DNA of 64,000 nt, taken from Pseudomonas benzenivorans. GTDB taxonomy: Bacteria > Pseudomonadota > Gammaproteobacteria > Pseudomonadales > Pseudomonadaceae. The stretch covers positions 124,001-188,000 of the forward strand of contig NZ_FNCT01000004.1 in NCBI RefSeq assembly GCF_900100495.1, given 5' to 3'. A model generated the notes under the pieces. That model was not told the DNA's origin. It saw only the letters and a list, made by a program, of their open reading frames with translations, and searched no databases. The position numbers were made by a program, and so were the translations under genes. This document shows, one piece after another, positions 1 to 64,000 of the stretch (positions are counted from its first letter, which is position 1; every line of letters begins with the position of its first letter).

Positions 1-453
1 CGCGTGACCTTCCAGGTCGATGCCGACGGCCTGCTCAGTGTTGCCGCGCGCGAGTTGGCATCGGGCGTGGAGGCGAGCATTCAGGTCAAGCCGTCCTATG
101 GCTTGACCGATGGCGAGATCGCCCGCATGTTGCGCGATTCCTTCCAGAATGCCGGTGATGACAAGGCCGCCCGCGTGCTGCGTGAGCAGCAGGTGGACGC
201 GCAGCGCCTGCTCGAGGCCGTCGAGGCGGCGCTGCTGGCCGATGGCGAGCGGTTGCTGGAGGCCGGCGAGCGTCTGGCGATCGAGGCGCAGATGCAGCAG
301 TTGCGCGAATTGATGGAGGGGAGCGACGGTCTGGCCATCGAACAGCAGACCAAACGCTTGACCCAGGTGACCGATGCCTTCGCCGCTCGGCGCCTGGATG
401 CCACGGTCAAGGCCGCACTGGCTGGCCGCAGTCTTAACGAGATCGAGGAATAA
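1..453 (+). CDS. hscA: Fe-S chaperone HscA, C-terminal part (cut by window start)
   Basis: This is the last 150 codons of the Hsp70-type chaperone that, with HscB, helps move Fe-S clusters from IscU to apoproteins in the cytoplasm. The reading frame is open from base 1, so the ATPase domain lies outside the window. What is visible is the end of the beta-sandwich substrate-binding domain ([11 protein letters not shown], the Hsp70 signature) and the alpha-helical lid rich in Ala, Glu and Arg. The identity rests on that signature and on fdx starting 2 bases after its stop, followed by iscX, which is the standard isc operon tail. Generic DnaK is unlikely: DnaK normally ends in a Gly/Asp-rich tail, which is absent here. 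Confidence 0.93.
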
Positions 454-455
454 GC

Positions 456-794
456 ATGCCGCAGGTCATCTTTCTGCCCCACGCCGAGCATTGTCCAGAA
501 GGGGCGGTGATCGAAGCGCAGCCGGGCGAAACCGTGCTGGATGCCGCGCTGCGCAACGGTATCGACATCGAGCATGCCTGCGAGAAGTCCTGCGCCTGCA
601 CCACCTGCCACGTGGTGATTCGCGAGGGGTTCGACTCCATGGCGCCTTCCGATGAGCTGGAAGACGACATGCTGGACAAGGCCTGGGGCCTGGAGCCGCA
701 CTCGCGGTTGTCCTGCCAGGCGGTCGTCGACCAGCAGGACCTCGTGGTGGAAATCCCCAAATACACGATCAACCAGGTTTCCGAAGGTCACTGA
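456..794 (+). CDS. fdx: ISC-type [2Fe-2S] ferredoxin
   Basis: A 112-residue adrenodoxin-like ferredoxin that supplies electrons for Fe-S cluster assembly on IscU. The cluster ligands are visible as Cys42, Cys48 and Cys51 (C-x5-C-x2-C) and a distal Cys87, the vertebrate-type spacing; Cys46 is an extra cysteine in the loop. Length matches the Isc ferredoxin family (about 110 residues). The ATG lies 2 bases after the hscA stop, so translation is probably coupled. iscX follows after 23 bases, completing the operon end. Confidence 0.96.
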   Translation: MPQVIFLPHAEHCPEGAVIEAQPGETVLDAALRNGIDIEHACEKSCACTTCHVVIREGFDSMAPSDELEDDMLDKAWGLEPHSRLSCQAVVDQQDLVVEIPKYTINQVSEGH

Positions 795-817
795 GATCGC
801 CGTCGAAGGAGCAGGTC

Positions 818-1018
818 ATGAGTCTTAAATGGACCGATGTGTTGGAAATCGCCATTCAGCTGGCGGAAAGCAAGCCCGAGGTCGATCCGCGATTCGTCAA
901 TTTCGTCGACCTGCACCGCTGGGTGCTCGAACTGCCGGGGTTCTCCGACGATCCGCAGCGTGGTGGTGAGAAGGTGCTCGAGGCGATCCAGGCCGCGTGG
1001 ATCGAAGAGATCGATTGA
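818..1018 (+). CDS. iscX: Fe-S cluster assembly protein IscX
   Basis: A 66-residue acidic protein of the IscX/YfhJ family, which binds IscS and iron and modulates the rate of cluster assembly. The family's features are present: [17 protein letters not shown] at the start, the D-P-R-F-V-N-F-x-D-L segment, and the acidic C-terminus ending WIEEID. AAGGAG sits 10 bases before the ATG. It is the last gene of the isc operon; a stem-loop with a T-tract follows about 40 bases later. Confidence 0.95.
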
Positions 1019-1058
1019 ACAACGCGCCGCGCCGGCGCCGCCCTACGCATTTAACCGG

Positions 1059-1089
1059 AACCCGCGTATAATTCGCGGGTTTAATTTTT
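1059..1089 (+). terminator. Terminator of the isc operon
   Basis: A perfect 8-bp stem, AACCCGCG (1059-1066) and CGCGGGTT (1074-1081), with a 7-base loop TATAATT, then taattttt. It lies between iscX and ndk and fits a Rho-independent terminator. Its loop contains a TATAAT hexamer that may also serve as the ndk -10 box. Confidence 0.7.
1067..1072 (+). promoter_or_regulatory. Possible ndk -10 box inside terminator loop
   Basis: A perfect TATAAT hexamer 47 bases upstream of the ndk start codon. No convincing TTGACA-like -35 stands 16-18 bases upstream (the bases there read tacgca). The call therefore rests on the -10 match and on ndk needing its own promoter if the overlapping terminator works. 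Confidence 0.4.
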
Positions 1090-1118
1090 CGCTTTACTCA
1101 TCGTTTCTGGAGCTACAC

Positions 1119-1550
1119 ATGGCTGTTCAACGTACTTTCTCCATCATCAAGCCCGATGCCGTTGCCAAGAATGTCATTGGCGAGATCACCACTCGTTTCG
1201 AAAAAGCCGGCCTGCGCGTCGTGGCGTCGAAGATGGTGCAGCTGTCCGAGCGTGAAGCAGCCGGTTTCTACGCCGAGCACAGCGAGCGTGGCTTCTTCAA
1301 GGATCTGGTCGCCTTCATGACTTCCGGTCCGGTTATCGTTCAGGTGCTGGAAGGTGAAGACGCCGTTCTGAAGAACCGCGAACTGATGGGCGCCACCAAC
1401 CCGAAAGAAGCCGCTGCCGGCACCATTCGCGCCGACTTCGCCGTGTCCATCGACGAAAACGCCGTGCACGGTTCCGACTCCGAGGCCTCCGCGGCTCGCG
1501 AAATCGCCTACTTCTTCGCGGCCACCGAGGTCTGCGCGCGCATTCGCTAA
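1119..1550 (+). CDS. ndk: Nucleoside diphosphate kinase
   Basis: Transfers the gamma phosphate from ATP to other (d)NDPs through a phosphohistidine and so balances nucleotide pools. The 143-residue protein begins [15 protein letters not shown] and carries the active-site motif N-A-V-H-G-S-D-S with the phosphorylated His at 117; 143 residues is the normal bacterial length. The start at 1119 is preferred over upstream in-frame codons because it has TCTGGAG 8 bases upstream and gives the canonical N-terminus. rlmN follows after 24 bases and is probably co-transcribed. Confidence 0.97.
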
Positions 1551-1574
1551 GGCGAATGCTGCGAGGGTGAAGCC

Positions 1575-2723
1575 ATGACTGACGCTACCGGCAAAATCAA
1601 TCTGTTGGGCCTGACCCAGCCAGAAATGGAGCAGTTCTTCGAGCGTATCGGGGAAAAGCGCTTTCGTGCCGGCCAGGTGATGAAGTGGATTCACCACTTT
1701 GGCATCGATGATTTCGATGCCATGAGCAATGTCGGCAAGGCCTTGCGTGAAAAGCTCAAGGCCTGTGCCGAGATCCGCGGCCCGGAAGTGGTCAGCGAAG
1801 ATATTTCCACCGATGGCACGCGCAAGTGGGTGGTGCGGGTGGCGTCGGGTAGTTGCGTCGAGACCGTGTACATCCCGCAGGGCGGGCGAGGCACCCTTTG
1901 TGTGTCGTCGCAGGCCGGCTGTGCCCTGGATTGCAGTTTCTGCTCCACCGGCAAGCAGGGCTTCAACAGCGACCTGAGCGCCGCCGAGGTCATCGGCCAG
2001 GTGTGGATCGCCAACAAGTCCTTTGGCAGCGTGCCGGCGAAGATCGATCGCGCCATCACCAACGTGGTGATGATGGGCATGGGCGAGCCGTTGCTGAATT
2101 TCGACAACGTGGTCGCCGCCATGCAGATCATGATGGACGACCTCGGCTACGGCATTTCCAAGCGCAAGGTGACCCTGTCCACCTCGGGCGTGGTGCCGAT
2201 GATCGACAAGCTGGGCGAGGTCATCGACGTGTCGCTGGCGCTGTCGCTGCATGCGCCGAACGACGAGCTGCGCAACCAGTTGGTGCCGATCAACAAGAAG
2301 TACCCGCTACAGATGCTCCTGGCGGCCTGCAAGCGCTATGTCGCGCGACTCGGCGAGAAGCGCGTGCTGACCATCGAGTACACCCTGCTCAAGGATGTCA
2401 ACGATAAACCCGAGCATGCTGAGCAGATGATCGCACTTCTCGAAGATGTGCCTTGCAAGATCAACCTGATTCCGTTTAATCCCTTCCCCTTCTCGGGGTA
2501 CGAGCGGCCGAGCAACAATGCCATTCGCCGTTTCCAGGACCTGCTGCACAAAGCCGGGCACAATGTCACCGTGCGCACCACGCGCGGCGAGGACATCGAT
2601 GCGGCCTGCGGGCAGTTGGTCGGCCAGGTGATGGATCGTACCCGTCGTAGCGAGCGCTACATTGCCGTGCGTGAATTGAGTAGCGAGGCAGACACGCCGC
2701 GTTCCGCCGCCAATCGAACTTGA
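1575..2723 (+). CDS. rlmN: Dual-specificity 23S rRNA/tRNA A2503/A37 methyltransferase RlmN
   Basis: A radical-SAM enzyme that makes 2-methyladenosine at 23S rRNA A2503 and at tRNA A37. The 382-residue protein has the C-x3-C-x2-C cluster motif at Cys116, Cys120 and Cys123 (CALDCSFC) and the second catalytic Cys near residue 345 (DAACGQL), which is methylated in the mechanism. The [16 protein letters not shown]-binding segment is present. It sits between ndk and pilF as in other pseudomonads. The C-terminal tail after about 365 is poorly conserved, as is usual. Confidence 0.96.
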
Positions 2724-2736
2724 AGAGAGGATATCC

Positions 2737-3495
2737 ATGACCCTGCGCCCAGCGCTGTTCTTGTTAATCGCCGGCCTGGTAGCCGGCTGTGTGTCGACTG
2801 GCGATGTCGACCCGATGAGAACCGGCAAGGGGCGTGACGAGGCGCGTGATGCCTATATCCAGCTGGGCATCGGTTATATGCAACAGGGGGCCAGCGAGCG
2901 CGCCAAGGTCCCGTTGAAGAAAGCCCTCGAGCTCGATCCAACCAGCGCCGATGCAAATGCCGCCTTGGCCTTGGTGTTCCAGATCGAAATGGAGCCTGAA
3001 CTGGCCGACGAGCACTTTCGCAAAGCCTTGTCGCAACGCGGCGACGACCCCCGGTTGCTGAATAACTACGGCAGTTTCCTGTTCGAACAGAAGCGTTACG
3101 AGGAAGCGTTCGCGCGCTATCAGCAAGCCGCTCAGGACAATCTTTACCCCGAGCGTTCGCGGGTGTTCGAGAACCTCGGCCTGACCGCGATGAAGCTCAA
3201 TCGACGGGAGCAGGCGAAAGGCTTTTTCGAGCGTTCCCTGCGTCTGAACAGCCGGCAGCCGCGCGCGCTGCTGGAATTGGCGCTGATCTCCTACGAGGAC
3301 AAGGACTACGTGGCGGCCCGCCGTTATTACGACGGCTACAGCAAGTTGGCCGAACAGAGTGCCCGCAGCCTGTTGCTGGGGGCGCGCCTGGCAACGATCT
3401 TCGAGGATCGCAACCAGGCCGCCAGCCTCGGCCTGCAATTGAAGCGTCTCTATCCCGGTACGCCGGAATATCAGCAATACCTGTCGGAGCAATGA
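2737..3495 (+). CDS. pilF: Type IV pilus pilotin lipoprotein PilF (TPR)
   Basis: An outer-membrane lipoprotein of TPR repeats that targets and assembles the PilQ secretin for type IV pili. The 252-residue sequence opens with a signal peptide and lipobox LVAGC (lipidated Cys18). About six TPR units follow, from roughly residue 35 to 240, for example the stretch with Y-I-Q-L-G-I-G-Y-M-Q-Q-G. In Pseudomonas pilF sits in this ndk-rlmN-pilF-rodZ neighbourhood, far from pilQ. Its stop overlaps the rodZ start (ATGATG), indicating translational coupling. Confidence 0.93.
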   Translation: MTLRPALFLLIAGLVAGCVSTGDVDPMRTGKGRDEARDAYIQLGIGYMQQGASERAKVPLKKALELDPTSADANAALALVFQIEMEPELADEHFRKALSQRGDDPRLLNNYGSFLFEQKRYEEAFARYQQAAQDNLYPERSRVFENLGLTAMKLNRREQAKGFFERSLRLNSRQPRALLELALISYEDKDYVAARRYYDGYSKLAEQSARSLLLGARLATIFEDRNQAASLGLQLKRLYPGTPEYQQYLSEQ

Positions 3496-4499
3496 TGAAA
3501 GCGGCGCATTCTGAAGTCGAAACGGTCCAGCGCGTCAATCCCGGTGATTCCCTGCGCCAGGCCCGCGAAGGCAGGGGCTGGGAGATCGCCGAGGTGGCGA
3601 CCCAGCTCAACCTGACGCCACAGCGCCTGAGCCAGATCGAGGCGGGGGCTTTCGATCAGTTGCCAGGGCACACCTTCGCCCGCGGTTACATTCGCGCGTA
3701 CGCCAAATTGCTGGGCATGGATCAGAGCCGTCTGGTACTGGAGTTCGATCAGTTCACCGGCAGCAATGCGGTGGGCAGCAACGTGCAGAGCCTGGGGCGC
3801 ATCGAGGAGCCGGTGCGTTATTCGCAGAGTGTCCTGCGGCTGGTCAGCTTCGCGCTGCTGGTGGCATTGGCCGGGGTCGGTTTTTACTGGTGGCAGGAGC
3901 AAGCCGGGCGGCATGTCGATGAGTCGGCTGCAATTGGCATCGAGCATGTCGAAGTGGAAGGTGCCGATGGCACCACGCAGATCCATCCGTTGGACGAACT
4001 CGAGGATCAGGCGGTGCTGGCGGCCCAGGACGGGGCCGAGCTGAGCCTGCCGAGCCCCTCCGCCGAGGCGCCGGCGCAGCCCGCCTCCGAACCCGAGCCC
4101 GAGCCGGCAGTAGCGGCTACGCCCGCGCCGGTCGAGGCGCAAGCGCCGGCGGATACCCGCGTTGCCCCGGAGCAGACCGCTCCCGCCGAACCGGCCGTCA
4201 CCGTTGCCGCTGCCCCGGCCGCCAGCCCGGCCGCGCCGGCGCAGGCCGCTGTCGGCGAGGGCATGGTGCGGGTAACCTTTACCGCCGACTGCTGGACCCA
4301 ACTCACCGATGCCAATGGCAAGGTCCTGTTCAGTGCGCTGAAGCGCGGCGGCGAAAGCCTGGAACTGGCCGGCAAGGCGCCCCTGGAGCTGCGTCTGGGC
4401 TTCGCCCGTGGGGCGCAGGTGAGCTACAACGGCGAGGCCATCGATGTTTCGCCCTTTACCAGCGGCGAAACCGCACGCGTGAAGCTAGGTAGCCAGTAA
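3492..4499 (+). CDS. rodZ: Cytoskeletal adaptor RodZ
   Basis: A single-pass membrane protein that links MreB filaments to the peptidoglycan elongation machinery. In the 335 residues: an N-terminal helix-turn-helix domain of the HTH_25 type (about 17-85, [20 protein letters not shown]), a membrane helix at about 115-133, then a long Pro/Ala/Glu-rich periplasmic linker (about 170-255). A C-terminal DUF4115 beta-domain with [11 protein letters not shown] follows. The start overlaps the pilF stop; a second Met follows immediately. ispG begins one base after its stop. Confidence 0.94.
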
Positions 4500-4500
4500 G

Positions 4501-5613
4501 ATGCATTGCGAATCACCGATCAAGCGTCGCCCGACGCGAAAAATCTGGGTCGGCTCGGTGCCGGTGGGGGGCGATGCGCCCATCGCCGTGCAGAGCATGA
4601 CCAACACCGATACCAACGATGTGGCGGCTACTGTCGCGCAGATCCGCCGTCTGCAAGACGCCGGAGCCGACATCGTGCGGGTTTCGGTGCCGGACATGGA
4701 TGCCGCCGAAGCCTTCGGCAAGATCAAGCAGCAGGTCAGCCTGCCGCTGGTCGCCGACATCCACTTCGATTACCAGATCGCCCTGCGCGTGGCCGAGCTG
4801 GGGGTCGATTGCCTGCGCATCAATCCCGGCAATATCGGTCGTGAGGACCGCGTCCGGGCGGTGGTCGAGGCCGCGCGCGACAGGGGCATACCGATCCGTA
4901 TCGGGGTCAACGCCGGCTCCCTGGAAAAAGACCTGCAGAAGAAGTACGGCGAACCGACCCCGGAGGCTCTGGTCGAGTCGGCGCTGCGCCATGTCGAGCA
5001 CCTCGACCGGCTGAACTTTCCGGACTTCAAGGTCAGCGTCAAGGCCTCCGACGTGTTCATGGCGGTCGAGGCCTACCGCCTGCTGGCCAAGCAGATCGAA
5101 CAACCGCTGCACCTGGGCATCACCGAAGCCGGCGGCCTGCGTTCCGGCACGGTGAAGTCGGCGGTGGGGCTGGGCATGCTGCTGGCCGAGGGCATCGGTG
5201 ACACCATCCGCATCTCCCTGGCCGCCGACCCGGTCGAGGAGATCAAGGTCGGCTTCGACATCCTCAAATCGCTGCGCCTGCGTTCCCGGGGCATCAACTT
5301 CATCGCCTGCCCGAGTTGTTCGCGACAGAACTTCGACGTGGTCAAGACCATGAACGAGCTGGAGTCCCGCGTCGAAGACCTGCTGGTGCCACTCGACGTG
5401 GCGGTGATCGGCTGCGTGGTCAACGGCCCGGGCGAAGCCAAGGAGGCGCATATCGGCCTCACCGGCGGTACGCCGAACAACCTGATCTACATCGACGGCA
5501 AGCCGGCGCAGAAACTGGGCAACGACAACCTGGTGGACGAGCTGGAAAAACTGATTCGCCAGAAAGCGGCCGAGAAGGTCGCTGCCGATGCGGCGCTGAT
5601 CGTCCGCAGCTGA
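4501..5613 (+). CDS. ispG: 4-hydroxy-3-methylbut-2-enyl diphosphate synthase IspG
   Basis: A [4Fe-4S] enzyme that converts methylerythritol cyclodiphosphate to HMBPP in the MEP isoprenoid pathway. The 370-residue protein starts [18 protein letters not shown] and has an N-terminal TIM-barrel domain. The C-terminal ferredoxin-reductase-like domain contains the cluster cysteines in I-A-C-P-S-C-S-R and G-C-V-V-N-G-P-G-E. Length and motifs match the bacterial two-domain GcpE/IspG type. The ATG is one base after the rodZ stop. A 199-bp intergenic repeat element separates it from hisS. Confidence 0.97.
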
Positions 5614-5619
5614 TACCCC

Positions 5620-5818
5620 AAACCTGTTCTCAGCGCGTCGCGAGCGCAGGTTAGGCAAGGAAAAAACTGGCGCAACGCAGCAACGCGGAGTAACAGCCGA
5701 AGGCTGGCCCGCAGGGCGAGCGAAGCGAGTAAAAAGCGCAGTTTACAACTGTAAATGAGCATTTCGAGCCTGTTGCTGACGCAGCATAAGCAAGCGCAGC
5801 AGCGTTGAGAGCAGGTTT
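5620..5818. repeat. Intergenic inverted-terminus element, copy A (199 bp)
   Basis: Fills nearly the whole ispG-hisS gap. Its ends are imperfect inverted repeats: AAACCTGTTCTCAGCGC at 5620-5636 against the reverse complement of 5802-5818 (15 of 17 match). Near its middle (about 5736-5770) is a core reading agtttacaactgtaaatgagc, which recurs almost exactly in the element at 50659-50803. A related core occurs at 23831-23945 in the other orientation. No coding potential is apparent. Its right end abuts the hisS ribosome-binding region (AAGGA). Confidence 0.75.
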
Positions 5819-5830
5819 TAAGGATTCTTT

Positions 5831-7120
5831 GTGAGCAAGACATTACAAGCCATTCGTGGCATGAACGACATCCTGCCCGAGCAGACCCCGCTTTGGCGTT
5901 ACTTCGAAGACAGCGTGGCGCGCCTGCTGGATGGCTACGGCTACCGGCAGATCCGCATGCCGATCGTCGAGTTCACCGAGCTGTTCAAGCGTTCGATCGG
6001 TGAAGTCACCGATATCGTCGAAAAAGAGATGTACACCTTCGAGGATCGCAACGGCGACTCCCTGACCTTGCGCCCGGAAGGTACCGCGGCCTGCGTGCGC
6101 GCCGTGCTCGAACATGGCCTGGCCGGTGGCGGGCAAACCCAGAAACTCTGGTACATCGGCCCGATGTTCCGCCACGAGCGGCCGCAGAAAGGCCGTTACC
6201 GCCAGTTCCACCAGATCGGCGTGGAAGTGTTCAACATCGACGGTCCGGACATCGATGCCGAGCTGATCGTGCTGACCTGGCGCCTCTGGGGCCTGCTCGG
6301 TATTCGTGACGCGCTGAGCCTGGAACTGAACAGCCTGGGCACCAGCGCGGCGCGCGCGGTCTACCGCGACGCCTTGGTCGAGTACCTCACGGCCCGTGCC
6401 GACCAACTCGACGAGGACAGCCGGCGCCGCCTGAGCAGCAACCCGCTGCGCGTGCTCGACAGCAAGGTGCCGGAAACCCAGGCGTTGCTGGCCGATGCGC
6501 CGAAGCTGGCGGACTATCTGGACGAGGAGTCGCGCAGCCACTTCGAGGGCTTGAAGGCGCGTCTGGATGCCGCCGGCATTCCCTATGTGCTCAATCCCAA
6601 GCTGGTACGCGGCCTGGATTACTACAGCAAGACCGTGTTCGAGTGGGTCACCGACCAGCTCGGCGCCCAGGGCACCGTCTGCGCCGGCGGCCGCTACGAT
6701 GGCCTGGTCGAGCAGATGGGCGGCAAGCCGACGCCGGGCGTGGGCTTTGCCATGGGTATCGAACGCCTGGTGTTGTTGCTCGAAACCCTGGATAAGGTGC
6801 CGGCGCAGATCGCCCGCCAGGTCGACGTCTACCTGTGCGCCTTTGGCGAACCGGCGGAACTGGCTGCCCTGACCCTGGCCGAGCGTTTGCGCGATCAGTT
6901 GCCCGGACTGCGCCTGCAGGTCAATGCGGGGGGCGGCAGCTTCAAGAGCCAGTTGAAGAAGGCCGACAAGAGCGGCGCACTCTACGCGCTGGTCTTGGGT
7001 GAAGACGAACTGGCCCGGCAAGTGGTAGGTTGCAAGCCGCTGCGCGACCAGGGCGACCAACAAAGCATCGCCTGGGAGGCTCTAGCCGAGCGTCTGGCAC
7101 TCTGCCTCGAGCAGGCTTAA
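5831..7120 (+). CDS. hisS: Histidyl-tRNA synthetase
   Basis: A class II aminoacyl-tRNA synthetase that charges tRNA-His. The 429 residues include motif 1 (R-G-M-N-D-I-L-P), motif 2 ([16 protein letters not shown]) and the histidine motifs L-V-R-G-L-D-Y-Y and A-G-G-R-Y-D-G-L. Motif 3 ([11 protein letters not shown]) and a C-terminal anticodon-binding domain from about 325 complete it. The start codon is GTG at 5831 with TAAGGA 6-11 bases upstream; there is no better upstream start. Confidence 0.97.
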
Positions 7121-7146
7121 GCGATTTAGCGAATAGGAGTATTGGG

Positions 7147-7791
7147 GTGGTTTCGCGTACCGAAGAAGAAGAGCTGGCGGTAATCAAGGATTGGTGGCAG
7201 CGCAACGGCAAGCCGCTGCTCACCGGCAGCGCCCTGGCGCTGGTCGTGGTGTTCGGCTGGCAGGGCTGGCAGAAGTACCAGACCAGTCAGTCCGCGGGAG
7301 CTTCGCAGCTCTATCAGCAGTTGCTGGAAACCGCGCTGAACCCCAGCGGGCAGCCCGATGCGGCCAAGGTCGCCGAATTGGCCAACCGGCTCAAGAGCGA
7401 TTTCGCCGATAGCCATTACGCCCAGTACGGCAGCCTGTTCGTCGCCAAGGTGGCGGTCGAGTCCGGCAAGCTGGAGGATGCCGCGGCCGAGTTGCAAGCG
7501 ATCGTCGACAAGCCGGTGGACGCTACCCTGGGGGAGCTGGCCCGTCAGCGTCTGGCGCGCGTGTTGGCCGCCGAGGAAAAAACCGAAGAGGCGCTCAAGC
7601 TGCTCGAAGGTGAGGTCGATCAGGCCTATCTGGCCAGCCGCGAGGAACTCAAGGGCGACCTGCTGGTGCGCCTGGGCCGCAGCGACGACGCGCATGCCGC
7701 TTATCTGAAGGCCAAGGCGGCACTCGCCGAAGATGCCGCCGTGGGCGGTTTGCAAATGAAGCTCGACGACCTGGCGAAAGGGGATGCGTGA
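7147..7791 (+). CDS. YfgM-like ancillary SecYEG translocon / TPR membrane protein
   Basis: A 214-residue inner-membrane protein of the YfgM/DUF2133 family, in which E. coli YfgM associates with SecYEG and periplasmic chaperones. The N-terminus VSRTEEEELAVIKDWWQRNG is cytoplasmic, residues about 22-40 form one membrane helix, and the rest is periplasmic with TPR-like helical pairs (Q-R-L-A-R-V-L-A-A-E). I chose the GTG at 7147 because it yields this family N-terminus and has GGAG 10 bases upstream. Upstream in-frame codons run back through the end of hisS. The hisS-yfgM-bamB-der order is classic. Confidence 0.9.
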   Translation: MVSRTEEEELAVIKDWWQRNGKPLLTGSALALVVVFGWQGWQKYQTSQSAGASQLYQQLLETALNPSGQPDAAKVAELANRLKSDFADSHYAQYGSLFVAKVAVESGKLEDAAAELQAIVDKPVDATLGELARQRLARVLAAEEKTEEALKLLEGEVDQAYLASREELKGDLLVRLGRSDDAHAAYLKAKAALAEDAAVGGLQMKLDDLAKGDA

Positions 7792-7792
7792 C

Positions 7793-8935
7793 GTGATGCG
7801 CTGGAAGAATGCCGCACTGCTGGCCCTGGCCGTTCTGGTCGTTGGCTGCAGCAGCAATAGCAAGAAGGAACTGCCACCGGCCGAGCTGCCCGACTTCGAA
7901 GAAGAGGTGGTGCTGGAGAAGGAGTGGAGCCGCTCGATTGGCGAAGGCCAGGGCGAAACCTTCAACATGCTGGTGCCCGCCGTCGATGGTGAGCAGATCT
8001 ATGCCGCCGACGTCGAAGGCCTGGTCATGGCCCTCGACCGCACGAGCGGCGAGGTGCTCTGGAAGCAGGATCTCGAGGCGCCGGTATCCGGTGCGGTCGG
8101 CGCCGGTTACGGCCTGGTCCTGCTCGGCACCCTCAAGGGCGAGGTGATCGCCCTGGACGCCGGCTCCGGTGAGGAAAAATGGCGCGCACGGGTGACCAGC
8201 GAAGTGTTGGCGGCGCCCGCGATCAACGGCGACGTGGTACTGGTACAGACCCAGGACGACCGCCTGATCGCATTGGATGCCGCGACTGGTAGCCAGCGCT
8301 GGATCTTCGAGAACACGCCGGCGGTATTGACCCTGCGTGGCACCGGTAGTCCGGTGCTGACCAACCGCCTGGCCATCGCCGGCTTGTCCAGCGGCAAGGT
8401 CATCGCCCTCGATGCGCAGCGCGGCCTGCCGGTATGGGAGCAGCGTGTGGCGATCCCGCAGGGGCGTTCCGAGTTGGATCGGGTGGTGGACATCGACGGC
8501 GGTCTGCTGCTCTCCGGCGGCACCCTGTATGCGATCAGCTACCAGGGCCGCGTCGCCGCGCTGGAGCTGGAAAGCGGACGGATACTCTGGCAACGCGAAG
8601 CCTCCAGCTCGGTGGGTGTGGCCCAGGGTTTCGGCAACGTCTATGTCAGCCTGGCCAACGGCACCGTCGAAGGTATCGACGAGCGTTCCGCCTCGGCACT
8701 CTGGAGCAACGATGCCCTGGCGCGTCGCCAGCTGTCGGCCCCGGAGGTGTTCTCCAGCTATGTGGCGCTCGGTGACCTGGAAGGCTACCTGCACCTGATC
8801 AGCCAGGTGGATGGCCGCTTCGTCGGCCGCGCGCGCATCGACAGCGATGGCCTGCGCGCCCGTCCGCTGGTGGTCGGCGACTGGTTGTATGCCTTCGGCA
8901 ACGGCGGCAAGCTGGTGGCGCTGACCATCCGCTGA
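7793..8935 (+). CDS. bamB: Outer membrane assembly lipoprotein BamB
   Basis: A lipoprotein subunit of the BAM complex that helps insert beta-barrel proteins in the outer membrane. The N-terminus has a signal peptide with lipobox VVGC, followed by SSNSKKELPPAEL. The body is an eight-bladed PQQ-like propeller, recognisable from repeated G-x-V-x-A-L-D-x-x-x-G-x-x-x-W units. The GTG at 7793 gives 380 residues and lies 9 bases after AAAGGGG; ATG at 7784 (383 residues) or 7796 are alternatives. It overlaps the end of the yfgM-like gene, implying coupling. Confidence 0.95.
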   Translation: MMRWKNAALLALAVLVVGCSSNSKKELPPAELPDFEEEVVLEKEWSRSIGEGQGETFNMLVPAVDGEQIYAADVEGLVMALDRTSGEVLWKQDLEAPVSGAVGAGYGLVLLGTLKGEVIALDAGSGEEKWRARVTSEVLAAPAINGDVVLVQTQDDRLIALDAATGSQRWIFENTPAVLTLRGTGSPVLTNRLAIAGLSSGKVIALDAQRGLPVWEQRVAIPQGRSELDRVVDIDGGLLLSGGTLYAISYQGRVAALELESGRILWQREASSSVGVAQGFGNVYVSLANGTVEGIDERSASALWSNDALARRQLSAPEVFSSYVALGDLEGYLHLISQVDGRFVGRARIDSDGLRARPLVVGDWLYAFGNGGKLVALTIR

Positions 8936-8948
8936 CAGCTTTGGCTAT

Positions 8949-8978
8949 GCTGCAGGGCATCCGCGGACGTCCTGCAGC
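8949..8978. repeat. Inverted repeat downstream of bamB
   Basis: GCTGCAGG (8949-8956) is exactly complementary to CCTGCAGC (8971-8978) with a 14-base loop. No T-tract follows. It may be an mRNA 3'-end stabiliser or part of the transcription stop completed by the next hairpin. Confidence 0.4.
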
Positions 8979-9003
8979 GATACCGATAGCGCGATAAATT
9001 CCG

Positions 9004-9037
9004 GCCGCTGCCCCTGCAGCGGCTTTTGTATTTTTTG
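9004..9037 (+). terminator. Terminator between bamB and der
   Basis: Stem GCCGCTG (9004-9010) and CAGCGGC (9017-9023) followed by ttttgtatttttt. This is a good Rho-independent terminator ending the hisS-yfgM-bamB unit 23 bases before the der start. Confidence 0.75.
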
Positions 9038-9059
9038 AAATAACGAAGTGGAGAGCCTA

Positions 9060-10535
9060 ATGGTTCCCGTAATTGCCCTGGTGGGCCGTCCCAACGTCGG
9101 CAAGTCCACCCTGTTCAACCGCTTGACCAAGAGCCGCGACGCGATTGTCGGCGACCTGTCCGGTCTGACCCGCGATCGCCAGTACGGTGAGGCCAAATGG
9201 CAGGGGCGTACCTACATCGTCATCGATACCGGCGGTATTTCGGGTGACGAGGAAGGCATCGACGCGAAGATGGCCGAGCAGTCGCTGCAGGCGATCGAAG
9301 AGGCCGATGCGGTGCTGTTCCTGGTGGACGCGCGGGCCGGCCTGTCCGCCTCGGACCAGATGATCGGCGAGCACCTGCGCAAGCGCAACAAGCACAGCTT
9401 CCTGGTGGTCAACAAGGTCGACAACCTCGACCCGGACCTGGCGCGTGCCGAGTTCAGCCCCCTGGGCATGGGCGACGCCCTGGCGATCGCCGGGGCCCAC
9501 GGCCGCGGCATCACCCAGATGCTCGAGGCGGTGCTGGGCGGTTTCCCCAGGGATGAGGCCGAGCCGCAAGAGGGCGAGGAAGAGGAGGAAGTCGCCGAAG
9601 GCCAGGAAGCCAAGCGCATTCCCGGACCGAGCGAGAAGGACGGCATCAAGCTGGCGATCATCGGTCGGCCCAACGTCGGCAAGTCGACCCTGGTCAACCG
9701 CATGCTTGGCGAAGACCGGGTGATCGTCTTCGACCAGGCCGGCACCACCCGCGACAGCATCTACATTCCCTTCGAGCGCGACGGCGAGAAGTACACCCTG
9801 ATCGACACCGCCGGCGTGCGTCGCCGCGGCAAGATCTTCGAGGCGGTGGAAAAGTTCTCGGTGGTCAAGACCCTGCAGGCGATCCAGGACTCCAACGTGG
9901 TGGTGTTCGTCATGGATGCCCGCGAAGGGGTGGTCGACCACGACCTCAACCTGCTCGGCTTCGTCCTGGAAAGCGGCCGCGCTCTGGTGATCGCCCTGAA
10001 CAAGTGGGACGGCATGGAGCCCAGCGAGCGCGACTACGTGAAGACCGAACTGCAGCGCCGGTTGTTCTTCGTCGATTTCGCCGACATCCACTTCATCTCC
10101 GCGCTGCACGGCACCGGCGTCGGCCACCTGTACAAGTCGGTGCAGGCCTCGTTCCAGTCGGCGATCACCCGCTGGCCGACCAGCCGCCTGACCCAGATAC
10201 TCGAGGACGCGGTGCGCGAGCACCAGCCGCCGCTGGTCAACGGCCGGCGCATCAAGCTGCGCTACGCCCACCTCGGTGGCGCCAACCCGCCGCTGATCGT
10301 GATCCACGGCAACCAGGTGGACGCGGTGCCGCGCGCCTATTCGCGCTACCTGGAAAACACCTACCGGCGCGTGCTGAAGCTGGTCGGCACGCCGATCCGC
10401 ATCGAGTACAAGGGCGGCGAGAACCCCTACGAGGACAGGAAGAATACCCTCACCGACCGCCAGGTGAACAAGAAGCGCCGGCTGATGAGCCATCACAAGA
10501 AGGCCGAGAAGAAGCGCAAGGACAAGAAGCGCTGA
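9060..10535 (+). CDS. der: Ribosome-associated GTPase Der (EngA)
   Basis: An essential GTPase with two tandem G domains, needed for 50S subunit maturation. The P-loop G-R-P-N-V-G-K-S-T occurs twice (about residues 8-16 and 203-211), each followed by D-T-G/A-G and N-K-V/W-D motifs. An acidic linker at about 165-185 (rich in Glu) separates the domains. The C-terminal KH-like domain starts near 380 and ends in a Lys-rich tail. The ATG at 9060 (491 residues) is chosen because it yields [14 protein letters not shown] and has GGAGAG just upstream. Confidence 0.97.
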
Positions 10536-10560
10536 TTCAACCGGTCTGACCGTATGGAAG

Positions 10561-10583
10561 AGGCGCCTGCGGGCGCCTTTTTC
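10561..10583 (+). terminator. Terminator after der
   Basis: AGGCGCC (10561-10567) pairs with GGCGCCT (10572-10578) around a tgcg loop and is followed by tttttc, a compact Rho-independent terminator 25 bases after the der stop. Confidence 0.85.
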
Positions 10584-10639
10584 GCATCTGGCCGATCGGC
10601 TATTCTCGCCGCTTGCCCCAGGCCCCGCAGGAAGTATCG

Positions 10640-11788
10640 ATGCTCGCCAGCAAACTGCCCAACGTCGGCACCACCATCTTCACCCGCATGTCGCAGCTCG
10701 CCATGGAAAGCGGTGCGCTCAACCTGTCCCAGGGCTTCCCGGATTTCGACGGGCCGCAGGCCCTGCGCGAGGCGGTAGGCCGGCATATCGCCGCCGGGCA
10801 CAACCAATACGCGCCGATGACCGGCCTGCCGGCGCTGCGCGAGCAGGTGGCGGCGAAGATCGCCCGCTGCTACGGGCGCGCGCTCGACCCCGACGGCGAG
10901 GTGACCATCACCCCGGGGGCGACCCAGGCGATCTTCTGTGCGATCCAGGCGCTGGTCCAGCCGGGTGACGAGGTGATCGTCTTCGATCCCTGCTACGACA
11001 GCTACGAGCCCTCGGTGCTGTTGGCCGGCGGCCGCTGCGTGCATGTGCCGCTGGCGCTACCCGGTTTCGCCATCGACTGGCAGCGCCTGGCCGATGCGCT
11101 AAGTGACAGGACCCGGCTGATCATCCTCAACAGCCCGCACAATCCCAGCGGCGCGCTGATCTCGCCGGTCGAGCTGGAGCAGTTGGCGGCGCTGATCCGT
11201 GATCGCGACATCTACCTGGTCAGCGACGAGGTCTACGAGCACCTGGTGTTCGACGGCGTACCGCACGCCAGCGTGCTGGCCCATGAGGAGCTGTACCAAC
11301 GGGCCTTCGTGGTCAGCTCGTTCGGCAAGACCTACCACGTCACCGGCTGGAAGACCGGCTATGTGGTGGCGCCGCCGGCCCTGAGCGCCGAGCTGCGCAA
11401 GGTGCACCAGTACGTCAGCTTCTGCGGGGTCACCCCGCTGCAGTGGGCGCTGGCCGACTTCATGGCCGAGCACCCCGAGCATGTCGAGGAACTGCCGGCC
11501 TTCTACCAGGCCAAGCGCGACCTGTTCTGCGACCTGCTGGCCGATTCGCGCTTCACCTTCAACCGCGCCGCCGGCACCTATTTCCAGCTGGCCGACTACT
11601 CGGCGATCCGCGCCGACTTGGGCGACGTGGCGATGGCCGAGTGGCTGACCCGCGAGCATGGCGTGGCGGCCATCCCGGTGTCGGTGTTCTACCAGCAGCC
11701 GCCCAAGGATCTGCGCCTGGTGCGCTTCTGCTTCGCCAAGCGCGAGGAGACCCTGCGCCAGGCGGCGGAGAAGCTATGCGCGATCTGA
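10640..11788 (+). CDS. PLP-dependent methionine/glutamine-type aminotransferase (YbdL-like)
   Basis: A class I/II aminotransferase of 382 residues. Visible features are N-L-S-Q-G-F-P-D-F near the N-terminus, the G-A-T-Q-A-I cofactor segment, N-S-P-H-N-P-S-G, the D-E-V-Y-E-H motif and the PLP lysine in S-S-F-G-K-T-Y-H-V-T-G-W-K. These closely resemble E. coli YbdL, a methionine aminotransferase. The ATG at 10640 follows AGGAAG by 7 bases. Its end overlaps the next gene, an omega-amidase, by 13 bases. That pairing fits a glutamine transaminase/omega-amidase route for recycling 2-oxo-4-methylthiobutyrate to methionine. Substrate is inferred. Confidence 0.88.
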   Translation: MLASKLPNVGTTIFTRMSQLAMESGALNLSQGFPDFDGPQALREAVGRHIAAGHNQYAPMTGLPALREQVAAKIARCYGRALDPDGEVTITPGATQAIFCAIQALVQPGDEVIVFDPCYDSYEPSVLLAGGRCVHVPLALPGFAIDWQRLADALSDRTRLIILNSPHNPSGALISPVELEQLAALIRDRDIYLVSDEVYEHLVFDGVPHASVLAHEELYQRAFVVSSFGKTYHVTGWKTGYVVAPPALSAELRKVHQYVSFCGVTPLQWALADFMAEHPEHVEELPAFYQAKRDLFCDLLADSRFTFNRAAGTYFQLADYSAIRADLGDVAMAEWLTREHGVAAIPVSVFYQQPPKDLRLVRFCFAKREETLRQAAEKLCAI

Positions 11789-12567
11789 CGACGTTGCCCG
11801 ACCTCGAGCTGGCGCTGATCCAGACCGAGCTGGCCTGGCACGCCCCGGCGGCCAACCGTGCGCATTTCCAGGCCTTGCTGGAGCAGGCCGCAGGCGCCGA
11901 CCTGGTGGTGCTGCCGGAGATGTTCAGCACCGGCTTCTCCATGGATTCCGCCGCGCTGGCCGAACCGGAGAACGGCCCGAGCACTGCTTGGCTGCGCGAA
12001 CAGGCCGCGCAGCTGCAAGCGGTGGTGACCGGCAGCCTGATCATCCAGGCGGCCGACGGCTCCTACCGCAACCGCCTGCTGTGGGCGCGCCCGGATGGCA
12101 GCCTGGCGCACTACGACAAGCGCCACCTGTTCCGCATGGCCGGCGAACACAAGCACTTTGCTGCGGGTGAGGAGCAGCTGCTGCTGGAGTTGAACGGCTG
12201 GCGGATCCGCCCGCTGATCTGCTACGACCTGCGTTTTCCGCTGTGGAGCCGCGACCCGCACCACACCGACCTGCTGCTCTACACCGCCAACTGGCCGGCG
12301 GCGCGGCGCCAGCACTGGAACCGCCTGCTGCCGGCGCGGGCGATAGAGAACCTGTGCTATGTGGCGGCGGTGAACCGCATCGGCACCGACGGCAAGGGCC
12401 ATCCCTACAGCGGCGACTCCCAGGTGCTGGACTTCCAGGGCGATGCGCTGCTGGAAGCCGGCGATGCCGACGGGGTCTTTCGCGCGACGCTCAGGGCGGG
12501 CGAGCTGGCCGCCTACCGCAAGCGCTTCCCGGCTTACCTGGACGCCGATGACTTCGTGTTGACGTAG
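11776..12567 (+). CDS. Nitrilase-superfamily omega-amidase (YafV-like)
   Basis: A 263-residue carbon-nitrogen hydrolase. The catalytic triad of the family is visible: Glu in V-L-P-E-M-F, Lys in H-Y-D-K-R-H-L-F and Cys in L-I-C-Y-D-L-R-F-P. E. coli YafV and eukaryotic Nit2 hydrolyse alpha-ketoglutaramate, the waste product of glutamine transamination. The gene starts inside the preceding aminotransferase in another frame (ATG at 11776), a strong sign that the two act together by removing the keto-amide to pull transamination forward. Its stop lies inside an intergenic inverted repeat. Confidence 0.88.
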   Translation: MRDLTTLPDLELALIQTELAWHAPAANRAHFQALLEQAAGADLVVLPEMFSTGFSMDSAALAEPENGPSTAWLREQAAQLQAVVTGSLIIQAADGSYRNRLLWARPDGSLAHYDKRHLFRMAGEHKHFAAGEEQLLLELNGWRIRPLICYDLRFPLWSRDPHHTDLLLYTANWPAARRQHWNRLLPARAIENLCYVAAVNRIGTDGKGHPYSGDSQVLDFQGDALLEAGDADGVFRATLRAGELAAYRKRFPAYLDADDFVLT

Positions 12568-12632
12568 GCCGGGTGCAACCCGGAATCGGTGTAATGAGCG
12601 CCAGCGCTGCCCCGGATTGCATCCGGGCTACG
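12563..12632. repeat. Intergenic inverted repeat (GTAGGCCGGGTGCAACCCGG type)
   Basis: Two facing arms: cgtaggccgggtgcaacccg at 12563-12582 and ccggattgcatccgggctacg at about 12612-12632. Each arm is itself a near-palindrome. A closely similar pair occurs at 62571-62621, and a related type at 50802-50854. The left arm overlaps the stop codon of the YafV-like gene. Confidence 0.7.
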
Positions 12633-12640
12633 AATAAGCA

Positions 12641-12668
12641 AACGCCGGGCACTGCCCGGCGTTCTTTT
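12641..12668. terminator. Bidirectional terminator between yafV-like gene and leuA
   Basis: AACGCCGGGC pairs with GCCCGGCGTT (arms 12641-12650 and 12654-12663), followed by cttttag on the plus strand. On the minus strand it lies just downstream of the leuA stop, so it can serve the convergent genes from either side. Confidence 0.8.
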
Positions 12669-12681
12669 AGCCGCATCGCCC

Positions 12682-14352
12682 TCAGGCGGCCTGCGCCTCG
12701 GCCTGCAGCAGCGCGCGGTTCAGCGCGCTGAATAGGGCGCGGAAGCTCGCCGTGGTCAGGTTCTCGTCGATGCCGACGCCATGCAGGGCGCGCCCGCCGC
12801 CCACCCGCAGCTCGATATAGGCCGCGGCCTGGGCGTTGGTGCCGGCGCCGATGGCGTGCTCGCTGTAGTCCATGATCTCCACCGCCACCGGCAGGCCGGC
12901 GACCAAGGCTTCCAGCGGGCCCTTGCCGATGCCGCGCCAGTGCTGGCTCTCGCCGTCGCGGAGGACTTCCACGTCGACCGCGCAGGTCGCGTTCTCTTCC
13001 TGCAGGCGATGGCCTTTCAGCGCGTAGGGCGCGCTGGCCTGCAGGTACTCGCGTTCGAGAAGGCGGTAGATCTGTTCGGCGCTCATCTCCAGGCCGAGGC
13101 GGTCGGTTTCCTTCTGCACCACCTGGCTGAACTCGATCTGCATGCGCCGCGGCAGGCAGATGCCATATTCCTGTTCCAGCAGGTAGCTGATGCCGCCCTT
13201 GCCGGACTGGCTGTTGACTCGGATCACCGCCTCGTAGCTGCGGCCGATGTCGGCCGGGTCGATCGGCAGGTAGGGCACTTCCCAGATGCCCTCCGGATCC
13301 TGCTGGGCGAAGCCCTTGCGGATCGCATCCTGGTGCGATCCGGAGAAGGCGGTGTGCACCAGGTCGCCGACATAGGGATGGCGCGGGTGCACCGGGATCT
13401 GGTTGCACTCCTCGACTACCTTGCGCACTGCGTCGATGTCGGAGAAGTCCAGGCCCGGGTGGATGCCCTGGGTGTAGAGGTTCAGCGCGAGGTTGACCAA
13501 ATCGACGTTGCCGGTGCGCTCGCCGTTGCCGAACAGGCAGCCTTCGACGCGGTCGGCGCCGGCCATCAGGCCCAGTTCGCTGGCGGCCACGCCGGTGCCG
13601 CGGTCGTTGTGGGTGTGCAGGCTGATCAGCACGCTGTCGCGGCGGCTGATATGCCGGCCGAACCATTCGATCTGGTCGGCGTAGACGTTCGGCGTGGCCG
13701 CCTCGATGGTGGCCGGCAGGTTGAGGATCAGCTTGTTGGCCGGAGTCGGCTGGAACACGCCGATCACCGCATTGCAGACCTCGACGGCGAACCCGGTCTC
13801 GGTGGAGCTGAACACCTCGGGCGAGTACTCGAAACGCCAGGCGGTGTCCGGGTTGGCCTCGGCCAGGCGCTTGATGATCTGCGCCGCGTTGACCGCTATC
13901 TCGACCACCCCGGCCTGGTCCTGGTTGAACACGATGCGGCGGAAGCTCGGTGCGGTGGCGTTGTAGTAGTGGACGATGGCGCGCTTGGCGCCCTTGAGCG
14001 ACTCGAAGGTGCGGGTGATCAGGTCCTCGCGGGCCTGGGTCAGCACCTGGATGCACACGTCATCGGGAATGTGGCCGCCTTCGATCAGTTCGCGGACGAA
14101 GTCGAAGTCGGTTTGCGAGGCCGAGGGGAAGCCCACCTCGATCTCCTTCACGCCAACCTGCACCAGGGTCTTGAAGAAGCGCATCTTCTTCGCCGCATCC
14201 ATCGGCTCGATCAGCGACTGATTGCCGTCGCGCAGGTCGGAGCTCAGCCAGATCGGCGCCTGGGTGATGGTCTTCGACGGCCAGCTGCGATCCGGCAGGT
14301 CGATGGCCGGGAATGCGCGGTACTTGCGGGACGGGTCTTTGAGCATGCTCAT
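12682..14352 (-). CDS. leuA: 2-isopropylmalate synthase
   Basis: The first committed step of leucine synthesis: acetyl-CoA plus 2-ketoisovalerate to 2-isopropylmalate. The 556-residue protein is of the long LeuA form. It has the HMGL-like TIM barrel with [10 protein letters not shown] and the metal-site H-T-H-N-D-R-G. The C-terminal allosteric LeuA dimer domain (about 430-550) ends in a Gly-rich G-V-G-I-D segment. The start [18 protein letters not shown] has AAAGGAT about 7 bases upstream; Met3 is an alternative. A candidate leader ORF precedes it by 69 bases. Confidence 0.96.
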
Positions 14353-14421
14353 GATGCAATCCTTTTGGCGGCGGCCGGGGAGGGTGGCCAGGCGAAATCG
14401 TGGTAATTGACGTGGCGCGGT

Positions 14422-14550
14422 TCAGTCACGCAGTCGCTGGCTGACCAGGCAGAGGGCCGCGCCCGCTCCCGGCGGGCTAGCGGCACTTCCCACATCCGTG
14501 TGGGTCTTGGCGTGTTGCTGCAGCAGAATGAGGGTGTGGTTAGCGTTCAT
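14422..14550 (-). CDS. Candidate leuA leader peptide (42 codons)
   Basis: In the 342-base stretch between leuA and the next gene there is one short ORF in the leuA direction starting MNANHTLILLQQHAK. Codons 7-10 are CTC ATT CTG CTG (Leu-Ile-Leu-Leu), as expected for a leucine-sensing attenuator. AGGG lies 8 bases before the ATG. Its second half overlaps a dispersed two-hairpin repeat (14462-14510), so that half is not an independent coding signal. No clear U-tract terminator was found between the ORF and leuA. This is a hypothesis from position and codon content only. Confidence 0.3.
   Translation of the reverse strand: MNANHTLILLQQHAKTHTDVGSAASPPGAGAALCLVSQRLRD
14462..14510. repeat. Two-hairpin dispersed repeat, copy 1 (leuA leader)
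   Basis: GCCCGC-tcccg-GCGGGC is followed by CCCACA-tccg-TGTGGG. Nearly the same arrangement (cccgctcccggcggg ... ccacatccctgtgggtc) occurs at about 16161-16207 upstream of the M23 peptidase gene. Both copies lie in front of a minus-strand gene in the same orientation. Confidence 0.6.
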
Positions 14551-14694
14551 GGCGTCAACCCTAACCAGGGGAGGAAAAGCGTGCAAGCGAGTGTGAAAAA
14601 TTGGCGATAGATCGCGTATTGCAGTGATGGCAGCAATTTTATAGCGTCGAGTTAAGCCGGTTTTGCGTTTGATTGCGCGGCGTCGCCGCCAGCG

Positions 14695-15237
14695 CTAGCG
14701 AATGAAATCCCGGCTGATCGAACGGAACAGCTCGCTGCCGGCCCGCTCCAGCCATTCGAAGGCGACCATTTCCCGCGAGACGATCACCGCACCGGCCTGC
14801 TGCATGCGGGCCAGGGCCAATGCCTTGTCCGAGGCCCGGCGCGAGGCGACGGCTTCCTCGACGACAAATACCTGGCGGCCCTGGGCGAGCAGGTCGAGCA
14901 CGGTCTGCAGCACGCAGACATGGGCTTCGCAGCCGCAGACCACGAACTGCCGCCGCTCGCCGCCCGGGCGCTGGAGCAGTTCGCCCTCGCCGACCGCGGA
15001 GAACTGCAGCTTCTCGACGATCGCTGCGGCCGCGTGCCCGTCGCGCAGGGCCGGCAGCGTCTGTCCCAGGCCCTTGCTGTACTGCTCGGTGAGCAGCACC
15101 GGCACGCCGATGCGTTGCGCCACCTGTTGCAGCCACAGGGCGTTGGTCGCCAGCGCCGCAGCGTCCTGGAGCGCTGGAAACAGCCGTTCCTGAATGTCGA
15201 TGAGCAGCAGGCAGGCGTCGTTGGCAGTGATGCGCAT
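14695..15237 (-). CDS. Isochorismatase-family cysteine hydrolase
   Basis: A 180-residue single-domain protein of the isochorismatase/nicotinamidase superfamily, start MRITANDACLLLIDIQERLF. The family triad can be placed: Asp14 in L-L-I-D-I-Q, Lys in V-E-K-L-Q-F-S and the nucleophile Cys in C-G-C-E-A-H-V-C-V. The substrate cannot be told from sequence; relatives include YcaC-like hydrolases of unknown substrate. It is followed on the same strand by leuA with a long gap, so it is probably its own unit. Confidence 0.85.
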   Translation of the reverse strand: MRITANDACLLLIDIQERLFPALQDAAALATNALWLQQVAQRIGVPVLLTEQYSKGLGQTLPALRDGHAAAAIVEKLQFSAVGEGELLQRPGGERRQFVVCGCEAHVCVLQTVLDLLAQGRQVFVVEEAVASRRASDKALALARMQQAGAVIVSREMVAFEWLERAGSELFRSISRDFIR

Positions 15238-15264
15238 GGCGGGGGTGTCCTGGCCGTGGGGGAT

Positions 15265-16089
15265 TCAGGGTTTGAAGGCACCGATAAAGATCGCCGGGTC
15301 GATGCGCGCGTCGTTCAGGCTGAGGTTCCAGTGCAGGTGCGGGCCGGTGGCGCGGCCGGTGGCGCCGACCTTGCCGAGCACGCCGCCGCGTGGCAGCTCG
15401 TCGCCGACTTGCACGCCGATTTCCGAGAGGTGGCAGAACATGCTGATCAGGCCCTGGCCGTGGTCGACGAACACCGTCTTGCCGTTGAAGAAGTAGTCGC
15501 CGATTAGGATCACCCGGCCGGCCGCCGGCGCCTTGATCGGGGTGCCGCGGTTGGCGGCGAAGTCCAGGCCCGAGTGCGGGTTGCGCTCCTCGCCGTTGAA
15601 GAAGCGGCGCAGGCCGAAGGGGCTGGACAGCGGCCCGTTGACCGGCTTGTCGAACAGCAGGTTGCTCGGCTGGCGCGCGCTGAACTGCCGGTAGGCGCGG
15701 GTCTGCTCGGCCAGCTCGCGCTCGATGCGCTCGAGGTTGGCGGCGTTCGGGTTGACCTGCTGCTGGTTTTTGATGGTGATGCGCTGCTCGGCGTACTGCC
15801 GGCTGCCGACCTGGAAGCTCAGGGGCTGCTGGCCGTTGACCTCGACCTGCTGGAGGCCGGGCGCGGTGCTCAGCGGCAGGCCGACGATGGCGATCCAGCG
15901 CTGGCCGTCCTCGTGGATCACCAGCAGCGGCTTGCCCTGGTAGCTGGCGCTGGGGGCGCTGGCGGCTTGGCCGAGGTCGACCACCGCGACACCGCCGGGC
16001 ACCGGTTTGTGCAGCAGGCGGCTGATAAAGCCTTCGGCCTGGGCCGGCAGGGTGAGGCAGAAGCTGAGCATCAACAACAGAAAGCGCAT
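15265..16089 (-). CDS. M23-family peptidoglycan endopeptidase, secreted
   Basis: A 274-residue zinc metallopeptidase with an N-terminal signal peptide (MRFLLLMLSFCLTLPAQAEG). A domain of about 90 residues follows, then a coiled segment near 110-140 (N-L-E-R-I-E-R-E-L-A-E-Q) and a C-terminal M23 domain. Metal ligands are visible as H-S-G-L-D and H-L-H-W. It should cleave peptide crosslinks in the periplasm. The start at 16089 gives a proper signal peptide; the frame extends upstream through repeat sequence without a credible start. Whether it is a hydrolase in division or elongation is not evident. Confidence 0.9.
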   Translation of the reverse strand: MRFLLLMLSFCLTLPAQAEGFISRLLHKPVPGGVAVVDLGQAASAPSASYQGKPLLVIHEDGQRWIAIVGLPLSTAPGLQQVEVNGQQPLSFQVGSRQYAEQRITIKNQQQVNPNAANLERIERELAEQTRAYRQFSARQPSNLLFDKPVNGPLSSPFGLRRFFNGEERNPHSGLDFAANRGTPIKAPAAGRVILIGDYFFNGKTVFVDHGQGLISMFCHLSEIGVQVGDELPRGGVLGKVGATGRATGPHLHWNLSLNDARIDPAIFIGAFKP

Positions 16090-16160
16090 GCGCTGTCCCC
16101 GATTAACGCAGAAGTCGCGCAGCGACGACCTTCTGATGTCCTTCTCCCTCGGGAGGCGGC

Positions 16161-16207
16161 TCCCGCTCCCGGCGGGAGTGCCGCATTCGCCACATCCCTG
16201 TGGGTCA
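16161..16207. repeat. Two-hairpin dispersed repeat, copy 2
   Basis: tcccgctcccggcggga, then ccacatccctgtggg: the same two stem-loops, in the same order, as at 14462-14510. It lies in the 241-base gap between the M23 gene and xseA. Apart from it I see nothing recognisable in that gap. Confidence 0.6.
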
Positions 16208-16330
16208 AGGTGGCGCGAAGCGCCGGATGAGGGTGGCGGGTATGCCGTGAAGGCTTTCATCGTTCGGGGTGCCCTCTTGTGGCATGCTCGTTCGGCTGGA
16301 TGGCGCTTGTTCCATCCACCGGTTCAATGG

Positions 16331-17710
16331 TCAGTCGAGCAGCGACAGGTTCGCCGGCTGCACATGGTTGTCTTCGACCCGCAAGTCCAGTTCGCCCTCG
16401 CCCAGCCGGGCGCTCAGGCGCTGGCCGATGCGGGTATCGGCGGCGCGGCGCACGGCTTGGCCGCGCTCGTCGAGGAGGATGCTGTAGCCGCGCCCGAGGG
16501 TCGCCAGCGGGCTGACCGCCTGCAGAGTCTGCACCTGGCTCTGCAACTGCAGGCCGCGCTGCTTGAGGCCTTCGCGCATGACCCGCGGCAACCGTTCGGC
16601 CAGGCTGCCCAGGCGCTGGCGCAGCAGCTGCAGGTTGCGTCCAGGGTGCTGGCCGGCCAGGCGGGTCTGCAGCTGCGCCAGGCGTTCGCGGCGGCTGTTC
16701 AGCTGGCGCTCGAAGGCGCGTTGCAGGCGCATCTCCAGGTCGTCCAGGCGCTGCGCCTGTTGCCGCAGGCGTTCGCCGGGGTGACGCAGGCGCCGGCGCA
16801 GGCCGTCCAGGCGCATCTGTTCACGCGCCAGGCGGCCGCGGATGTACAGCAGCAGACGGCGCTGCAGTCCATGCAGGCGCTGCACCAGGTCGTCAGCATC
16901 GGGGGCCAGTAGTTCGGCGGCGGCCGAGGGCGTGGGTGCACGCACGTCGGCGACGAAATCGCTGATCGATACGTCGGTCTCGTGGCCCACGGCGCTGACG
17001 ACCGGGGTGATGCAGGCGTCGATGGCGCGGGCCACGGCTTCCTCGTTGAAGCACCAGAGGTCTTCCAGCGAGCCGCCGCCACGGGCCAGGATCAACGCAT
17101 CGAAGCCCTGGCGGTCGGCCAGTTGCAGGGCGCGGACGATCTGCCCGCTGGCCTCGCGACCCTGCACGGCGGTGGGGATCAGGGTCAGTGCGACCTGCGG
17201 CGCGCGGCGGCGGAACACGCTGATGATGTCGCGGATCACCGCGCCGCTCGGCGAGCTGACGATGCCGATGCGCCTGGGGTGGGCGGGCAGGGCGGCCTTG
17301 CGCGCGGCGGCGAACAGGCCCTCGCCGGCGAGCTTCTCCTTCAGCGCCTCGAAGGCCAGGCGCAGGGCGCCGTCGCCGGCCGGCTCGAGCGCATCGACGA
17401 TCAGCTGGTAGTCGCCACGGCCCTCGAACAGCGAGACCTTGCCGCGCACCTTCACCGCCAGGCCGTCGCGCAGGGCCTGGCGCACCCGCGCGGCGTTCTG
17501 TCGGAACAGCGCGCAGCGCACCTGGGCCTGGCTATCCTTGAGGGTGAAATAGACGTGCCCGGAGGCCGGCTTGGCCAGGTTGGAGATCTCGCCCTCGACC
17601 CAGACGCTGGCGAACACGTCCTCCAGCAGCAGGCGCGCGCGGTTGTTGAGCTGGCTGACGCTGAGCACCTCGCGGTCGAGGTTCAGGCGTTGGAACGGGT
17701 CTTTGATCAT
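16331..17710 (-). CDS. xseA: Exodeoxyribonuclease VII large subunit
   Basis: The catalytic subunit of ExoVII, which degrades single-stranded DNA from both ends to short oligonucleotides. The 459 residues have an N-terminal OB-fold (LSVSQLNNRARLLLEDVF, V-W-V-E-G-E-I-S-N) and the catalytic core with G-I-V-S-S-P-S-G-A-V-I-R-D and A-R-G-G-G-S-L-E-D-L-W. The C-terminal coiled-coil is rich in Arg, Leu and Gln. I chose MIKDPFQRLN at 17710, which gives the family length. ATG at 17719 and TTG at 17740 are in-frame alternatives, and none has a clear ribosome site. Confidence 0.95.
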   Translation of the reverse strand: MIKDPFQRLNLDREVLSVSQLNNRARLLLEDVFASVWVEGEISNLAKPASGHVYFTLKDSQAQVRCALFRQNAARVRQALRDGLAVKVRGKVSLFEGRGDYQLIVDALEPAGDGALRLAFEALKEKLAGEGLFAAARKAALPAHPRRIGIVSSPSGAVIRDIISVFRRRAPQVALTLIPTAVQGREASGQIVRALQLADRQGFDALILARGGGSLEDLWCFNEEAVARAIDACITPVVSAVGHETDVSISDFVADVRAPTPSAAAELLAPDADDLVQRLHGLQRRLLLYIRGRLAREQMRLDGLRRRLRHPGERLRQQAQRLDDLEMRLQRAFERQLNSRRERLAQLQTRLAGQHPGRNLQLLRQRLGSLAERLPRVMREGLKQRGLQLQSQVQTLQAVSPLATLGRGYSILLDERGQAVRRAADTRIGQRLSARLGEGELDLRVEDNHVQPANLSLLD

Positions 17711-17814
17711 GGCCGGCATGATAAAGGCTTTGCCCGGCAAGCCATAGGCTCTCGGCCTTGACCGCGGCGCAACGGCCGCTAAGCTGCGCGCCTTTCTCTC
17801 CAGTGGGGCATGTC

Positions 17815-18366
17815 ATGAGCGATCAGCAGACCATTCTGGTACCGCAAATCTCCAGCTTTCCGGGGCACGAGGCCCGGGCGCGGGCGATCCTGCGCTGGCT
17901 GGTGCAGCAGGACATAGTCGCGCCGCTGGCCACCAGCTGCGGCCGCACCGGCAGTCGCATGGCCTATGCCGTCGCGCCGGGCGCCCGGCGGGTGGTCGAA
18001 CGCCCCGGATTGCTGCCCGGCGACCACGCCGCCAATGGCCTGGAGATCGTCACCAAGCGCTGCATCTATACCCCGACCGAGGATTTTCTCGGGGAGGCCG
18101 GGTGTCCCGCATGCCGCCAGGAGATCGGCGAGGCGCTGTTCGACAGCCTGGAGGAGTGGATGCCCGGGCATACCGACAACTTCACTTGTCCGGAGTGCGG
18201 GCACGAAGACGACATCAACGGCTTCCTGTTTCTCCAGGCCTGCTGCTTCTCCAATCTGGGCTTTATCTTCAACAACTGGGGGGCAGCAGGTTTTACCCAG
18301 GCATTTCTCGACGAGTTCGCCGAGCGCCTGGGTTATCCCGTCGCGTTGGTGCGCGTGGCGCCGTGA
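17815..18366 (+). CDS. Hypothetical protein with a predicted zinc ribbon
   Basis: A 183-residue cytoplasmic protein I do not recognise by function. It has two C-x2-C pairs, Cys97/Cys100 (G-C-P-A-C) and Cys125/Cys128 (F-T-C-P-E-C-G-H), spaced like a zinc ribbon. A conserved-looking segment follows (I-N-G-F-L-F-L-Q-A-C-C-F-S-N-L-G-F-I-F-N). The ATG at 17815 is favoured by GTGGGG upstream. It stands alone between xseA (divergent) and the TonB receptor gene (convergent). Homologues in pseudomonads carry uninformative names; I would not assign a transporter role. Confidence 0.75.
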   Translation: MSDQQTILVPQISSFPGHEARARAILRWLVQQDIVAPLATSCGRTGSRMAYAVAPGARRVVERPGLLPGDHAANGLEIVTKRCIYTPTEDFLGEAGCPACRQEIGEALFDSLEEWMPGHTDNFTCPECGHEDDINGFLFLQACCFSNLGFIFNNWGAAGFTQAFLDEFAERLGYPVALVRVAP

Positions 18367-18394
18367 ACGAGGCTCGTCCCCGAGCCGGGCCGGG

Positions 18395-20509
18395 TCAGAA
18401 CTCGACGCTGGCCGACAGGCGCACTTCGCGCGGTTCGCCGACGGCGACCCGCAGGTTGCCGCCGCTGGACGGGTAGTACTGCTGGTCGAACAGGTTGCGT
18501 ACATTCAGCTGCAGGCGCGTCTTGTCGCCGAGGAGCCGGCTGTCCCAGGCGATGAAGGCGTCGGCCACGCGGTAGCTGTCCAGCCAGAAGCTGTTGGCGT
18601 TGTCGCCGGCCCGTTCGCCGACATGGCGGGCGCCGCCGCCGACCCGCCACCGGCCGGCCGCGCTTGGCAGGGCGAGGTGATGGGTGAGGTACAGGCTGGC
18701 GCTGTGGCGCGCCGCATTGACCAGGTGGTTACCGCGGTTCTGCGGGTCGTCGAGGATTTCCGTATCGGTGTAGGCGTAGCTGCCGAGCAGCTCCCAGCGC
18801 TCGGCCAGGCGCCCGCTGAGGTCGAGCTCCAGTCCGCGCGAGCCGACCTTGCCGGCGGCCTCCGAGACGCCGTTGTTGCTGACCACCACGTTGCGCTTCT
18901 CGATATCGAACAGTGCGGCGCTGGCGCTGAGACCGCGGGCCAGGTCGAGCTTGAGGCCCAGTTCATAGCTGCGCCCCTCTTCCGGATCGAAGGCTTGGCC
19001 GCTGTCGGCGTCGGAGGCATTGGGCACGAAGGAGCGGCTGTAGTTGCCGTACAGCGAAGCTCGCTGGTTGAGCTGGTAGACGAGGCCGGTGAACGGCAGG
19101 AGCGTGCTGTCCCGGCGGTCGGTGGTCTTGCGGTAGTCGTCGCCGCGGCCCTGTTCGACCAGTTGCTGGAAGCGTTGATAGCGCCCGCCGAGTACCAGGA
19201 TCCACTGCTGGTTCAGGTGCCAGTTGTCCTTCAGGTACAGCGACTGCGAATGCAGTTCGTCGCTTCTGTCGCTCTGCGCACTGCTGATTACCGAAGGCTC
19301 GGCCAGGTTGCCGTAGACCGGCTGGTAGATGTTGAAGCCGGCGCTGCGGGCGCCGCGGTAGGTGTCGCCGCGGAAGTTGTCGACCTGTTCGCTATCGAGA
19401 CCCAGCAGCAGGTCGTGGCGCTGGCCGAGCCATTCGCTCTGGCCGATCCAGTCCCAGTCCAGGTACTGGGTCTGGTTGTCATGCTCGCTGCCGTCCGCCC
19501 GGCGGCGCAGGGTGCCGTCCGCCAGCAGGCTGTCGGGGCGCGCCTCGGCGTAGTCGTAGCGCTCGTTGTTCCAACCGTAGGTCAGGCGGCTCAGCCAGTC
19601 GGGATTGAGCTGGTATTCGGCCTTGGCGGTGAGCAGTTCGTCGGTGCCCTCGGCCTTCGCCCAGGCCTCGTTGAAGCGTTTGTGGTAGTCGGTCCTGGCC
19701 GGCTTGCCGTCGACTATCACGCTGCCGCGGTCCACCGGCGTCGAGTAGTCCTTGTGCTCGTAGGCCAGGCTCAGGTGCAGGTCGTCGCCGGTCCAACTGA
19801 GCGAGGGGGCGACCAGGCTGTATTGGTCGGTGCCGAAGTTGCGCCAGTAGTCTTCGTGCTGGCGTTCGGCGATCAAACGGAACGCCAGGCCGCTGTCGGC
19901 CAACGGGCCGGTGACGTCGAGCAGGGCGTTGCCGCCGCCGAAGCTCGAGCTTTCGCCGCCGATCCTGGTGTGCCATTGATACTGCGGCTGCTTGCTGATC
20001 ACGTTGATCAGCCCGCCCGGCTCCAGCGCGCCATAGAGCAATGACGCCGGACCCTTGAGCACCTCGACCCGCTCGCTGGTGGCGCTGAAGTTGCGCGACA
20101 GGCTGGAGCGGATGCCATCGCGCAGGATCGAGCCGTCGGCATTGCTGCCGAATCCGCGTTTGACGAAACCGTCCTGGGTGCCGGCCAGGGTGTTGCTCTG
20201 GGTCATGCCGCTGACGAACTTCATCGCATCGTCCAGCGACTGCACCTGGTAATCCTCGATCACCTGCTCGGTGACCACCTGCACGGCCTGCGCCTCCTGC
20301 ATGATCGGCACGGCGCCCTTGCTCGCGGTGCTGGCGGTCCTGGCTCTGTAGCCGTCTTCGGCTTGGCGGGTTGCGGTGACTTCCTGACTGGGCAGCTCGA
20401 GTTCCGCGCCGGGGGTGGCGGCCAGGAGGCTGGTGCCGGGGAGCAGGGCAAGGGCGAGCAGTGCCGCGCTGCGTGGCGCTATGGGGGGTAGGGAAATGGG
20501 CATTTGCAA
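18395..20509 (-). CDS. TonB-dependent siderophore receptor
   Basis: A 704-residue outer-membrane receptor: signal peptide to about residue 31, plug domain (about 60-170, with Q-A-V-Q-V-V-T-E-Q-V-I-E-D-Y and V-E-V-L-K-G-P-A-S-L-L-Y-G), then a 22-strand barrel ending in the terminal Phe (S-A-S-V-E-F). Ferric siderophore uptake is the family role; the ligand is unknown. There is no N-terminal signalling extension, and no sigma/anti-sigma pair or synthesis genes nearby. A Fur-type site lies 20 bases upstream of the start. Met3 is an alternative start. Confidence 0.92.
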   Translation of the reverse strand: MQMPISLPPIAPRSAALLALALLPGTSLLAATPGAELELPSQEVTATRQAEDGYRARTASTASKGAVPIMQEAQAVQVVTEQVIEDYQVQSLDDAMKFVSGMTQSNTLAGTQDGFVKRGFGSNADGSILRDGIRSSLSRNFSATSERVEVLKGPASLLYGALEPGGLINVISKQPQYQWHTRIGGESSSFGGGNALLDVTGPLADSGLAFRLIAERQHEDYWRNFGTDQYSLVAPSLSWTGDDLHLSLAYEHKDYSTPVDRGSVIVDGKPARTDYHKRFNEAWAKAEGTDELLTAKAEYQLNPDWLSRLTYGWNNERYDYAEARPDSLLADGTLRRRADGSEHDNQTQYLDWDWIGQSEWLGQRHDLLLGLDSEQVDNFRGDTYRGARSAGFNIYQPVYGNLAEPSVISSAQSDRSDELHSQSLYLKDNWHLNQQWILVLGGRYQRFQQLVEQGRGDDYRKTTDRRDSTLLPFTGLVYQLNQRASLYGNYSRSFVPNASDADSGQAFDPEEGRSYELGLKLDLARGLSASAALFDIEKRNVVVSNNGVSEAAGKVGSRGLELDLSGRLAERWELLGSYAYTDTEILDDPQNRGNHLVNAARHSASLYLTHHLALPSAAGRWRVGGGARHVGERAGDNANSFWLDSYRVADAFIAWDSRLLGDKTRLQLNVRNLFDQQYYPSSGGNLRVAVGEPREVRLSASVEF

Positions 20510-20528
20510 CTCTGGTGCGGGTATTTTT

Positions 20529-20547
20529 GAGAATCATTATTATATTT
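20529..20547. promoter_or_regulatory. Fur box upstream of the TonB receptor gene
   Basis: gagaatcattattatattt matches the 19-bp Fur consensus at 13 of 19 positions, including a full AATCATTAT core. Its place directly before an iron-type receptor gene fits Fe(II)-Fur repression. Confidence 0.7.
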
Positions 20548-20577
20548 GTGTTTTCCCGCTGCTGGATAGCGCGCTGA

Positions 20578-22143
<1,566 letters not shown>

Positions 22144-22235
22144 TTGTTGGTCAGTTGATATGAAGCGCGGGGCTGTCGCTGTTGTTTTACAGGGCGGCCC
22201 CGTGTCATTTGTGAATTCCGCTACGAGAGACGGCC

Positions 22236-23816
22236 ATGGCCCATCCTGATATTCACGCCCACCGCATCCTGATCCTGGATTTCGGTTCCCAGTACACCCA
22301 GCTGATCGCCCGCCGCGTGCGCGAGATCGGCGTGTACTGCGAGTTGCACCCCTTCGACATGAGCGACGAGGACATCCGCGCCTTCGCCCCGCGCGGCATC
22401 ATCCTCGCCGGTGGCCCTGAGTCGGTGCACGAAGCCGACAGCCCGCGCGCGCCGCACGCGGTGTTCGACCTCGGCGTGCCAGTGCTGGGCATCTGCTACG
22501 GCATGCAGACCATGGCCGAACAGCTCGGCGGCAAGGTGCAGGGCTCCGACCTGCGCGAGTTCGGTTATGCCCGCGTCGACGTGGTCGGCAAGGGCCGGCT
22601 GCTGCAGGGCATCGAAGACCACGTCGACGACGATGGCGTGTTCGGCCTGGACGTGTGGATGAGCCACGGCGACAAGGTCACCACCCTGCCGGAGGGCTTC
22701 CATGTCCTCGCCAGCACCGCGAGCTGCGCGATCGCCGCGATGTCCGACGATCACCGTGGCTACTACGGCGTGCAGTTCCACCCGGAAGTGACCCACACCA
22801 AGCAGGGCGGACGGATCCTCTCGCGCTTCGTCCTGGAGATCAGCGGCTGTCAGGCGCTGTGGACGCCGTCGAACATCGTCGAGGACGCCATCGCCCAGGT
22901 GCGCGCCCAGGTCGGCGGTTCCAACGTGCTGCTCGGCCTGTCCGGCGGTGTCGACTCCTCGGTGGTCGCCGCGCTGCTGCACCGCGCCATCGGCGACCAG
23001 CTGACCTGCGTGTTCGTCGACAACGGCCTGCTGCGCCTGCATGAGGGCGAGCAGGTGATGGCCATGTTCGCCGAGAACATGGGGGTCAAGGTGATCCGCG
23101 CCAACGCCGAGGAACAGTTCCTCGGCAACCTGGCCGGCGAGGCCGACCCGGAGAAGAAGCGCAAGATCATCGGCCGCACCTTCATCGACGTGTTCGACGC
23201 CGAAGCCAGCAAGCTGCACGACATCAAGTTCCTCGCCCAGGGCACCATCTACCCGGATGTGATCGAGTCGGCCGGCGCCAAGACCGGCAAGGCCCACGTG
23301 ATCAAGTCGCACCACAACGTCGGCGGCCTGCCGGAGGAAATGAACCTCAAGCTGGTCGAACCGCTGCGCGAGCTGTTCAAGGACGAGGTGCGCAAGATCG
23401 GCCTGGAGCTGGGCCTGCCCTACGACATGGTCTACCGCCACCCGTTCCCCGGTCCGGGCCTGGGCGTGCGCATTCTCGGCGAGGTGAAGAAGGATTATGC
23501 CGACCTGCTGCGCCGCGCCGACCACATCTTCATCGAGGAGCTGCGCAACTTCGACTGGTACCACAAGACCAGCCAGGCCTTCGTGGTGTTCCAGCCGGTC
23601 AAGTCGGTCGGGGTGGTCGGCGACGGCCGCCGCTATGCCTGGGTCGTGGCCCTGCGCGCGGTGGAAACCGTCGACTTCATGACCGCGCGCTGGGCGCACC
23701 TGCCCTACGAGCTGCTGGAGAAGGTCTCCAACCGCATCATCAACGAGATCGAAGGCATCTCGCGGGTCACCTACGACGTGTCGAGCAAGCCGCCAGCGAC
23801 CATCGAGTGGGAGTGA
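22236..23816 (+). CDS. guaA: GMP synthase (glutamine-hydrolysing)
   Basis: Amidates XMP to GMP. In 526 residues: a class I glutamine amidotransferase domain (L-G-I-C-Y-G-M-Q with the nucleophile Cys near residue 88, and H-P-E at the triad His), then an ATP-pyrophosphatase domain with the P-loop L-S-G-G-V-D-S-S and a C-terminal dimerisation domain ending P-A-T-I-E-W-E. Probably translated from the guaBA transcript. The stop is followed by an intergenic repeat element rather than a plain terminator. Confidence 0.97.
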
Positions 23817-23830
23817 TGGGTTAGCGGGAC

Positions 23831-23945
23831 GGCTTCCTGGTCGTTGGCCATGCTGCGATGCGTCCTCGCTTTTAATGCTCACGTACTGCAGTACGCTGCG
23901 CTTAGAAGCTCCGGGGCGCCTTGCCTGGCCTTAGCCGAGTAAGCC
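23831..23945. repeat. Intergenic inverted-terminus element, copy C (115 bp)
   Basis: Between guaA and the multicopper oxidase gene. Ends GGCTTCCTGGTCGTTGGCCA (23831-23850) and the reverse complement of 23926-23945 agree at 14 of 20 positions. The central part reads aatgctcacgtactgcagta, resembling the reverse-strand core of the copies at 5620-5818 and 50659-50803, and it ends with a similar gccttgcctgg. The relationship is weaker than between those two. Confidence 0.55.
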
Positions 23946-23985
23946 TTTTTCTGCGCCGCCTGTTCGATTCTAAAAGCTTCTAAAA

Positions 23986-24008
23986 AGCCGGTCCGTCAGA
24001 GACCGGCT
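23986..24008 (-). terminator. Hairpin with T-tract on the minus strand
   Basis: AGCCGGTC (23986-23993) pairs exactly with GACCGGCT (24001-24008). The run of A before it on the plus strand makes a T-tract on the minus strand, so it looks like a terminator for leftward transcription, yet no leftward gene lies nearby. It may block antisense transcription into guaA, or merely stabilise the mRNA. Confidence 0.4.
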
Positions 24009-24092
24009 ATTACATGCCTACCTTGATTACCCCCCCGATGGGCCCAGCGTGTTGTTCTAGAAAGTCCCCCTTATCTAGAGGTGTCTGTACCC

Positions 24093-26001
<1,909 letters not shown>

Positions 26002-26008
26002 GCCAGGG

Positions 26009-27580
<1,572 letters not shown>

Positions 27581-27633
27581 TTAGGCTAGAATGCACGGCC
27601 TCAAAGTACACCCCTTCCCAGAGGCTGTCCCCG

Positions 27634-30600
27634 ATGTTGATCCTGCGCGGCGCTCCCGCCCTTTCTGCTTTCCGACACGGTAAATTGCTCGAGCAACTGA
27701 CCGGCAAAGTCCCCGCCGTGACCGGGCTGTACGCCGAGTTCGCGCATTTTGCCGACGTCATCGGCGTGCTCAACGCCGACGAAGAGCAGGTGCTGGCCCG
27801 TCTGCTGAAATACGGCCCGAGTGTGCCGGTGCAGGAGCCGAATGGCCGCCTGTTCCTGACCATTCCGCGTTTCGGCACCATCTCGCCCTGGTCGAGCAAG
27901 GCCAGCGACATCGCGCGCAACTGTGGCCTGGCGAAGATCCAGCGCCTCGAGCGCGGTATCGCCTACTACGTGGCCGGCGAGCTGAGCGGCGCCGAGGTGC
28001 AGCAGGTCGCCGCGTTGCTGCATGACCGCATGACCCAGCTGGTGCTGGACAGCCTGGAAGGCGCCGCGGCGCTGTTCAGCCATGCCGCGCCCAAGCCGCT
28101 GACCGCGGTGGATGTGCTGGCCGGCGGTCGCGCCGCCCTGGAAAAAGCCAACCTCGAGCTGGGCCTGGCCCTGGCCGAGGACGAAATCGACTACCTGGTG
28201 CAGAGCTTCAAGGACCTCGGGCGCAACCCGCACGACATCGAGCTGATGATGTTCGCCCAGGCCAACTCCGAGCACTGCCGGCACAAGATCTTCAATGCCA
28301 GCTGGGATATCGACGGCGAGGGCCAGGAGAAATCCCTGTTCGGCATGATCAAGAACACCTACCAGATGCACAGCGAAGGCGTGCTGTCGGCCTACAAGGA
28401 CAACGCCGCGGTGATCGTCGGCCACCGCGCCGGGCGGTTCTTCCCGAACGCCGAAACCCGCCAGTACGGCGCGGTCGAGGAGCCGGTGCATATCCTGATG
28501 AAGGTGGAAACCCATAACCACCCGACCGCCATCGCCCCGTTCCCCGGCGCCTCCACCGGTTCCGGCGGCGAGATCCGCGACGAGGGCGCCACCGGCCGTG
28601 GTGCCAAGCCGAAAGCCGGGCTGACCGGTTTCACCGTGTCCAACCTGCAGATCCCCGGCTTCCAGCAGCCTTGGGAAGTGCCCTATGGCAAGCCCGAGCG
28701 CATCGTCACCGCGCTGGACATCATGATCGAGGGCCCGCTCGGCGGCGCCGCGTTCAACAACGAATTCGGCCGTCCGGCGCTGACCGGCTACTTCCGTACC
28801 TTCGAGCAGGCGATCGACACCCCGCGCGGTGCGGAAGTGCGTGGTTACCACAAGCCGATCATGCTCGCCGGCGGCATGGGCAATATCCGTGACGAGCACG
28901 TGCAGAAGGCCGAGATCAGCGTCGGCTCCAAGCTGATCGTGCTCGGCGGCCCGGCCATGCTGATCGGCCTGGGCGGCGGCGCGGCCTCGTCGATGGCTAC
29001 CGGCACCAGCTCGGCCGACCTGGATTTCGCCTCGGTGCAGCGCGAGAACCCGGAAATGGAGCGCCGCTGCCAGGAAGTGATCGACCGCTGCTGGCAGCTC
29101 GGCGAGCAGAACCCGATCAGTTTCATCCACGACGTCGGCGCTGGCGGCCTGTCCAATGCCTTCCCCGAGCTGGTCAACGATGCCGGCCGCGGCGGGCGCT
29201 TCGAGCTGCGTGCGGTACCCAACGACGAGCCGGGCATGGCGCCGCTGGAAATCTGGTGCAACGAGTCCCAGGAACGCTACGTGCTGGCGGTGGCTGCCGC
29301 CGATTTCGAGCGTTTCAAGGCGATCTGCGAGCGCGAGCGCTGCCCGTTCGCGGTGGTCGGCGAGGCCACCGAGGAGCGCCACCTGACCGTCGCCGACAGT
29401 CACTTTGGCAACAACGCGGTGGACATGCCGCTCAACGTGCTGCTCGGCAAGGCGCCGCGCATGCACCGTTCGGCTTCCCGTGAGGCCGAGTTGGGCGACG
29501 ATTTCGATGCCAGCGGCCTGGATATCGATGAGGCCGTCACCCGCGTGCTGCATCACCCGGCGGTGGCCAGCAAGAACTTCCTGATCACCATCGGCGACCG
29601 CACCATCACCGGCTTGGTCGCCCGCGACCAGATGGTTGGCCCCTGGCAGGTGCCGGTGGCCGACTGCGCGGTGACCGCCAGCAGTTTCGACACCTATTCC
29701 GGCGAGGCCATGGCCATGGGCGAGCGCACCCCGCTGGCCTTGCTCGATGCCCCGGCCTCCGGGCGCATGGCGATCGGCGAGACCCTGACCAACCTGGCCG
29801 CCGCGGCCATCGAGAAGATTTCCGACATCAAGCTGTCGGCCAACTGGATGGCCGCCGCCGGCCACCCCGGCGAAGACGCGCGTCTGTACGACACGGTCAA
29901 GGCCGTCGGCATGCAGCTGTGCCCGGAGCTGGGCATCACCATTCCGGTGGGCAAGGACTCGATGTCGATGAAGACCCGCTGGCAGGACCAGGGCGCGGAG
30001 AAGAGCGTCACCGCGCCGCTGTCGCTGATCGTCACCGGCTTCGCCCCGGTCAGCGACATCCGCCGGACCCTGACTCCGCAACTGCGCATGGACAAGGGCG
30101 AGACCGACCTGATCCTGATCGACCTGGGGCGCGGGCAGAACCGCATGGGCGCCTCGATCCTGGCCCAGGTACATGGGCGGATCGGCCGGCAGGCACCGGA
30201 TGTCGACGATGCCGAGGACCTCAAGGCGTTCTTCGCGGTGATCCAGGGGCTGAATGCCGACGGTCACCTGCTGGCCTACCATGACCGTTCCGACGGCGGC
30301 CTGCTGGTCACCGCGCTGGAGATGGCCTTCGCCGGGCATTGCGGCCTCAACCTGTTCCTCGATGCGCTGGCGGACAGCCGCGAGGAGCTGGCGGCGGTGC
30401 TGTTCAACGAAGAGCTGGGCGCGCTGATCCAGGTGCGCCAGGACGCCACCCCGGAGGTGCTGGCGCAGTTCAGCGCCGCCGGCCTGGATGACTGCGTGGC
30501 GGTGATCGGCCAGCCGGTCAACAATGGCGAGGTGGCGATCAGCTTCAATGGCCAGCCGGTATTCGGCGGCCAGCGGCGCCTGCTGCAGCGCCAGTGGAGT

Positions 30601-31530
30601 GAGACCAGCTACCAGATCCAGCGCCTGCGCGATAACGCCCAGTGCGCCGATCAGGAGTTCGACACGCTGCTCGAAGAAGACAATCCGGGGCTGAGCATCA
30701 AGCTCGGCTACGACGTCAACGACGACATCGCCGCGCCGTACATCAAGAAGGGCGTGCGTCCGCAGATCGCCGTGCTGCGCGAGCAGGGCGTCAACGGTCA
30801 GGTCGAAATGGCCGCGGCCTTTGACCGCGCCGGATTTGCCGCCGTGGATGTGCATATGAGCGATATCCTCAGCGGTCGCGTCAGCCTGGAGCAGTTCAAG
30901 GGCCTGGTCGCCTGTGGCGGCTTCTCCTATGGCGACGTACTCGGCGCCGGCGAGGGCTGGGCCAAGTCGATCCTGTTCAATAGCCGTGCCCGCGATGCCT
31001 TCAGCGCCTTCTTCGCGCGCAAGGACAGCTTCACCCTGGGCGTGTGTAACGGTTGCCAGATGCTCTCCAACCTGCATGAGCTGATTCCCGGCAGCGAGTT
31101 CTGGCCGCACTTCGTGCGCAACCGCTCCGAGCAGTTCGAGGCGCGGGTGGCCATGGTCCAGGTGCAGGAGTCGGCGTCGATCTTCCTGCGTGGCATGGCC
31201 GGTTCGCGCCTGCCGATCGCCATCGCCCACGGCGAGGGCCATGCCGAATTCGAGAACGAGGAAGCCCTGCTCGAGGCCGACCTGTCCGGCTGCGTGGCCA
31301 TGCGTTTCGTCGACAACCACGGCAAGGTCACCGAGACCTACCCGGCCAACCCCAACGGTTCGCCGCGCGGGATCACCGGCCTGACCAGCCGCGACGGCCG
31401 GGTGACCATCATGATGCCGCACCCGGAGCGGGTGTTCCGCGCCGTGCAGAACTCCTGGCGCCCGGACGAGTGGCAGGAAGACGCCGGTTGGCTGCGCATG
31501 TTCCGCAACGCCCGGGCGTGGGTGGATTGA
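27634..31530 (+). CDS. purL: Phosphoribosylformylglycinamidine synthase
   Basis: Step 4 of purine synthesis: FGAR plus glutamine plus ATP to FGAM. The 1298-residue single-chain (large) form has an N-terminal PurS-like part, two AIRS-type ATP domains ([23 protein letters not shown]) and a C-terminal glutaminase with G-V-C-N-G-C-Q and the triad H-G-E-G-H. The start [13 protein letters not shown] at 27634 gives the family length; the frame is open further upstream by chance. A TAGAAT hexamer at 27587-27592 could be its -10. Confidence 0.97.
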
Positions 31531-31548
31531 GCCGGGAGGCGCGGATTC

Positions 31549-31818
31549 ATGCCCGGTGAATCCGCGCCGATCCTTCCCGAGGTGCGCCAGGTCAGGCCTG
31601 GCGAGACCTTGCTGCTGTGCCGCTGCGGGCGTTCGCCTGCGCTTCCCGACTGCCCTGTGCGTTGTCCTGCCGGGCTCAGGCTCGAGCCTGTCCGCGAGCA
31701 GCGCCTGCTGCTCTGTCGCTGCGGCCGTTCGCGCCGCTTGCCCTATTGTGACGGCAGTCACAGCCCGTCGGCACCTTCGCTCCACGCCAGATGGCGGCGC
31801 TTCTGGTATGGCTATTAG
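31549..31818 (+). CDS. Tandem CDGSH iron-sulfur domain protein, first domain altered
   Basis: A small (89 residues) protein with two CDGSH-like repeats. The second is canonical: Cys56, Cys58, Cys67 and His71 in C-R-C-x8-C-D-G-S-H, which binds a [2Fe-2S] cluster with three Cys and one His. The first has the same spacing, Cys24, Cys26, Cys35, but C-P-V-R-C in place of C-D-G-S-H, so Cys39 stands at the His position. GGGAGG lies 8 bases before the ATG, supporting real translation. It starts 18 bases after purL and may be co-transcribed. The role is unknown; two-repeat members are a known class. Confidence 0.85.
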   Translation: MPGESAPILPEVRQVRPGETLLLCRCGRSPALPDCPVRCPAGLRLEPVREQRLLLCRCGRSRRLPYCDGSHSPSAPSLHARWRRFWYGY

Positions 31819-31990
31819 TGGCCGATCGGTTAGCGCCAAAAGATGTTTCGCAGGCTGAACACCCAGGCGCATCGTTAGTCGAAAGCTGAGTGTGTGACGA
31901 GTGCCACGACCTACGGATAGGGCAAAGTGCCATTATCTTGTGGCATCATTTATCGATTGTTTTCAATCTGCCCAGCTTGCGGAGAGCTTG

Positions 31991-32308
31991 ATGTACAAAC
32001 TGTGTTTCTATGTTCCGGAAACTCACCTGGATGGGGTTAAGAAAGCTGTTTTTGCGGCCGGTGGCGGACGTCTCGGCGATTATGACAACTGCTGCTGGCA
32101 AGTGCTGGGGCAAGGTCAGTTTCGGCCGTTGAAGGGCAGCCAGCCGTTCCTCGGTCAGGCGGGTCTGACCGAGCAGGTGGTGGAGTGGAAGGTCGAGCTG
32201 GTGGTCGCCGACGAGCTGATCCATGACGCGGTCAAGGCCCTGAAGAAAAGCCATCCCTACGAGACGCCGGCGTTCCAGGTCTGGCGCTTGTCGGATATTC
32301 AGTTCTAA
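31991..32308 (+). CDS. NIF3/YqfO C-terminal-domain-like protein
   Basis: A 105-residue protein MYKLCFYVPETHLDGVKKAVFAAGGG with G-D-Y-D-N-C-C-W, ending in S-H-P-Y-E-T-P-A-F-Q-V. This is the ferredoxin-like CutA-type domain found inserted in YqfO/NIF3 proteins, here standing alone. Function unknown; a structural or metal-binding role is possible. The start at 31991 has GGAGAG upstream. The 172 bases before it show no feature I can name. Confidence 0.85.
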   Translation: MYKLCFYVPETHLDGVKKAVFAAGGGRLGDYDNCCWQVLGQGQFRPLKGSQPFLGQAGLTEQVVEWKVELVVADELIHDAVKALKKSHPYETPAFQVWRLSDIQF

Positions 32309-32370
32309 GGCTGCCGCTATGAATAAGGCGCCCGCGGGGCCTTCGGTCCTGCGATCTGGGGGCGCCCGGG

Positions 32371-32874
32371 CTACGGACGAATCTCGATCAGCGTGCCGTC
32401 CTTGACCAGTTTCCAGACCTCGCGCATGTCGCTGTTTTTCATGGCGATGCAGCCCTCGGTCCAGTCCAGGGTGTGGAAGAACCACTCCGGGTACTCCTCA
32501 TCCAGCGGCGTGCCGTGAATCATTATCATGCTGCCCGGCGCCACGCCCCGGTCACGGGCATTGGTCAGGTCGCGGGCATTCGGGTAGGAAATGTGCATGG
32601 ACAGCTGGTATTTCTCGCTGGTCTTGCGCCAGTCGATCCAGTAGAAGCCTTCCGGCGTGCGCCGGTCGCCCTCGCGTTGCTTGGCGCCGTCCGCCTGCTT
32701 GCCGAGGGAGATGCGGTAGGACTTCAGGGGTTCGCCACGGCTGATCAGATGCAGCTTGCGCTCGGATTTGACCACCAGCACCTTGTCGATGTGCTGGTTG
32801 CCCTGGCTGGCCGTGGTGATGGCCTGGGCCGCGGCGGTAACGGTTATGCAGAGCAGAGCGAGCAGCCAGCGCAT
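32371..32874 (-). CDS. L,D-transpeptidase (YkuD domain), exported
   Basis: A 167-residue protein with a signal peptide (MRWLLALLCITVTAAAQA) and a YkuD catalytic domain. The active site reads H-G-T-P followed by T-E-G-C-I-A-M, with the nucleophile Cys and its His partner. Such enzymes make 3-3 peptidoglycan crosslinks or anchor lipoproteins. With one short domain and no LysM or peptidoglycan-binding module, this is the minimal form seen next to metabolic genes in pseudomonads. It lies 18 bases downstream of the Nudix gene on the same strand. Confidence 0.9.
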   Translation of the reverse strand: MRWLLALLCITVTAAAQAITTASQGNQHIDKVLVVKSERKLHLISRGEPLKSYRISLGKQADGAKQREGDRRTPEGFYWIDWRKTSEKYQLSMHISYPNARDLTNARDRGVAPGSMIMIHGTPLDEEYPEWFFHTLDWTEGCIAMKNSDMREVWKLVKDGTLIEIRP

Positions 32875-32892
32875 TGGAGCGGTATCCCGGGA

Positions 32893-33450
32893 TCAGTAGG
32901 TTTTCTTGTGCTGCGTACGCAAGGCCTCGAGCGGCTCGTTGCGTACTGGATAGACGTGCCGTCGGCGGTCTGCAAAGTAGCATTCTAAGGTACGCCCGAC
33001 AGTCGGGAAAGCCAGCTCGGACCAGGGGATGTCGGGTTCGTGAAACAGCCGGACTTCCAGGCTTTCCTCGCCGGCGGCGAAGTCCAGGTCGACCAGTTCG
33101 GCACGGAAGAACAGGTACACCTGGTTGATGTGCGGCAGATCGAACAGGGTGTACAGGGCCAGGTCGCGCACCCGCGCGCAGGCTTCCTCCTGGGTCTCCC
33201 GCGCAGCGGCCTGCTCCAGGGTCTCGCCATTCTCCATGAAGCCGGCCGGCAGCGTCCAATAGCCGCGGCGTGGTTCGATGGCACGGCGGCACAACAGCAC
33301 TTGTTCGCCCCATACCGGGAGACAGCCGGCGACGATCCGTGGGTTCTGGTAATGGATGGCGTGGCAGTGCCCGCAGACATAACGCAGACGGTTATCGCCC
33401 TCGGGAACGCGCTGGCTGACCGGGCTGCCGCAGTGGCTGCAGAACTTCAT
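32893..33450 (-). CDS. Nudix hydrolase with N-terminal zinc ribbon
   Basis: A 185-residue protein: Cys4/Cys7 and Cys26/Cys29 form a zinc ribbon, then a Nudix domain whose box is G70-x5-E76-x7-R84-E85-x2-E88-E89. The usual Gly after the EE pair is Cys91. This is NudC-like in layout but shorter than NudC and lacks its N-terminal domain; substrate unknown, perhaps a dinucleotide or ADP-ribose. The start at 33450 (MKFCSHCG) is required to keep the ribbon at the terminus. Confidence 0.88.
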   Translation of the reverse strand: MKFCSHCGSPVSQRVPEGDNRLRYVCGHCHAIHYQNPRIVAGCLPVWGEQVLLCRRAIEPRRGYWTLPAGFMENGETLEQAAARETQEEACARVRDLALYTLFDLPHINQVYLFFRAELVDLDFAAGEESLEVRLFHEPDIPWSELAFPTVGRTLECYFADRRRHVYPVRNEPLEALRTQHKKTY

Positions 33451-33611
33451 GGCGAATCCTCTTGCTGGCTGATTTATCTTGGCGCGCGATGGGGCTTGGC
33501 GGCAAGCCCGGCGGGGCTGCATGGGCGTCCTGAATGATGCGCCGAGTCGGTGTGGGGCTTGGGTACGGCGCTTCTTTCATGCCATCATCCAGAACAGAAT
33601 AAAGACCGAGA

Positions 33612-34220
33612 ATGCCCATGCTGGACGATCTACTCCAACGCGTGCGTGGCTATAGTCCGCGACTTCTGGAGACCGACCACAGTTTCCCCGAGGCGGCGGT
33701 GCTGGTGCCGATCACCCGTAGCGACGAGCCGGAAGTAGTGCTGACCCTGCGTGCCAGCGGGCTGTCCACCCACGGCGGTGAGGTGGCTTTTCCGGGGGGG
33801 CGCCGCGACCCGGAAGACCGCGACCTGATCCGCACCGCGCTGCGCGAGGCAGACGAGGAAATCGGTCTGCCGCCGGGCCTGGTCGAGGTAATCGGGCCAC
33901 TCAGTACGCTGGTCTCGCGCCACGGCATCCAGGTCACGCCCTATGTCGGGCTGGTGCCGGATTTCGTCGAGTACCGGGCCAACGACGGCGAGATCGCCTC
34001 GGTGTTCTCGGTGCCGCTGGAGTTCTTCCGCAACGATCCGCGCGAGATGACCCATCGCATCGATTACCTCGGCCAGAGCTGGTACGTGCCGAGTTACCGT
34101 TATGGCGAATACAAGATCTGGGGCCTGACGGCGATCATGCTGGTGGAGCTGGTCAACCTGGTGTACGACGCCGGGATCGCCCTGCACCAGCCGCCCGAAC
34201 ATTTCATCAAGCTCAGTTAA
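33612..34220 (+). CDS. CoA pyrophosphatase (NudL/YeaB-type Nudix hydrolase)
   Basis: A 202-residue Nudix protein of the coenzyme A diphosphatase group: H-G-G-E-V-A-F-P-G-G-R-R-D-P-E-D followed by R-E-A-D-E-E-I-G-L. The L-R-S/A-x-x-L-x-x-H-x-G-E-V-A-F-P-G-G signature is typical of CoA pyrophosphatases, which release phosphopantetheine and 3',5'-ADP. Met3 (33618) is an equally possible start. It is followed after 42 bases by the carbonic-anhydrase-like gene, same strand. Confidence 0.88.
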   Translation: MPMLDDLLQRVRGYSPRLLETDHSFPEAAVLVPITRSDEPEVVLTLRASGLSTHGGEVAFPGGRRDPEDRDLIRTALREADEEIGLPPGLVEVIGPLSTLVSRHGIQVTPYVGLVPDFVEYRANDGEIASVFSVPLEFFRNDPREMTHRIDYLGQSWYVPSYRYGEYKIWGLTAIMLVELVNLVYDAGIALHQPPEHFIKLS

Positions 34221-34262
34221 CCGCGAGAAAGCGGAAAGCAGCCGCGAGGCGAGGACCATCGA

Positions 34263-34787
34263 ATGAAATACCGCCTGGGACAATCCCACGTCGACGCCGA
34301 TCCGCAGAGCTGGGTGGCGCCGAATGCCACGCTGGTCGGCAAGGTCAAGCTGGAGTCGGGGGCCAGCGTCTGGTTCAACGCGGTGTTGCGCGGCGACAAC
34401 GAGCTGATCCACATCGGCGAGCAGAGCAATGTGCAGGACGGCACGGTGATGCATACCGACATGGGTTTTCCGCTGTCCATCGGCAAGGGCGTGACCATCG
34501 GCCATAACGCCATGCTGCACGGTTGCTCGGTGGGCGACTACAGCCTGATCGGCATCAATGCGGTGGTGCTCAACGGCGCCAAGATCGGCAAGTACTGCAT
34601 CATCGGCGCCAATACGCTGATCGCCGAAGGCAAGGAAATCCCCGACGGCTCGCTGGTGGTCGGCTCACCGGGCAAGGTAGTGCGCGAGCTCAGCGAGGCG
34701 CAGAAGAAGATGCTCGAAGCCAGCGCCGCCCACTATGTGCACAACGCCCAGCGCTACGCCCGCGACCTGGCCGAGCAGGACGACTGA
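34263..34787 (+). CDS. Gamma-class carbonic anhydrase-like protein
   Basis: A 174-residue left-handed beta-helix protein. Hexapeptide repeats are clear from about 20 to 135 ([19 protein letters not shown]), and metal-binding His residues lie in M-H-T-D and G-H-N-A-M-L-H-G. Members of the YrdA/PaaY group bind zinc or iron; carbonic anhydrase activity is proven only for some. The stop overlaps the next start by one base (TGATG), so the DUF1289 gene is coupled to it. Confidence 0.88.
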
Positions 34788-34975
34788 TGGACGCCGAACG
34801 TCCGCTTGCGTCGCCCTGCGTGCATATTTGTGCGCTGGACGAGGAAGACATCTGCATCGGTTGCCAGCGCAGCGTCGCCGAGATCACCCGCTGGAGCCGT
34901 ATGGACAACGCCGAGCGCCGCCAGGTGTTGCTGCTCTGCCAGGCGCGCGCCGAGGCCAAGGGCGTGCTGTTGTAG
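34787..34975 (+). CDS. DUF1289 small cysteine protein
   Basis: A 62-residue protein with the DUF1289 pattern: S-P-C-V-H-I-C-A-L-D near the start, then D-I-C-I-G-C-Q-R-S and E-I-T-R-W-S-R-M. The four Cys suggest metal binding; function unknown. It is too small to stand out from the frames around it, but the motif, the TGATG coupling to the previous gene and the well-placed stop support it. Confidence 0.88.
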   Translation: MDAERPLASPCVHICALDEEDICIGCQRSVAEITRWSRMDNAERRQVLLLCQARAEAKGVLL

Positions 34976-35026
34976 GCTTTGGCGCGGCTACCCATTCCCC
35001 CTTTCCCGTTAGCTCGAGGATCGCTC

Positions 35027-36208
35027 ATGTCCCGTATTGGAACCCCCTTGTCGCCGAGTGCGACCCGCGTCTTGCTCTGTGGCTCCGGCGAGCTGGGCAA
35101 GGAAGTGGTGATCGAATTGCAGCGCCTGGGCGTCGAGGTGATTGCCGTGGATCGCTACGCCAATGCGCCGGCCATGCAGGTGGCGCATCGCTGCCATGTG
35201 ATCGATATGCTCGACGGCGCCGCGCTGCGCGCGGTGATCGAACTGGAACAGCCGCACTACATAGTGCCGGAGATCGAGGCGATCGCCACGGCGACCCTGG
35301 TCGAGCTGGAGGGCGAGGGGTTTACCGTCATCCCCAGCGCGCGCGCCGCCCAGCTGACCATGAATCGCGAGGGTATCCGCCGCCTGGCCGCCGAAGAACT
35401 GGGCTTGCCGACCTCGCCTTACCGCTTCGCCGATTCCTTCGAGGAGTGTCGCGCGGCGGTGCAGGAGATCGGTTTTCCCTGTCTGATCAAGCCGATCATG
35501 AGCTCCTCGGGCAAGGGCCAATCGCTGCTCAAGGGCCCGGACGAGCTGCAGGCAGCCTGGGATTACGCCCAGGCCGGCGGGCGCGCGGGCAGGGGGCGGG
35601 TGATCGTCGAGGGCTTTATCGACTTCGATTACGAGATCGCGCTGTTGACCGTGCGTCATGCCGGCGGCACCACCTTCTGTGCGCCGGTCGGCCATCGCCA
35701 GCTCAAGGGCGATTATCAGGAGTCCTGGCAGCCGCAGCCGATGAGCGCCAAGGCCCAGGCGGAGGCCGAGCGCATCGCATTGGCGGTGACCGGTTCGCTG
35801 GGCGGTCGCGGCCTGTTCGGCGTCGAGCTGTTCGTCAAGGGCGACCGGGTGTGGTTCTGCGAGATATCTCCACGGCCGCATGACACCGGCCTGGTCACCC
35901 TGATTTCCCAGGACCTGTCCGAGTTCGCCCTGCATGCGCGGGCCATCCTCGGCCTGCCGATCCCGCTGATCCGCCAGCTGGGGCCGTCGGCCTCGGCGGT
36001 GGTGCTGGCGGAGGGCGAGTCGCAGCAGGTCAGTTTTGGCAATCTCGCCACGGCGCTGGCCGAGCCGGATACCGCGCTGCGCCTGTTCGGTAAGCCGGAG
36101 GTCTACGGGCAGCGGCGCATGGGCGTGGCCCTGGCGCGCGCCGAGTCGCTGCAGGCGGCGCGGGAGAAAGCCAGGCGCGCGGCGCAGGCGGTCAGTGTCG
36201 AGTTGTGA
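35027..36208 (+). CDS. purT: Formate-dependent GAR transformylase
   Basis: Makes formyl-GAR from GAR, formate and ATP, the folate-independent version of purine step 3. The 393-residue ATP-grasp protein begins [27 protein letters not shown] and has S-S-G-K-G-Q-S and [10 protein letters not shown]. The start at 35027 has CGAGGAT upstream and gives the family length. Its stop overlaps the GTG of the next gene (GTGA). Confidence 0.96.
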
Positions 36209-36948
36209 ACCGCCGGCGCGAGCTCGGCTGGTGGCTGGCGCTGGTGGCATTGCTGCCGCTGCTCGTGCCTTTGGCGCTGCATGCGCGGCGCCATGCGCTG
36301 AGGCTGGCGCCGGCCGCCGGTCCGTGGCGCGGGTTGGCCGGTGCGGGGCTGCCCGGAGAGCCGCTGCGGCTGCTGGTGCTGGGTGAGTCCACGGCCGTCG
36401 GGGTCGGCGTCGGGTGTCTGCGGCATGCCTTGGCGGGGCAACTGGCCCTGGCCTTGGCCGAGCGGCAGGGGCGGCCGGTAGCCTGGCGTGTCTGCGGCGA
36501 GAGCGGGATCACCGCAGTGCAAGCCAGTCGGCGCCTGCTGCCGCAGGTGTTGGACGAGCCGGTCGACCTCGCGTTGCTGGTATTCGGGGTCAATGACACC
36601 ACCCGTATCACTTCGCTGCGGCGCTGGCAGGCCGCGCTTGGCGGCATGGCCGTGGCATTGCGGGCGAGCGGGGCGCGGGTGGCGTTCAGCGGCGTGCCGC
36701 CGTTGCAGCATTTCTGTGCGCTGCCCTGGCTGTTGCGGCGGGTGCTGGGCGCCCGGGCCGCGTTGCTTGATGGACGATTACGGCAAGTCGCAAGCCAGGT
36801 GGGTGCCGGTCATTACCCGTTGCGTCTGGCGTTTTCCGCCGATTACCTTGCGGCCGATGGCTATCACCCCTCGAGCCTGGGCTATCGCACCTGGGCGCAG
36901 GGGTTGGCGGCCGCGATCAGTCTGCCGTCGACTCCGGCTGCACTTTAG
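36205..36948 (+). CDS. SGNH/GDSL-family hydrolase, membrane-anchored or exported
   Basis: A 247-residue esterase-like protein. After a hydrophobic N-terminal helix (about 8-26) it shows the SGNH blocks: L-G-E-S-T-A (nucleophile Ser in a G-E-S variant of GDS), the Gly of C-G-E-S-G-I-T, V-F-G-V-N-D (Asn) and D-G-Y-H-P-S (Asp/His). The substrate is unknown. The GTG start overlaps the purT stop, so it is probably translated from the purT message. Its 3' end overlaps the convergent CorC-like gene by 32 bases. Confidence 0.82.
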
Positions 36949-38203
36949 CGGTGGCTTGCCAGACCCTGACGCTCTTCACCCGGTTTTCCGAGGATTGCAG
37001 GATCTCCAGGCGGTAGGGGCCGATTTTCAGGCAGACGGCACTCTCGGGAATGCTTTCCAGGGCCTCGGTTATCAGCCCGTTGAGGGTCTTCGGCCCATCG
37101 CAGGGCAGGTGCCAGCCGAGCGCCTTGTTCACTTCGCGAATATAGGCGGCGCCATCGATCACCTGGGTGCCGTCCTCCTGCGGGTGAATGTCCGGGCTGC
37201 GCAGCGCGTCCTGGTTACTGAAGTCGCCGACGATCTCCTCGAGAATATCCTCCAGGGTGACGATGCCGATCACCTCGCCGTATTCGTCGACGACGATGCC
37301 GATGCGGCGTTTCTGCTTCTGGAAGTTGATCAGCTGGGTGGAGAGCGGAGTGTTTTCCGGCACGAAGTAGGGCTCGGCGCAGGCGGCGAGCAGGGCTTCC
37401 TTGGTCAGTTGATTGTGGCTGAGCAGGCGGGCGATCTGGCGCATATGTACGATGCCTTCGACCTGGTTGATGTCGTGGCGGAATAGCGGCAGGCGGGTAT
37501 GGGTGGTGGTGCGTAGCTGGCCGATGATGGTTTCGAGATCGTCTTCCAGGTCGATGCCGGTGACCTCGTTGCGCGGAATCATGATGTCGTCCACCGTGAC
37601 CCTTTCCAGATCGAGGATGCCGAGCAGCATGTTCTGGCGGTTTTTCGGCAGTTCATGGCCAGACTCGCGCACCACGCTACGCAGTTCCTCGGTGGTCAGG
37701 CTGTCGCTGCTCTTGCGGGACGGGTCGATGCCCAGCAGCCTGAGTAGTCCATTGCTGATCCAGCTGAGCAGCACCACCAGTGGATAGAACAGTTTGAGCA
37801 ACAGCAGCAGTGGCAGGCTGAACGGGTAGGCGACCAGTTCCGGGCGCAGGGCGGCCAGGGTTTTCGGGGTGATCTCGCCGAAGATCAGCAGCAGCAGGGT
37901 CAGGCCGATGGTGGCGATGGCGATCCCGGCTTCGCCCCACAACTGGATGGCCAGCACGGTGGCGATGGCCGAGGCGAGGATGTTGACGAAATTGTTGCCG
38001 ATCAGGATGGTGCCGAGCAGGCGATCCGGTCGGCTGAGCAGGGCGCTGACCCGCTTGGCGCCGCGATGTCCTTCCTTGGCCAGGTGGCGCAGGCGGTAGC
38101 GGTTGAGGCTGAGGATGCCGGTTTCCGCGCTGGAGAAGAACGCCGAGCAGGCGAGCAGGAAAATCAGCAGGCCAATCAAGTAACCAGGGTGCACGTTGTC
38201 CAC
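36917..38203 (-). CDS. HlyC/CorC-family transporter (DUF21-CBS-CorC)
   Basis: A 428-residue inner-membrane protein: a DUF21/CNNM transmembrane domain (about 5-185, F-F-S-S-A-E-T-G, F-G-E-I-T-P-K-T), a CBS pair (about 205-335, with V-D-E-Y-G-E-V-I-G-I-V-T-L-E-D-I-L-E-E-I-V-G split across its end), and a CorC_HlyC domain (345-420). Homologues act in magnesium efflux or divalent-cation homeostasis. It lies 9 bases downstream of the CcsA-like gene, so the two probably form an operon. Confidence 0.93.
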   Translation of the reverse strand: MDNVHPGYLIGLLIFLLACSAFFSSAETGILSLNRYRLRHLAKEGHRGAKRVSALLSRPDRLLGTILIGNNFVNILASAIATVLAIQLWGEAGIAIATIGLTLLLLIFGEITPKTLAALRPELVAYPFSLPLLLLLKLFYPLVVLLSWISNGLLRLLGIDPSRKSSDSLTTEELRSVVRESGHELPKNRQNMLLGILDLERVTVDDIMIPRNEVTGIDLEDDLETIIGQLRTTTHTRLPLFRHDINQVEGIVHMRQIARLLSHNQLTKEALLAACAEPYFVPENTPLSTQLINFQKQKRRIGIVVDEYGEVIGIVTLEDILEEIVGDFSNQDALRSPDIHPQEDGTQVIDGAAYIREVNKALGWHLPCDGPKTLNGLITEALESIPESAVCLKIGPYRLEILQSSENRVKSVRVWQATAKVQPESTAD

Positions 38204-38212
38204 GGAAATGGC

Positions 38213-39013
38213 CTAGATATGCAGGATGAATTCGCGGACCAGCTTGCTACCGAAGTACGCCAGCATCAGCAGGCAAAAGCCGGCCAGGGTCCAGCGAATC
38301 GCCTTGTGCCCGCGCCAGCCAAGCTGGTGGCGGCCCCATAGCAGCACGGCGAAGACCACCCAGGCGAAGCTGGAGAGGATGGTTTTGTGCAGCAGGTGCT
38401 GGGCAAACAGGTCGTCGATGAACAGCGCACCGGAGAGCAGCGAGAGCGACAGCAGCACCCAGCCGGCCCAGAGGAAGCCGAACAGCAGGCTTTCCATGGT
38501 CTGCAGCGGAGGGAAGTTCTTGATCAGCCCGGATGGGTGCTTGTGCTTGAGTTGATGGTCCTGTAGCAGCAGCAGGAGCGACTGGAACACGGCGATGGTG
38601 AGCATGCCGTAGGCCATGATCGACAGCAGGATATGGGCGAGGATTCCCGGTGCTTCGTCGATCGGCTGAATGGTGCCGCTCGGCATGAGTTGCGCGAGCA
38701 GTACCGTCAGCCCCCCCAGCGGAAAGAGCAACAGCAGCAGGTTCTCTACCGGGATTCGCCAGCAGGCCAGCAGCGTCAGCAGGATGACGGTGGCGGCGAT
38801 CAGGCTGGCGGCGTTGAAGAAATCGATGTTCAAGCCGGCCGGGCCGAGCAGCTGCAGGAACAGGCTCAGGGCATGTCCGAGCAGGGCCAGCAGACCGAGC
38901 GCGATCAGTAGGCGCTTATCCGGCGCGGCACGCTGGCTGAGTCGAAAGCTCTGGTAGGCAGTGGCGCCGGCATAGAGGCTGGCGGCTGCGAGGCTGGGTA
39001 GCAGAGGGTGCAT
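38213..39013 (-). CDS. CcsA/HemX-like cytochrome c assembly-type membrane protein (YpjD)
   Basis: A 266-residue protein with about eight membrane helices and conserved His residues, including the one in H-I-L-L-S-I-M-A-Y-G and H-L-L-H-K-T-I-L-S-S. This matches the CcsA/YpjD family; CcsA members handle heme for cytochrome c, but the YpjD branch next to ffh has no proven role. Divergent from ffh with 157 bases between. Confidence 0.88.
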   Translation of the reverse strand: MHPLLPSLAAASLYAGATAYQSFRLSQRAAPDKRLLIALGLLALLGHALSLFLQLLGPAGLNIDFFNAASLIAATVILLTLLACWRIPVENLLLLLFPLGGLTVLLAQLMPSGTIQPIDEAPGILAHILLSIMAYGMLTIAVFQSLLLLLQDHQLKHKHPSGLIKNFPPLQTMESLLFGFLWAGWVLLSLSLLSGALFIDDLFAQHLLHKTILSSFAWVVFAVLLWGRHQLGWRGHKAIRWTLAGFCLLMLAYFGSKLVREFILHI

Positions 39014-39110
39014 AAATCCTTGTTAGGCAAGCCCGAAAGGCGCTGAGTGTGGCATACAACGAGCATTTCACGAAAGACCGCTGGCGGTGTCGGGGTTACC
39101 GACTCTCCGA

Positions 39111-39116
39111 TATAAT
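39111..39116 (+). promoter_or_regulatory. ffh -10 box
   Basis: A perfect TATAAT 55 bases before the ffh start. The region 16-18 bases upstream is GC-rich with no good -35 match, so the call is tentative. Confidence 0.45.
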
Positions 39117-39170
39117 CCGTCGCCTGCCGCAAGCTCAGCCTCGGTTCAGAAGAACCCGAAAGGAACGCGC

Positions 39171-40544
39171 ATGTTTGAAAATCTTACCGACCGCCTCTCG
39201 CAGACCCTGCGTAACGTCACCGGCAAAGCCAAGCTGACCGAGGACAACATCAAAGACACCCTGCGCGAAGTGCGCATGGCGTTGCTCGAGGCCGATGTCG
39301 CCCTGCCGGTGGTCAAGGACTTCGTCAACAAGGTCAAGGAGCGTGCGGTTGGCACCGAGGTGTCGAGAAGCCTGACGCCGGGCCAGGCCTTCGTGAAGGT
39401 TGTCCGCGCCGAGCTGGAAGAGCTGATGGGCGCGGCCAACGAAGACGTGACGCTGAATGCCGCGCCGCCGGCGGTGGTGCTGATGGCCGGTTTGCAGGGG
39501 GCGGGCAAGACCACCACCGCCGGCAAGCTGGCGCGGTTCCTCAAGGAGCGCAAGAAGAAGACGGTGATGGTGGTCTCGGTCGACGTTTACCGTCCGGCGG
39601 CGATCAAGCAGCTGGAAACCCTGGCCACCGATATCGGCGTGACCTTCTTCCCCTCCGACATTAGCCAGCAGCCGGTGACGATTGCCGAGGCGGCGATCAG
39701 GGAAGCCAAGCTCAAATTCATCGACGTGGTGATCGTCGATACCGCCGGTCGCCTGCATGTCGATGCCGAGATGATGGCCGAGATTCAGGCGCTGCATGCG
39801 GCGCTCAGGCCGATCGAGACGCTGTTCGTGGTCGATGCCATGACCGGCCAGGATGCGGCCAACACCGCCAAGGCCTTCGGCGATGCATTGCCGCTGACCG
39901 GCGTGGTGCTGACCAAGGTCGACGGCGATGCCCGTGGCGGCGCCGCACTCTCGGTGCGCCACATCACCGGCAAGCCGATCAAGTTCATCGGCATGGGCGA
40001 GAAGAGCGATGCGCTGGAGCCTTTCCATCCGGAGCGCATCGCTTCGCGCATTCTCGGCATGGGCGATGTGCTCAGCCTGATCGAGCAGGCCGAGCAGACT
40101 CTCGATCGCGAGAAGGCCGAGAAGCTGACGAAAAAGCTGAAGAAGGGCAAGGGCTTCGATCTCGAAGACTTCCGCGATCAGCTGCAGCAGATGAAGAACA
40201 TGGGCGGTCTCGGCGGCCTGATGGACAAGCTGCCGCAAATGGGCGGCGTCAATCTGGCGCAGATGGGCAACGCCCAGGGTGCGGCCGAGAAGCAGTTCAA
40301 GCAGATGGAGGCGATCATCAACTCGATGACCCCGGCCGAACGGCGCGATCCCGAGATCATCAGCGGCTCGCGCAAGCGGCGCATCGCCATGGGCTCCGGT
40401 ACCCAGGTGCAGGACATCGGTCGGCTGATCAAGCAGCACAAGCAGATGCAGAAGATGATGAAGAAGTTCACCGCCAAGGGCGGCATGGCCAAGATGATGC
40501 GCGGCATGGGCGGGATGATGCCGGGCGGCATGCCGAAGATGTAA
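39171..40544 (+). CDS. ffh: Signal recognition particle protein Ffh
   Basis: The SRP GTPase that binds signal peptides on the ribosome and docks with FtsY. The 457 residues comprise the N domain, the G domain (P-loop G-L-Q-G-A-G-K-T-T-T, D-T-A-G-R, T-K-V-D-G-D-A-R-G-G) and the Met-rich M domain ending M-G-G-M-M-P-G-G-M-P-K-M. The ATG at 39171 with AAAGGAA upstream gives the standard length. Confidence 0.98.
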   Translation: MFENLTDRLSQTLRNVTGKAKLTEDNIKDTLREVRMALLEADVALPVVKDFVNKVKERAVGTEVSRSLTPGQAFVKVVRAELEELMGAANEDVTLNAAPPAVVLMAGLQGAGKTTTAGKLARFLKERKKKTVMVVSVDVYRPAAIKQLETLATDIGVTFFPSDISQQPVTIAEAAIREAKLKFIDVVIVDTAGRLHVDAEMMAEIQALHAALRPIETLFVVDAMTGQDAANTAKAFGDALPLTGVVLTKVDGDARGGAALSVRHITGKPIKFIGMGEKSDALEPFHPERIASRILGMGDVLSLIEQAEQTLDREKAEKLTKKLKKGKGFDLEDFRDQLQQMKNMGGLGGLMDKLPQMGGVNLAQMGNAQGAAEKQFKQMEAIINSMTPAERRDPEIISGSRKRRIAMGSGTQVQDIGRLIKQHKQMQKMMKKFTAKGGMAKMMRGMGGMMPGGMPKM

Positions 40545-40576
40545 GGGCGCTATATCGGCGCAGATGGTAGGGCGAC

Positions 40577-40593
40577 ACCGGTCGGCCGGTTTT
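40577..40593 (+). terminator. Probable ffh terminator
   Basis: ACCGG-tcgg-CCGGT followed by ttt, 33 bases after the ffh stop. The stem is short, so strength is uncertain. Confidence 0.45.
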
Positions 40594-40658
40594 GCTGCGG
40601 TTTTCCCGGTCTGCGGTCGTTACAGGGCCATGGCCCGGCGGCAGATTGAAAAAGAGAT

Positions 40659-40686
40659 TTGCAAAAAGCCGGATAATCCTTAGAAT
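40659..40686 (+). promoter_or_regulatory. Promoter of the rpsP-rimM-trmD-rplS operon
   Basis: TTGCAA (40659-40664), 16-base spacer, TAGAAT (40681-40686), 73 bases before rpsP. The downstream leader contains a GC-rich segment (gcggcctttcgggccta) able to form a small hairpin. Confidence 0.65.
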
Positions 40687-40759
40687 ATGCGGCCTTTCGG
40701 GCCTAGCGCCCTATGCGTGCATTTCAGTTTTGCAGCACCGACTACAGGAACGAAGTTCA

Positions 40760-41011
40760 ATGGTAACCATCCGTCTTGCTCGTGGCGGCTCCAAAAAGCG
40801 CCCCTTCTATCACCTGACCGTGACCAACAGCCGCAATGCGCGCGATGGTCGCTTCGTAGAGCGCATCGGCTTCTTCAATCCGGTGGCCTCGGGCGCCGAA
40901 GTGAAGCTGTCCGTAAACCAGGAACGTGCCGCTTACTGGCTGGGCCAGGGCGCACAGCCGTCTGAGCGTGTTGCTCAGCTGCTCAAGGAAGCTGCTAAGG
41001 CTGCTGCCTAA
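40760..41011 (+). CDS. rpsP: 30S ribosomal protein S16
   Basis: An 83-residue ribosomal protein starting [19 protein letters not shown], with the family segment [11 protein letters not shown]. First gene of the classic S16-RimM-TrmD-L19 operon. The ATG at 40760 has GGAA 10 bases upstream; the frame is open further upstream by chance. Confidence 0.98.
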
Positions 41012-41019
41012 GCAACTTT

Positions 41020-41556
41020 ATGAGCATGACGCCAGCTCCCGTCGAGGACTTAGTGGTACTCGGCAAGATTGTCTCGGTGCATGGCGTAAAGGGCGAAGTG
41101 AAGGTGTACTCCTTTACCGATCCCCTGGATAACGTGCTCGATTACCCGCGTTGGACGCTCAGGCGTGACAACGAGGTGAAACAAGTCGAATTGGCCAGTG
41201 GGCGCTTGCAAGGCAAGGTGCTGGTAGCCAAGTTGAAGGGGCTCGATGATCGCGAAGTGGCGCGTACCTTCGCCGGTTTCGATATTTGTGTGCCCCGCAG
41301 CCAGCTACCGGAACTCGGCGATGGCGAGTTCTACTGGTATCAGTTGGAAGGTCTCAAGGTCATCGATCAGGCAGGGCAATTGCTCGGCAAGATCGACCAC
41401 CTGTTCGAGACCGGTGCCAACGATGTGATGGTGGTCAAACCCTGCACGGATAGCCTGGATGATCGCGAACGCCTGTTGCCCTATATCGAGCAATGCGTGT
41501 TGTCGATCGATCTGGCCGCCGGTGAAATGCGGGTCGACTGGGATGCGGACTTCTAA
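41020..41556 (+). CDS. rimM: 16S rRNA processing protein RimM
   Basis: Binds S19 in the 30S head and assists 16S processing. The 178-residue protein has the RimM N-domain ([16 protein letters not shown]) and the C-terminal PRC-barrel with the family ending L-L-P-Y-I-E-Q-C-V and M-R-V-D-W-D-A-D-F. It starts 8 bases after rpsP. Confidence 0.96.
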
Positions 41557-41558
41557 GC

Positions 41559-42302
41559 GTGCGCGTTGAAGTCATTACGCTGTTCCCGGAAATGTTTGCC
41601 GCCATCGGCGATTACGGCATCACCAGCCGTGCGGTGAAGCAGGGCTTGTTGCAACTGACCTGTTGGAACCCGCGGAGCTACACATCGGATCGTCATCACA
41701 CCGTCGATGATCGGCCCTTCGGGGGCGGCCCAGGCATGGTGATGAAGATCAAGCCGCTGGAGGATGCTTTGCAGGGTGCCAAGCAGGCCGCCGGTGGTAA
41801 GGCGAAGGTGATCTACCTGTCGCCGCAAGGTCGCCAGCTGACGCAGTCGGCGGTGCGCGAACTGGCGAACGAGGACGTTTTGATCCTCATCGCCGGACGC
41901 TACGAAGGCATCGACGAGCGCTTTATCGAAGCGCATGTCGATGAAGAATGGTCGATCGGGGATTACGTCCTGTCCGGCGGTGAGCTGCCGGCCATGGTGC
42001 TGATCGATGCGGTAACGCGCCTTTTGCCTGGTGCATTGGGTCATGCAGACTCGGCCGAGGAGGACTCCTTTACGGATGGCCTGCTCGACTGCCCGCACTA
42101 CACCCGCCCGGAGGTGTATGCGGATAAACGTGTTCCCGAAGTGTTGCTTAGTGGCAACCACGAACACATCCGGCGCTGGCGTTTGCAGCAGTCCCTTGGT
42201 CGGACCTGGGAACGCCGTGCCGATCTTCTGGATAGCCGCTCGCTTTCTGGGGAAGAGAAGAAGCTGCTGGAGGAATACATCCGCCAGCGGGACGATAGTT
42301 AA
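41559..42302 (+). CDS. trmD: tRNA (guanine37-N1)-methyltransferase
   Basis: Methylates G37 next to the anticodon to prevent frameshifting. The 247-residue SPOUT enzyme starts [13 protein letters not shown] (GTG codon) and has the trefoil-knot motifs Y-L-S-P-Q-G-R and [11 protein letters not shown]. It begins two bases after the rimM stop, so translation is probably coupled. Confidence 0.97.
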
Positions 42303-42344
42303 CGTATCGATGGCAGGCCGGACGGTTTGCCTTAGGAGCGCAGC

Positions 42345-42695
42345 ATGACCAACAAGATTATTCAGCAACTCGAAGCCGAGCAGATGGGCAAAGAGATCCC
42401 GGCCTTCGCCCCGGGCGACACCGTGATCGTCCAGGTGAAAGTGAAGGAAGGCGACCGTCAGCGTCTGCAGGCGTTCGAAGGCGTGGTTATCGCCAAGCGT
42501 AACCGTGGTCTGAACAGTGCCTTCACCGTGCGCAAGATCTCCAACGGTGTTGGTGTCGAGCGTACTTTCCAGACCTACAGCCCGCTGGTCGACAGCCTGG
42601 CTGTCAAGCGTCGCGGCGACGTGCGCAAAGCCAAGCTGTACTACCTGCGTGACCTGTCCGGTAAGGCCGCACGCATCAAGGAGAAGCTGGCTTAA
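42345..42695 (+). CDS. rplS: 50S ribosomal protein L19
   Basis: A 116-residue ribosomal protein ([26 protein letters not shown]) that lies at the 30S-50S interface. Last gene of the rpsP operon; TTAGGAG stands 5 bases before the ATG and a strong terminator follows. Confidence 0.98.
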
Positions 42696-42713
42696 GCCAG
42701 GCTTCCCTGCAGC

Positions 42714-42741
42714 AAAAAAGCAGCCTTCGGGCTGCTTTTTG
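42714..42741 (+). terminator. rplS operon terminator
   Basis: AAAAAAGCAGCC-ttcg-GGCTGCTTTTT: a GC-rich stem with an extra-stable ttcg tetraloop, flanked by A and T tracts. It can act in both directions. Confidence 0.92.
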
Positions 42742-42910
42742 CGTTTCTGGGGGTTGGCTGACCGGGCGTATCGACTTTCTCTTGGGCTACTTCCCCGCCG
42801 CTGCTACAGATGGCGCGGTTTGCTCCCCCCTCCCTCATAAGGGCGAGATGCCGTGGGGGCTAATCTGAGCAGCTGAGCCGCCGCGCAATCGCGCAACACA
42901 TAGCCTTCCT

Positions 42911-43591
42911 TTACTGGCGCAGACTGATTTTCAGCGAGGCTTGTGACAGGTCGATGTCGTTCAGGCTCAAGCTGCCGAAGCTTTGCCCCTGCGGCGCACC
43001 GGTGACGCGGATGTTGTCGAAACGCAGCTCGCCAATCGAGCTGGGCAGGCGGACGTCGACCGAGCCGTCCGGGTTGACTGTCGAAGACACCCTGGCAGTG
43101 TCGTACAGCACGTCCTTGGTCGAGGTTTCCGCCTCCAGGCCATTCAGCACCGGCATCACCAGCTTGGCCAGTTGTCCGATCGTGTCCAGGCCGTCGCCGT
43201 TCTCGGCTTGCATGAACAGGCCCTGCAGCACCTCGTCCAGGCCCTGGGCGCTGACGTTGCTCATCTCCCGGTCACTCAATGGCTGCAAGCCGCGCGGGGT
43301 TTCCTGGCGGCTAATGCTGGCGGTGGACTGCATGCGCTGGATATCGGCGCTGACCGTCTGAAAGGGGCTCATCAGGGCGGCCACCAGGGTGGCGGCCAGG
43401 CGCAGGTTGCTCTGCTTCTTCAGGGCCTTGCTCAGCTGCTGCTGGGTCAGCAGCCCTTGCTCGATAAGTACTTCGCCCAGTCGCTGGCGGCTGACGAGCT
43501 GCACTTTGATCGCGGCGTCCAACTGTGCGGAAGTGATCAGACCCTTGTTGATCAGGATCTGGCCGAGGCGGGAGTGAATATGTCTGGACAT
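42911..43591 (-). CDS. Membrane protein with N-terminal MshEN (c-di-GMP-type) domain and exported C-domain
   Basis: 226 residues. The N-terminus holds two 24-residue motifs, 8-31 (R-L-G-x2-L-I-x2-G-L-I-x4-L-x3-I-x2-Q) and 37-60 (R-L-G-x2-L-I-x2-G-L-L-x4-L-x3-L-x2-Q), separated by exactly five residues. This is the MshEN signature that binds cyclic di-GMP in MshE-type ATPases. A hydrophobic segment follows (about 63-82), then about 145 residues of unknown fold with L-S-D-R-E-M-S-N-V-S-A-Q-G near 105-117, and a beta-rich end. No ATPase domain is present. Stands alone between rplS and xerD. Confidence 0.75.
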   Translation of the reverse strand: MSRHIHSRLGQILINKGLITSAQLDAAIKVQLVSRQRLGEVLIEQGLLTQQQLSKALKKQSNLRLAATLVAALMSPFQTVSADIQRMQSTASISRQETPRGLQPLSDREMSNVSAQGLDEVLQGLFMQAENGDGLDTIGQLAKLVMPVLNGLEAETSTKDVLYDTARVSSTVNPDGSVDVRLPSSIGELRFDNIRVTGAPQGQSFGSLSLNDIDLSQASLKISLRQ

Positions 43592-43840
43592 GCTGCGCTA
43601 CCGAGTTAGTGATGGCATGGTGCAATCATGTCGCGCATCCACTCAACCTGTCACCAGACTAAGGATAGGCTTGTGCCACCGATGGTCATATGGCCAGGCG
43701 GCTTCGTCGACGAAAGGTAGCAGGGCGCTCTCCAGGCGTTTCGATCTGCGCCATCTGAAGTTGATGCATGGGCGGGCGCTGGTATGCAGGCCTGCGGCTG
43801 TGGAACACTATTCGCTTGGTAAATTATCAAGTGGCAGTAG

Positions 43841-44737
43841 ATGTCGACCCTGGATCACCCCCTGATTGAGCGTTTTCTCGAGGCGTTGTGGTTCGAGAAA
43901 GGCTTGTCGCCGCATACCCGCTCGGCCTACCGCAGTGATCTCGCGCACTTCAATGCCTGGTTGGCTCAGCGCGGCCTGGAGTTGCCGCAGATCGGTCGCG
44001 AGGCGATCCTCGATCACCTGGCCTGGCGCCTGAACGAGGGCTACAAGGCGCGCTCCACGGCGCGTTTTATTTCCGGCTTGCGCGGGTTTTACCGCTTCTT
44101 GCTGCGTGAAGGGTTGATCGCTGTCGATCCGACTTTACAGGTGGACTTGCCGCAACTCGGCCGGCCGCTGCCGAAATCCCTCTCGGAGGCCGATGTCGAG
44201 GCGCTGCTGGCGGCGCCTGAGCTGGACGACCCGATTGGCTTGCGCGATCGCGCCATGCTCGAGGTGCTGTATGCCTGCGGCTTGCGGGTCAGTGAGCTGA
44301 TTGGCCTGACCCTGGAGCAGGTCAACCTGCGCCAGGGCGTGCTGCGGGTAGTCGGCAAGGGCAGCAAGGAGCGTCTGGTGCCGCTGGGCGAGGAGGCGAT
44401 CGCCTGGATCGAGCGCTACAGCAAGGAGGCGCGACCGTTCCTGCTCGATGGCAAGCCGAGCGACGTGCTGTTCCCGAGTCTGCGCGGCGCGCAGATGACC
44501 CGGCAGACCTTCTGGCACCGGATCAAGCACCAGGCCCGGGTCGCCGGCATCGCCAAGAGCCTGTCGCCGCATACCCTGCGGCATGCCTTCGCCACCCATC
44601 TGCTCAATCACGGTGCGGATTTGCGCGTGGTGCAGATGCTCCTGGGCCATAGCGACCTGTCGACTACGCAAATCTATACCCACATCGCTCGCGCACGTTT
44701 GCAGGAGTTGCATGCCGAACATCACCCGCGCGGCTGA
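43841..44737 (+). CDS. xerD: Site-specific tyrosine recombinase XerD
   Basis: Acts with XerC at dif to resolve chromosome dimers under FtsK control. The 298 residues have the SAM-like N-domain (L-S-P-H-T-R-S-A-Y-R-S-D-L) and the catalytic domain with Arg in G-L-R-V-S-E-L, Lys in G-K-G-S-K-E-R, H-x2-R in L-S-P-H-T-L-R-H-A-F, His in L-G-H-S-D-L-S-T-T and Tyr in I-Y-T-H. The xerD-dsbC-hom-thrC order marks it as XerD, not a phage integrase. Confidence 0.96.
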   Translation: MSTLDHPLIERFLEALWFEKGLSPHTRSAYRSDLAHFNAWLAQRGLELPQIGREAILDHLAWRLNEGYKARSTARFISGLRGFYRFLLREGLIAVDPTLQVDLPQLGRPLPKSLSEADVEALLAAPELDDPIGLRDRAMLEVLYACGLRVSELIGLTLEQVNLRQGVLRVVGKGSKERLVPLGEEAIAWIERYSKEARPFLLDGKPSDVLFPSLRGAQMTRQTFWHRIKHQARVAGIAKSLSPHTLRHAFATHLLNHGADLRVVQMLLGHSDLSTTQIYTHIARARLQELHAEHHPRG

Positions 44738-44874
44738 GCGTCTGTTCGAGCGCCGCTGCACGGTGCTGGGCGCAGGTTCTGCGACGGCCGTCCGACTTGC
44801 CGTGGTCCGCCTTTCGGGGCTTCTATGATAGGCTGTATCGACCTTCGTTAGTCCGTCGCTCGACAGGAGACTCC

Positions 44875-45600
44875 ATGAGCGTGACCCGTATTTTCGCAGC
44901 CGCGGCCCTCGGCCTGGCCAGTAGCTTGAGCCTGGCCGCCGATCCCGATCAGGTGATCCGCCAGAGCCTGCAGTCGATCCAGCCGGACCTGCCGATCGAA
45001 GCCATTGCCGAGAGCCCGATGCCCGGTGTGTACCAGGTCCAGCTCAAGGGTGGCCGCCAGTTGTATGCCAGTGCCGATGGCCAGTTCCTCATGCAGGGCT
45101 ACCTGTTTCAGGTCAGGGAGGGTAAGGCGGTGAACCTCACCGAACAGGCCGAGAGCCGTGCGGTGGCGGAAACCATCAATGCGCTGCCGACCTCCGAGAT
45201 GGTGGTGTTTGCCGGCAAGGAGCCGAAAACCCATATCACCGTGTTCACCGATACCGATTGCGGCTATTGCCAGAAGCTGCACAGCGAGGTGGCGGAGCTC
45301 AATCGCCTGGGCGTCGAGGTGCGTTACGTCGCCTTCCCGCGCCAGGGAGTGAAGAGCCCGGCCTACAAGGAACTGGTCAGTGTCTGGTGCGCCAAGGATC
45401 GCCAGGCGGCGATGAACCTGGCCAAGTCCCGGCAAGAGGTGCCTGCCGCCGAGTGCGACAACCCGGTGGCCAAGCAGTACGCCCTGGGTCAGATGATCGG
45501 CGTCAGTGGCACACCGGCGATCGTCCTGGCCAATGGCAAGCTGATTCCTGGCTACCAACCGGCAGCGCAACTGGCCAAGCTGGCGCTCGAAGCCAAGTGA
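44875..45600 (+). CDS. dsbC: Thiol:disulfide interchange protein DsbC
   Basis: A periplasmic disulfide isomerase kept reduced by DsbD. The 241 residues start with a signal peptide to about residue 21, then the N-terminal dimerisation domain. The thioredoxin-like domain has active-site C129-G-Y-C132 and the cis-Pro loop S-G-T-P-A-I-V. The ATG at 44875 follows CAGGAGA; upstream in-frame codons give no signal peptide. Confidence 0.96.
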   Translation: MSVTRIFAAAALGLASSLSLAADPDQVIRQSLQSIQPDLPIEAIAESPMPGVYQVQLKGGRQLYASADGQFLMQGYLFQVREGKAVNLTEQAESRAVAETINALPTSEMVVFAGKEPKTHITVFTDTDCGYCQKLHSEVAELNRLGVEVRYVAFPRQGVKSPAYKELVSVWCAKDRQAAMNLAKSRQEVPAAECDNPVAKQYALGQMIGVSGTPAIVLANGKLIPGYQPAAQLAKLALEAK

Positions 45601-45631
45601 GTCCTGGCCTCGGCTCGATTGACTAATAAAC

Positions 45632-45659
45632 AGCCGCTTCGTAAGGTGCGGCTCTTTTT
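45632..45659 (+). terminator. dsbC terminator 1
   Basis: AGCCGC (45632-45637) pairs with GCGGCT, followed by cttttt. It stands about 30 bases after the dsbC stop. Confidence 0.7.
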
Positions 45660-45662
45660 CTG

Positions 45663-45688
45663 CGGCCGGAGCTTGCTCCGGCCGTTTT
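45663..45688 (+). terminator. Second hairpin between dsbC and hom
   Basis: CGGCCGGAGC-tt-GCTCCGGCCG: a perfect 10-bp stem followed by tttta. It is only 26 bases before the hom start, so it could be a second terminator or a structure in the hom leader. Confidence 0.55.
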
Positions 45689-45713
45689 ATGCAGTACAGA
45701 TGGGGAGTTCAGT

Positions 45714-47018
45714 GTGAAACCGGTGAAAGTAGGCATCTGTGGGCTGGGTACCGTCGGTGGCGGTACGTTCAACGTGCTCAAGCGCAACGCCGAGGAAATC
45801 GCCCGGCGTGCCGGGCGTGACATCGAGGTGGCGCAGATTGCGCTGCGTTCGCAGAACCCGCAGTGCGACATTACCGGTACCCCCATTACCCAGGATGTCT
45901 TCGAGCTGGTCTGCAATCCCGAGATCGATATTGTCATCGAACTGATCGGCGGTTACACCCTGGCCCGCGATCTGGTGCTCAAGGCGATCGACAACGGCAA
46001 GCACGTGGTCACCGCGAACAAGGCGCTGATCGCCGTGCACGGCAACGAAATTTTCGCCAAAGCGCGGGAGAAGGGCGTGATCGTCGCCTTCGAAGCCGCG
46101 GTGGCCGGCGGCATCCCGGTGATCAAGGCGATCCGCGAAGGCCTGGCGGCCAACCGCATCAACTGGCTGGCCGGGATCATCAATGGTACCGGCAACTTCA
46201 TCCTCAGCGAGATGCGCGAGAAAGGCCGTGCCTTCGCTGACGTGCTGCAGGAAGCCCAGGCGCTCGGTTATGCCGAAGCCGATCCGACTTTCGACGTCGA
46301 AGGCATCGACGCCGCGCACAAGCTGACCATCCTCGCATCCATCGCCTTCGGCATTCCGCTGCAGTTCGACAAGGCCTACACCGAGGGCATCACCCAGCTG
46401 ACCACGGCCGACGTCAACTACGCCGAGGCCCTCGGCTATCGCATCAAGCACCTCGGCGTGGCGCGGCGCACCGACGCCGGCATCGAATTGCGCGTGCATC
46501 CGACGCTGATCCCGGCCGACCGGCTGATCGCCAACGTCAACGGCGTGATGAACGCGGTGATGGTCAATGGCGATGCCGCCGGTTCGACGCTGTATTACGG
46601 CGCCGGCGCCGGCATGGAGCCGACTGCCTCCTCGGTGATCGCCGACCTGGTCGACGTGGTCCGCGCGTTGACCACCGACCCGACCAACCGCGTGCCGCAC
46701 CTGGCGTTCCAGCCCGACGCGCTGTCCGACCACCCGATCCTGCCGATCGGTGCCTGCGAGAGCGCCTACTACCTGCGCATCCAGGCCAAGGATCATCCGG
46801 GCGTGCTGGCCCAGGTGGCGAGCATCCTCTCGGAACGCGGGATCAATATCGAATCGATCATGCAGAAGGAAGTCGAAGAACACGACGGCCTGGTGCCGAT
46901 GATCCTGGTCACCCACCGGGTGCTCGAAGCACGCATCAACGAAGCCATCAGCGCCCTGGAGGCGCTGGACGACGTGGTGGGTAGCGTTGTGCGTATCCGT
47001 GTCGAGCAACTGGTCTGA
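45714..47018 (+). CDS. hom: Homoserine dehydrogenase
   Basis: Reduces aspartate semialdehyde to homoserine, for threonine and methionine. The 434-residue monofunctional form has the NAD(P) motif G-I-C-G-L-G-T-V-G-G-G, the catalytic domain (G-I-I-N-G-T-G-N-F-I-L, E-A-D-P-T-F-D-V-E-G-I-D-A-A-H-K) and a C-terminal ACT domain (D-H-P-G-V-L-A-Q-V-A) for feedback by threonine. Start codon GTG with GGGGAG upstream. thrC follows after 11 bases. Confidence 0.97.
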   Translation: MKPVKVGICGLGTVGGGTFNVLKRNAEEIARRAGRDIEVAQIALRSQNPQCDITGTPITQDVFELVCNPEIDIVIELIGGYTLARDLVLKAIDNGKHVVTANKALIAVHGNEIFAKAREKGVIVAFEAAVAGGIPVIKAIREGLAANRINWLAGIINGTGNFILSEMREKGRAFADVLQEAQALGYAEADPTFDVEGIDAAHKLTILASIAFGIPLQFDKAYTEGITQLTTADVNYAEALGYRIKHLGVARRTDAGIELRVHPTLIPADRLIANVNGVMNAVMVNGDAAGSTLYYGAGAGMEPTASSVIADLVDVVRALTTDPTNRVPHLAFQPDALSDHPILPIGACESAYYLRIQAKDHPGVLAQVASILSERGINIESIMQKEVEEHDGLVPMILVTHRVLEARINEAISALEALDDVVGSVVRIRVEQLV

Positions 47019-47029
47019 GGGAGAAACTC

Positions 47030-48439
47030 ATGCGCTATATCAGTACCCGCGGCCAGGCCCCGGCCCTGAATTTCGAAGACGTGCTGCTGGCCGGCCTGGC
47101 CAGCGACGGCGGCCTGTATGTGCCGGAAAACCTGCCGCGCTTCACCGTCGAGGAAATCGCCTCCTGGGCCGGCCTGCCGTATCACGAGCTGGCCTTCCGG
47201 GTGATGCGTCCGTTCGTCACCGGCAGCATCCCGGATGCCGACTTCAAGCGGATTCTCGAAGAGACCTATGGGGTGTTCGCCCACAGCGCCGTGGCGCCGC
47301 TGCGCCAGCTCAACGGCAACGAGTGGGTGCTCGAGCTGTTCCACGGCCCGACCCTGGCGTTCAAGGATTTCGCCCTGCAGCTGCTCGGCCGCCTGCTCGA
47401 CTACGTGCTGGCCAAGCGCAACGAGCGCGTGGTGATCATGGGCGCCACCTCCGGCGACACCGGTTCGGCGGCCATCGAAGGCTGCAAGAGCTGCGACAAC
47501 GTCGACATCTTCATCCTCCATCCGCACAACCGCGTCTCGGAAGTGCAGCGCCGGCAGATGACCACCATCCTCGGCGACAACATCCACAACATCGCCATCG
47601 AAGGCAACTTCGACGATTGCCAGGAGATGGTCAAGGATAGCTTCGCCGACCAGAGCTTCCTCAAGGGCACGCGGCTGGTGGCGGTGAACTCGATCAACTG
47701 GGCGCGGATCATGGCCCAGATCGTCTACTACTTCCATGCGGCCATCCAGCTCGGCGGCCCGGCGCGCTCCATCGCGTTCTCGGTGCCGACCGGCAACTTC
47801 GGCGACATCTTCGCCGGCTACCTGGCGCGCAACATGGGCCTGCCGATCAACCAGCTGATCGTCGCGACCAACCGCAACGACATCCTGCATCGCTTCATGA
47901 GCGGCAACCAGTACGTCAAGGACACCCTGCACCCGACCCTGTCGCCGTCCATGGACATCATGGTCTCGTCGAACTTCGAGCGCCTGCTGTTCGACCTGCA
48001 CGGGCGCAACGGCGCGGCGATTGCCGAGTTGATGGCCACCTTCAAGCAGGGCGGCGGCTTCAGCGTGGAAGAAGACCGCTGGACCGAGGCACGCAAGCTG
48101 TTCGACTCGCTGGCGGTGGATGACCAGGCGACTTGCGAAACCATCGCCGACGTATTTGCCGAGTGTGGCGAGCTGCTCGACCCGCATACCGCCATCGGCG
48201 TGCGCGCCGCCCGCGAGTGCCGGCGCAGCCTGGCCACGCCGATGGTGATCCTCGGCACCGCGCACCCGGTGAAGTTCCCCGAGGCGGTGGAGCAGGCCGG
48301 TGTCACCCAGGCCCCGGCATTGCCGGCGCACCTGGCCGACCTGTTCGAGCGGGAAGAGCGCTGCAGCGTACTGGCCAACGACCTGAAGACCGTGCAGGGC
48401 TTCGTCAGCCAGCACGGCAATCGCGGCAAGCCGCTGTAA
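47030..48439 (+). CDS. thrC: Threonine synthase
   Basis: A PLP enzyme that converts O-phosphohomoserine to threonine. The 469-residue protein belongs to the long class (MRYISTRGQAPALNFEDVLL). The PLP lysine is in L-A-F-K-D-F-A-L-Q, followed by A-T-S-G-D-T-G-S-A-A. Forms the hom-thrC operon; a good terminator follows. Confidence 0.97.
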   Translation: MRYISTRGQAPALNFEDVLLAGLASDGGLYVPENLPRFTVEEIASWAGLPYHELAFRVMRPFVTGSIPDADFKRILEETYGVFAHSAVAPLRQLNGNEWVLELFHGPTLAFKDFALQLLGRLLDYVLAKRNERVVIMGATSGDTGSAAIEGCKSCDNVDIFILHPHNRVSEVQRRQMTTILGDNIHNIAIEGNFDDCQEMVKDSFADQSFLKGTRLVAVNSINWARIMAQIVYYFHAAIQLGGPARSIAFSVPTGNFGDIFAGYLARNMGLPINQLIVATNRNDILHRFMSGNQYVKDTLHPTLSPSMDIMVSSNFERLLFDLHGRNGAAIAELMATFKQGGGFSVEEDRWTEARKLFDSLAVDDQATCETIADVFAECGELLDPHTAIGVRAARECRRSLATPMVILGTAHPVKFPEAVEQAGVTQAPALPAHLADLFEREERCSVLANDLKTVQGFVSQHGNRGKPL

Positions 48440-48456
48440 GTGCGCAGCCGCAAGTG

Positions 48457-48490
48457 AAAAGGCCGGCAGCCGAAAGGTGCCGGCCTTTTT
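48457..48490 (+). terminator. thrC terminator
   Basis: AAAAGGCCGGCA pairs with TGCCGGCCTTTTT (end of arms at 48468 and 48478), a strong Rho-independent terminator that also faces the minus-strand gene at 48522. Confidence 0.9.
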
Positions 48491-48521
48491 CTTGGGCGAA
48501 ATCCGGGTTGGCGCTGGCGGG

Positions 48522-48785
48522 TCAGCCGATCAGCAGCAGGTAGACCAGGCCCATCATGGCGATCAGCGCCAACCAGATCAGCGCGTTGAACCTGCTGGAT
48601 GCCAGGATGCCGGGACCGCGCAACGGCACCGGCGGGTTTTCCTCCAGGTAACGGTCGATTCGCGCCTCGGCCTCTGCTGCGCTCAGTCCCTGCAGGCGCT
48701 GCAGCAGCTCGATGGCGTCCGCACGCCGGTCCTGGCGCAAGGCCAGTAGTACGTCCTGGGGCAGGGTGGGCTCAGCTGCAGGCAT
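48522..48785 (-). CDS. Small tail-anchored membrane protein with L7/L12-like helices
   Basis: An 87-residue protein I do not recognise by name. Residues about 10-48 (V-L-L-A-L-R-Q-D-R-R-A-D-A-I-E-L-L-Q-R-L) and G-L-S-A-A-E-A-E-A-R-I-D resemble the L7/L12 C-terminal helix pattern (G-L-x-L-x-E-A-K). Residues 66-86 form one membrane helix right at the end, so the protein looks tail-anchored with its soluble part in the cytoplasm. Upstream of it, 20 bases away, is the CoA-transferase gene on the same strand; they may share a message. Confidence 0.65.
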   Translation of the reverse strand: MPAAEPTLPQDVLLALRQDRRADAIELLQRLQGLSAAEAEARIDRYLEENPPVPLRGPGILASSRFNALIWLALIAMMGLVYLLLIG

Positions 48786-48805
48786 GGTGCTGCTCCTGGC
48801 CGCGT

Positions 48806-50005
48806 TCAGACGGCGCCGCTGCGGCGTAGTTCGGCGATCGTCTCCTTGTCATAGCCTAGCGCAGCGAGCAGCGTGTCGGTGTGCTCGCCCAGCTCCGGCC
48901 CTATCCATTCCGCCGATCCCGGTGTGTCCGACAGCTTGGGCACTATGCCGGGCATCTTGAACGGCTTGCCGTCCGGCAGCTTGGCGCTGAGGAACATCTC
49001 GCGGGCGAGGAACTGCGGGTCGGCGAACATGTCGGCGGCCGAGTAGATGCGGCTGGCCGGCACCTCGGCCTGGCTCAGCGTGGCCAGCACCTGTTCCAGC
49101 GGCAGCGCGCCGACCCAGCGGTCGATGATGCCGTACAGCTCGTCGCGCCGCGCATCGCGGCCGTCGTTGCTTGCCAGGCTCGGATCGGCGGCCAGGTCAT
49201 CGCGGCCGATGGCGCGCATGAAGCGCTGGAAGATCGCATCGCCGTTGGCGCCGATCTGCACATGCTTGCCATCGCAGCTGGTGTGGATCGAGGAGGGGGT
49301 GATGCCGGGCATGATGTTGCCGCTGCGCTCGCGGATGAAGCCGAACACGTCGAACTCCGGCACCAGACTCTCCATCATGGCGAACACCGCCTCGTACAGC
49401 GCCACGTCGACCACCTGGCCCTGGCCGCCGTTGACCTCGCGGTGGCGCAGCGCCATCAGCGCACCTATCACCCCCCAGAGCGCGGCGATCGAATCGCCGA
49501 TGCTGATGCCGGTACGTACCGGCGGACGGTCCTCGAAGCCGGTGATATAGCGCAGCCCGCCCATGGCTTCGCCGACCGCGCCGAAGCCCGGCTGGTCCTT
49601 CAGCGGGCCGCTCTGGCCGAAGCCGGACAGGCGCACCATCACCAGCTTGGGATTCAGCGCGTGCAGCACCTCCCAGCCCAAGCCGAGTTTCTCCAGCACG
49701 CCGGGGCGGAAGTTCTCGATCAGGATGTCGGCGCCCGCCAGCAGCTTCTTCAGCACCTCGCGGCCCTGCTCGTGCTTGAGGTTGAGGGTGATCGAGCGCT
49801 TGTTGCGCGCCTGCACGAACCACCACAGCGAGGTGCCTTCGTACAGCTTGCGCCACTTGCGCAGAGGATCGCCGCCGTCCGGCGACTCGACCTTGATCAC
49901 CTCGGCGCCGAACTCGGCGCAGATGCGCGCGGCGAAGGGGCCGGCGATCAGGCTGCCGAGTTCGATCACTTTCAGGCCGGCGAGGGGTTTGCTGGGCAGT
50001 TGCAT
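48806..50005 (-). CDS. CaiB/BaiF family (class III) CoA-transferase
   Basis: A 399-residue CoA-transferase: L-A-G-L-K-V-I-E-L-G at the start, A-R-N-K-R-S-I-T-L-N-L-K and E-N-F-R-P-G-V-L-E-K-L-G. The catalytic Asp lies in S-I-G-D-S-I-A-A. Family members swap CoA between carboxylic acids such as formyl/oxalate, carnitine or succinate; no substrate can be read here. I prefer the ATG at 50005 (MQLPSKPLAG); 50020 is an alternative. Divergent from the YaeQ-type gene. Confidence 0.88.
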   Translation of the reverse strand: MQLPSKPLAGLKVIELGSLIAGPFAARICAEFGAEVIKVESPDGGDPLRKWRKLYEGTSLWWFVQARNKRSITLNLKHEQGREVLKKLLAGADILIENFRPGVLEKLGLGWEVLHALNPKLVMVRLSGFGQSGPLKDQPGFGAVGEAMGGLRYITGFEDRPPVRTGISIGDSIAALWGVIGALMALRHREVNGGQGQVVDVALYEAVFAMMESLVPEFDVFGFIRERSGNIMPGITPSSIHTSCDGKHVQIGANGDAIFQRFMRAIGRDDLAADPSLASNDGRDARRDELYGIIDRWVGALPLEQVLATLSQAEVPASRIYSAADMFADPQFLAREMFLSAKLPDGKPFKMPGIVPKLSDTPGSAEWIGPELGEHTDTLLAALGYDKETIAELRRSGAV

Positions 50006-50101
50006 CGGGATTCCATCCATCAGGCGATGGGCGCGACTCTAACGTGAGCGGGCGGCATCGGGTAGACTTGCCGGCTTATTTGCCCAGCCAAGAAGCCCGC
50101 C

Positions 50102-50641
50102 ATGGCCCTGCCGTCCACCACCTACAAGATCGACCTGAACCTCACCGATATCGATCGCAGCATCTACGAAAGCCTGCGTTTCACCGTCGCCCGCCATCCC
50201 TCGGAGACCGAGGAGCGCCTGGCCGCGCGGTTGATCGCCTACGCGCTGTTCTACCACGAGCAGCTGGCCTTCGGCCGCGGCCTGTCGGACGTCGATGAGC
50301 CGGCGCTGTGGGAGAAGAGCCTGGACGACCGCGTGCTGCACTGGATCGAAGTCGGCCAGCCGGACAGCGAGCGCATCACCTGGTGCTCGCGGCGTACCGA
50401 GAAATTCAGCCTGGTGGCCTACGGCAACCTGCGCGTCTGGCAGACCAAGGTGCTCGACCCGGTGCGCAGCCTGAAGAACATCAATGTGGTGGCGCTGGGG
50501 CAGGAAGCCCTGGCCGACCTGGCCCAGGACCTGCCGCGGGCGCTGAGCTGGAGCGTGATGATCAGCGACGGCGAGCTGTTCGTCACCGACGAGCGCGGCC
50601 AGCATGAAGTGCCCCTGGAGTGGCTGGTCGGCCAGCGCTGA
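50102..50641 (+). CDS. YaeQ family protein
   Basis: A 179-residue member of the YaeQ family (A-L-P-S-T-T-Y-K-I-D-L-N-L-T-D, then R-H-P-S-E-T-E-E-R and F-G-R-G-L-S). YaeQ has a nuclease-like (PD-(D/E)XK-type) fold; its function is not settled, although E. coli YaeQ was first linked to RfaH suppression. It is followed by two intergenic repeat elements and recJ. Confidence 0.9.
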   Translation: MALPSTTYKIDLNLTDIDRSIYESLRFTVARHPSETEERLAARLIAYALFYHEQLAFGRGLSDVDEPALWEKSLDDRVLHWIEVGQPDSERITWCSRRTEKFSLVAYGNLRVWQTKVLDPVRSLKNINVVALGQEALADLAQDLPRALSWSVMISDGELFVTDERGQHEVPLEWLVGQR

Positions 50642-50658
50642 TCCGTCGAGCAGAGCGG

Positions 50659-50803
50659 TAGCAGACCGTTGAAAAACGTAGGCGAGGCAGCCGAGGCGAG
50701 GCAAAAACAGGCGAAGAAGCGGAGTTTACGAGCTGTAAATGAGCATTCTGAGCCTTTTTTTAACGACGCATCGGCAACGCAGTAGTTTTTCAACGGCCTG
50801 CTA
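50659..50803. repeat. Intergenic inverted-terminus element, copy B (145 bp)
   Basis: Ends TAGCAGACCGTTGAAAAAC (50659-50677) and the reverse complement of 50785-50803 agree at 18 of 19 bases. The core agtttacgagctgtaaatga is nearly identical to that of the element at 5620-5818, while the terminal repeats are different in sequence. Located between the YaeQ gene and recJ. Confidence 0.8.
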
Positions 50804-50854
50804 GGGCGGGTACAACCCGCCAAGCATGGAACCCGGCGGGTTGCACCCGCCCTA
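50802..50854. repeat. Inverted repeat, TAGGGCGGGTACAACCCGCC type
   Basis: TAGGGCGGGTACAACCCGCC (50802-50821) faces GGCGGGTTGCACCCGCCCTA (50835-50854); the arms pair at 19 of 20 positions. It directly abuts element B and ends 16 bases before the recJ start, so it lies in the recJ leader. Confidence 0.75.
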
Positions 50855-50870
50855 CACGACAAGAATGATC

Positions 50871-52586
50871 ATGCGTATCGAACCCCGTCCGCTACCCGAA
50901 ACCCTGCCCGACCTGGGTAACCTGCCACCGTTGCTGACCCGCCTGTATGCCGCCCGTGGCGTGCAGTCGGCGGCCGAACTGGACAAGGGCCTGGCGCGGC
51001 TGCTGCCCTACCAGCAGTTGAAGGGCATCGAGGCGGCCGTCGCGCTGCTGGTGCAGGCCCTGGAGCAGGGCCAGCGCCTGCTGATCGTCGGCGACTTCGA
51101 TGCCGACGGCGCCACCGCCAGTTCGGTCGGCGTGCTCGGCCTGCGCCTGCTCGGCGCGGCGCAGGTCGATTACCTGGTGCCGAATCGTTTCGAGTACGGC
51201 TACGGCCTGACCCCGGAAATCGTCGCGGTGGCGCTGCAGCGCCAGCCGCAGCTGCTGATCACCGTGGACAACGGCATCTCCAGCGTCGAGGGGGTGGCGG
51301 CGGCCAAGGCGGCCGGGCTGACCGTGCTGGTCACCGACCACCATTTGCCGGGGCCGGAGCTGCCGGCCGCCGATGCCATCGTCAACCCCAACCAGCCGGG
51401 CTGCGAGTTCCCCAGCAAGGCGCTGGCCGGGGTCGGCGTGATGTTCTATGTGCTGCTGGCGCTGCGCGCGCGCCTGCGCGAGCTGGGCTGGTTCGCCCGG
51501 CGCCAGCTGGCCGAACCGAACCTGGCCGAGCTGCTCGACCTGGTGGCCCTCGGCAGCGTCGCCGACGTGGTGCCGCTGGACGCCAACAACCGCATCCTGG
51601 TGCATCAGGGCCTGGCGCGGATCCGCGCCGGCCGGGCGCGCCCGGGGCTGCGGGCGATCCTCGAAGTGGCCGGGCGGCAACCAGGGCGCATCACTGCCAC
51701 CGACCTCGGTTTCATCCTCGGCCCGCGGCTGAATGCTGCCGGCCGCCTGGACGACATGAGCCTGGGCATCGAATGCCTGCTCTGCGATGACCAGGCCCTG
51801 GCAGTCGACATGGCCCAGCAACTGGATCAGCTCAACCAGGACCGCAAGGCCATCGAGCAGGGCATGCAGCGCGAAGCCCTGGCCCAGCTCAAGGACTTGG
51901 CGGTCGAGGACCTGCCGTTCGGCCTGTGCCTGTTCGAACCGGACTGGCACCAGGGGGTGATCGGCATCCTCGCCTCGCGCCTGAAGGAGCGCTATCACCG
52001 CCCGACCATCGCCTTCGCCGATGCCGGCGAGGGCGTGCTCAAGGGCTCGGCGCGTTCGGTGCCGGGCTTGCATATCCGCGATGCACTGGATGCGGTGGCG
52101 GCCAAGCACCCGGGGCTGATCAGCAAGTTCGGCGGGCATGCCATGGCCGCCGGCCTGTCCCTGCCGCAGGAGCACTTCAGCGCCTTCGCCGCGGCGTTCG
52201 ACGCCGAGGTGCGCCGCCAACTGGGCGAGGACGACCTGACCGGACGCCTGCTCTCCGACGGCAGCCTGTCGGTCGAGGAGTTCCACCTGCCGCTGGCCAA
52301 GGAACTGCGCAATGCCGGGCCCTGGGGCCAGCACTTTCCCGAACCGCTGTTCCATGGGCTGTTCCAGGTGGTGCAGCAGCGCCTGGTCGGCGACAAGCAC
52401 CTCAAGCTGGTGCTGAAGACCGAATGCGGCGGGCAGACCCTGGACGGCATCGCCTTCAACATCGACCGCGAGCAGTGGCCCAACCCGACGGTGCGCTGGG
52501 TCGAGCTGGCCTTCAAGCTGGATGTCAACGAGTACCGCGGCCAGGAAAGCGTGCAGCTGATGGTGGCGCACCTCGCCGCCCGCTGA
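50871..52586 (+). CDS. recJ: Single-stranded-DNA-specific exonuclease RecJ
   Basis: A 5'-3' ssDNA exonuclease for RecF-pathway recombination and mismatch repair. The 571 residues have the DHH motifs G-D-F-D-A-D-G-A-T-A-S, V-D-N-G-I-S and V-T-D-H-H-L-P-G, then DHHA1 with G-G-H-A-M-A-A-G, and a C-terminal OB domain. The ATG at 50871 gives MRIEPRPLPETLP; ATG at 50865 adds two residues. The frame further upstream runs through repeat sequence and is rejected. Confidence 0.96.
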   Translation: MRIEPRPLPETLPDLGNLPPLLTRLYAARGVQSAAELDKGLARLLPYQQLKGIEAAVALLVQALEQGQRLLIVGDFDADGATASSVGVLGLRLLGAAQVDYLVPNRFEYGYGLTPEIVAVALQRQPQLLITVDNGISSVEGVAAAKAAGLTVLVTDHHLPGPELPAADAIVNPNQPGCEFPSKALAGVGVMFYVLLALRARLRELGWFARRQLAEPNLAELLDLVALGSVADVVPLDANNRILVHQGLARIRAGRARPGLRAILEVAGRQPGRITATDLGFILGPRLNAAGRLDDMSLGIECLLCDDQALAVDMAQQLDQLNQDRKAIEQGMQREALAQLKDLAVEDLPFGLCLFEPDWHQGVIGILASRLKERYHRPTIAFADAGEGVLKGSARSVPGLHIRDALDAVAAKHPGLISKFGGHAMAAGLSLPQEHFSAFAAAFDAEVRRQLGEDDLTGRLLSDGSLSVEEFHLPLAKELRNAGPWGQHFPEPLFHGLFQVVQQRLVGDKHLKLVLKTECGGQTLDGIAFNIDREQWPNPTVRWVELAFKLDVNEYRGQESVQLMVAHLAAR

Positions 52587-52622
52587 AGTGCGCCGCCGGC
52601 ATCGACCGGCGGCGCGGCAGCG

Positions 52623-53099
52623 TTACCAGCCGAGCTGCTTGTTGAAGCCGAGGGCGTCGTAGTAGTCGCCCTGGTAGGCGATCTTGCCGTCCTTGATGCG
52701 GATGAAGCTGACCCCTTCGAACTTCAGCGGCTTGTTGGTGGCCGGGGTTTCCGCGCTCCAGGCGCCGCTGTTGGTGCCGCTGAAGACCCATTGGAAGGCG
52801 ATGCCGCCTTCGCCGACGATCGGTTCGCTGGTCATCTTCCAGGTCAGATCCGGCACCGCGGTGATGAACACCTTGATCACGTTGTCGCGGGCCGCGGCCT
52901 TGCCGTTCTGCGGGGTGCCGACGGTGGCGTCGAAGTACACCGCGTCCTCGGCCAGGAACGTCGCGGCCTGCTCGGCGTCGTGGGCGTTCCAGGCGGCCAT
53001 GTAGCCGTCGACTATGGCCTTGGCGTCGTCCGCCGCCTGAACCAGCCCGGCGAGCGTGCCGAGGGCGATGAAAGCGATGCTGCGCAGTGCGGTTTTCAT
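52623..53099 (-). CDS. Exported SnoaL/NTF2-like protein
   Basis: A 158-residue protein with a signal peptide (MKTALRSIAFIALGTLAGLVQA) and an NTF2-fold domain typical of SnoaL/ester-cyclase-like families (V-D-G-Y-M-A-A-W-N-A-H-D-A-E-Q-A-A-T-F, F-D-A-T-V-G-T-P). Substrate and role are unknown; an exported NTF2-like protein may be a lipid or small-molecule binder. TGGAGC precedes the ATG at 53099. Confidence 0.82.
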   Translation of the reverse strand: MKTALRSIAFIALGTLAGLVQAADDAKAIVDGYMAAWNAHDAEQAATFLAEDAVYFDATVGTPQNGKAAARDNVIKVFITAVPDLTWKMTSEPIVGEGGIAFQWVFSGTNSGAWSAETPATNKPLKFEGVSFIRIKDGKIAYQGDYYDALGFNKQLGW

Positions 53100-53126
53100 T
53101 GTCAGTGCTCCAGTTGGGGGGATGTT

Positions 53127-53191
53127 CGTAGGGTGCGCCGTGCGCACCGGCGAGCTCGCGCAAGCCTGTGGTGCGCGCGGCGCACCCTACG
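53127..53191. repeat. Inverted repeat, CGTAGGGTGCGCCGTGCGCACC type
   Basis: cgtagggtgcgccgtgcgca at 53127-53146 faces gcgcgcggcgcaccctacg at 53173-53191; the outer 15 bases pair nearly perfectly. A lone arm of the same family lies at 25471-25490. Confidence 0.75.
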
Positions 53192-53239
53192 GGTCGGCTC
53201 CTGGGTGGATGTCGCGCGATCCACCCAGCGTAGATGCCG

Positions 53240-54664
53240 TTAGTGCTTGAACATCACATGGCGCACGGCGGTGTAATCCTCCAGGCCATACATCGACAGG
53301 TCCTTGCCGTAGCCGGAGAGCTTCAGGCCGCCGTGGGGCATTTCGCTGACCAGCATGAAGTGCGTGTTGACCCAGGTGCAGCCGTACTGCAGGCGCGCGG
53401 CGAGGCGGTGGGCGCGGCCGACGTCGCCGGTCCACACCGAGGAGGCCAGGCCGTAGTCGGAGTCGTTGGCCCAGGCCAGCGCCTGCGCCTCGTCGTCGAA
53501 CGGGGTGACCGAAACCACCGGGCCGAACACTTCGCGGCGGACGATCTCGTCGTCCTGGCGGGCACCGGCGAGCACGGTGGGCTGGTAGAAGAATCCCGGG
53601 CCGGCGACCGCCTTGCCGCCGGTCACCACCTCGATATGCGCCTGCGCGGCGGCGCGCTCGACGAAGCCACTGGCGCGGGTGCGGTGCTCGGCGCTGATCA
53701 ACGGACCGAGTTCGGTGCTCGGGTCGCCCTGCAGGCCGTACTTGAGGCTGCCGACTGCGGCGCCCAGCTCGGCGACGAATTTCTCGTAGATGCCTTTCTG
53801 CGCATAGATGCGGCAGGCCGCGGTGCAGTCTTGCCCTGCGTTGTAGAAGCCGAAGGTGCGGATGCCTTCCACCGCGGCGGCGATGTCGGCGTCGTCGAAG
53901 ATCAGCACCGGCGCCTTGCCGCCCAGTTCCATGTGCAGGCGCTTCACCGAAGTAGCGCTGCTGGCGATGATGCTCGAGCCGGTGGCCACCGAGCCGGTCA
54001 GCGACACCATGCGCACCTGCGGGTGGCTCACCAGCGGGCTGCCGACGCTGGCGCCGCGGCCGAAGACGATATTGACCACCCCGGCGGGGAACAGCTCGGC
54101 GAGGAACTCGGCGAGCTTCAGCGCGGTCAGCGGGGTCTGCTCGGAGGGCTTGAGCACCACGGTATTGCCGGCGGCCAGGGCCGGGGCGAGCTTCCAGGCG
54201 GCCATCATCAGCGGGTAGTTCCACGGCGCGATGGAGGCCACCACCCCGATCGGGTCGCGGCGGATCATCGAGGTGTGGCCCGCCAGGTACTCGCCGGCGG
54301 CACTGCCGCTCAGGCAGCGGCTGGCGCCGGCGAAGAAGCGGAACACATCGGCGATCGCCGGGATCTCGTCGTTCAGCGCCGCGGCATAGGGTTTGCCGCA
54401 GTTGTCCGACTCCAGCTTGGCCAGCTCCTCGGCGTGCGCCTCGATCTTGTCGGCCAGGCGCAGCAGCAACAGCGCGCGATCCTTCGGCGCGGTCTGCGAC
54501 CAGCCGGCGAAGGCCGCGGCCGCCGCGCGCACGGCGGCGTCCACCTGCTCGGCGCTGGCCTCGTTGAGATGCAGCAGCGGGGAGCCGAGGGCCGGGTCGA
54601 GGACCGCCAGGTTGGCGCCTTCGCCGGAAACCAGTCGGCCATTGATCAGCAGTTTGCCTTGCAT
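53240..54664 (-). CDS. patD: Gamma-aminobutyraldehyde dehydrogenase (PatD/YdcW-type)
   Basis: Oxidises 4-aminobutanal (1-pyrroline) to GABA in putrescine breakdown. The 474 residues, equal to E. coli YdcW/PatD in length, have the general ALDH motifs: F-G-P-V-V-S-V, catalytic Glu in M-E-L-G-G-K-A-P and Cys in [10 protein letters not shown]. It is last in a minus-strand set with ABC transporter genes in the ydcSTUV order, which supports the substrate. A paralogue with the same active-site string lies at 59098-60564. Confidence 0.88.
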
Positions 54665-54736
54665 TGCGAAATCCTCCGGGGTTGCTACGAATCCTGTTGT
54701 TTAAGCCCCTCTCCCCTTGGGAGAGGGCGTACCTGG

Positions 54737-55561
54737 TTACTTGCCGCCGCTGCCGGCGATGCTCTCGCCCCCCTTGGTCAGGTAATAGGCGCCGAGGATC
54801 GGCAGCATGGTCGCCAGCATCACCAGCATCGCCACCACGTTGGTCACCGGCACGTCGCGCGGCCGGCTCAACTGGTTGAGCAGCCACAGCGGCAGGGTGC
54901 GTTCGTGGCCGGCGGTGAAGGTGGTGACGATGATCTCGTCGAAGGACAGGGCGAAGGCCAGCATGCCGCCGGCCAGCAGGGCCGAGCCGAGGTTCGGCAG
55001 GATGATGTAGCGGAAGGTCTGCCAGCCGTCGGCGCCGAGGTCCATCGAGGCTTCGATCAGGCTGTAGGAGGTGCGCCGGAAGCGCGCGATGACGTTGTTG
55101 TAGACGATCACCACGCAGAAGGTCGCGTGGCCGACGATGATGGTGAACATCCCCGGCTCGATGCCCAGGGTCTTGAACGCCGAGAGCAGGGCGATGCCGG
55201 TGACGATGCCGGGCAGGGCGATCGGCAGGATCAGCATCAGCGAGATGCCTTCCTTGCCGAAGAAGTCGCGGCGGTACAGCGCGGCGGCGGCCAGGGTGCC
55301 GAGGAACAGGGCGATCAGGGTGGCGACGCAGGCGATCTGCAGCGACAGCTCGATCGACTCGAGCACATCGGCGCGGGCGAAGGCCACGCTGAACCAGCGC
55401 AGGGTGAAGCCCTGCGGCGGGAAGCTGAAGGCCGCGTCTTCGGTATTGAAGGCGTAGAGGAAGATGATCAGGATCGGGAAGTGGAGGAACAGCAAACCCG
55501 CCCAGGCGGCCAGCTTCAGGCCCCAGGAGGCCCGTCCTTGCGCTGAAGAATCAGAGTGCAT
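54737..55561 (-). CDS. ydcV: ABC transporter permease, spermidine/putrescine type (YdcV/PotC-like)
   Basis: A 274-residue inner-membrane permease with about six helices and the permease EAA loop ([20 protein letters not shown]). It pairs with the upstream permease, whose stop it overlaps by 11 bases. Located directly before patD, as in the E. coli ydcSTUV-patD operon. The exact substrate is inferred to be a polyamine. Confidence 0.9.
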
Positions 55562-56501
55562 CGAAGGCCCCCAGACGTTTGACGATGGCCAGGTAGATGG
55601 CGATCAGCACGATCGGCACCAGGGTGAAGGCGGCGGCCATCGGCATGTTGCCGATCGCCCCCTGCTGCACGTAGACCATGCTGCCGATGAAGAAGCCGGG
55701 CGGGCCGACCAGCTGCGGCACGATGAAGTCGCCCAGGGTCAGCGAGAAGGTGAAGATCGAGCCGGCGGCGATGCCCGGGACCGACAGCGGCAGGATCACC
55801 TGCACGAAGGTCTGCCAGGGCCGCGCGCCGAGGTCGGCCGAGGCCTGCAGCAGCGAGGGCGGCAGGCGCTCGAGGGCGGCCTGGATCGGCAGGATCATGA
55901 ACGGCAGCCAGATGTAGACGAACACCAGGAAGCGCCCCAGGTGCGAGGTCGACAGGGTGCTGCCGCCGACCCCCGGGATGTCCAGGATGAGCTGCAGCGC
56001 GGGGGCCAGGCCGAACTGCTCGACGAACCATTGCGCCACGCCGCCCTTGGCCAGCAGCAGGGTCCAGGCGTAGGCCTTGACGATGTAGCTGGCCCACATC
56101 GGCAGCATCACCGCGATGTAGAAGAACGCCTTGGTCTTGCCCGTGGTGTAGCGCGCCATGTAGTAGGCGATGGGGAAGGCCAGGACGGCGCTGGCCAGCG
56201 ACACCGCCACCGCCATGCCCAGGGTGCGCAGGATGATGTCGTAGTTGGCCGGGTGGAACAGCGCCACCAGGTTGGCCAGGGTCAGCTGCGGCGTCACTGT
56301 CATGCTGAAGTCGTCGAAGGTGTACAGGCCCTGCCAGAGCAGGGTCAGCAGCGAGCCGAAATAGATCGCGCCGAACCACAGCAGCGGCGGTACCAGCAGC
56401 AGCGCCAGGTACAGGTTCGGTTTGCGGTACAGCAGGTTGGACAGGCGGTGCAGCGGGCCATGGCCGGGCGGCGGTGCCTGGGTCTTCAGCGACAGCTCCA
56501 T
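55551..56501 (-). CDS. ydcU: ABC transporter permease, spermidine/putrescine type (YdcU/PotB-like)
   Basis: A 316-residue permease: cytoplasmic N-terminus, six helices, and the EAA loop [20 protein letters not shown]. The start is one base after the stop of the ATPase gene and its end overlaps ydcV, so the two permeases are made together. Confidence 0.9.
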
Positions 56502-56502
56502 C

Positions 56503-57564
56503 TCACTGGCCCCCGCCCGCCGCGACGTCCTGCAGCGCGATCATCGCCGCGCGCGCCCAGCGTGCGGTGACCTGCTGGCCGGGTTGGTAGGCCGGCGTGC
56601 TGGCCTGCCACTGATCGTTGGCCTGGCTGATGCTGAGGCTCTGGCCGTTCGCCAGTTGGACCTCGTAGCGGGTGGCCGCGCCCTGGTACTGGATGTCGTG
56701 CAGCAGACCGCTGACCTGCACCTCGCCGCTGGCGGCCTGGCCGGGGCTGTCCAGCAGGCGGCTTTCTACCAAGCGGATATGTTCCGGGCGGATGGAGAAC
56801 GGCAGGGCATTGCCGGTCAGCTGTTCGGCCAGCTCGCCGCGCAGCACGTTGGAGGTGCCGACGAATTCGGCGACGAAGGTGGTCGCCGGTTTCATGTAGA
56901 GGTTGCGCGGGGTGTCGACCTGCTCGATGCGGCCCTTGTTGAACACCGCCACCCGGTCGGACATCGACAGCGCCTCGGTCTGGTCGTGGGTGACGAAGAT
57001 GAAGGTGATGCCGAGCTGGCGCTGCAGCTTCTTCAGTTCGCCCTGCATCTGCTCGCGCAGCTTGAGGTCGAGGGCGCCGAGCGGCTCATCCAGCAGCAAT
57101 ACCCGTGGCCGGTTGACCAGCGCGCGGGCCAGGGCCACGCGCTGGCGCTGGCCGCCGGAGAGCTGCGCCGGCTTGCGTGCGCCATAGCCGCCGAGGGCGA
57201 CCAGGGCCAGGGCCTCCTCGGCGCGGGCATGCCGTTCGCTCTTGCCCACGCCCTTGACCTTGAGGCCATAGGCGACGTTGTCCAGCACGTTCATGTGCGG
57301 GAACAGGGCGTAGTCCTGGAACACCGTGTTGACGTCGCGCTGGTAGGGCGCCAGACCCACGGCCTCCTGGCCGTGGATGCGGATGCTGCCGGCGCTGGGT
57401 TGCTCGAATCCGGCGATCAGCCGCAGGCAGGTGGTCTTGCCCGAGCCCGAGGGGCCGAGCATGGAGAAGAACTCGCCGTCCTGGATGTCGATGGACACCC
57501 GGTCGACGGCCTTGACCTCGCCGAACACGCGGGACACACCGGTAAACTGCACTGCAAGGGTCAT
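56503..57564 (-). CDS. ydcT: ABC transporter ATP-binding protein (YdcT/PotA-like)
   Basis: A 353-residue ATPase: Walker A G-P-S-G-S-G-K-T-T, Q-loop, signature L-S-G-G-Q-R-Q-R-V-A-L-A, Walker B V-L-L-L-D-E-P, and a C-terminal TOBE-like domain from about 280. The start MTLAVQFTGVSRVFGEV at 57564 is chosen from the family N-terminus. The 280-base stretch before it, up to the binding-protein gene, contains a REP pair and no gene. Confidence 0.92.
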   Translation of the reverse strand: MTLAVQFTGVSRVFGEVKAVDRVSIDIQDGEFFSMLGPSGSGKTTCLRLIAGFEQPSAGSIRIHGQEAVGLAPYQRDVNTVFQDYALFPHMNVLDNVAYGLKVKGVGKSERHARAEEALALVALGGYGARKPAQLSGGQRQRVALARALVNRPRVLLLDEPLGALDLKLREQMQGELKKLQRQLGITFIFVTHDQTEALSMSDRVAVFNKGRIEQVDTPRNLYMKPATTFVAEFVGTSNVLRGELAEQLTGNALPFSIRPEHIRLVESRLLDSPGQAASGEVQVSGLLHDIQYQGAATRYEVQLANGQSLSISQANDQWQASTPAYQPGQQVTARWARAAMIALQDVAAGGGQ

Positions 57565-57719
57565 TTCAAACGCTCCAGGATGAAAGCCATCCGCCGCCGA
57601 CCCTCTCCAGGGTTTGCCGACACGAGGCAAGGGCGCCGGCGGTGGATGTACAACAGTGAAAACTGTGGATTCGCAGCGTGCGTCGGATTGCGCCGCTCGA
57701 CGCTCATCGCCAGGGGGCT

Positions 57720-57790
57720 GTAGGAGCCAGCTTGCTGGCGATGCTTTTGACCCGCCCGCTAGAGCGGATCGCCAGCCAGCTGGCTCCTCC
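57720..57790. repeat. REP-type inverted pair
   Basis: GTAGGAGCCAGCTTGCTGGC, extending to CGAT (57720-57742), faces gatcgccagccagctggctcct (57767-57788); the arms match at about 19 of 21 bases. Each arm also folds on itself (GCCAGC-tt-GCTGGC). This is a Pseudomonas REP sequence between the binding-protein and ATPase genes, where it could reduce downstream expression relative to the binding protein. Confidence 0.8.
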
Positions 57791-57844
57791 AGGTGAGGGC
57801 GGGGGTCTGCTACCGCGAGCGTCCGCGCCTCACCCGATCAGCGG

Positions 57845-58996
57845 TTAGCGCCCACCCATAATGGCGATGTAGTCCTGGGTCCAGCGGCTGTAGGGCACGT
57901 ACTTGCCGCCCTCGGCCTGCGGGGTCTTCCAGAAGGCGATCTTCTCGAAGTTGTCGAAACCGTTGGTCTTGCAGCCCTCGGCGCCGAGCAGTTGGTTGCC
58001 CTGGCAGGCGGCCGGCACCGCCGGCACCGAGCCGAACCAGGCGGCCAGGTCTCCCTGCACCTTGGCTTCCAGCGACCAGTTCATCCACTTGTAGGCGCAG
58101 TTCGGGTGCTTGGCCTCGGCATGCAGCATGGTGGTGTCGGCCCATCCGGTGGCGCCTTCGGCCGGCACCACCGAGGCGATCGGCTGCTTCTCCAGTTGCA
58201 GGGCATTGACCTGGTACGGCCAGGACCCCGAGGCCACCACTCCTTCGTTCTTGAAGTCGCTCATCTGCACGGTGGCGTCGTGCCAGTAGCGGTGGATCAG
58301 CCGCTGCTGGGCGCGCAGCACCTCGAGCACGGCGGCGTACTGGGCCTCGTTGAGCAGGTAGGGGTCGTCGATGCCCAGTTCCGGCTTGGTGGCCTTCAGG
58401 TAGAGGGCGGCGTCGGCGAGGTAGATCGGGCCGTCATAGGCCTGCACGCGGCCCTTGTTGCTCTTGCCGTCGGGCAGGGTCTGCTCTTCGAACACCAGCT
58501 TCCAGCTGGTCGGCGCCTGCTTGAACACTTCGGTGTTGTACATCAGCACGTTCGGACCCCACTGGTAGGGCGTGCCGTAGTGTTGGCCGTCGACGGTGTG
58601 CCAGGGCGCGTTCTTGAGGCGCTCGTCGACGTTCTTCCAGTTGTCGATCAGGTCGATATTGACCGGTTGCACGCGCTTGCCGGCGACCAGGCGCAGCGAG
58701 GCGTCGCCGGAGGCGGTGACCAGGTCGTAGCCGCCCTTGGTCATCAGGCTGACCATTTCGTCCGAAGTGGCGGCGGTCTTGACGTTGACCATGCAGCCGC
58801 TGGCCTTCTCGAACTGGCTCACCCAGTCGTAGTTCTTGTCGGTCTCGCCGCGCTCGATGTAGCCGGGCCAGGCGACGATATCCAGGCGGCCTTCGCCGTC
58901 GCCGACCGCCTTCAGCATCTCGGCGGCCTGCAGGCTGGCGCTGGCCAGCAGTGCGCCGGTCAGCGCACTCAATAGAGCGGTTTTTTGCACGAACAT
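57845..58996 (-). CDS. ydcS: ABC transporter substrate-binding protein (YdcS-like)
   Basis: A 383-residue periplasmic binding protein (E. coli YdcS is 381). It has a signal peptide (MFVQKTALLSALTGALLASASLQA), then G-E-G-R-L-D-I-V-A-W-P-G-Y-I-E-R-G and G-G-Y-D-L-V-T-A-S-G-D-A-S-L-R, features of the spermidine/putrescine family. No lipobox, so it is free in the periplasm. GAGGGAAA precedes the ATG. It lies 101 bases downstream of the second dehydrogenase gene, same strand. Confidence 0.92.
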   Translation of the reverse strand: MFVQKTALLSALTGALLASASLQAAEMLKAVGDGEGRLDIVAWPGYIERGETDKNYDWVSQFEKASGCMVNVKTAATSDEMVSLMTKGGYDLVTASGDASLRLVAGKRVQPVNIDLIDNWKNVDERLKNAPWHTVDGQHYGTPYQWGPNVLMYNTEVFKQAPTSWKLVFEEQTLPDGKSNKGRVQAYDGPIYLADAALYLKATKPELGIDDPYLLNEAQYAAVLEVLRAQQRLIHRYWHDATVQMSDFKNEGVVASGSWPYQVNALQLEKQPIASVVPAEGATGWADTTMLHAEAKHPNCAYKWMNWSLEAKVQGDLAAWFGSVPAVPAACQGNQLLGAEGCKTNGFDNFEKIAFWKTPQAEGGKYVPYSRWTQDYIAIMGGR

Positions 58997-59097
58997 TGGG
59001 TTTCCCTCTTCGCTATTGTTGGGGCGGGGCAGTTGAACGTCGTGTTGCTCGGCCCTTGCCGGGCTGTTTTCTTGGCGCTTCTCGGTGATCGTGCTGG

Positions 59098-60564
59098 TCA
59101 GCCCAACCGCTGGCCGTGGCGCGCCATGATGTGGCGGACCACGCTGTAGTCCTGCAGCGAATCGCTGGACAGGTCCTTGCCATAGCCGGAGCGCTTGAGA
59201 CCGCCATGCGGCATCTCGCTGACCAGCATGAAGTGGCTGTTGATCCAGGTGCAGCCGTACTGCAGGCGGGCGGCGACCTGCAGCGCCTGGTCCAGGTCCC
59301 GGGTCCACACCGAGGAGGCCAGGCCGTATTCGGAGTCGTTGGCCCAGTCCACCGCCTGCTCCAGCTCATCGAAGCGGGTGACGCTGACCACCGGGCCGAA
59401 CACCTCGCGCTGGACGATTTCGTCGCCCTGCCTGCAACCGGCGAGCAGGGTCGGCTGGTAATAGAAGCCGGGGCCGGAATGCACGGCGGCGCCGGTGATG
59501 CGTTCGATATGCGGCTGGCCGAGGGCGCGCTCGACGAAGCTGGCCACGCGGTCGCGCTGGCGGGCGCTGATCAGCGGGCCGATCTCGTTGTCCGCGTCCG
59601 TCTTGCGGGCAAAACGCAGGCTGCTCACGGCATCACCCAACTCCGCGACTAAACGGTCATGGATACCTGTTTGAGCATAGATGCGGCAGGCCGCCGTGCA
59701 ATCCTGCCCGGCGTTGTAGTAGCCATAGGTGCGCACGCCTTCGACCACCGCCTGCAGGTCGGCATCGTTGCAGACGATCACCGGCGCCTTGCCGCCGAGT
59801 TCCAGGTGGGTGCGCTTGAGGGTCTTGGCCGCGGCCTGGAGGATCTTCTGCCCGGTGACGATATCGCCGGTCAGCGACACCATGCGCACCTTCGGGTGGC
59901 CGACCAGCTGGCTGCCGACGCTTTCGCCGCCACCGCAGAGGATGTTGATCACCCCGCGCGGCAGCAGCTCGGCGAGCACCGGGGCGAGGGCGAGGATCGA
60001 CAGCGGCGTGTGCTCGGAGGGCTTGAACACCAGGGTGTTGCCGGCGGCCAGGGCTGGGGCGATCTTCCAGGCGGCCATCATCAGCGGGTAGTTCCAGGGC
60101 GCTATCGAAGCCACTACCCCAATGGGATCGCGGCGCACCATGCTGGTGTAGCCCGGCAGGTATTCGCCGGACAGCTGGCCGGTCTGGCAGCGCACCGCGC
60201 CGGCGAAGAAGCGGAACACGTCCACCGCGGCGCTGAGGTCGTCTTGCCGGGCCAGGTGCAGCGGCTTGCCACAGTTCAGCGCTTCCAGGCGGGCGAGCCG
60301 ATCGGCGCGCTGTTCGATGGCCTCGGCGATGCCGAGCAGGATCAGCGAGCGCTGTTGCGGGGTGCTGCGTGACCAGCTGGGGAAGGCCTGGTGGGCGGCG
60401 CGGACGGCGGCCTCGAGCTGCTCGCTGGAGGCTTCGGCGATAGGCGCGAGCAGCTCGCCGCTGGCCGGATTGAGGATCGGCTCGCTAACGCCTTCACCGG
60501 CGAGCAGCTGGCCGTCGATCAACAGGTCGCGGCAGAAGGGAATGGAAGTCGCGGCGCCAGCCAT
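59098..60564 (-). CDS. Second gamma-aminobutyraldehyde-type dehydrogenase
   Basis: A 488-residue ALDH clearly paralogous to patD: both share [30 protein letters not shown] and S-E-M-P-H-G-G-L-K, with an N-terminal extension here of about ten residues. Catalytic Cys and Glu (L-E-L-G-G-K-A-P) are intact. It is first in the minus-strand transporter set, after a LysR gene. It may act on a different aminoaldehyde. The ATG at 60564 is chosen because no ribosome site supports starts further upstream. Confidence 0.88.
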
Positions 60565-60691
60565 CGTGCGTGCCCTGCTTGTTAGGGTGGGCGTCGGATT
60601 GCTCTGGATGAGACTAAAGCCCGACGCGGTCCTGTGATCTGTGCGAAAAGAGACTAGTGGGCGGGCTGGCGACCTACAAATTCTTAATACT

Positions 60692-60704
60692 GAACGCTGC
60701 GTTC
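60692..60704. promoter_or_regulatory. Palindrome between the LysR and dehydrogenase genes
   Basis: GAACGC-t-GCGTTC, a perfect 6+6 palindrome in an AT-rich stretch 128 bases before the dehydrogenase start and immediately after the LysR stop. It could be an operator or the hairpin of a weak stop signal. Confidence 0.35.
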
Positions 60705-60706
60705 GA

Positions 60707-61618
60707 TTAAATAGATGGCCGGCGTCCGCTGGGTTGTTCACGGGCAACGCTGAGGAACGGGTCGACCAGCGCCGGCCGCGCGGTGCCGCGCCGCCAGGCC
60801 AGGCCGACATCCAGGGTCTGGGTCAGGTCGACCAGGGCGCGGGCCTCGATGATGTCGCCTTCCAGCGACCAGGGGCGGTAGGTCATGTCTGGCTGGATCG
60901 ACAGGCCGAGGCCGGCGGCGACCAGGCTGCGCACCGCCTCGGTGGAACCGGTGCGCAGGGTGATATGCGGCTGCAGGCCGGCGCCCGACCAGATGCGCTG
61001 GGCGTTCAGGCCCATCTCATCGACATTCAACTGGATCAGTGGCTCGTTGACGATGTCCGCCAGGCTGATGCTGTCGTGCTCCAGCAAGGGATGCTGCGGC
61101 GGCAACCAGAGGCGCAGCGGCGAGTGGGTCAGCACTTCGGTTTGCAGGGCGTGGCGGTCTTCCAGGTTGGAGAGGATCAGCACGCCGACGTCGATCTCGC
61201 CGGACACCAGCAGGTGTTCGATATACGGGCGCTCGTCTTCCAGCACGCGCATTTCCACGTTGGGGTAGGCGCGCTGGAAGCGGGTGATCAGGTCGGCCAG
61301 GTAGTAGCCGGCGACCAGGCTGGTGACGCCGATGGTCAGGCTGCCGGCGACCTGGTCGGTGCTCTGCTGCAGGCTGCGCTTGGCGTTGTCCACCGTGGCC
61401 AGGATCAGATGCGCCTGGCGCAGGAACTGGTGGCCCTGGTGGGTCAGCGACATGCCCTTGGCGTGGCGGTTGAACAGGCCGACGCCGATCTCCTCCTCCA
61501 GCTGCTGGATCGCCAGGGTCAGGGTCGACTGGGAAATGAACACCGCCTGGGCGGCGGCGGAGATCGAGCCGCTCTCGGCGACGGCTATGAAGTGGCGGAT
61601 CTGGCGCAGGGTCATCAT
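60707..61618 (-). CDS. LysR-family transcriptional regulator
   Basis: A 303-residue LTTR: N-terminal winged helix ([31 protein letters not shown]) and a LysR substrate domain ([16 protein letters not shown]). It reads in the same direction as the dehydrogenase and transporter genes that follow it, and not divergently as LysR regulators often do. Likely regulator of that set, inferred from place only. Starts at 61648 or 61615 are also possible. Confidence 0.88.
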
Positions 61619-61832
61619 CGGCGGGTTACCGCTAGAGAGTCGTAGCATGGAGTAGCTAAGGTTTATTGATAGTAGGGCAGTTTGTTCTTTTTTTTCGATA
61701 GTCGCCGCGAGCAGGCGCCCCCGGAGCGCTGGCAACGCAATATCTGGAAGCATTTCCGCCGGCGCGGCGGGGAGCGCCAGGCTGCTGCGGCTGTCAGAAT
61801 CCTCACCCATCAGCTCGTCAGGAGAGGTTTCG

Positions 61833-62561
61833 ATGAATACCCGCGGCTTACTCGATCAACTACTCAAATCCGGCCAGGACCTGTTGCAGAACAAGACCGG
61901 CCCGGCGTCCAGCAAGGGCGCGGCCGACGGTGGGTTGGGCGGCCTGTTGTCGGGCGGCGCTGGCGGTGGGCTGGGCAGCCTGCTCACTGGCGCTGGCGGT
62001 GGTGCCTTGGCGGCCGGTGCCATGGGCTTGCTGCTGGGCAACAAGAAGGCCCGCAAATTCGGCGGCAAGGCGTTGACCTACGGCGGCCTGGCCGCGCTCG
62101 GGGTGATCGCCTACAAGGCCTATGGCAACTGGCAGGCGCAGCAGGCCCAGGCGCCGCAGGGCGAGCCGCAGACCCTGGATCGCCTGCCGGCGCCGCAGGT
62201 CGAGCAGCACAGCCAGGCCATCCTCAAGGCGCTGGTGGCGGCGGCCAAGGCCGACGGTCATGTCGATGCCCGTGAGCGCCAGTTGATCGAGGGCGAACTG
62301 GTCAAGCTGACCCAGGATGCCGAACTGCGACACTGGCTCGACGCCGAGCTGAACAAACCGCTCGATCCCGCCGAAGTGGCGCGCGCGGCGAGCAGCCCGG
62401 AAATGGCCGCCGAGATGTATATCGCCAGCGTGCTGATGGTCGACGAGGAGCACTTCATGGAGCGCGCCTACCTGGAAGAGCTGGCGCGCCAGCTCAAGCT
62501 CGATCCGGCGTTGAAGAGCGAACTGGAAGTCCAGGTGCGCGCGGAGCTGAATGCCGGCTGA
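61833..62561 (+). CDS. DUF533 / TerB-like membrane protein (YebE-type)
   Basis: A 242-residue protein: an N-terminal Gly/Leu-rich low-complexity stretch (about 30-70, many G-G-L-G-G-L and G-A-G-G-G), a hydrophobic segment near 80-96, and a C-terminal TerB-like all-helical domain (I-L-K-A-L-V-A-A-A-K-A-D-G-H-V-D-A-R-E-R, with the acidic metal-type positions). This matches YebE/DUF533 proteins, envelope-stress-linked in E. coli but of unknown action. AGGAGAG precedes the ATG. Confidence 0.88.
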   Translation: MNTRGLLDQLLKSGQDLLQNKTGPASSKGAADGGLGGLLSGGAGGGLGSLLTGAGGGALAAGAMGLLLGNKKARKFGGKALTYGGLAALGVIAYKAYGNWQAQQAQAPQGEPQTLDRLPAPQVEQHSQAILKALVAAAKADGHVDARERQLIEGELVKLTQDAELRHWLDAELNKPLDPAEVARAASSPEMAAEMYIASVLMVDEEHFMERAYLEELARQLKLDPALKSELEVQVRAELNAG

Positions 62562-62570
62562 TGCCGCTCG

Positions 62571-62621
62571 GTAGCCCGGATGTAATCCGCGGCAGCTATT
62601 CCCGGATTGCATCCGGGCTAC
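62571..62621. repeat. Inverted repeat, GTAGCCCGGATGTAATCCG type
   Basis: gtagcccggatgtaatccg (62571-62589) faces cggattgcatccgggctac (62603-62621). Same family as the pair at 12563-12632. It starts 9 bases after the DUF533 stop. Confidence 0.75.
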
Positions 62622-62726
62622 ATGGGCGTTGTCATTCAGCGCGTCTATCTCAGACCAAAAGATCATGCGGCTGGGCTGTCGCAGCGGCTAGGCTGTTCGT
62701 CGATAACGACAACAGCGAGGTCGCCG

Positions 62727-64000
62727 ATGCAGGATTCCCTGGACAGTTACGACTACTTGATCGTCGGTGCCGGTCCGGCCGGCTGCCTGCTGGCCAACCG
62801 CCTGTCCGCCGATCCTTCGGTGCGCGTGCTGCTGCTGGAGGCGGGCGGGCGCGACAGCTACCCGTGGATCCATATTCCGGTCGGCTACCTGTACTGCATC
62901 GGCAATCCACGCACCGACTGGTGCTACGCCACCGCCGCCGAGCCGGGACTGAACGGCCGGGCGCTGAACTACCCGCGTGGGCGGGTGCTGGGTGGCAGCT
63001 CCTCGATCAACGGGATGATCTACATGCGTGGCCAGGCCCGCGACTACGACGCCTGGGCGGCGGCGGGCAACCCCGGCTGGGCCTGGGACGACGTCCTGCC
63101 GTTGTTCAGGCGTACGGAAAACCATTTCGCCGGCAGCAGCGAATTGCACGGTGGCGACGGCGAGTGGCGGGTCGAGCGCCAGCGCCTGTCCTGGCAGGTG
63201 CTGGAGGCCTTTCGCCAGGCCGCGGCGCAGAGCGGGATCGCCAGCATCGAGGACTTCAACGGCGGCGACAATGAAGGCTGCAGCTACTTCCAGGTCAACC
63301 AGCGTCGCGGCGTGCGCTGGAACGCTGCCAAGGCCTTCCTCCGCGACATTCGCCGGCGCCCCAACCTGCGTGTGCTGACCGGCGCCGAGGTGCAGCGGTT
63401 GATCCTCGCCGAAGGCCGCGCCGCCGCCCTGCAGCTGCGCTGGCAGGGGCGTGAGCGGACGATCCGCGCGCACCGCGAGATCCTCCTGTGCGCCGGCGCG
63501 ATCGGCACTCCGGCGCTGCTGCAGCGTTCCGGCATCGGTCCGCGGCCGCTGCTGCAGCGCCTGGGCATCGGCGTGCAACACGAGCTGCCCGGGGTCGGGG
63601 CCAATCTGCAGGACCACCTGCAACTGCGCCTGGTCTACAAGGTCAGCGGAGTGAGGACGCTCAACCAGATCGCCGCCAGTCCTTGGGGCAAGCTGGGCAT
63701 GGGTCTGGAATACCTGCTCAGGCGCAGCGGGCCGCTGGCCATGGCGCCCAGCCAACTGGGCGCGTTCGCCCGCTCCAGCGCCGAGCAGCCCTCGGCCAAC
63801 CTGCAGTACCACGTGCAGCCGCTGTCGCTGGAGCGCTTCGGCGAGCCCTTGCACGAGTTCCCGGCCTTCACCGCCTCGGTGTGCAACCTGCGTCCGCACA
63901 GCCGCGGCAAGGTGGAGATCCGCTCGCTGGAGCTCGGCGAGCCACCGCTGATCCAGCCCAACTACCTGAGCGATGCGCGCGACCTGCAGGTGGCCGCCGA
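62727..64000 (+). CDS. GMC-family FAD oxidoreductase (choline dehydrogenase-like), cut by window end
   Basis: The first 424 codons of a flavoprotein; the frame stays open to the last base. The FAD-binding motif G-A-G-P-A-G-C-L-L-A-N-R-L and L-E-A-G-G lie at the N-terminus, followed by G-R-V-L-G-G-S-S-S-I-N-G-M, the GMC signature 1. The second signature L-C-A-G-A-I-G-T-P-A-L-L-Q-R-S-G-I-G is at about 255-272. The catalytic His lies beyond the window. Family members oxidise alcohols such as choline; the substrate here is open. Confidence 0.9.
   Translation, partial: MQDSLDSYDYLIVGAGPAGCLLANRLSADPSVRVLLLEAGGRDSYPWIHIPVGYLYCIGNPRTDWCYATAAEPGLNGRALNYPRGRVLGGSSSINGMIYMRGQARDYDAWAAAGNPGWAWDDVLPLFRRTENHFAGSSELHGGDGEWRVERQRLSWQVLEAFRQAAAQSGIASIEDFNGGDNEGCSYFQVNQRRGVRWNAAKAFLRDIRRRPNLRVLTGAEVQRLILAEGRAAALQLRWQGRERTIRAHREILLCAGAIGTPALLQRSGIGPRPLLQRLGIGVQHELPGVGANLQDHLQLRLVYKVSGVRTLNQIAASPWGKLGMGLEYLLRRSGPLAMAPSQLGAFARSSAEQPSANLQYHVQPLSLERFGEPLHEFPAFTASVCNLRPHSRGKVEIRSLELGEPPLIQPNYLSDARDLQVAA

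Follow-up and report, generated by a model that had tools for sequence, protein, structure and literature searches.

A c-di-GMP receptor domain adjoining a signal-peptide-like segment in the Pseudomonas benzenivorans ortholog of PA3740

The stretch of Pseudomonas benzenivorans DNA analysed here (64,000 nucleotides, hereafter the window) encodes a protein of 226 amino acids in which a c-di-GMP receptor of the MshEN type runs into a segment resembling a Sec signal peptide. Judged by synteny and sequence, the gene is the ortholog of Pseudomonas aeruginosa PA3740. The reading that we prefer, at a little under an even chance, is that a cytoplasmic c-di-GMP receptor is coupled to the export of a DUF6160-like domain: ligand binding would alter the presentation of the signal peptide and hence export or processing. 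The receptor motif and fold, the anatomy of the signal peptide, the remote relation to DUF6160 and the reuse of the junction in other proteins were computed here. The receptor itself is known; what comes after it, namely the signal-peptide-like junction, the DUF6160-like tail and the reuse of the arrangement, was not found in the literature searched. The features are the following.

42911..43591, minus strand: open reading frame of 226 amino acids, the PA3740 ortholog, made up of an MshEN_N part, a signal-peptide-like segment and a DUF6160-like tail.
43499..43570, minus strand: MshEN motif I (aa 8-31), recognised from the translation, the published consensus and an NF053729 match over aa 8-60.
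43412..43483, minus strand: MshEN motif II (aa 37-60) with Gln60 at its end, recognised from NF053729 and the consensus; a modelled helix begins at aa 50.
43346..43411, minus strand: signal-peptide-like segment (aa 61-82) with Arg64, a core from aa 65, Pro76, and Ala82 at position -1.
43241..43288, minus strand: aa 102-117, LQPLSDREMSNVSAQG, similar to the post-signal motif of DUF6160 proteins.
42923..43072, minus strand: aa 174-223, which hhalign aligns with the C-termini of short DUF6160 proteins.
42345..42695, plus strand: neighbour that we take to be rplS, adjoining the gene in 42 of the 44 orthologous loci; the other two loci end there.
43841..44737, plus strand: neighbour that is presumably xerD, on the other side of the gene in 44 of 44 loci.

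The open reading frame with two MshEN motifs, as proposed in the first-pass annotation, is real. According to the list of open reading frames and the translation it starts with ATG. An in-frame ATG likewise stands at the start of the match in 43 of the 44 orthologous loci, the exception (L061) having it four codons upstream. Between aa 31 and aa 66 the window gene has no start-type codon, and at any one position of this region such a codon is common to at most six of 45 sequences. A misassigned start was rejected on the grounds of the conserved ATG and of the lack of start-type codons at aa 31-66. The same annotation had raised the possibility of a cleaved signal behind a misassigned start; at most half of this applies: the signal-like segment is there, but the start agrees with that of the orthologs. 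In the genome contigs 48 related loci were found, of which 44 match nearly the whole protein with 63-81% identity, the match of the remaining four being restricted to the motif region. Most of the 44 are labelled Pseudomonas, while for some the label goes no further than Pseudomonadaceae, Pseudomonadales or Gammaproteobacteria MAG. The family is patchy, with members in 18 of 398 genomes of the genus at E 1e-20 or better. The alignment of 34 sequences referred to below (A2) contains the window protein and 33 of the 44 orthologs, the other 11 being omitted mostly for close likeness.

The place beside xerD and rplS in P. aeruginosa PAO1 is, we assume, that of PA3740. The ortholog in P. aeruginosa PA7 (L052) has 72% identity and also lies beside xerD. 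In 15 of the 44 loci a Na+/H+ antiporter gene stands between the family gene and xerD; at this frequency it was dismissed as an obligate partner. The protein, treated at first as unknown, has a literature: PMC5013675, in the part available, describes PA3740 as a swarming protein whose c-di-GMP-binding motif has the form LxxxLxxQ, its MshEN being joined to an uncharacterised domain, and an excerpt of a review gives LKKALKKQTNLR as its c-di-GMP-binding peptide (PMC8789108). Residues 53-64 of the window protein are identical to this peptide at 10 of 12 positions. Since c-di-GMP binding by PA3740 is in print, the receptor part is no discovery, and novelty of the receptor itself was ruled out. According to excerpts of further papers, the PA3740 MshEN domain is only "probably functional" (a legend from 2026, PMC12943098), the transcript is raised in a stringent-response mutant (PMC7122816) and lowered in a motor mutant (PMC3174259), and deletion of PA3740 leaves biofilm undiminished in fleS/fleR mutants, in which c-di-GMP is raised, the protein being called PilZ there (PMC8335546).

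The 24-residue motifs reported earlier at aa 8-31 and 37-60, with five residues between them, fit the consensus in the accessible part of Wang et al. 2016 (PMC5013675), where the MshEN domain is described as tandem 24-residue motifs with a five-residue spacer. The ligand-contacting R, L, G and Q and the L..L positions are present in both motifs with one change, Ile28 for Leu. It is the sole deviation, as had been stated; all 34 of 34 sequences in the alignment have Ile28, which is thus a family trait. The NCBIfam model NF053729 (c-di-GMP_motif) gives 63.5 bits against a cut-off of 38 (E 1.1e-17), and a PDB sequence search yields matches to PilF, MshE and PilB. The window gene is absent from the five matches of Pfam PF05157 (MshEN) in its own genome. 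Pfam DUF4388 (PF14332) is barely over its cut-off (26.3 vs. 25 bits; aa 10-99, positions 34-104 of a profile of 122) and is taken as an echo of the MshEN motifs, because the match covers them. The first-pass claim that there is no ATPase agrees with the lack of any match of Pfam or NCBIfam to an ATPase domain (T2SS/T4P traffic ATPase) in the window protein. An AlphaFold model built from the 34 sequences has receptor helices at aa 8-15, 21-33, 38-44 and 50-84; block means of pLDDT are 70-84 over aa 11-60, the mean for the whole protein is 54.9, and the model is good for the receptor part alone. In Foldseek the receptor model comes closest to 5htl, a structure of MshE bound to c-di-GMP (E 0.056, prob 1.00; 54 columns superposed at 1.2 A), and no match is found at E 0.001 or better. 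On the best reading of motif and model, the first ~60 residues would be a cytoplasmic MshEN_N four-helix receptor for c-di-GMP. We infer that the window protein itself binds c-di-GMP; such binding is in print for PA3740 peptides.

The next segment, judged by rule, is built like a Sec signal peptide: a basic n-region, a short core, a helix breaker and small residues at -3 and -1. It starts four residues after the ligand-contacting Gln60 of motif II, with Arg64 at this point and the core adjoining. The core is about 11 residues long (range 10-13), and an invariant Pro closes it. Arg64, Pro76 and Ala82 are invariant in 34 of 34 sequences, and position 80 (-3) is A in 28, I in 3, S in 2 and V in 1 of them. 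Cleavage is predicted between residues 82 and 83, position 83 being Asp in 29 of 34 sequences. Ten of the 22 positions at aa 61-82 are invariant, as are 21 of 53 at aa 8-60 and none at aa 83-100. This pattern can be read in two directions: it draws a sharp boundary at Ala82, yet signal peptides are rarely so conserved, and a segment so unusually conserved for a signal peptide would suit a structured anchor too. Hydropathy (KD19) is 1.13-1.66 with a mean of 1.33 in the 34 sequences, and up to 1.81 in relatives; the N-terminal stretches of DUF6160 proteins that are presumed to be signal peptides (n 27) have a similar value, 1.44. A site of the form [AVSTCLIG]-x-A is found in 36 of 36 junctions (the window included, G681 and G717 excluded for cut or changed frames), but a shuffled stretch yields one in 67% of cases, so that the site alone is weak evidence.

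The first-pass annotation regarded this region as one permanent membrane span. One hydrophobic segment is indeed present, but it is short for a full span, with the low KD19 range given above, and a signal peptide fits it at least as well. A serious rival close to that earlier reading, likened to Alg44 or LapD, is a signal-anchor: the segment would stay uncleaved, and a helix from motif II through the membrane would relay the c-di-GMP state to a periplasmic DUF6160-like domain. We hold this to be rather unlikely, even though AlphaFold models aa 50-84 as a single helix (confidence is low beyond aa 60), conservation of the segment matches that of the receptor and KD19 reaches 1.7-1.8 in relatives; it sits badly with so short a core, closed by an invariant Pro, and with a fixed Ala82 followed by variable residues. 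Of the layout first proposed, an ATPase-less receptor with a hydrophobic segment and a further domain probably outside the cytoplasm stands. Continuous transmembrane signalling does not stand as stated: if cleavage takes place, receptor and tail part, and there is no unbroken chain left to relay a signal through the membrane.

The tail of about 145 residues had been called unrecognised, but it is recognisable in part, as remotely DUF6160-like. Pfam DUF6160 (PF19657) gives 14.2 bits at aa 102-116, below the cut-off of 27. In hhalign, aa 157-226 against 16 short DUF6160 proteins give a probability of 81.5 and a score of 34.0, vs. at most 18.8 in 200 column shuffles and 20.3 on reversal (L109 was omitted from the hhalign set). 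For the same residues the probability is 31.6% against 26 pooled DUF6160 proteins and 5.5% against 10 long ones, while aa 65-226 against the pooled proteins reach 52.6% in a different register. The window gene is not among the DUF6160 matches of its own genome, and an AlphaFold model of the tail alone (mean pLDDT 43.9) is unusable for a fold search. These profile comparisons suggest that the ~144-residue tail is related to DUF6160, remotely and below the Pfam threshold.

At the order level, at least four genomes have, close to the family gene, a second match that covers nothing but the tail. The one in L159 is a tail homolog without MshEN, just downstream of the family gene and with a signal-peptide-like start; in L158 one open reading frame lies between, and the start is signal-like only if translation begins upstream of the ATG taken. 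The plain signal-like N-terminus of the L159 homolog argues against an uncleaved anchor. Together with the DUF6160-like tail it also argues against an ordinary cytoplasmic receptor, the hydrophobic stretch of which would pack into the fold or touch the membrane without any export. This last explanation, for which it may be said that the accessible parts of the PA3740 publications give no localisation, strikes us as very improbable, and lipobox-like and fimbria-like tails behind the same junction weigh against it as well.

These other tails come from a search for the same fusion elsewhere, which the first-pass annotation had suggested and which finds the junction before unrelated tails in other Gammaproteobacteria. 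The proteins examined, among the order- and class-level matches listed, were two tail-only homologs and 43 MshEN proteins whose frames are short or cut by a contig end. A signal-like segment directly follows motif II in 35 of 37 MshEN proteins of the first set (not in G051 and G338) and in two of six of the second (G913b and G859); the frames of G913a, G929, G867 and G1044 extend past the contig ends, and these proteins resemble the ATPase type. The core starts at Gln+5 or +6 in 29 of the 37 junctions, at +3 in seven and at +2 in one, a narrow range that is partly built in, as the register script took only cores within seven residues of Gln; none failed. The 29 control sequences (frames of at least 493 aa) have no such core, with a KD11 mean of 0.32 and a maximum of 1.32, one of them (L197) being read at the wrong place. 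The close register would suit the mechanical coupling required by a signal-anchor.

By eye, some tails are DUF6160-like, others are short and end in Phe, one has a lipobox-like site as well as poly-Ser, and two are fimbria-like. One tail matches fn3 weakly (14.6 bits against a cut-off of 25); the two fimbria-like tails have no Pfam match in the tail, and one of them sits behind three MshEN repeats. In L229 (G859) and L169 (G749), three or two MshEN repeats stand in a row before the signal-peptide-like segment. The "lipo-invert" anchor model of NCBIfam was not accepted for one relative, G695 (18.3 bits, cut-off 37), and the term was found nowhere in the literature searched. The lipobox-like site with poly-Ser in one relative suggests cleavage and so speaks against the signal-anchor. 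A broader reading is that MshEN and a Sec signal peptide form a reusable cassette, in which nucleotide binding at the n-region gates the export or processing of several unrelated surface-type proteins with no need for transcriptional control or a dedicated secretion ATPase; we consider this doubtful, though conceivable. Many junctions are from related genomes, and the cassette is possibly common by descent.

If cleavage always occurs, the fragment of MshEN and signal peptide could instead be a small inner-membrane c-di-GMP effector, with the exported tail independent of it. This would agree with the conserved ligand-contacting positions standing together with a predicted cleavage site, and with the description of PA3740 as a c-di-GMP-binding swarming protein in the available part of PMC5013675. 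We rate it as improbable, as it leaves unexplained why the receptor is kept before several unrelated tails. Freed signal peptides are usually degraded, which also counts against it.

The family and the DUF6160 genes occur in nearly the same genomes. In the genus (398 genomes) the family is found in 18, DUF6160 genes in 19 and both in 17, the exceptions being G261 (family only) and G062 and G338 (DUF6160 only). In the order (390 genomes), among the matches listed, the family is found in 38, DUF6160 in 52 and both in 35; G042, G046 and G665 are without DUF6160 and 17 genomes have DUF6160 only. A family member at this level is a match of at least 150 model positions; G042 is counted via two pieces in one frame, and G665 is included with 164 positions and another kind of tail. 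Fisher p is 1e-26 for the genus and 2e-33 for the order (among the matches listed), with phylogeny ignored. The clearest exception is G062, which is 100% complete and has DUF6160 genes and no detectable family member; the best match of the window protein in it (E 0.85) is that of the tail to a DUF6160 gene.

Several neighbourhoods were also inspected. At least two DUF6160 matches lie within ~4 kb in 18 of the 19 DUF6160-bearing genomes of the genus. By eye, G000:C13 (L079, ~4.9-8.2 kb of the locus) has a cluster of DUF6160-type open reading frames with signal-like N-termini beside a leuA-like one, and G000:C30 (L080, 4.5-8.5 kb) has a 152-aa DUF6160 protein followed by C39-peptidase-like, outer-membrane-like and FadL-like frames, the group standing behind two LuxR/MalT-like regulators. 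In L161 (G730) the family gene is convergent to flgM-flgN with flgA, cheV and cheR nearby (Pfam-confirmed), and L180 (G604) has a similar layout by eye; this neighbourhood is in keeping with the swarming link. In L160 (G721) and L178 (G738) the family gene adjoins secF and secD, with a trxB-like frame on the other side; secF is Pfam-confirmed in L160, while secD, the trxB-like frame and the L178 neighbours were assigned by eye. A PilZ-like neighbour in one outside genome was set aside: it reaches 18.5 bits against a cut-off of 22.5 (E 0.0025), and there is no match for the counterpart in L081.

Returning to the preferred reading of a receptor coupled to export, we infer export, cleavage and c-di-GMP gating of the window protein. 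The last receptor helix, with Gln60, would continue into the Arg64 end and the hydrophobic core of a Sec signal peptide. This signal peptide would export the ~144-residue DUF6160-like domain and would probably be cut behind Ala82. With the receptor placed directly at the n-region, c-di-GMP would affect the handling of the preprotein at Sec; binding most likely changes presentation of the preprotein to the translocon or its release from it. Export or processing of the tail would thereby be tied to the level of c-di-GMP. If true, c-di-GMP would exert its control on individual preproteins as they are being exported, a mode of regulation absent from the titles and abstracts searched. Furthermore, PA3740, a binder without a published mechanism in the parts of the papers available, would gain a testable output, and c-di-GMP would be linked to the uncharacterised DUF6160 proteins of the same genomes. 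Within the literature searched (titles and abstracts only), no title or abstract deals with MshEN followed by a signal peptide, and DUF6160 was found in one paper, solely as an entry in a list.

PA3740 is the same gene by synteny (xerD and rplS), by identity to the PA7 ortholog and by the binding peptide; the accessible parts of its publications make no mention of a signal peptide, DUF6160 or other proteins joining MshEN to a signal peptide. The exported DUF6160 proteins (PF19657) occur in nearly the same genomes as the window protein and resemble it remotely in the post-signal motif and, for the short ones, in the C-terminal end; they have an ordinary N-terminal signal peptide and no receptor, whereas the score of the window protein stays under the Pfam cut-off. 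Alg44 and LapD, to our knowledge, have other receptor domains and no signal-peptide-like junction. LapD resembles the window protein in being a membrane protein whose receptor for c-di-GMP lies in the cytoplasm. The same likeness holds for Alg44, according to an excerpt of PMC4933438. The MshEN domains of the ATPases MshE, PilB and PilF are like the window protein in their tandem 24-residue motifs, five-residue spacer and four-helix fold, but the window protein has no MshEN_C half and no ATPase, and its receptor helix enters a signal-peptide-like segment. In NfrB and EpsG, as in the window protein, an MshEN motif occurs outside secretion ATPases; their NCBIfam models give 33.8 and 22.5 bits on the window protein, far below the whole-protein cut-offs. 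The output of NfrB and EpsG is an enzyme, whereas that of the window protein is a short, probably exported domain.
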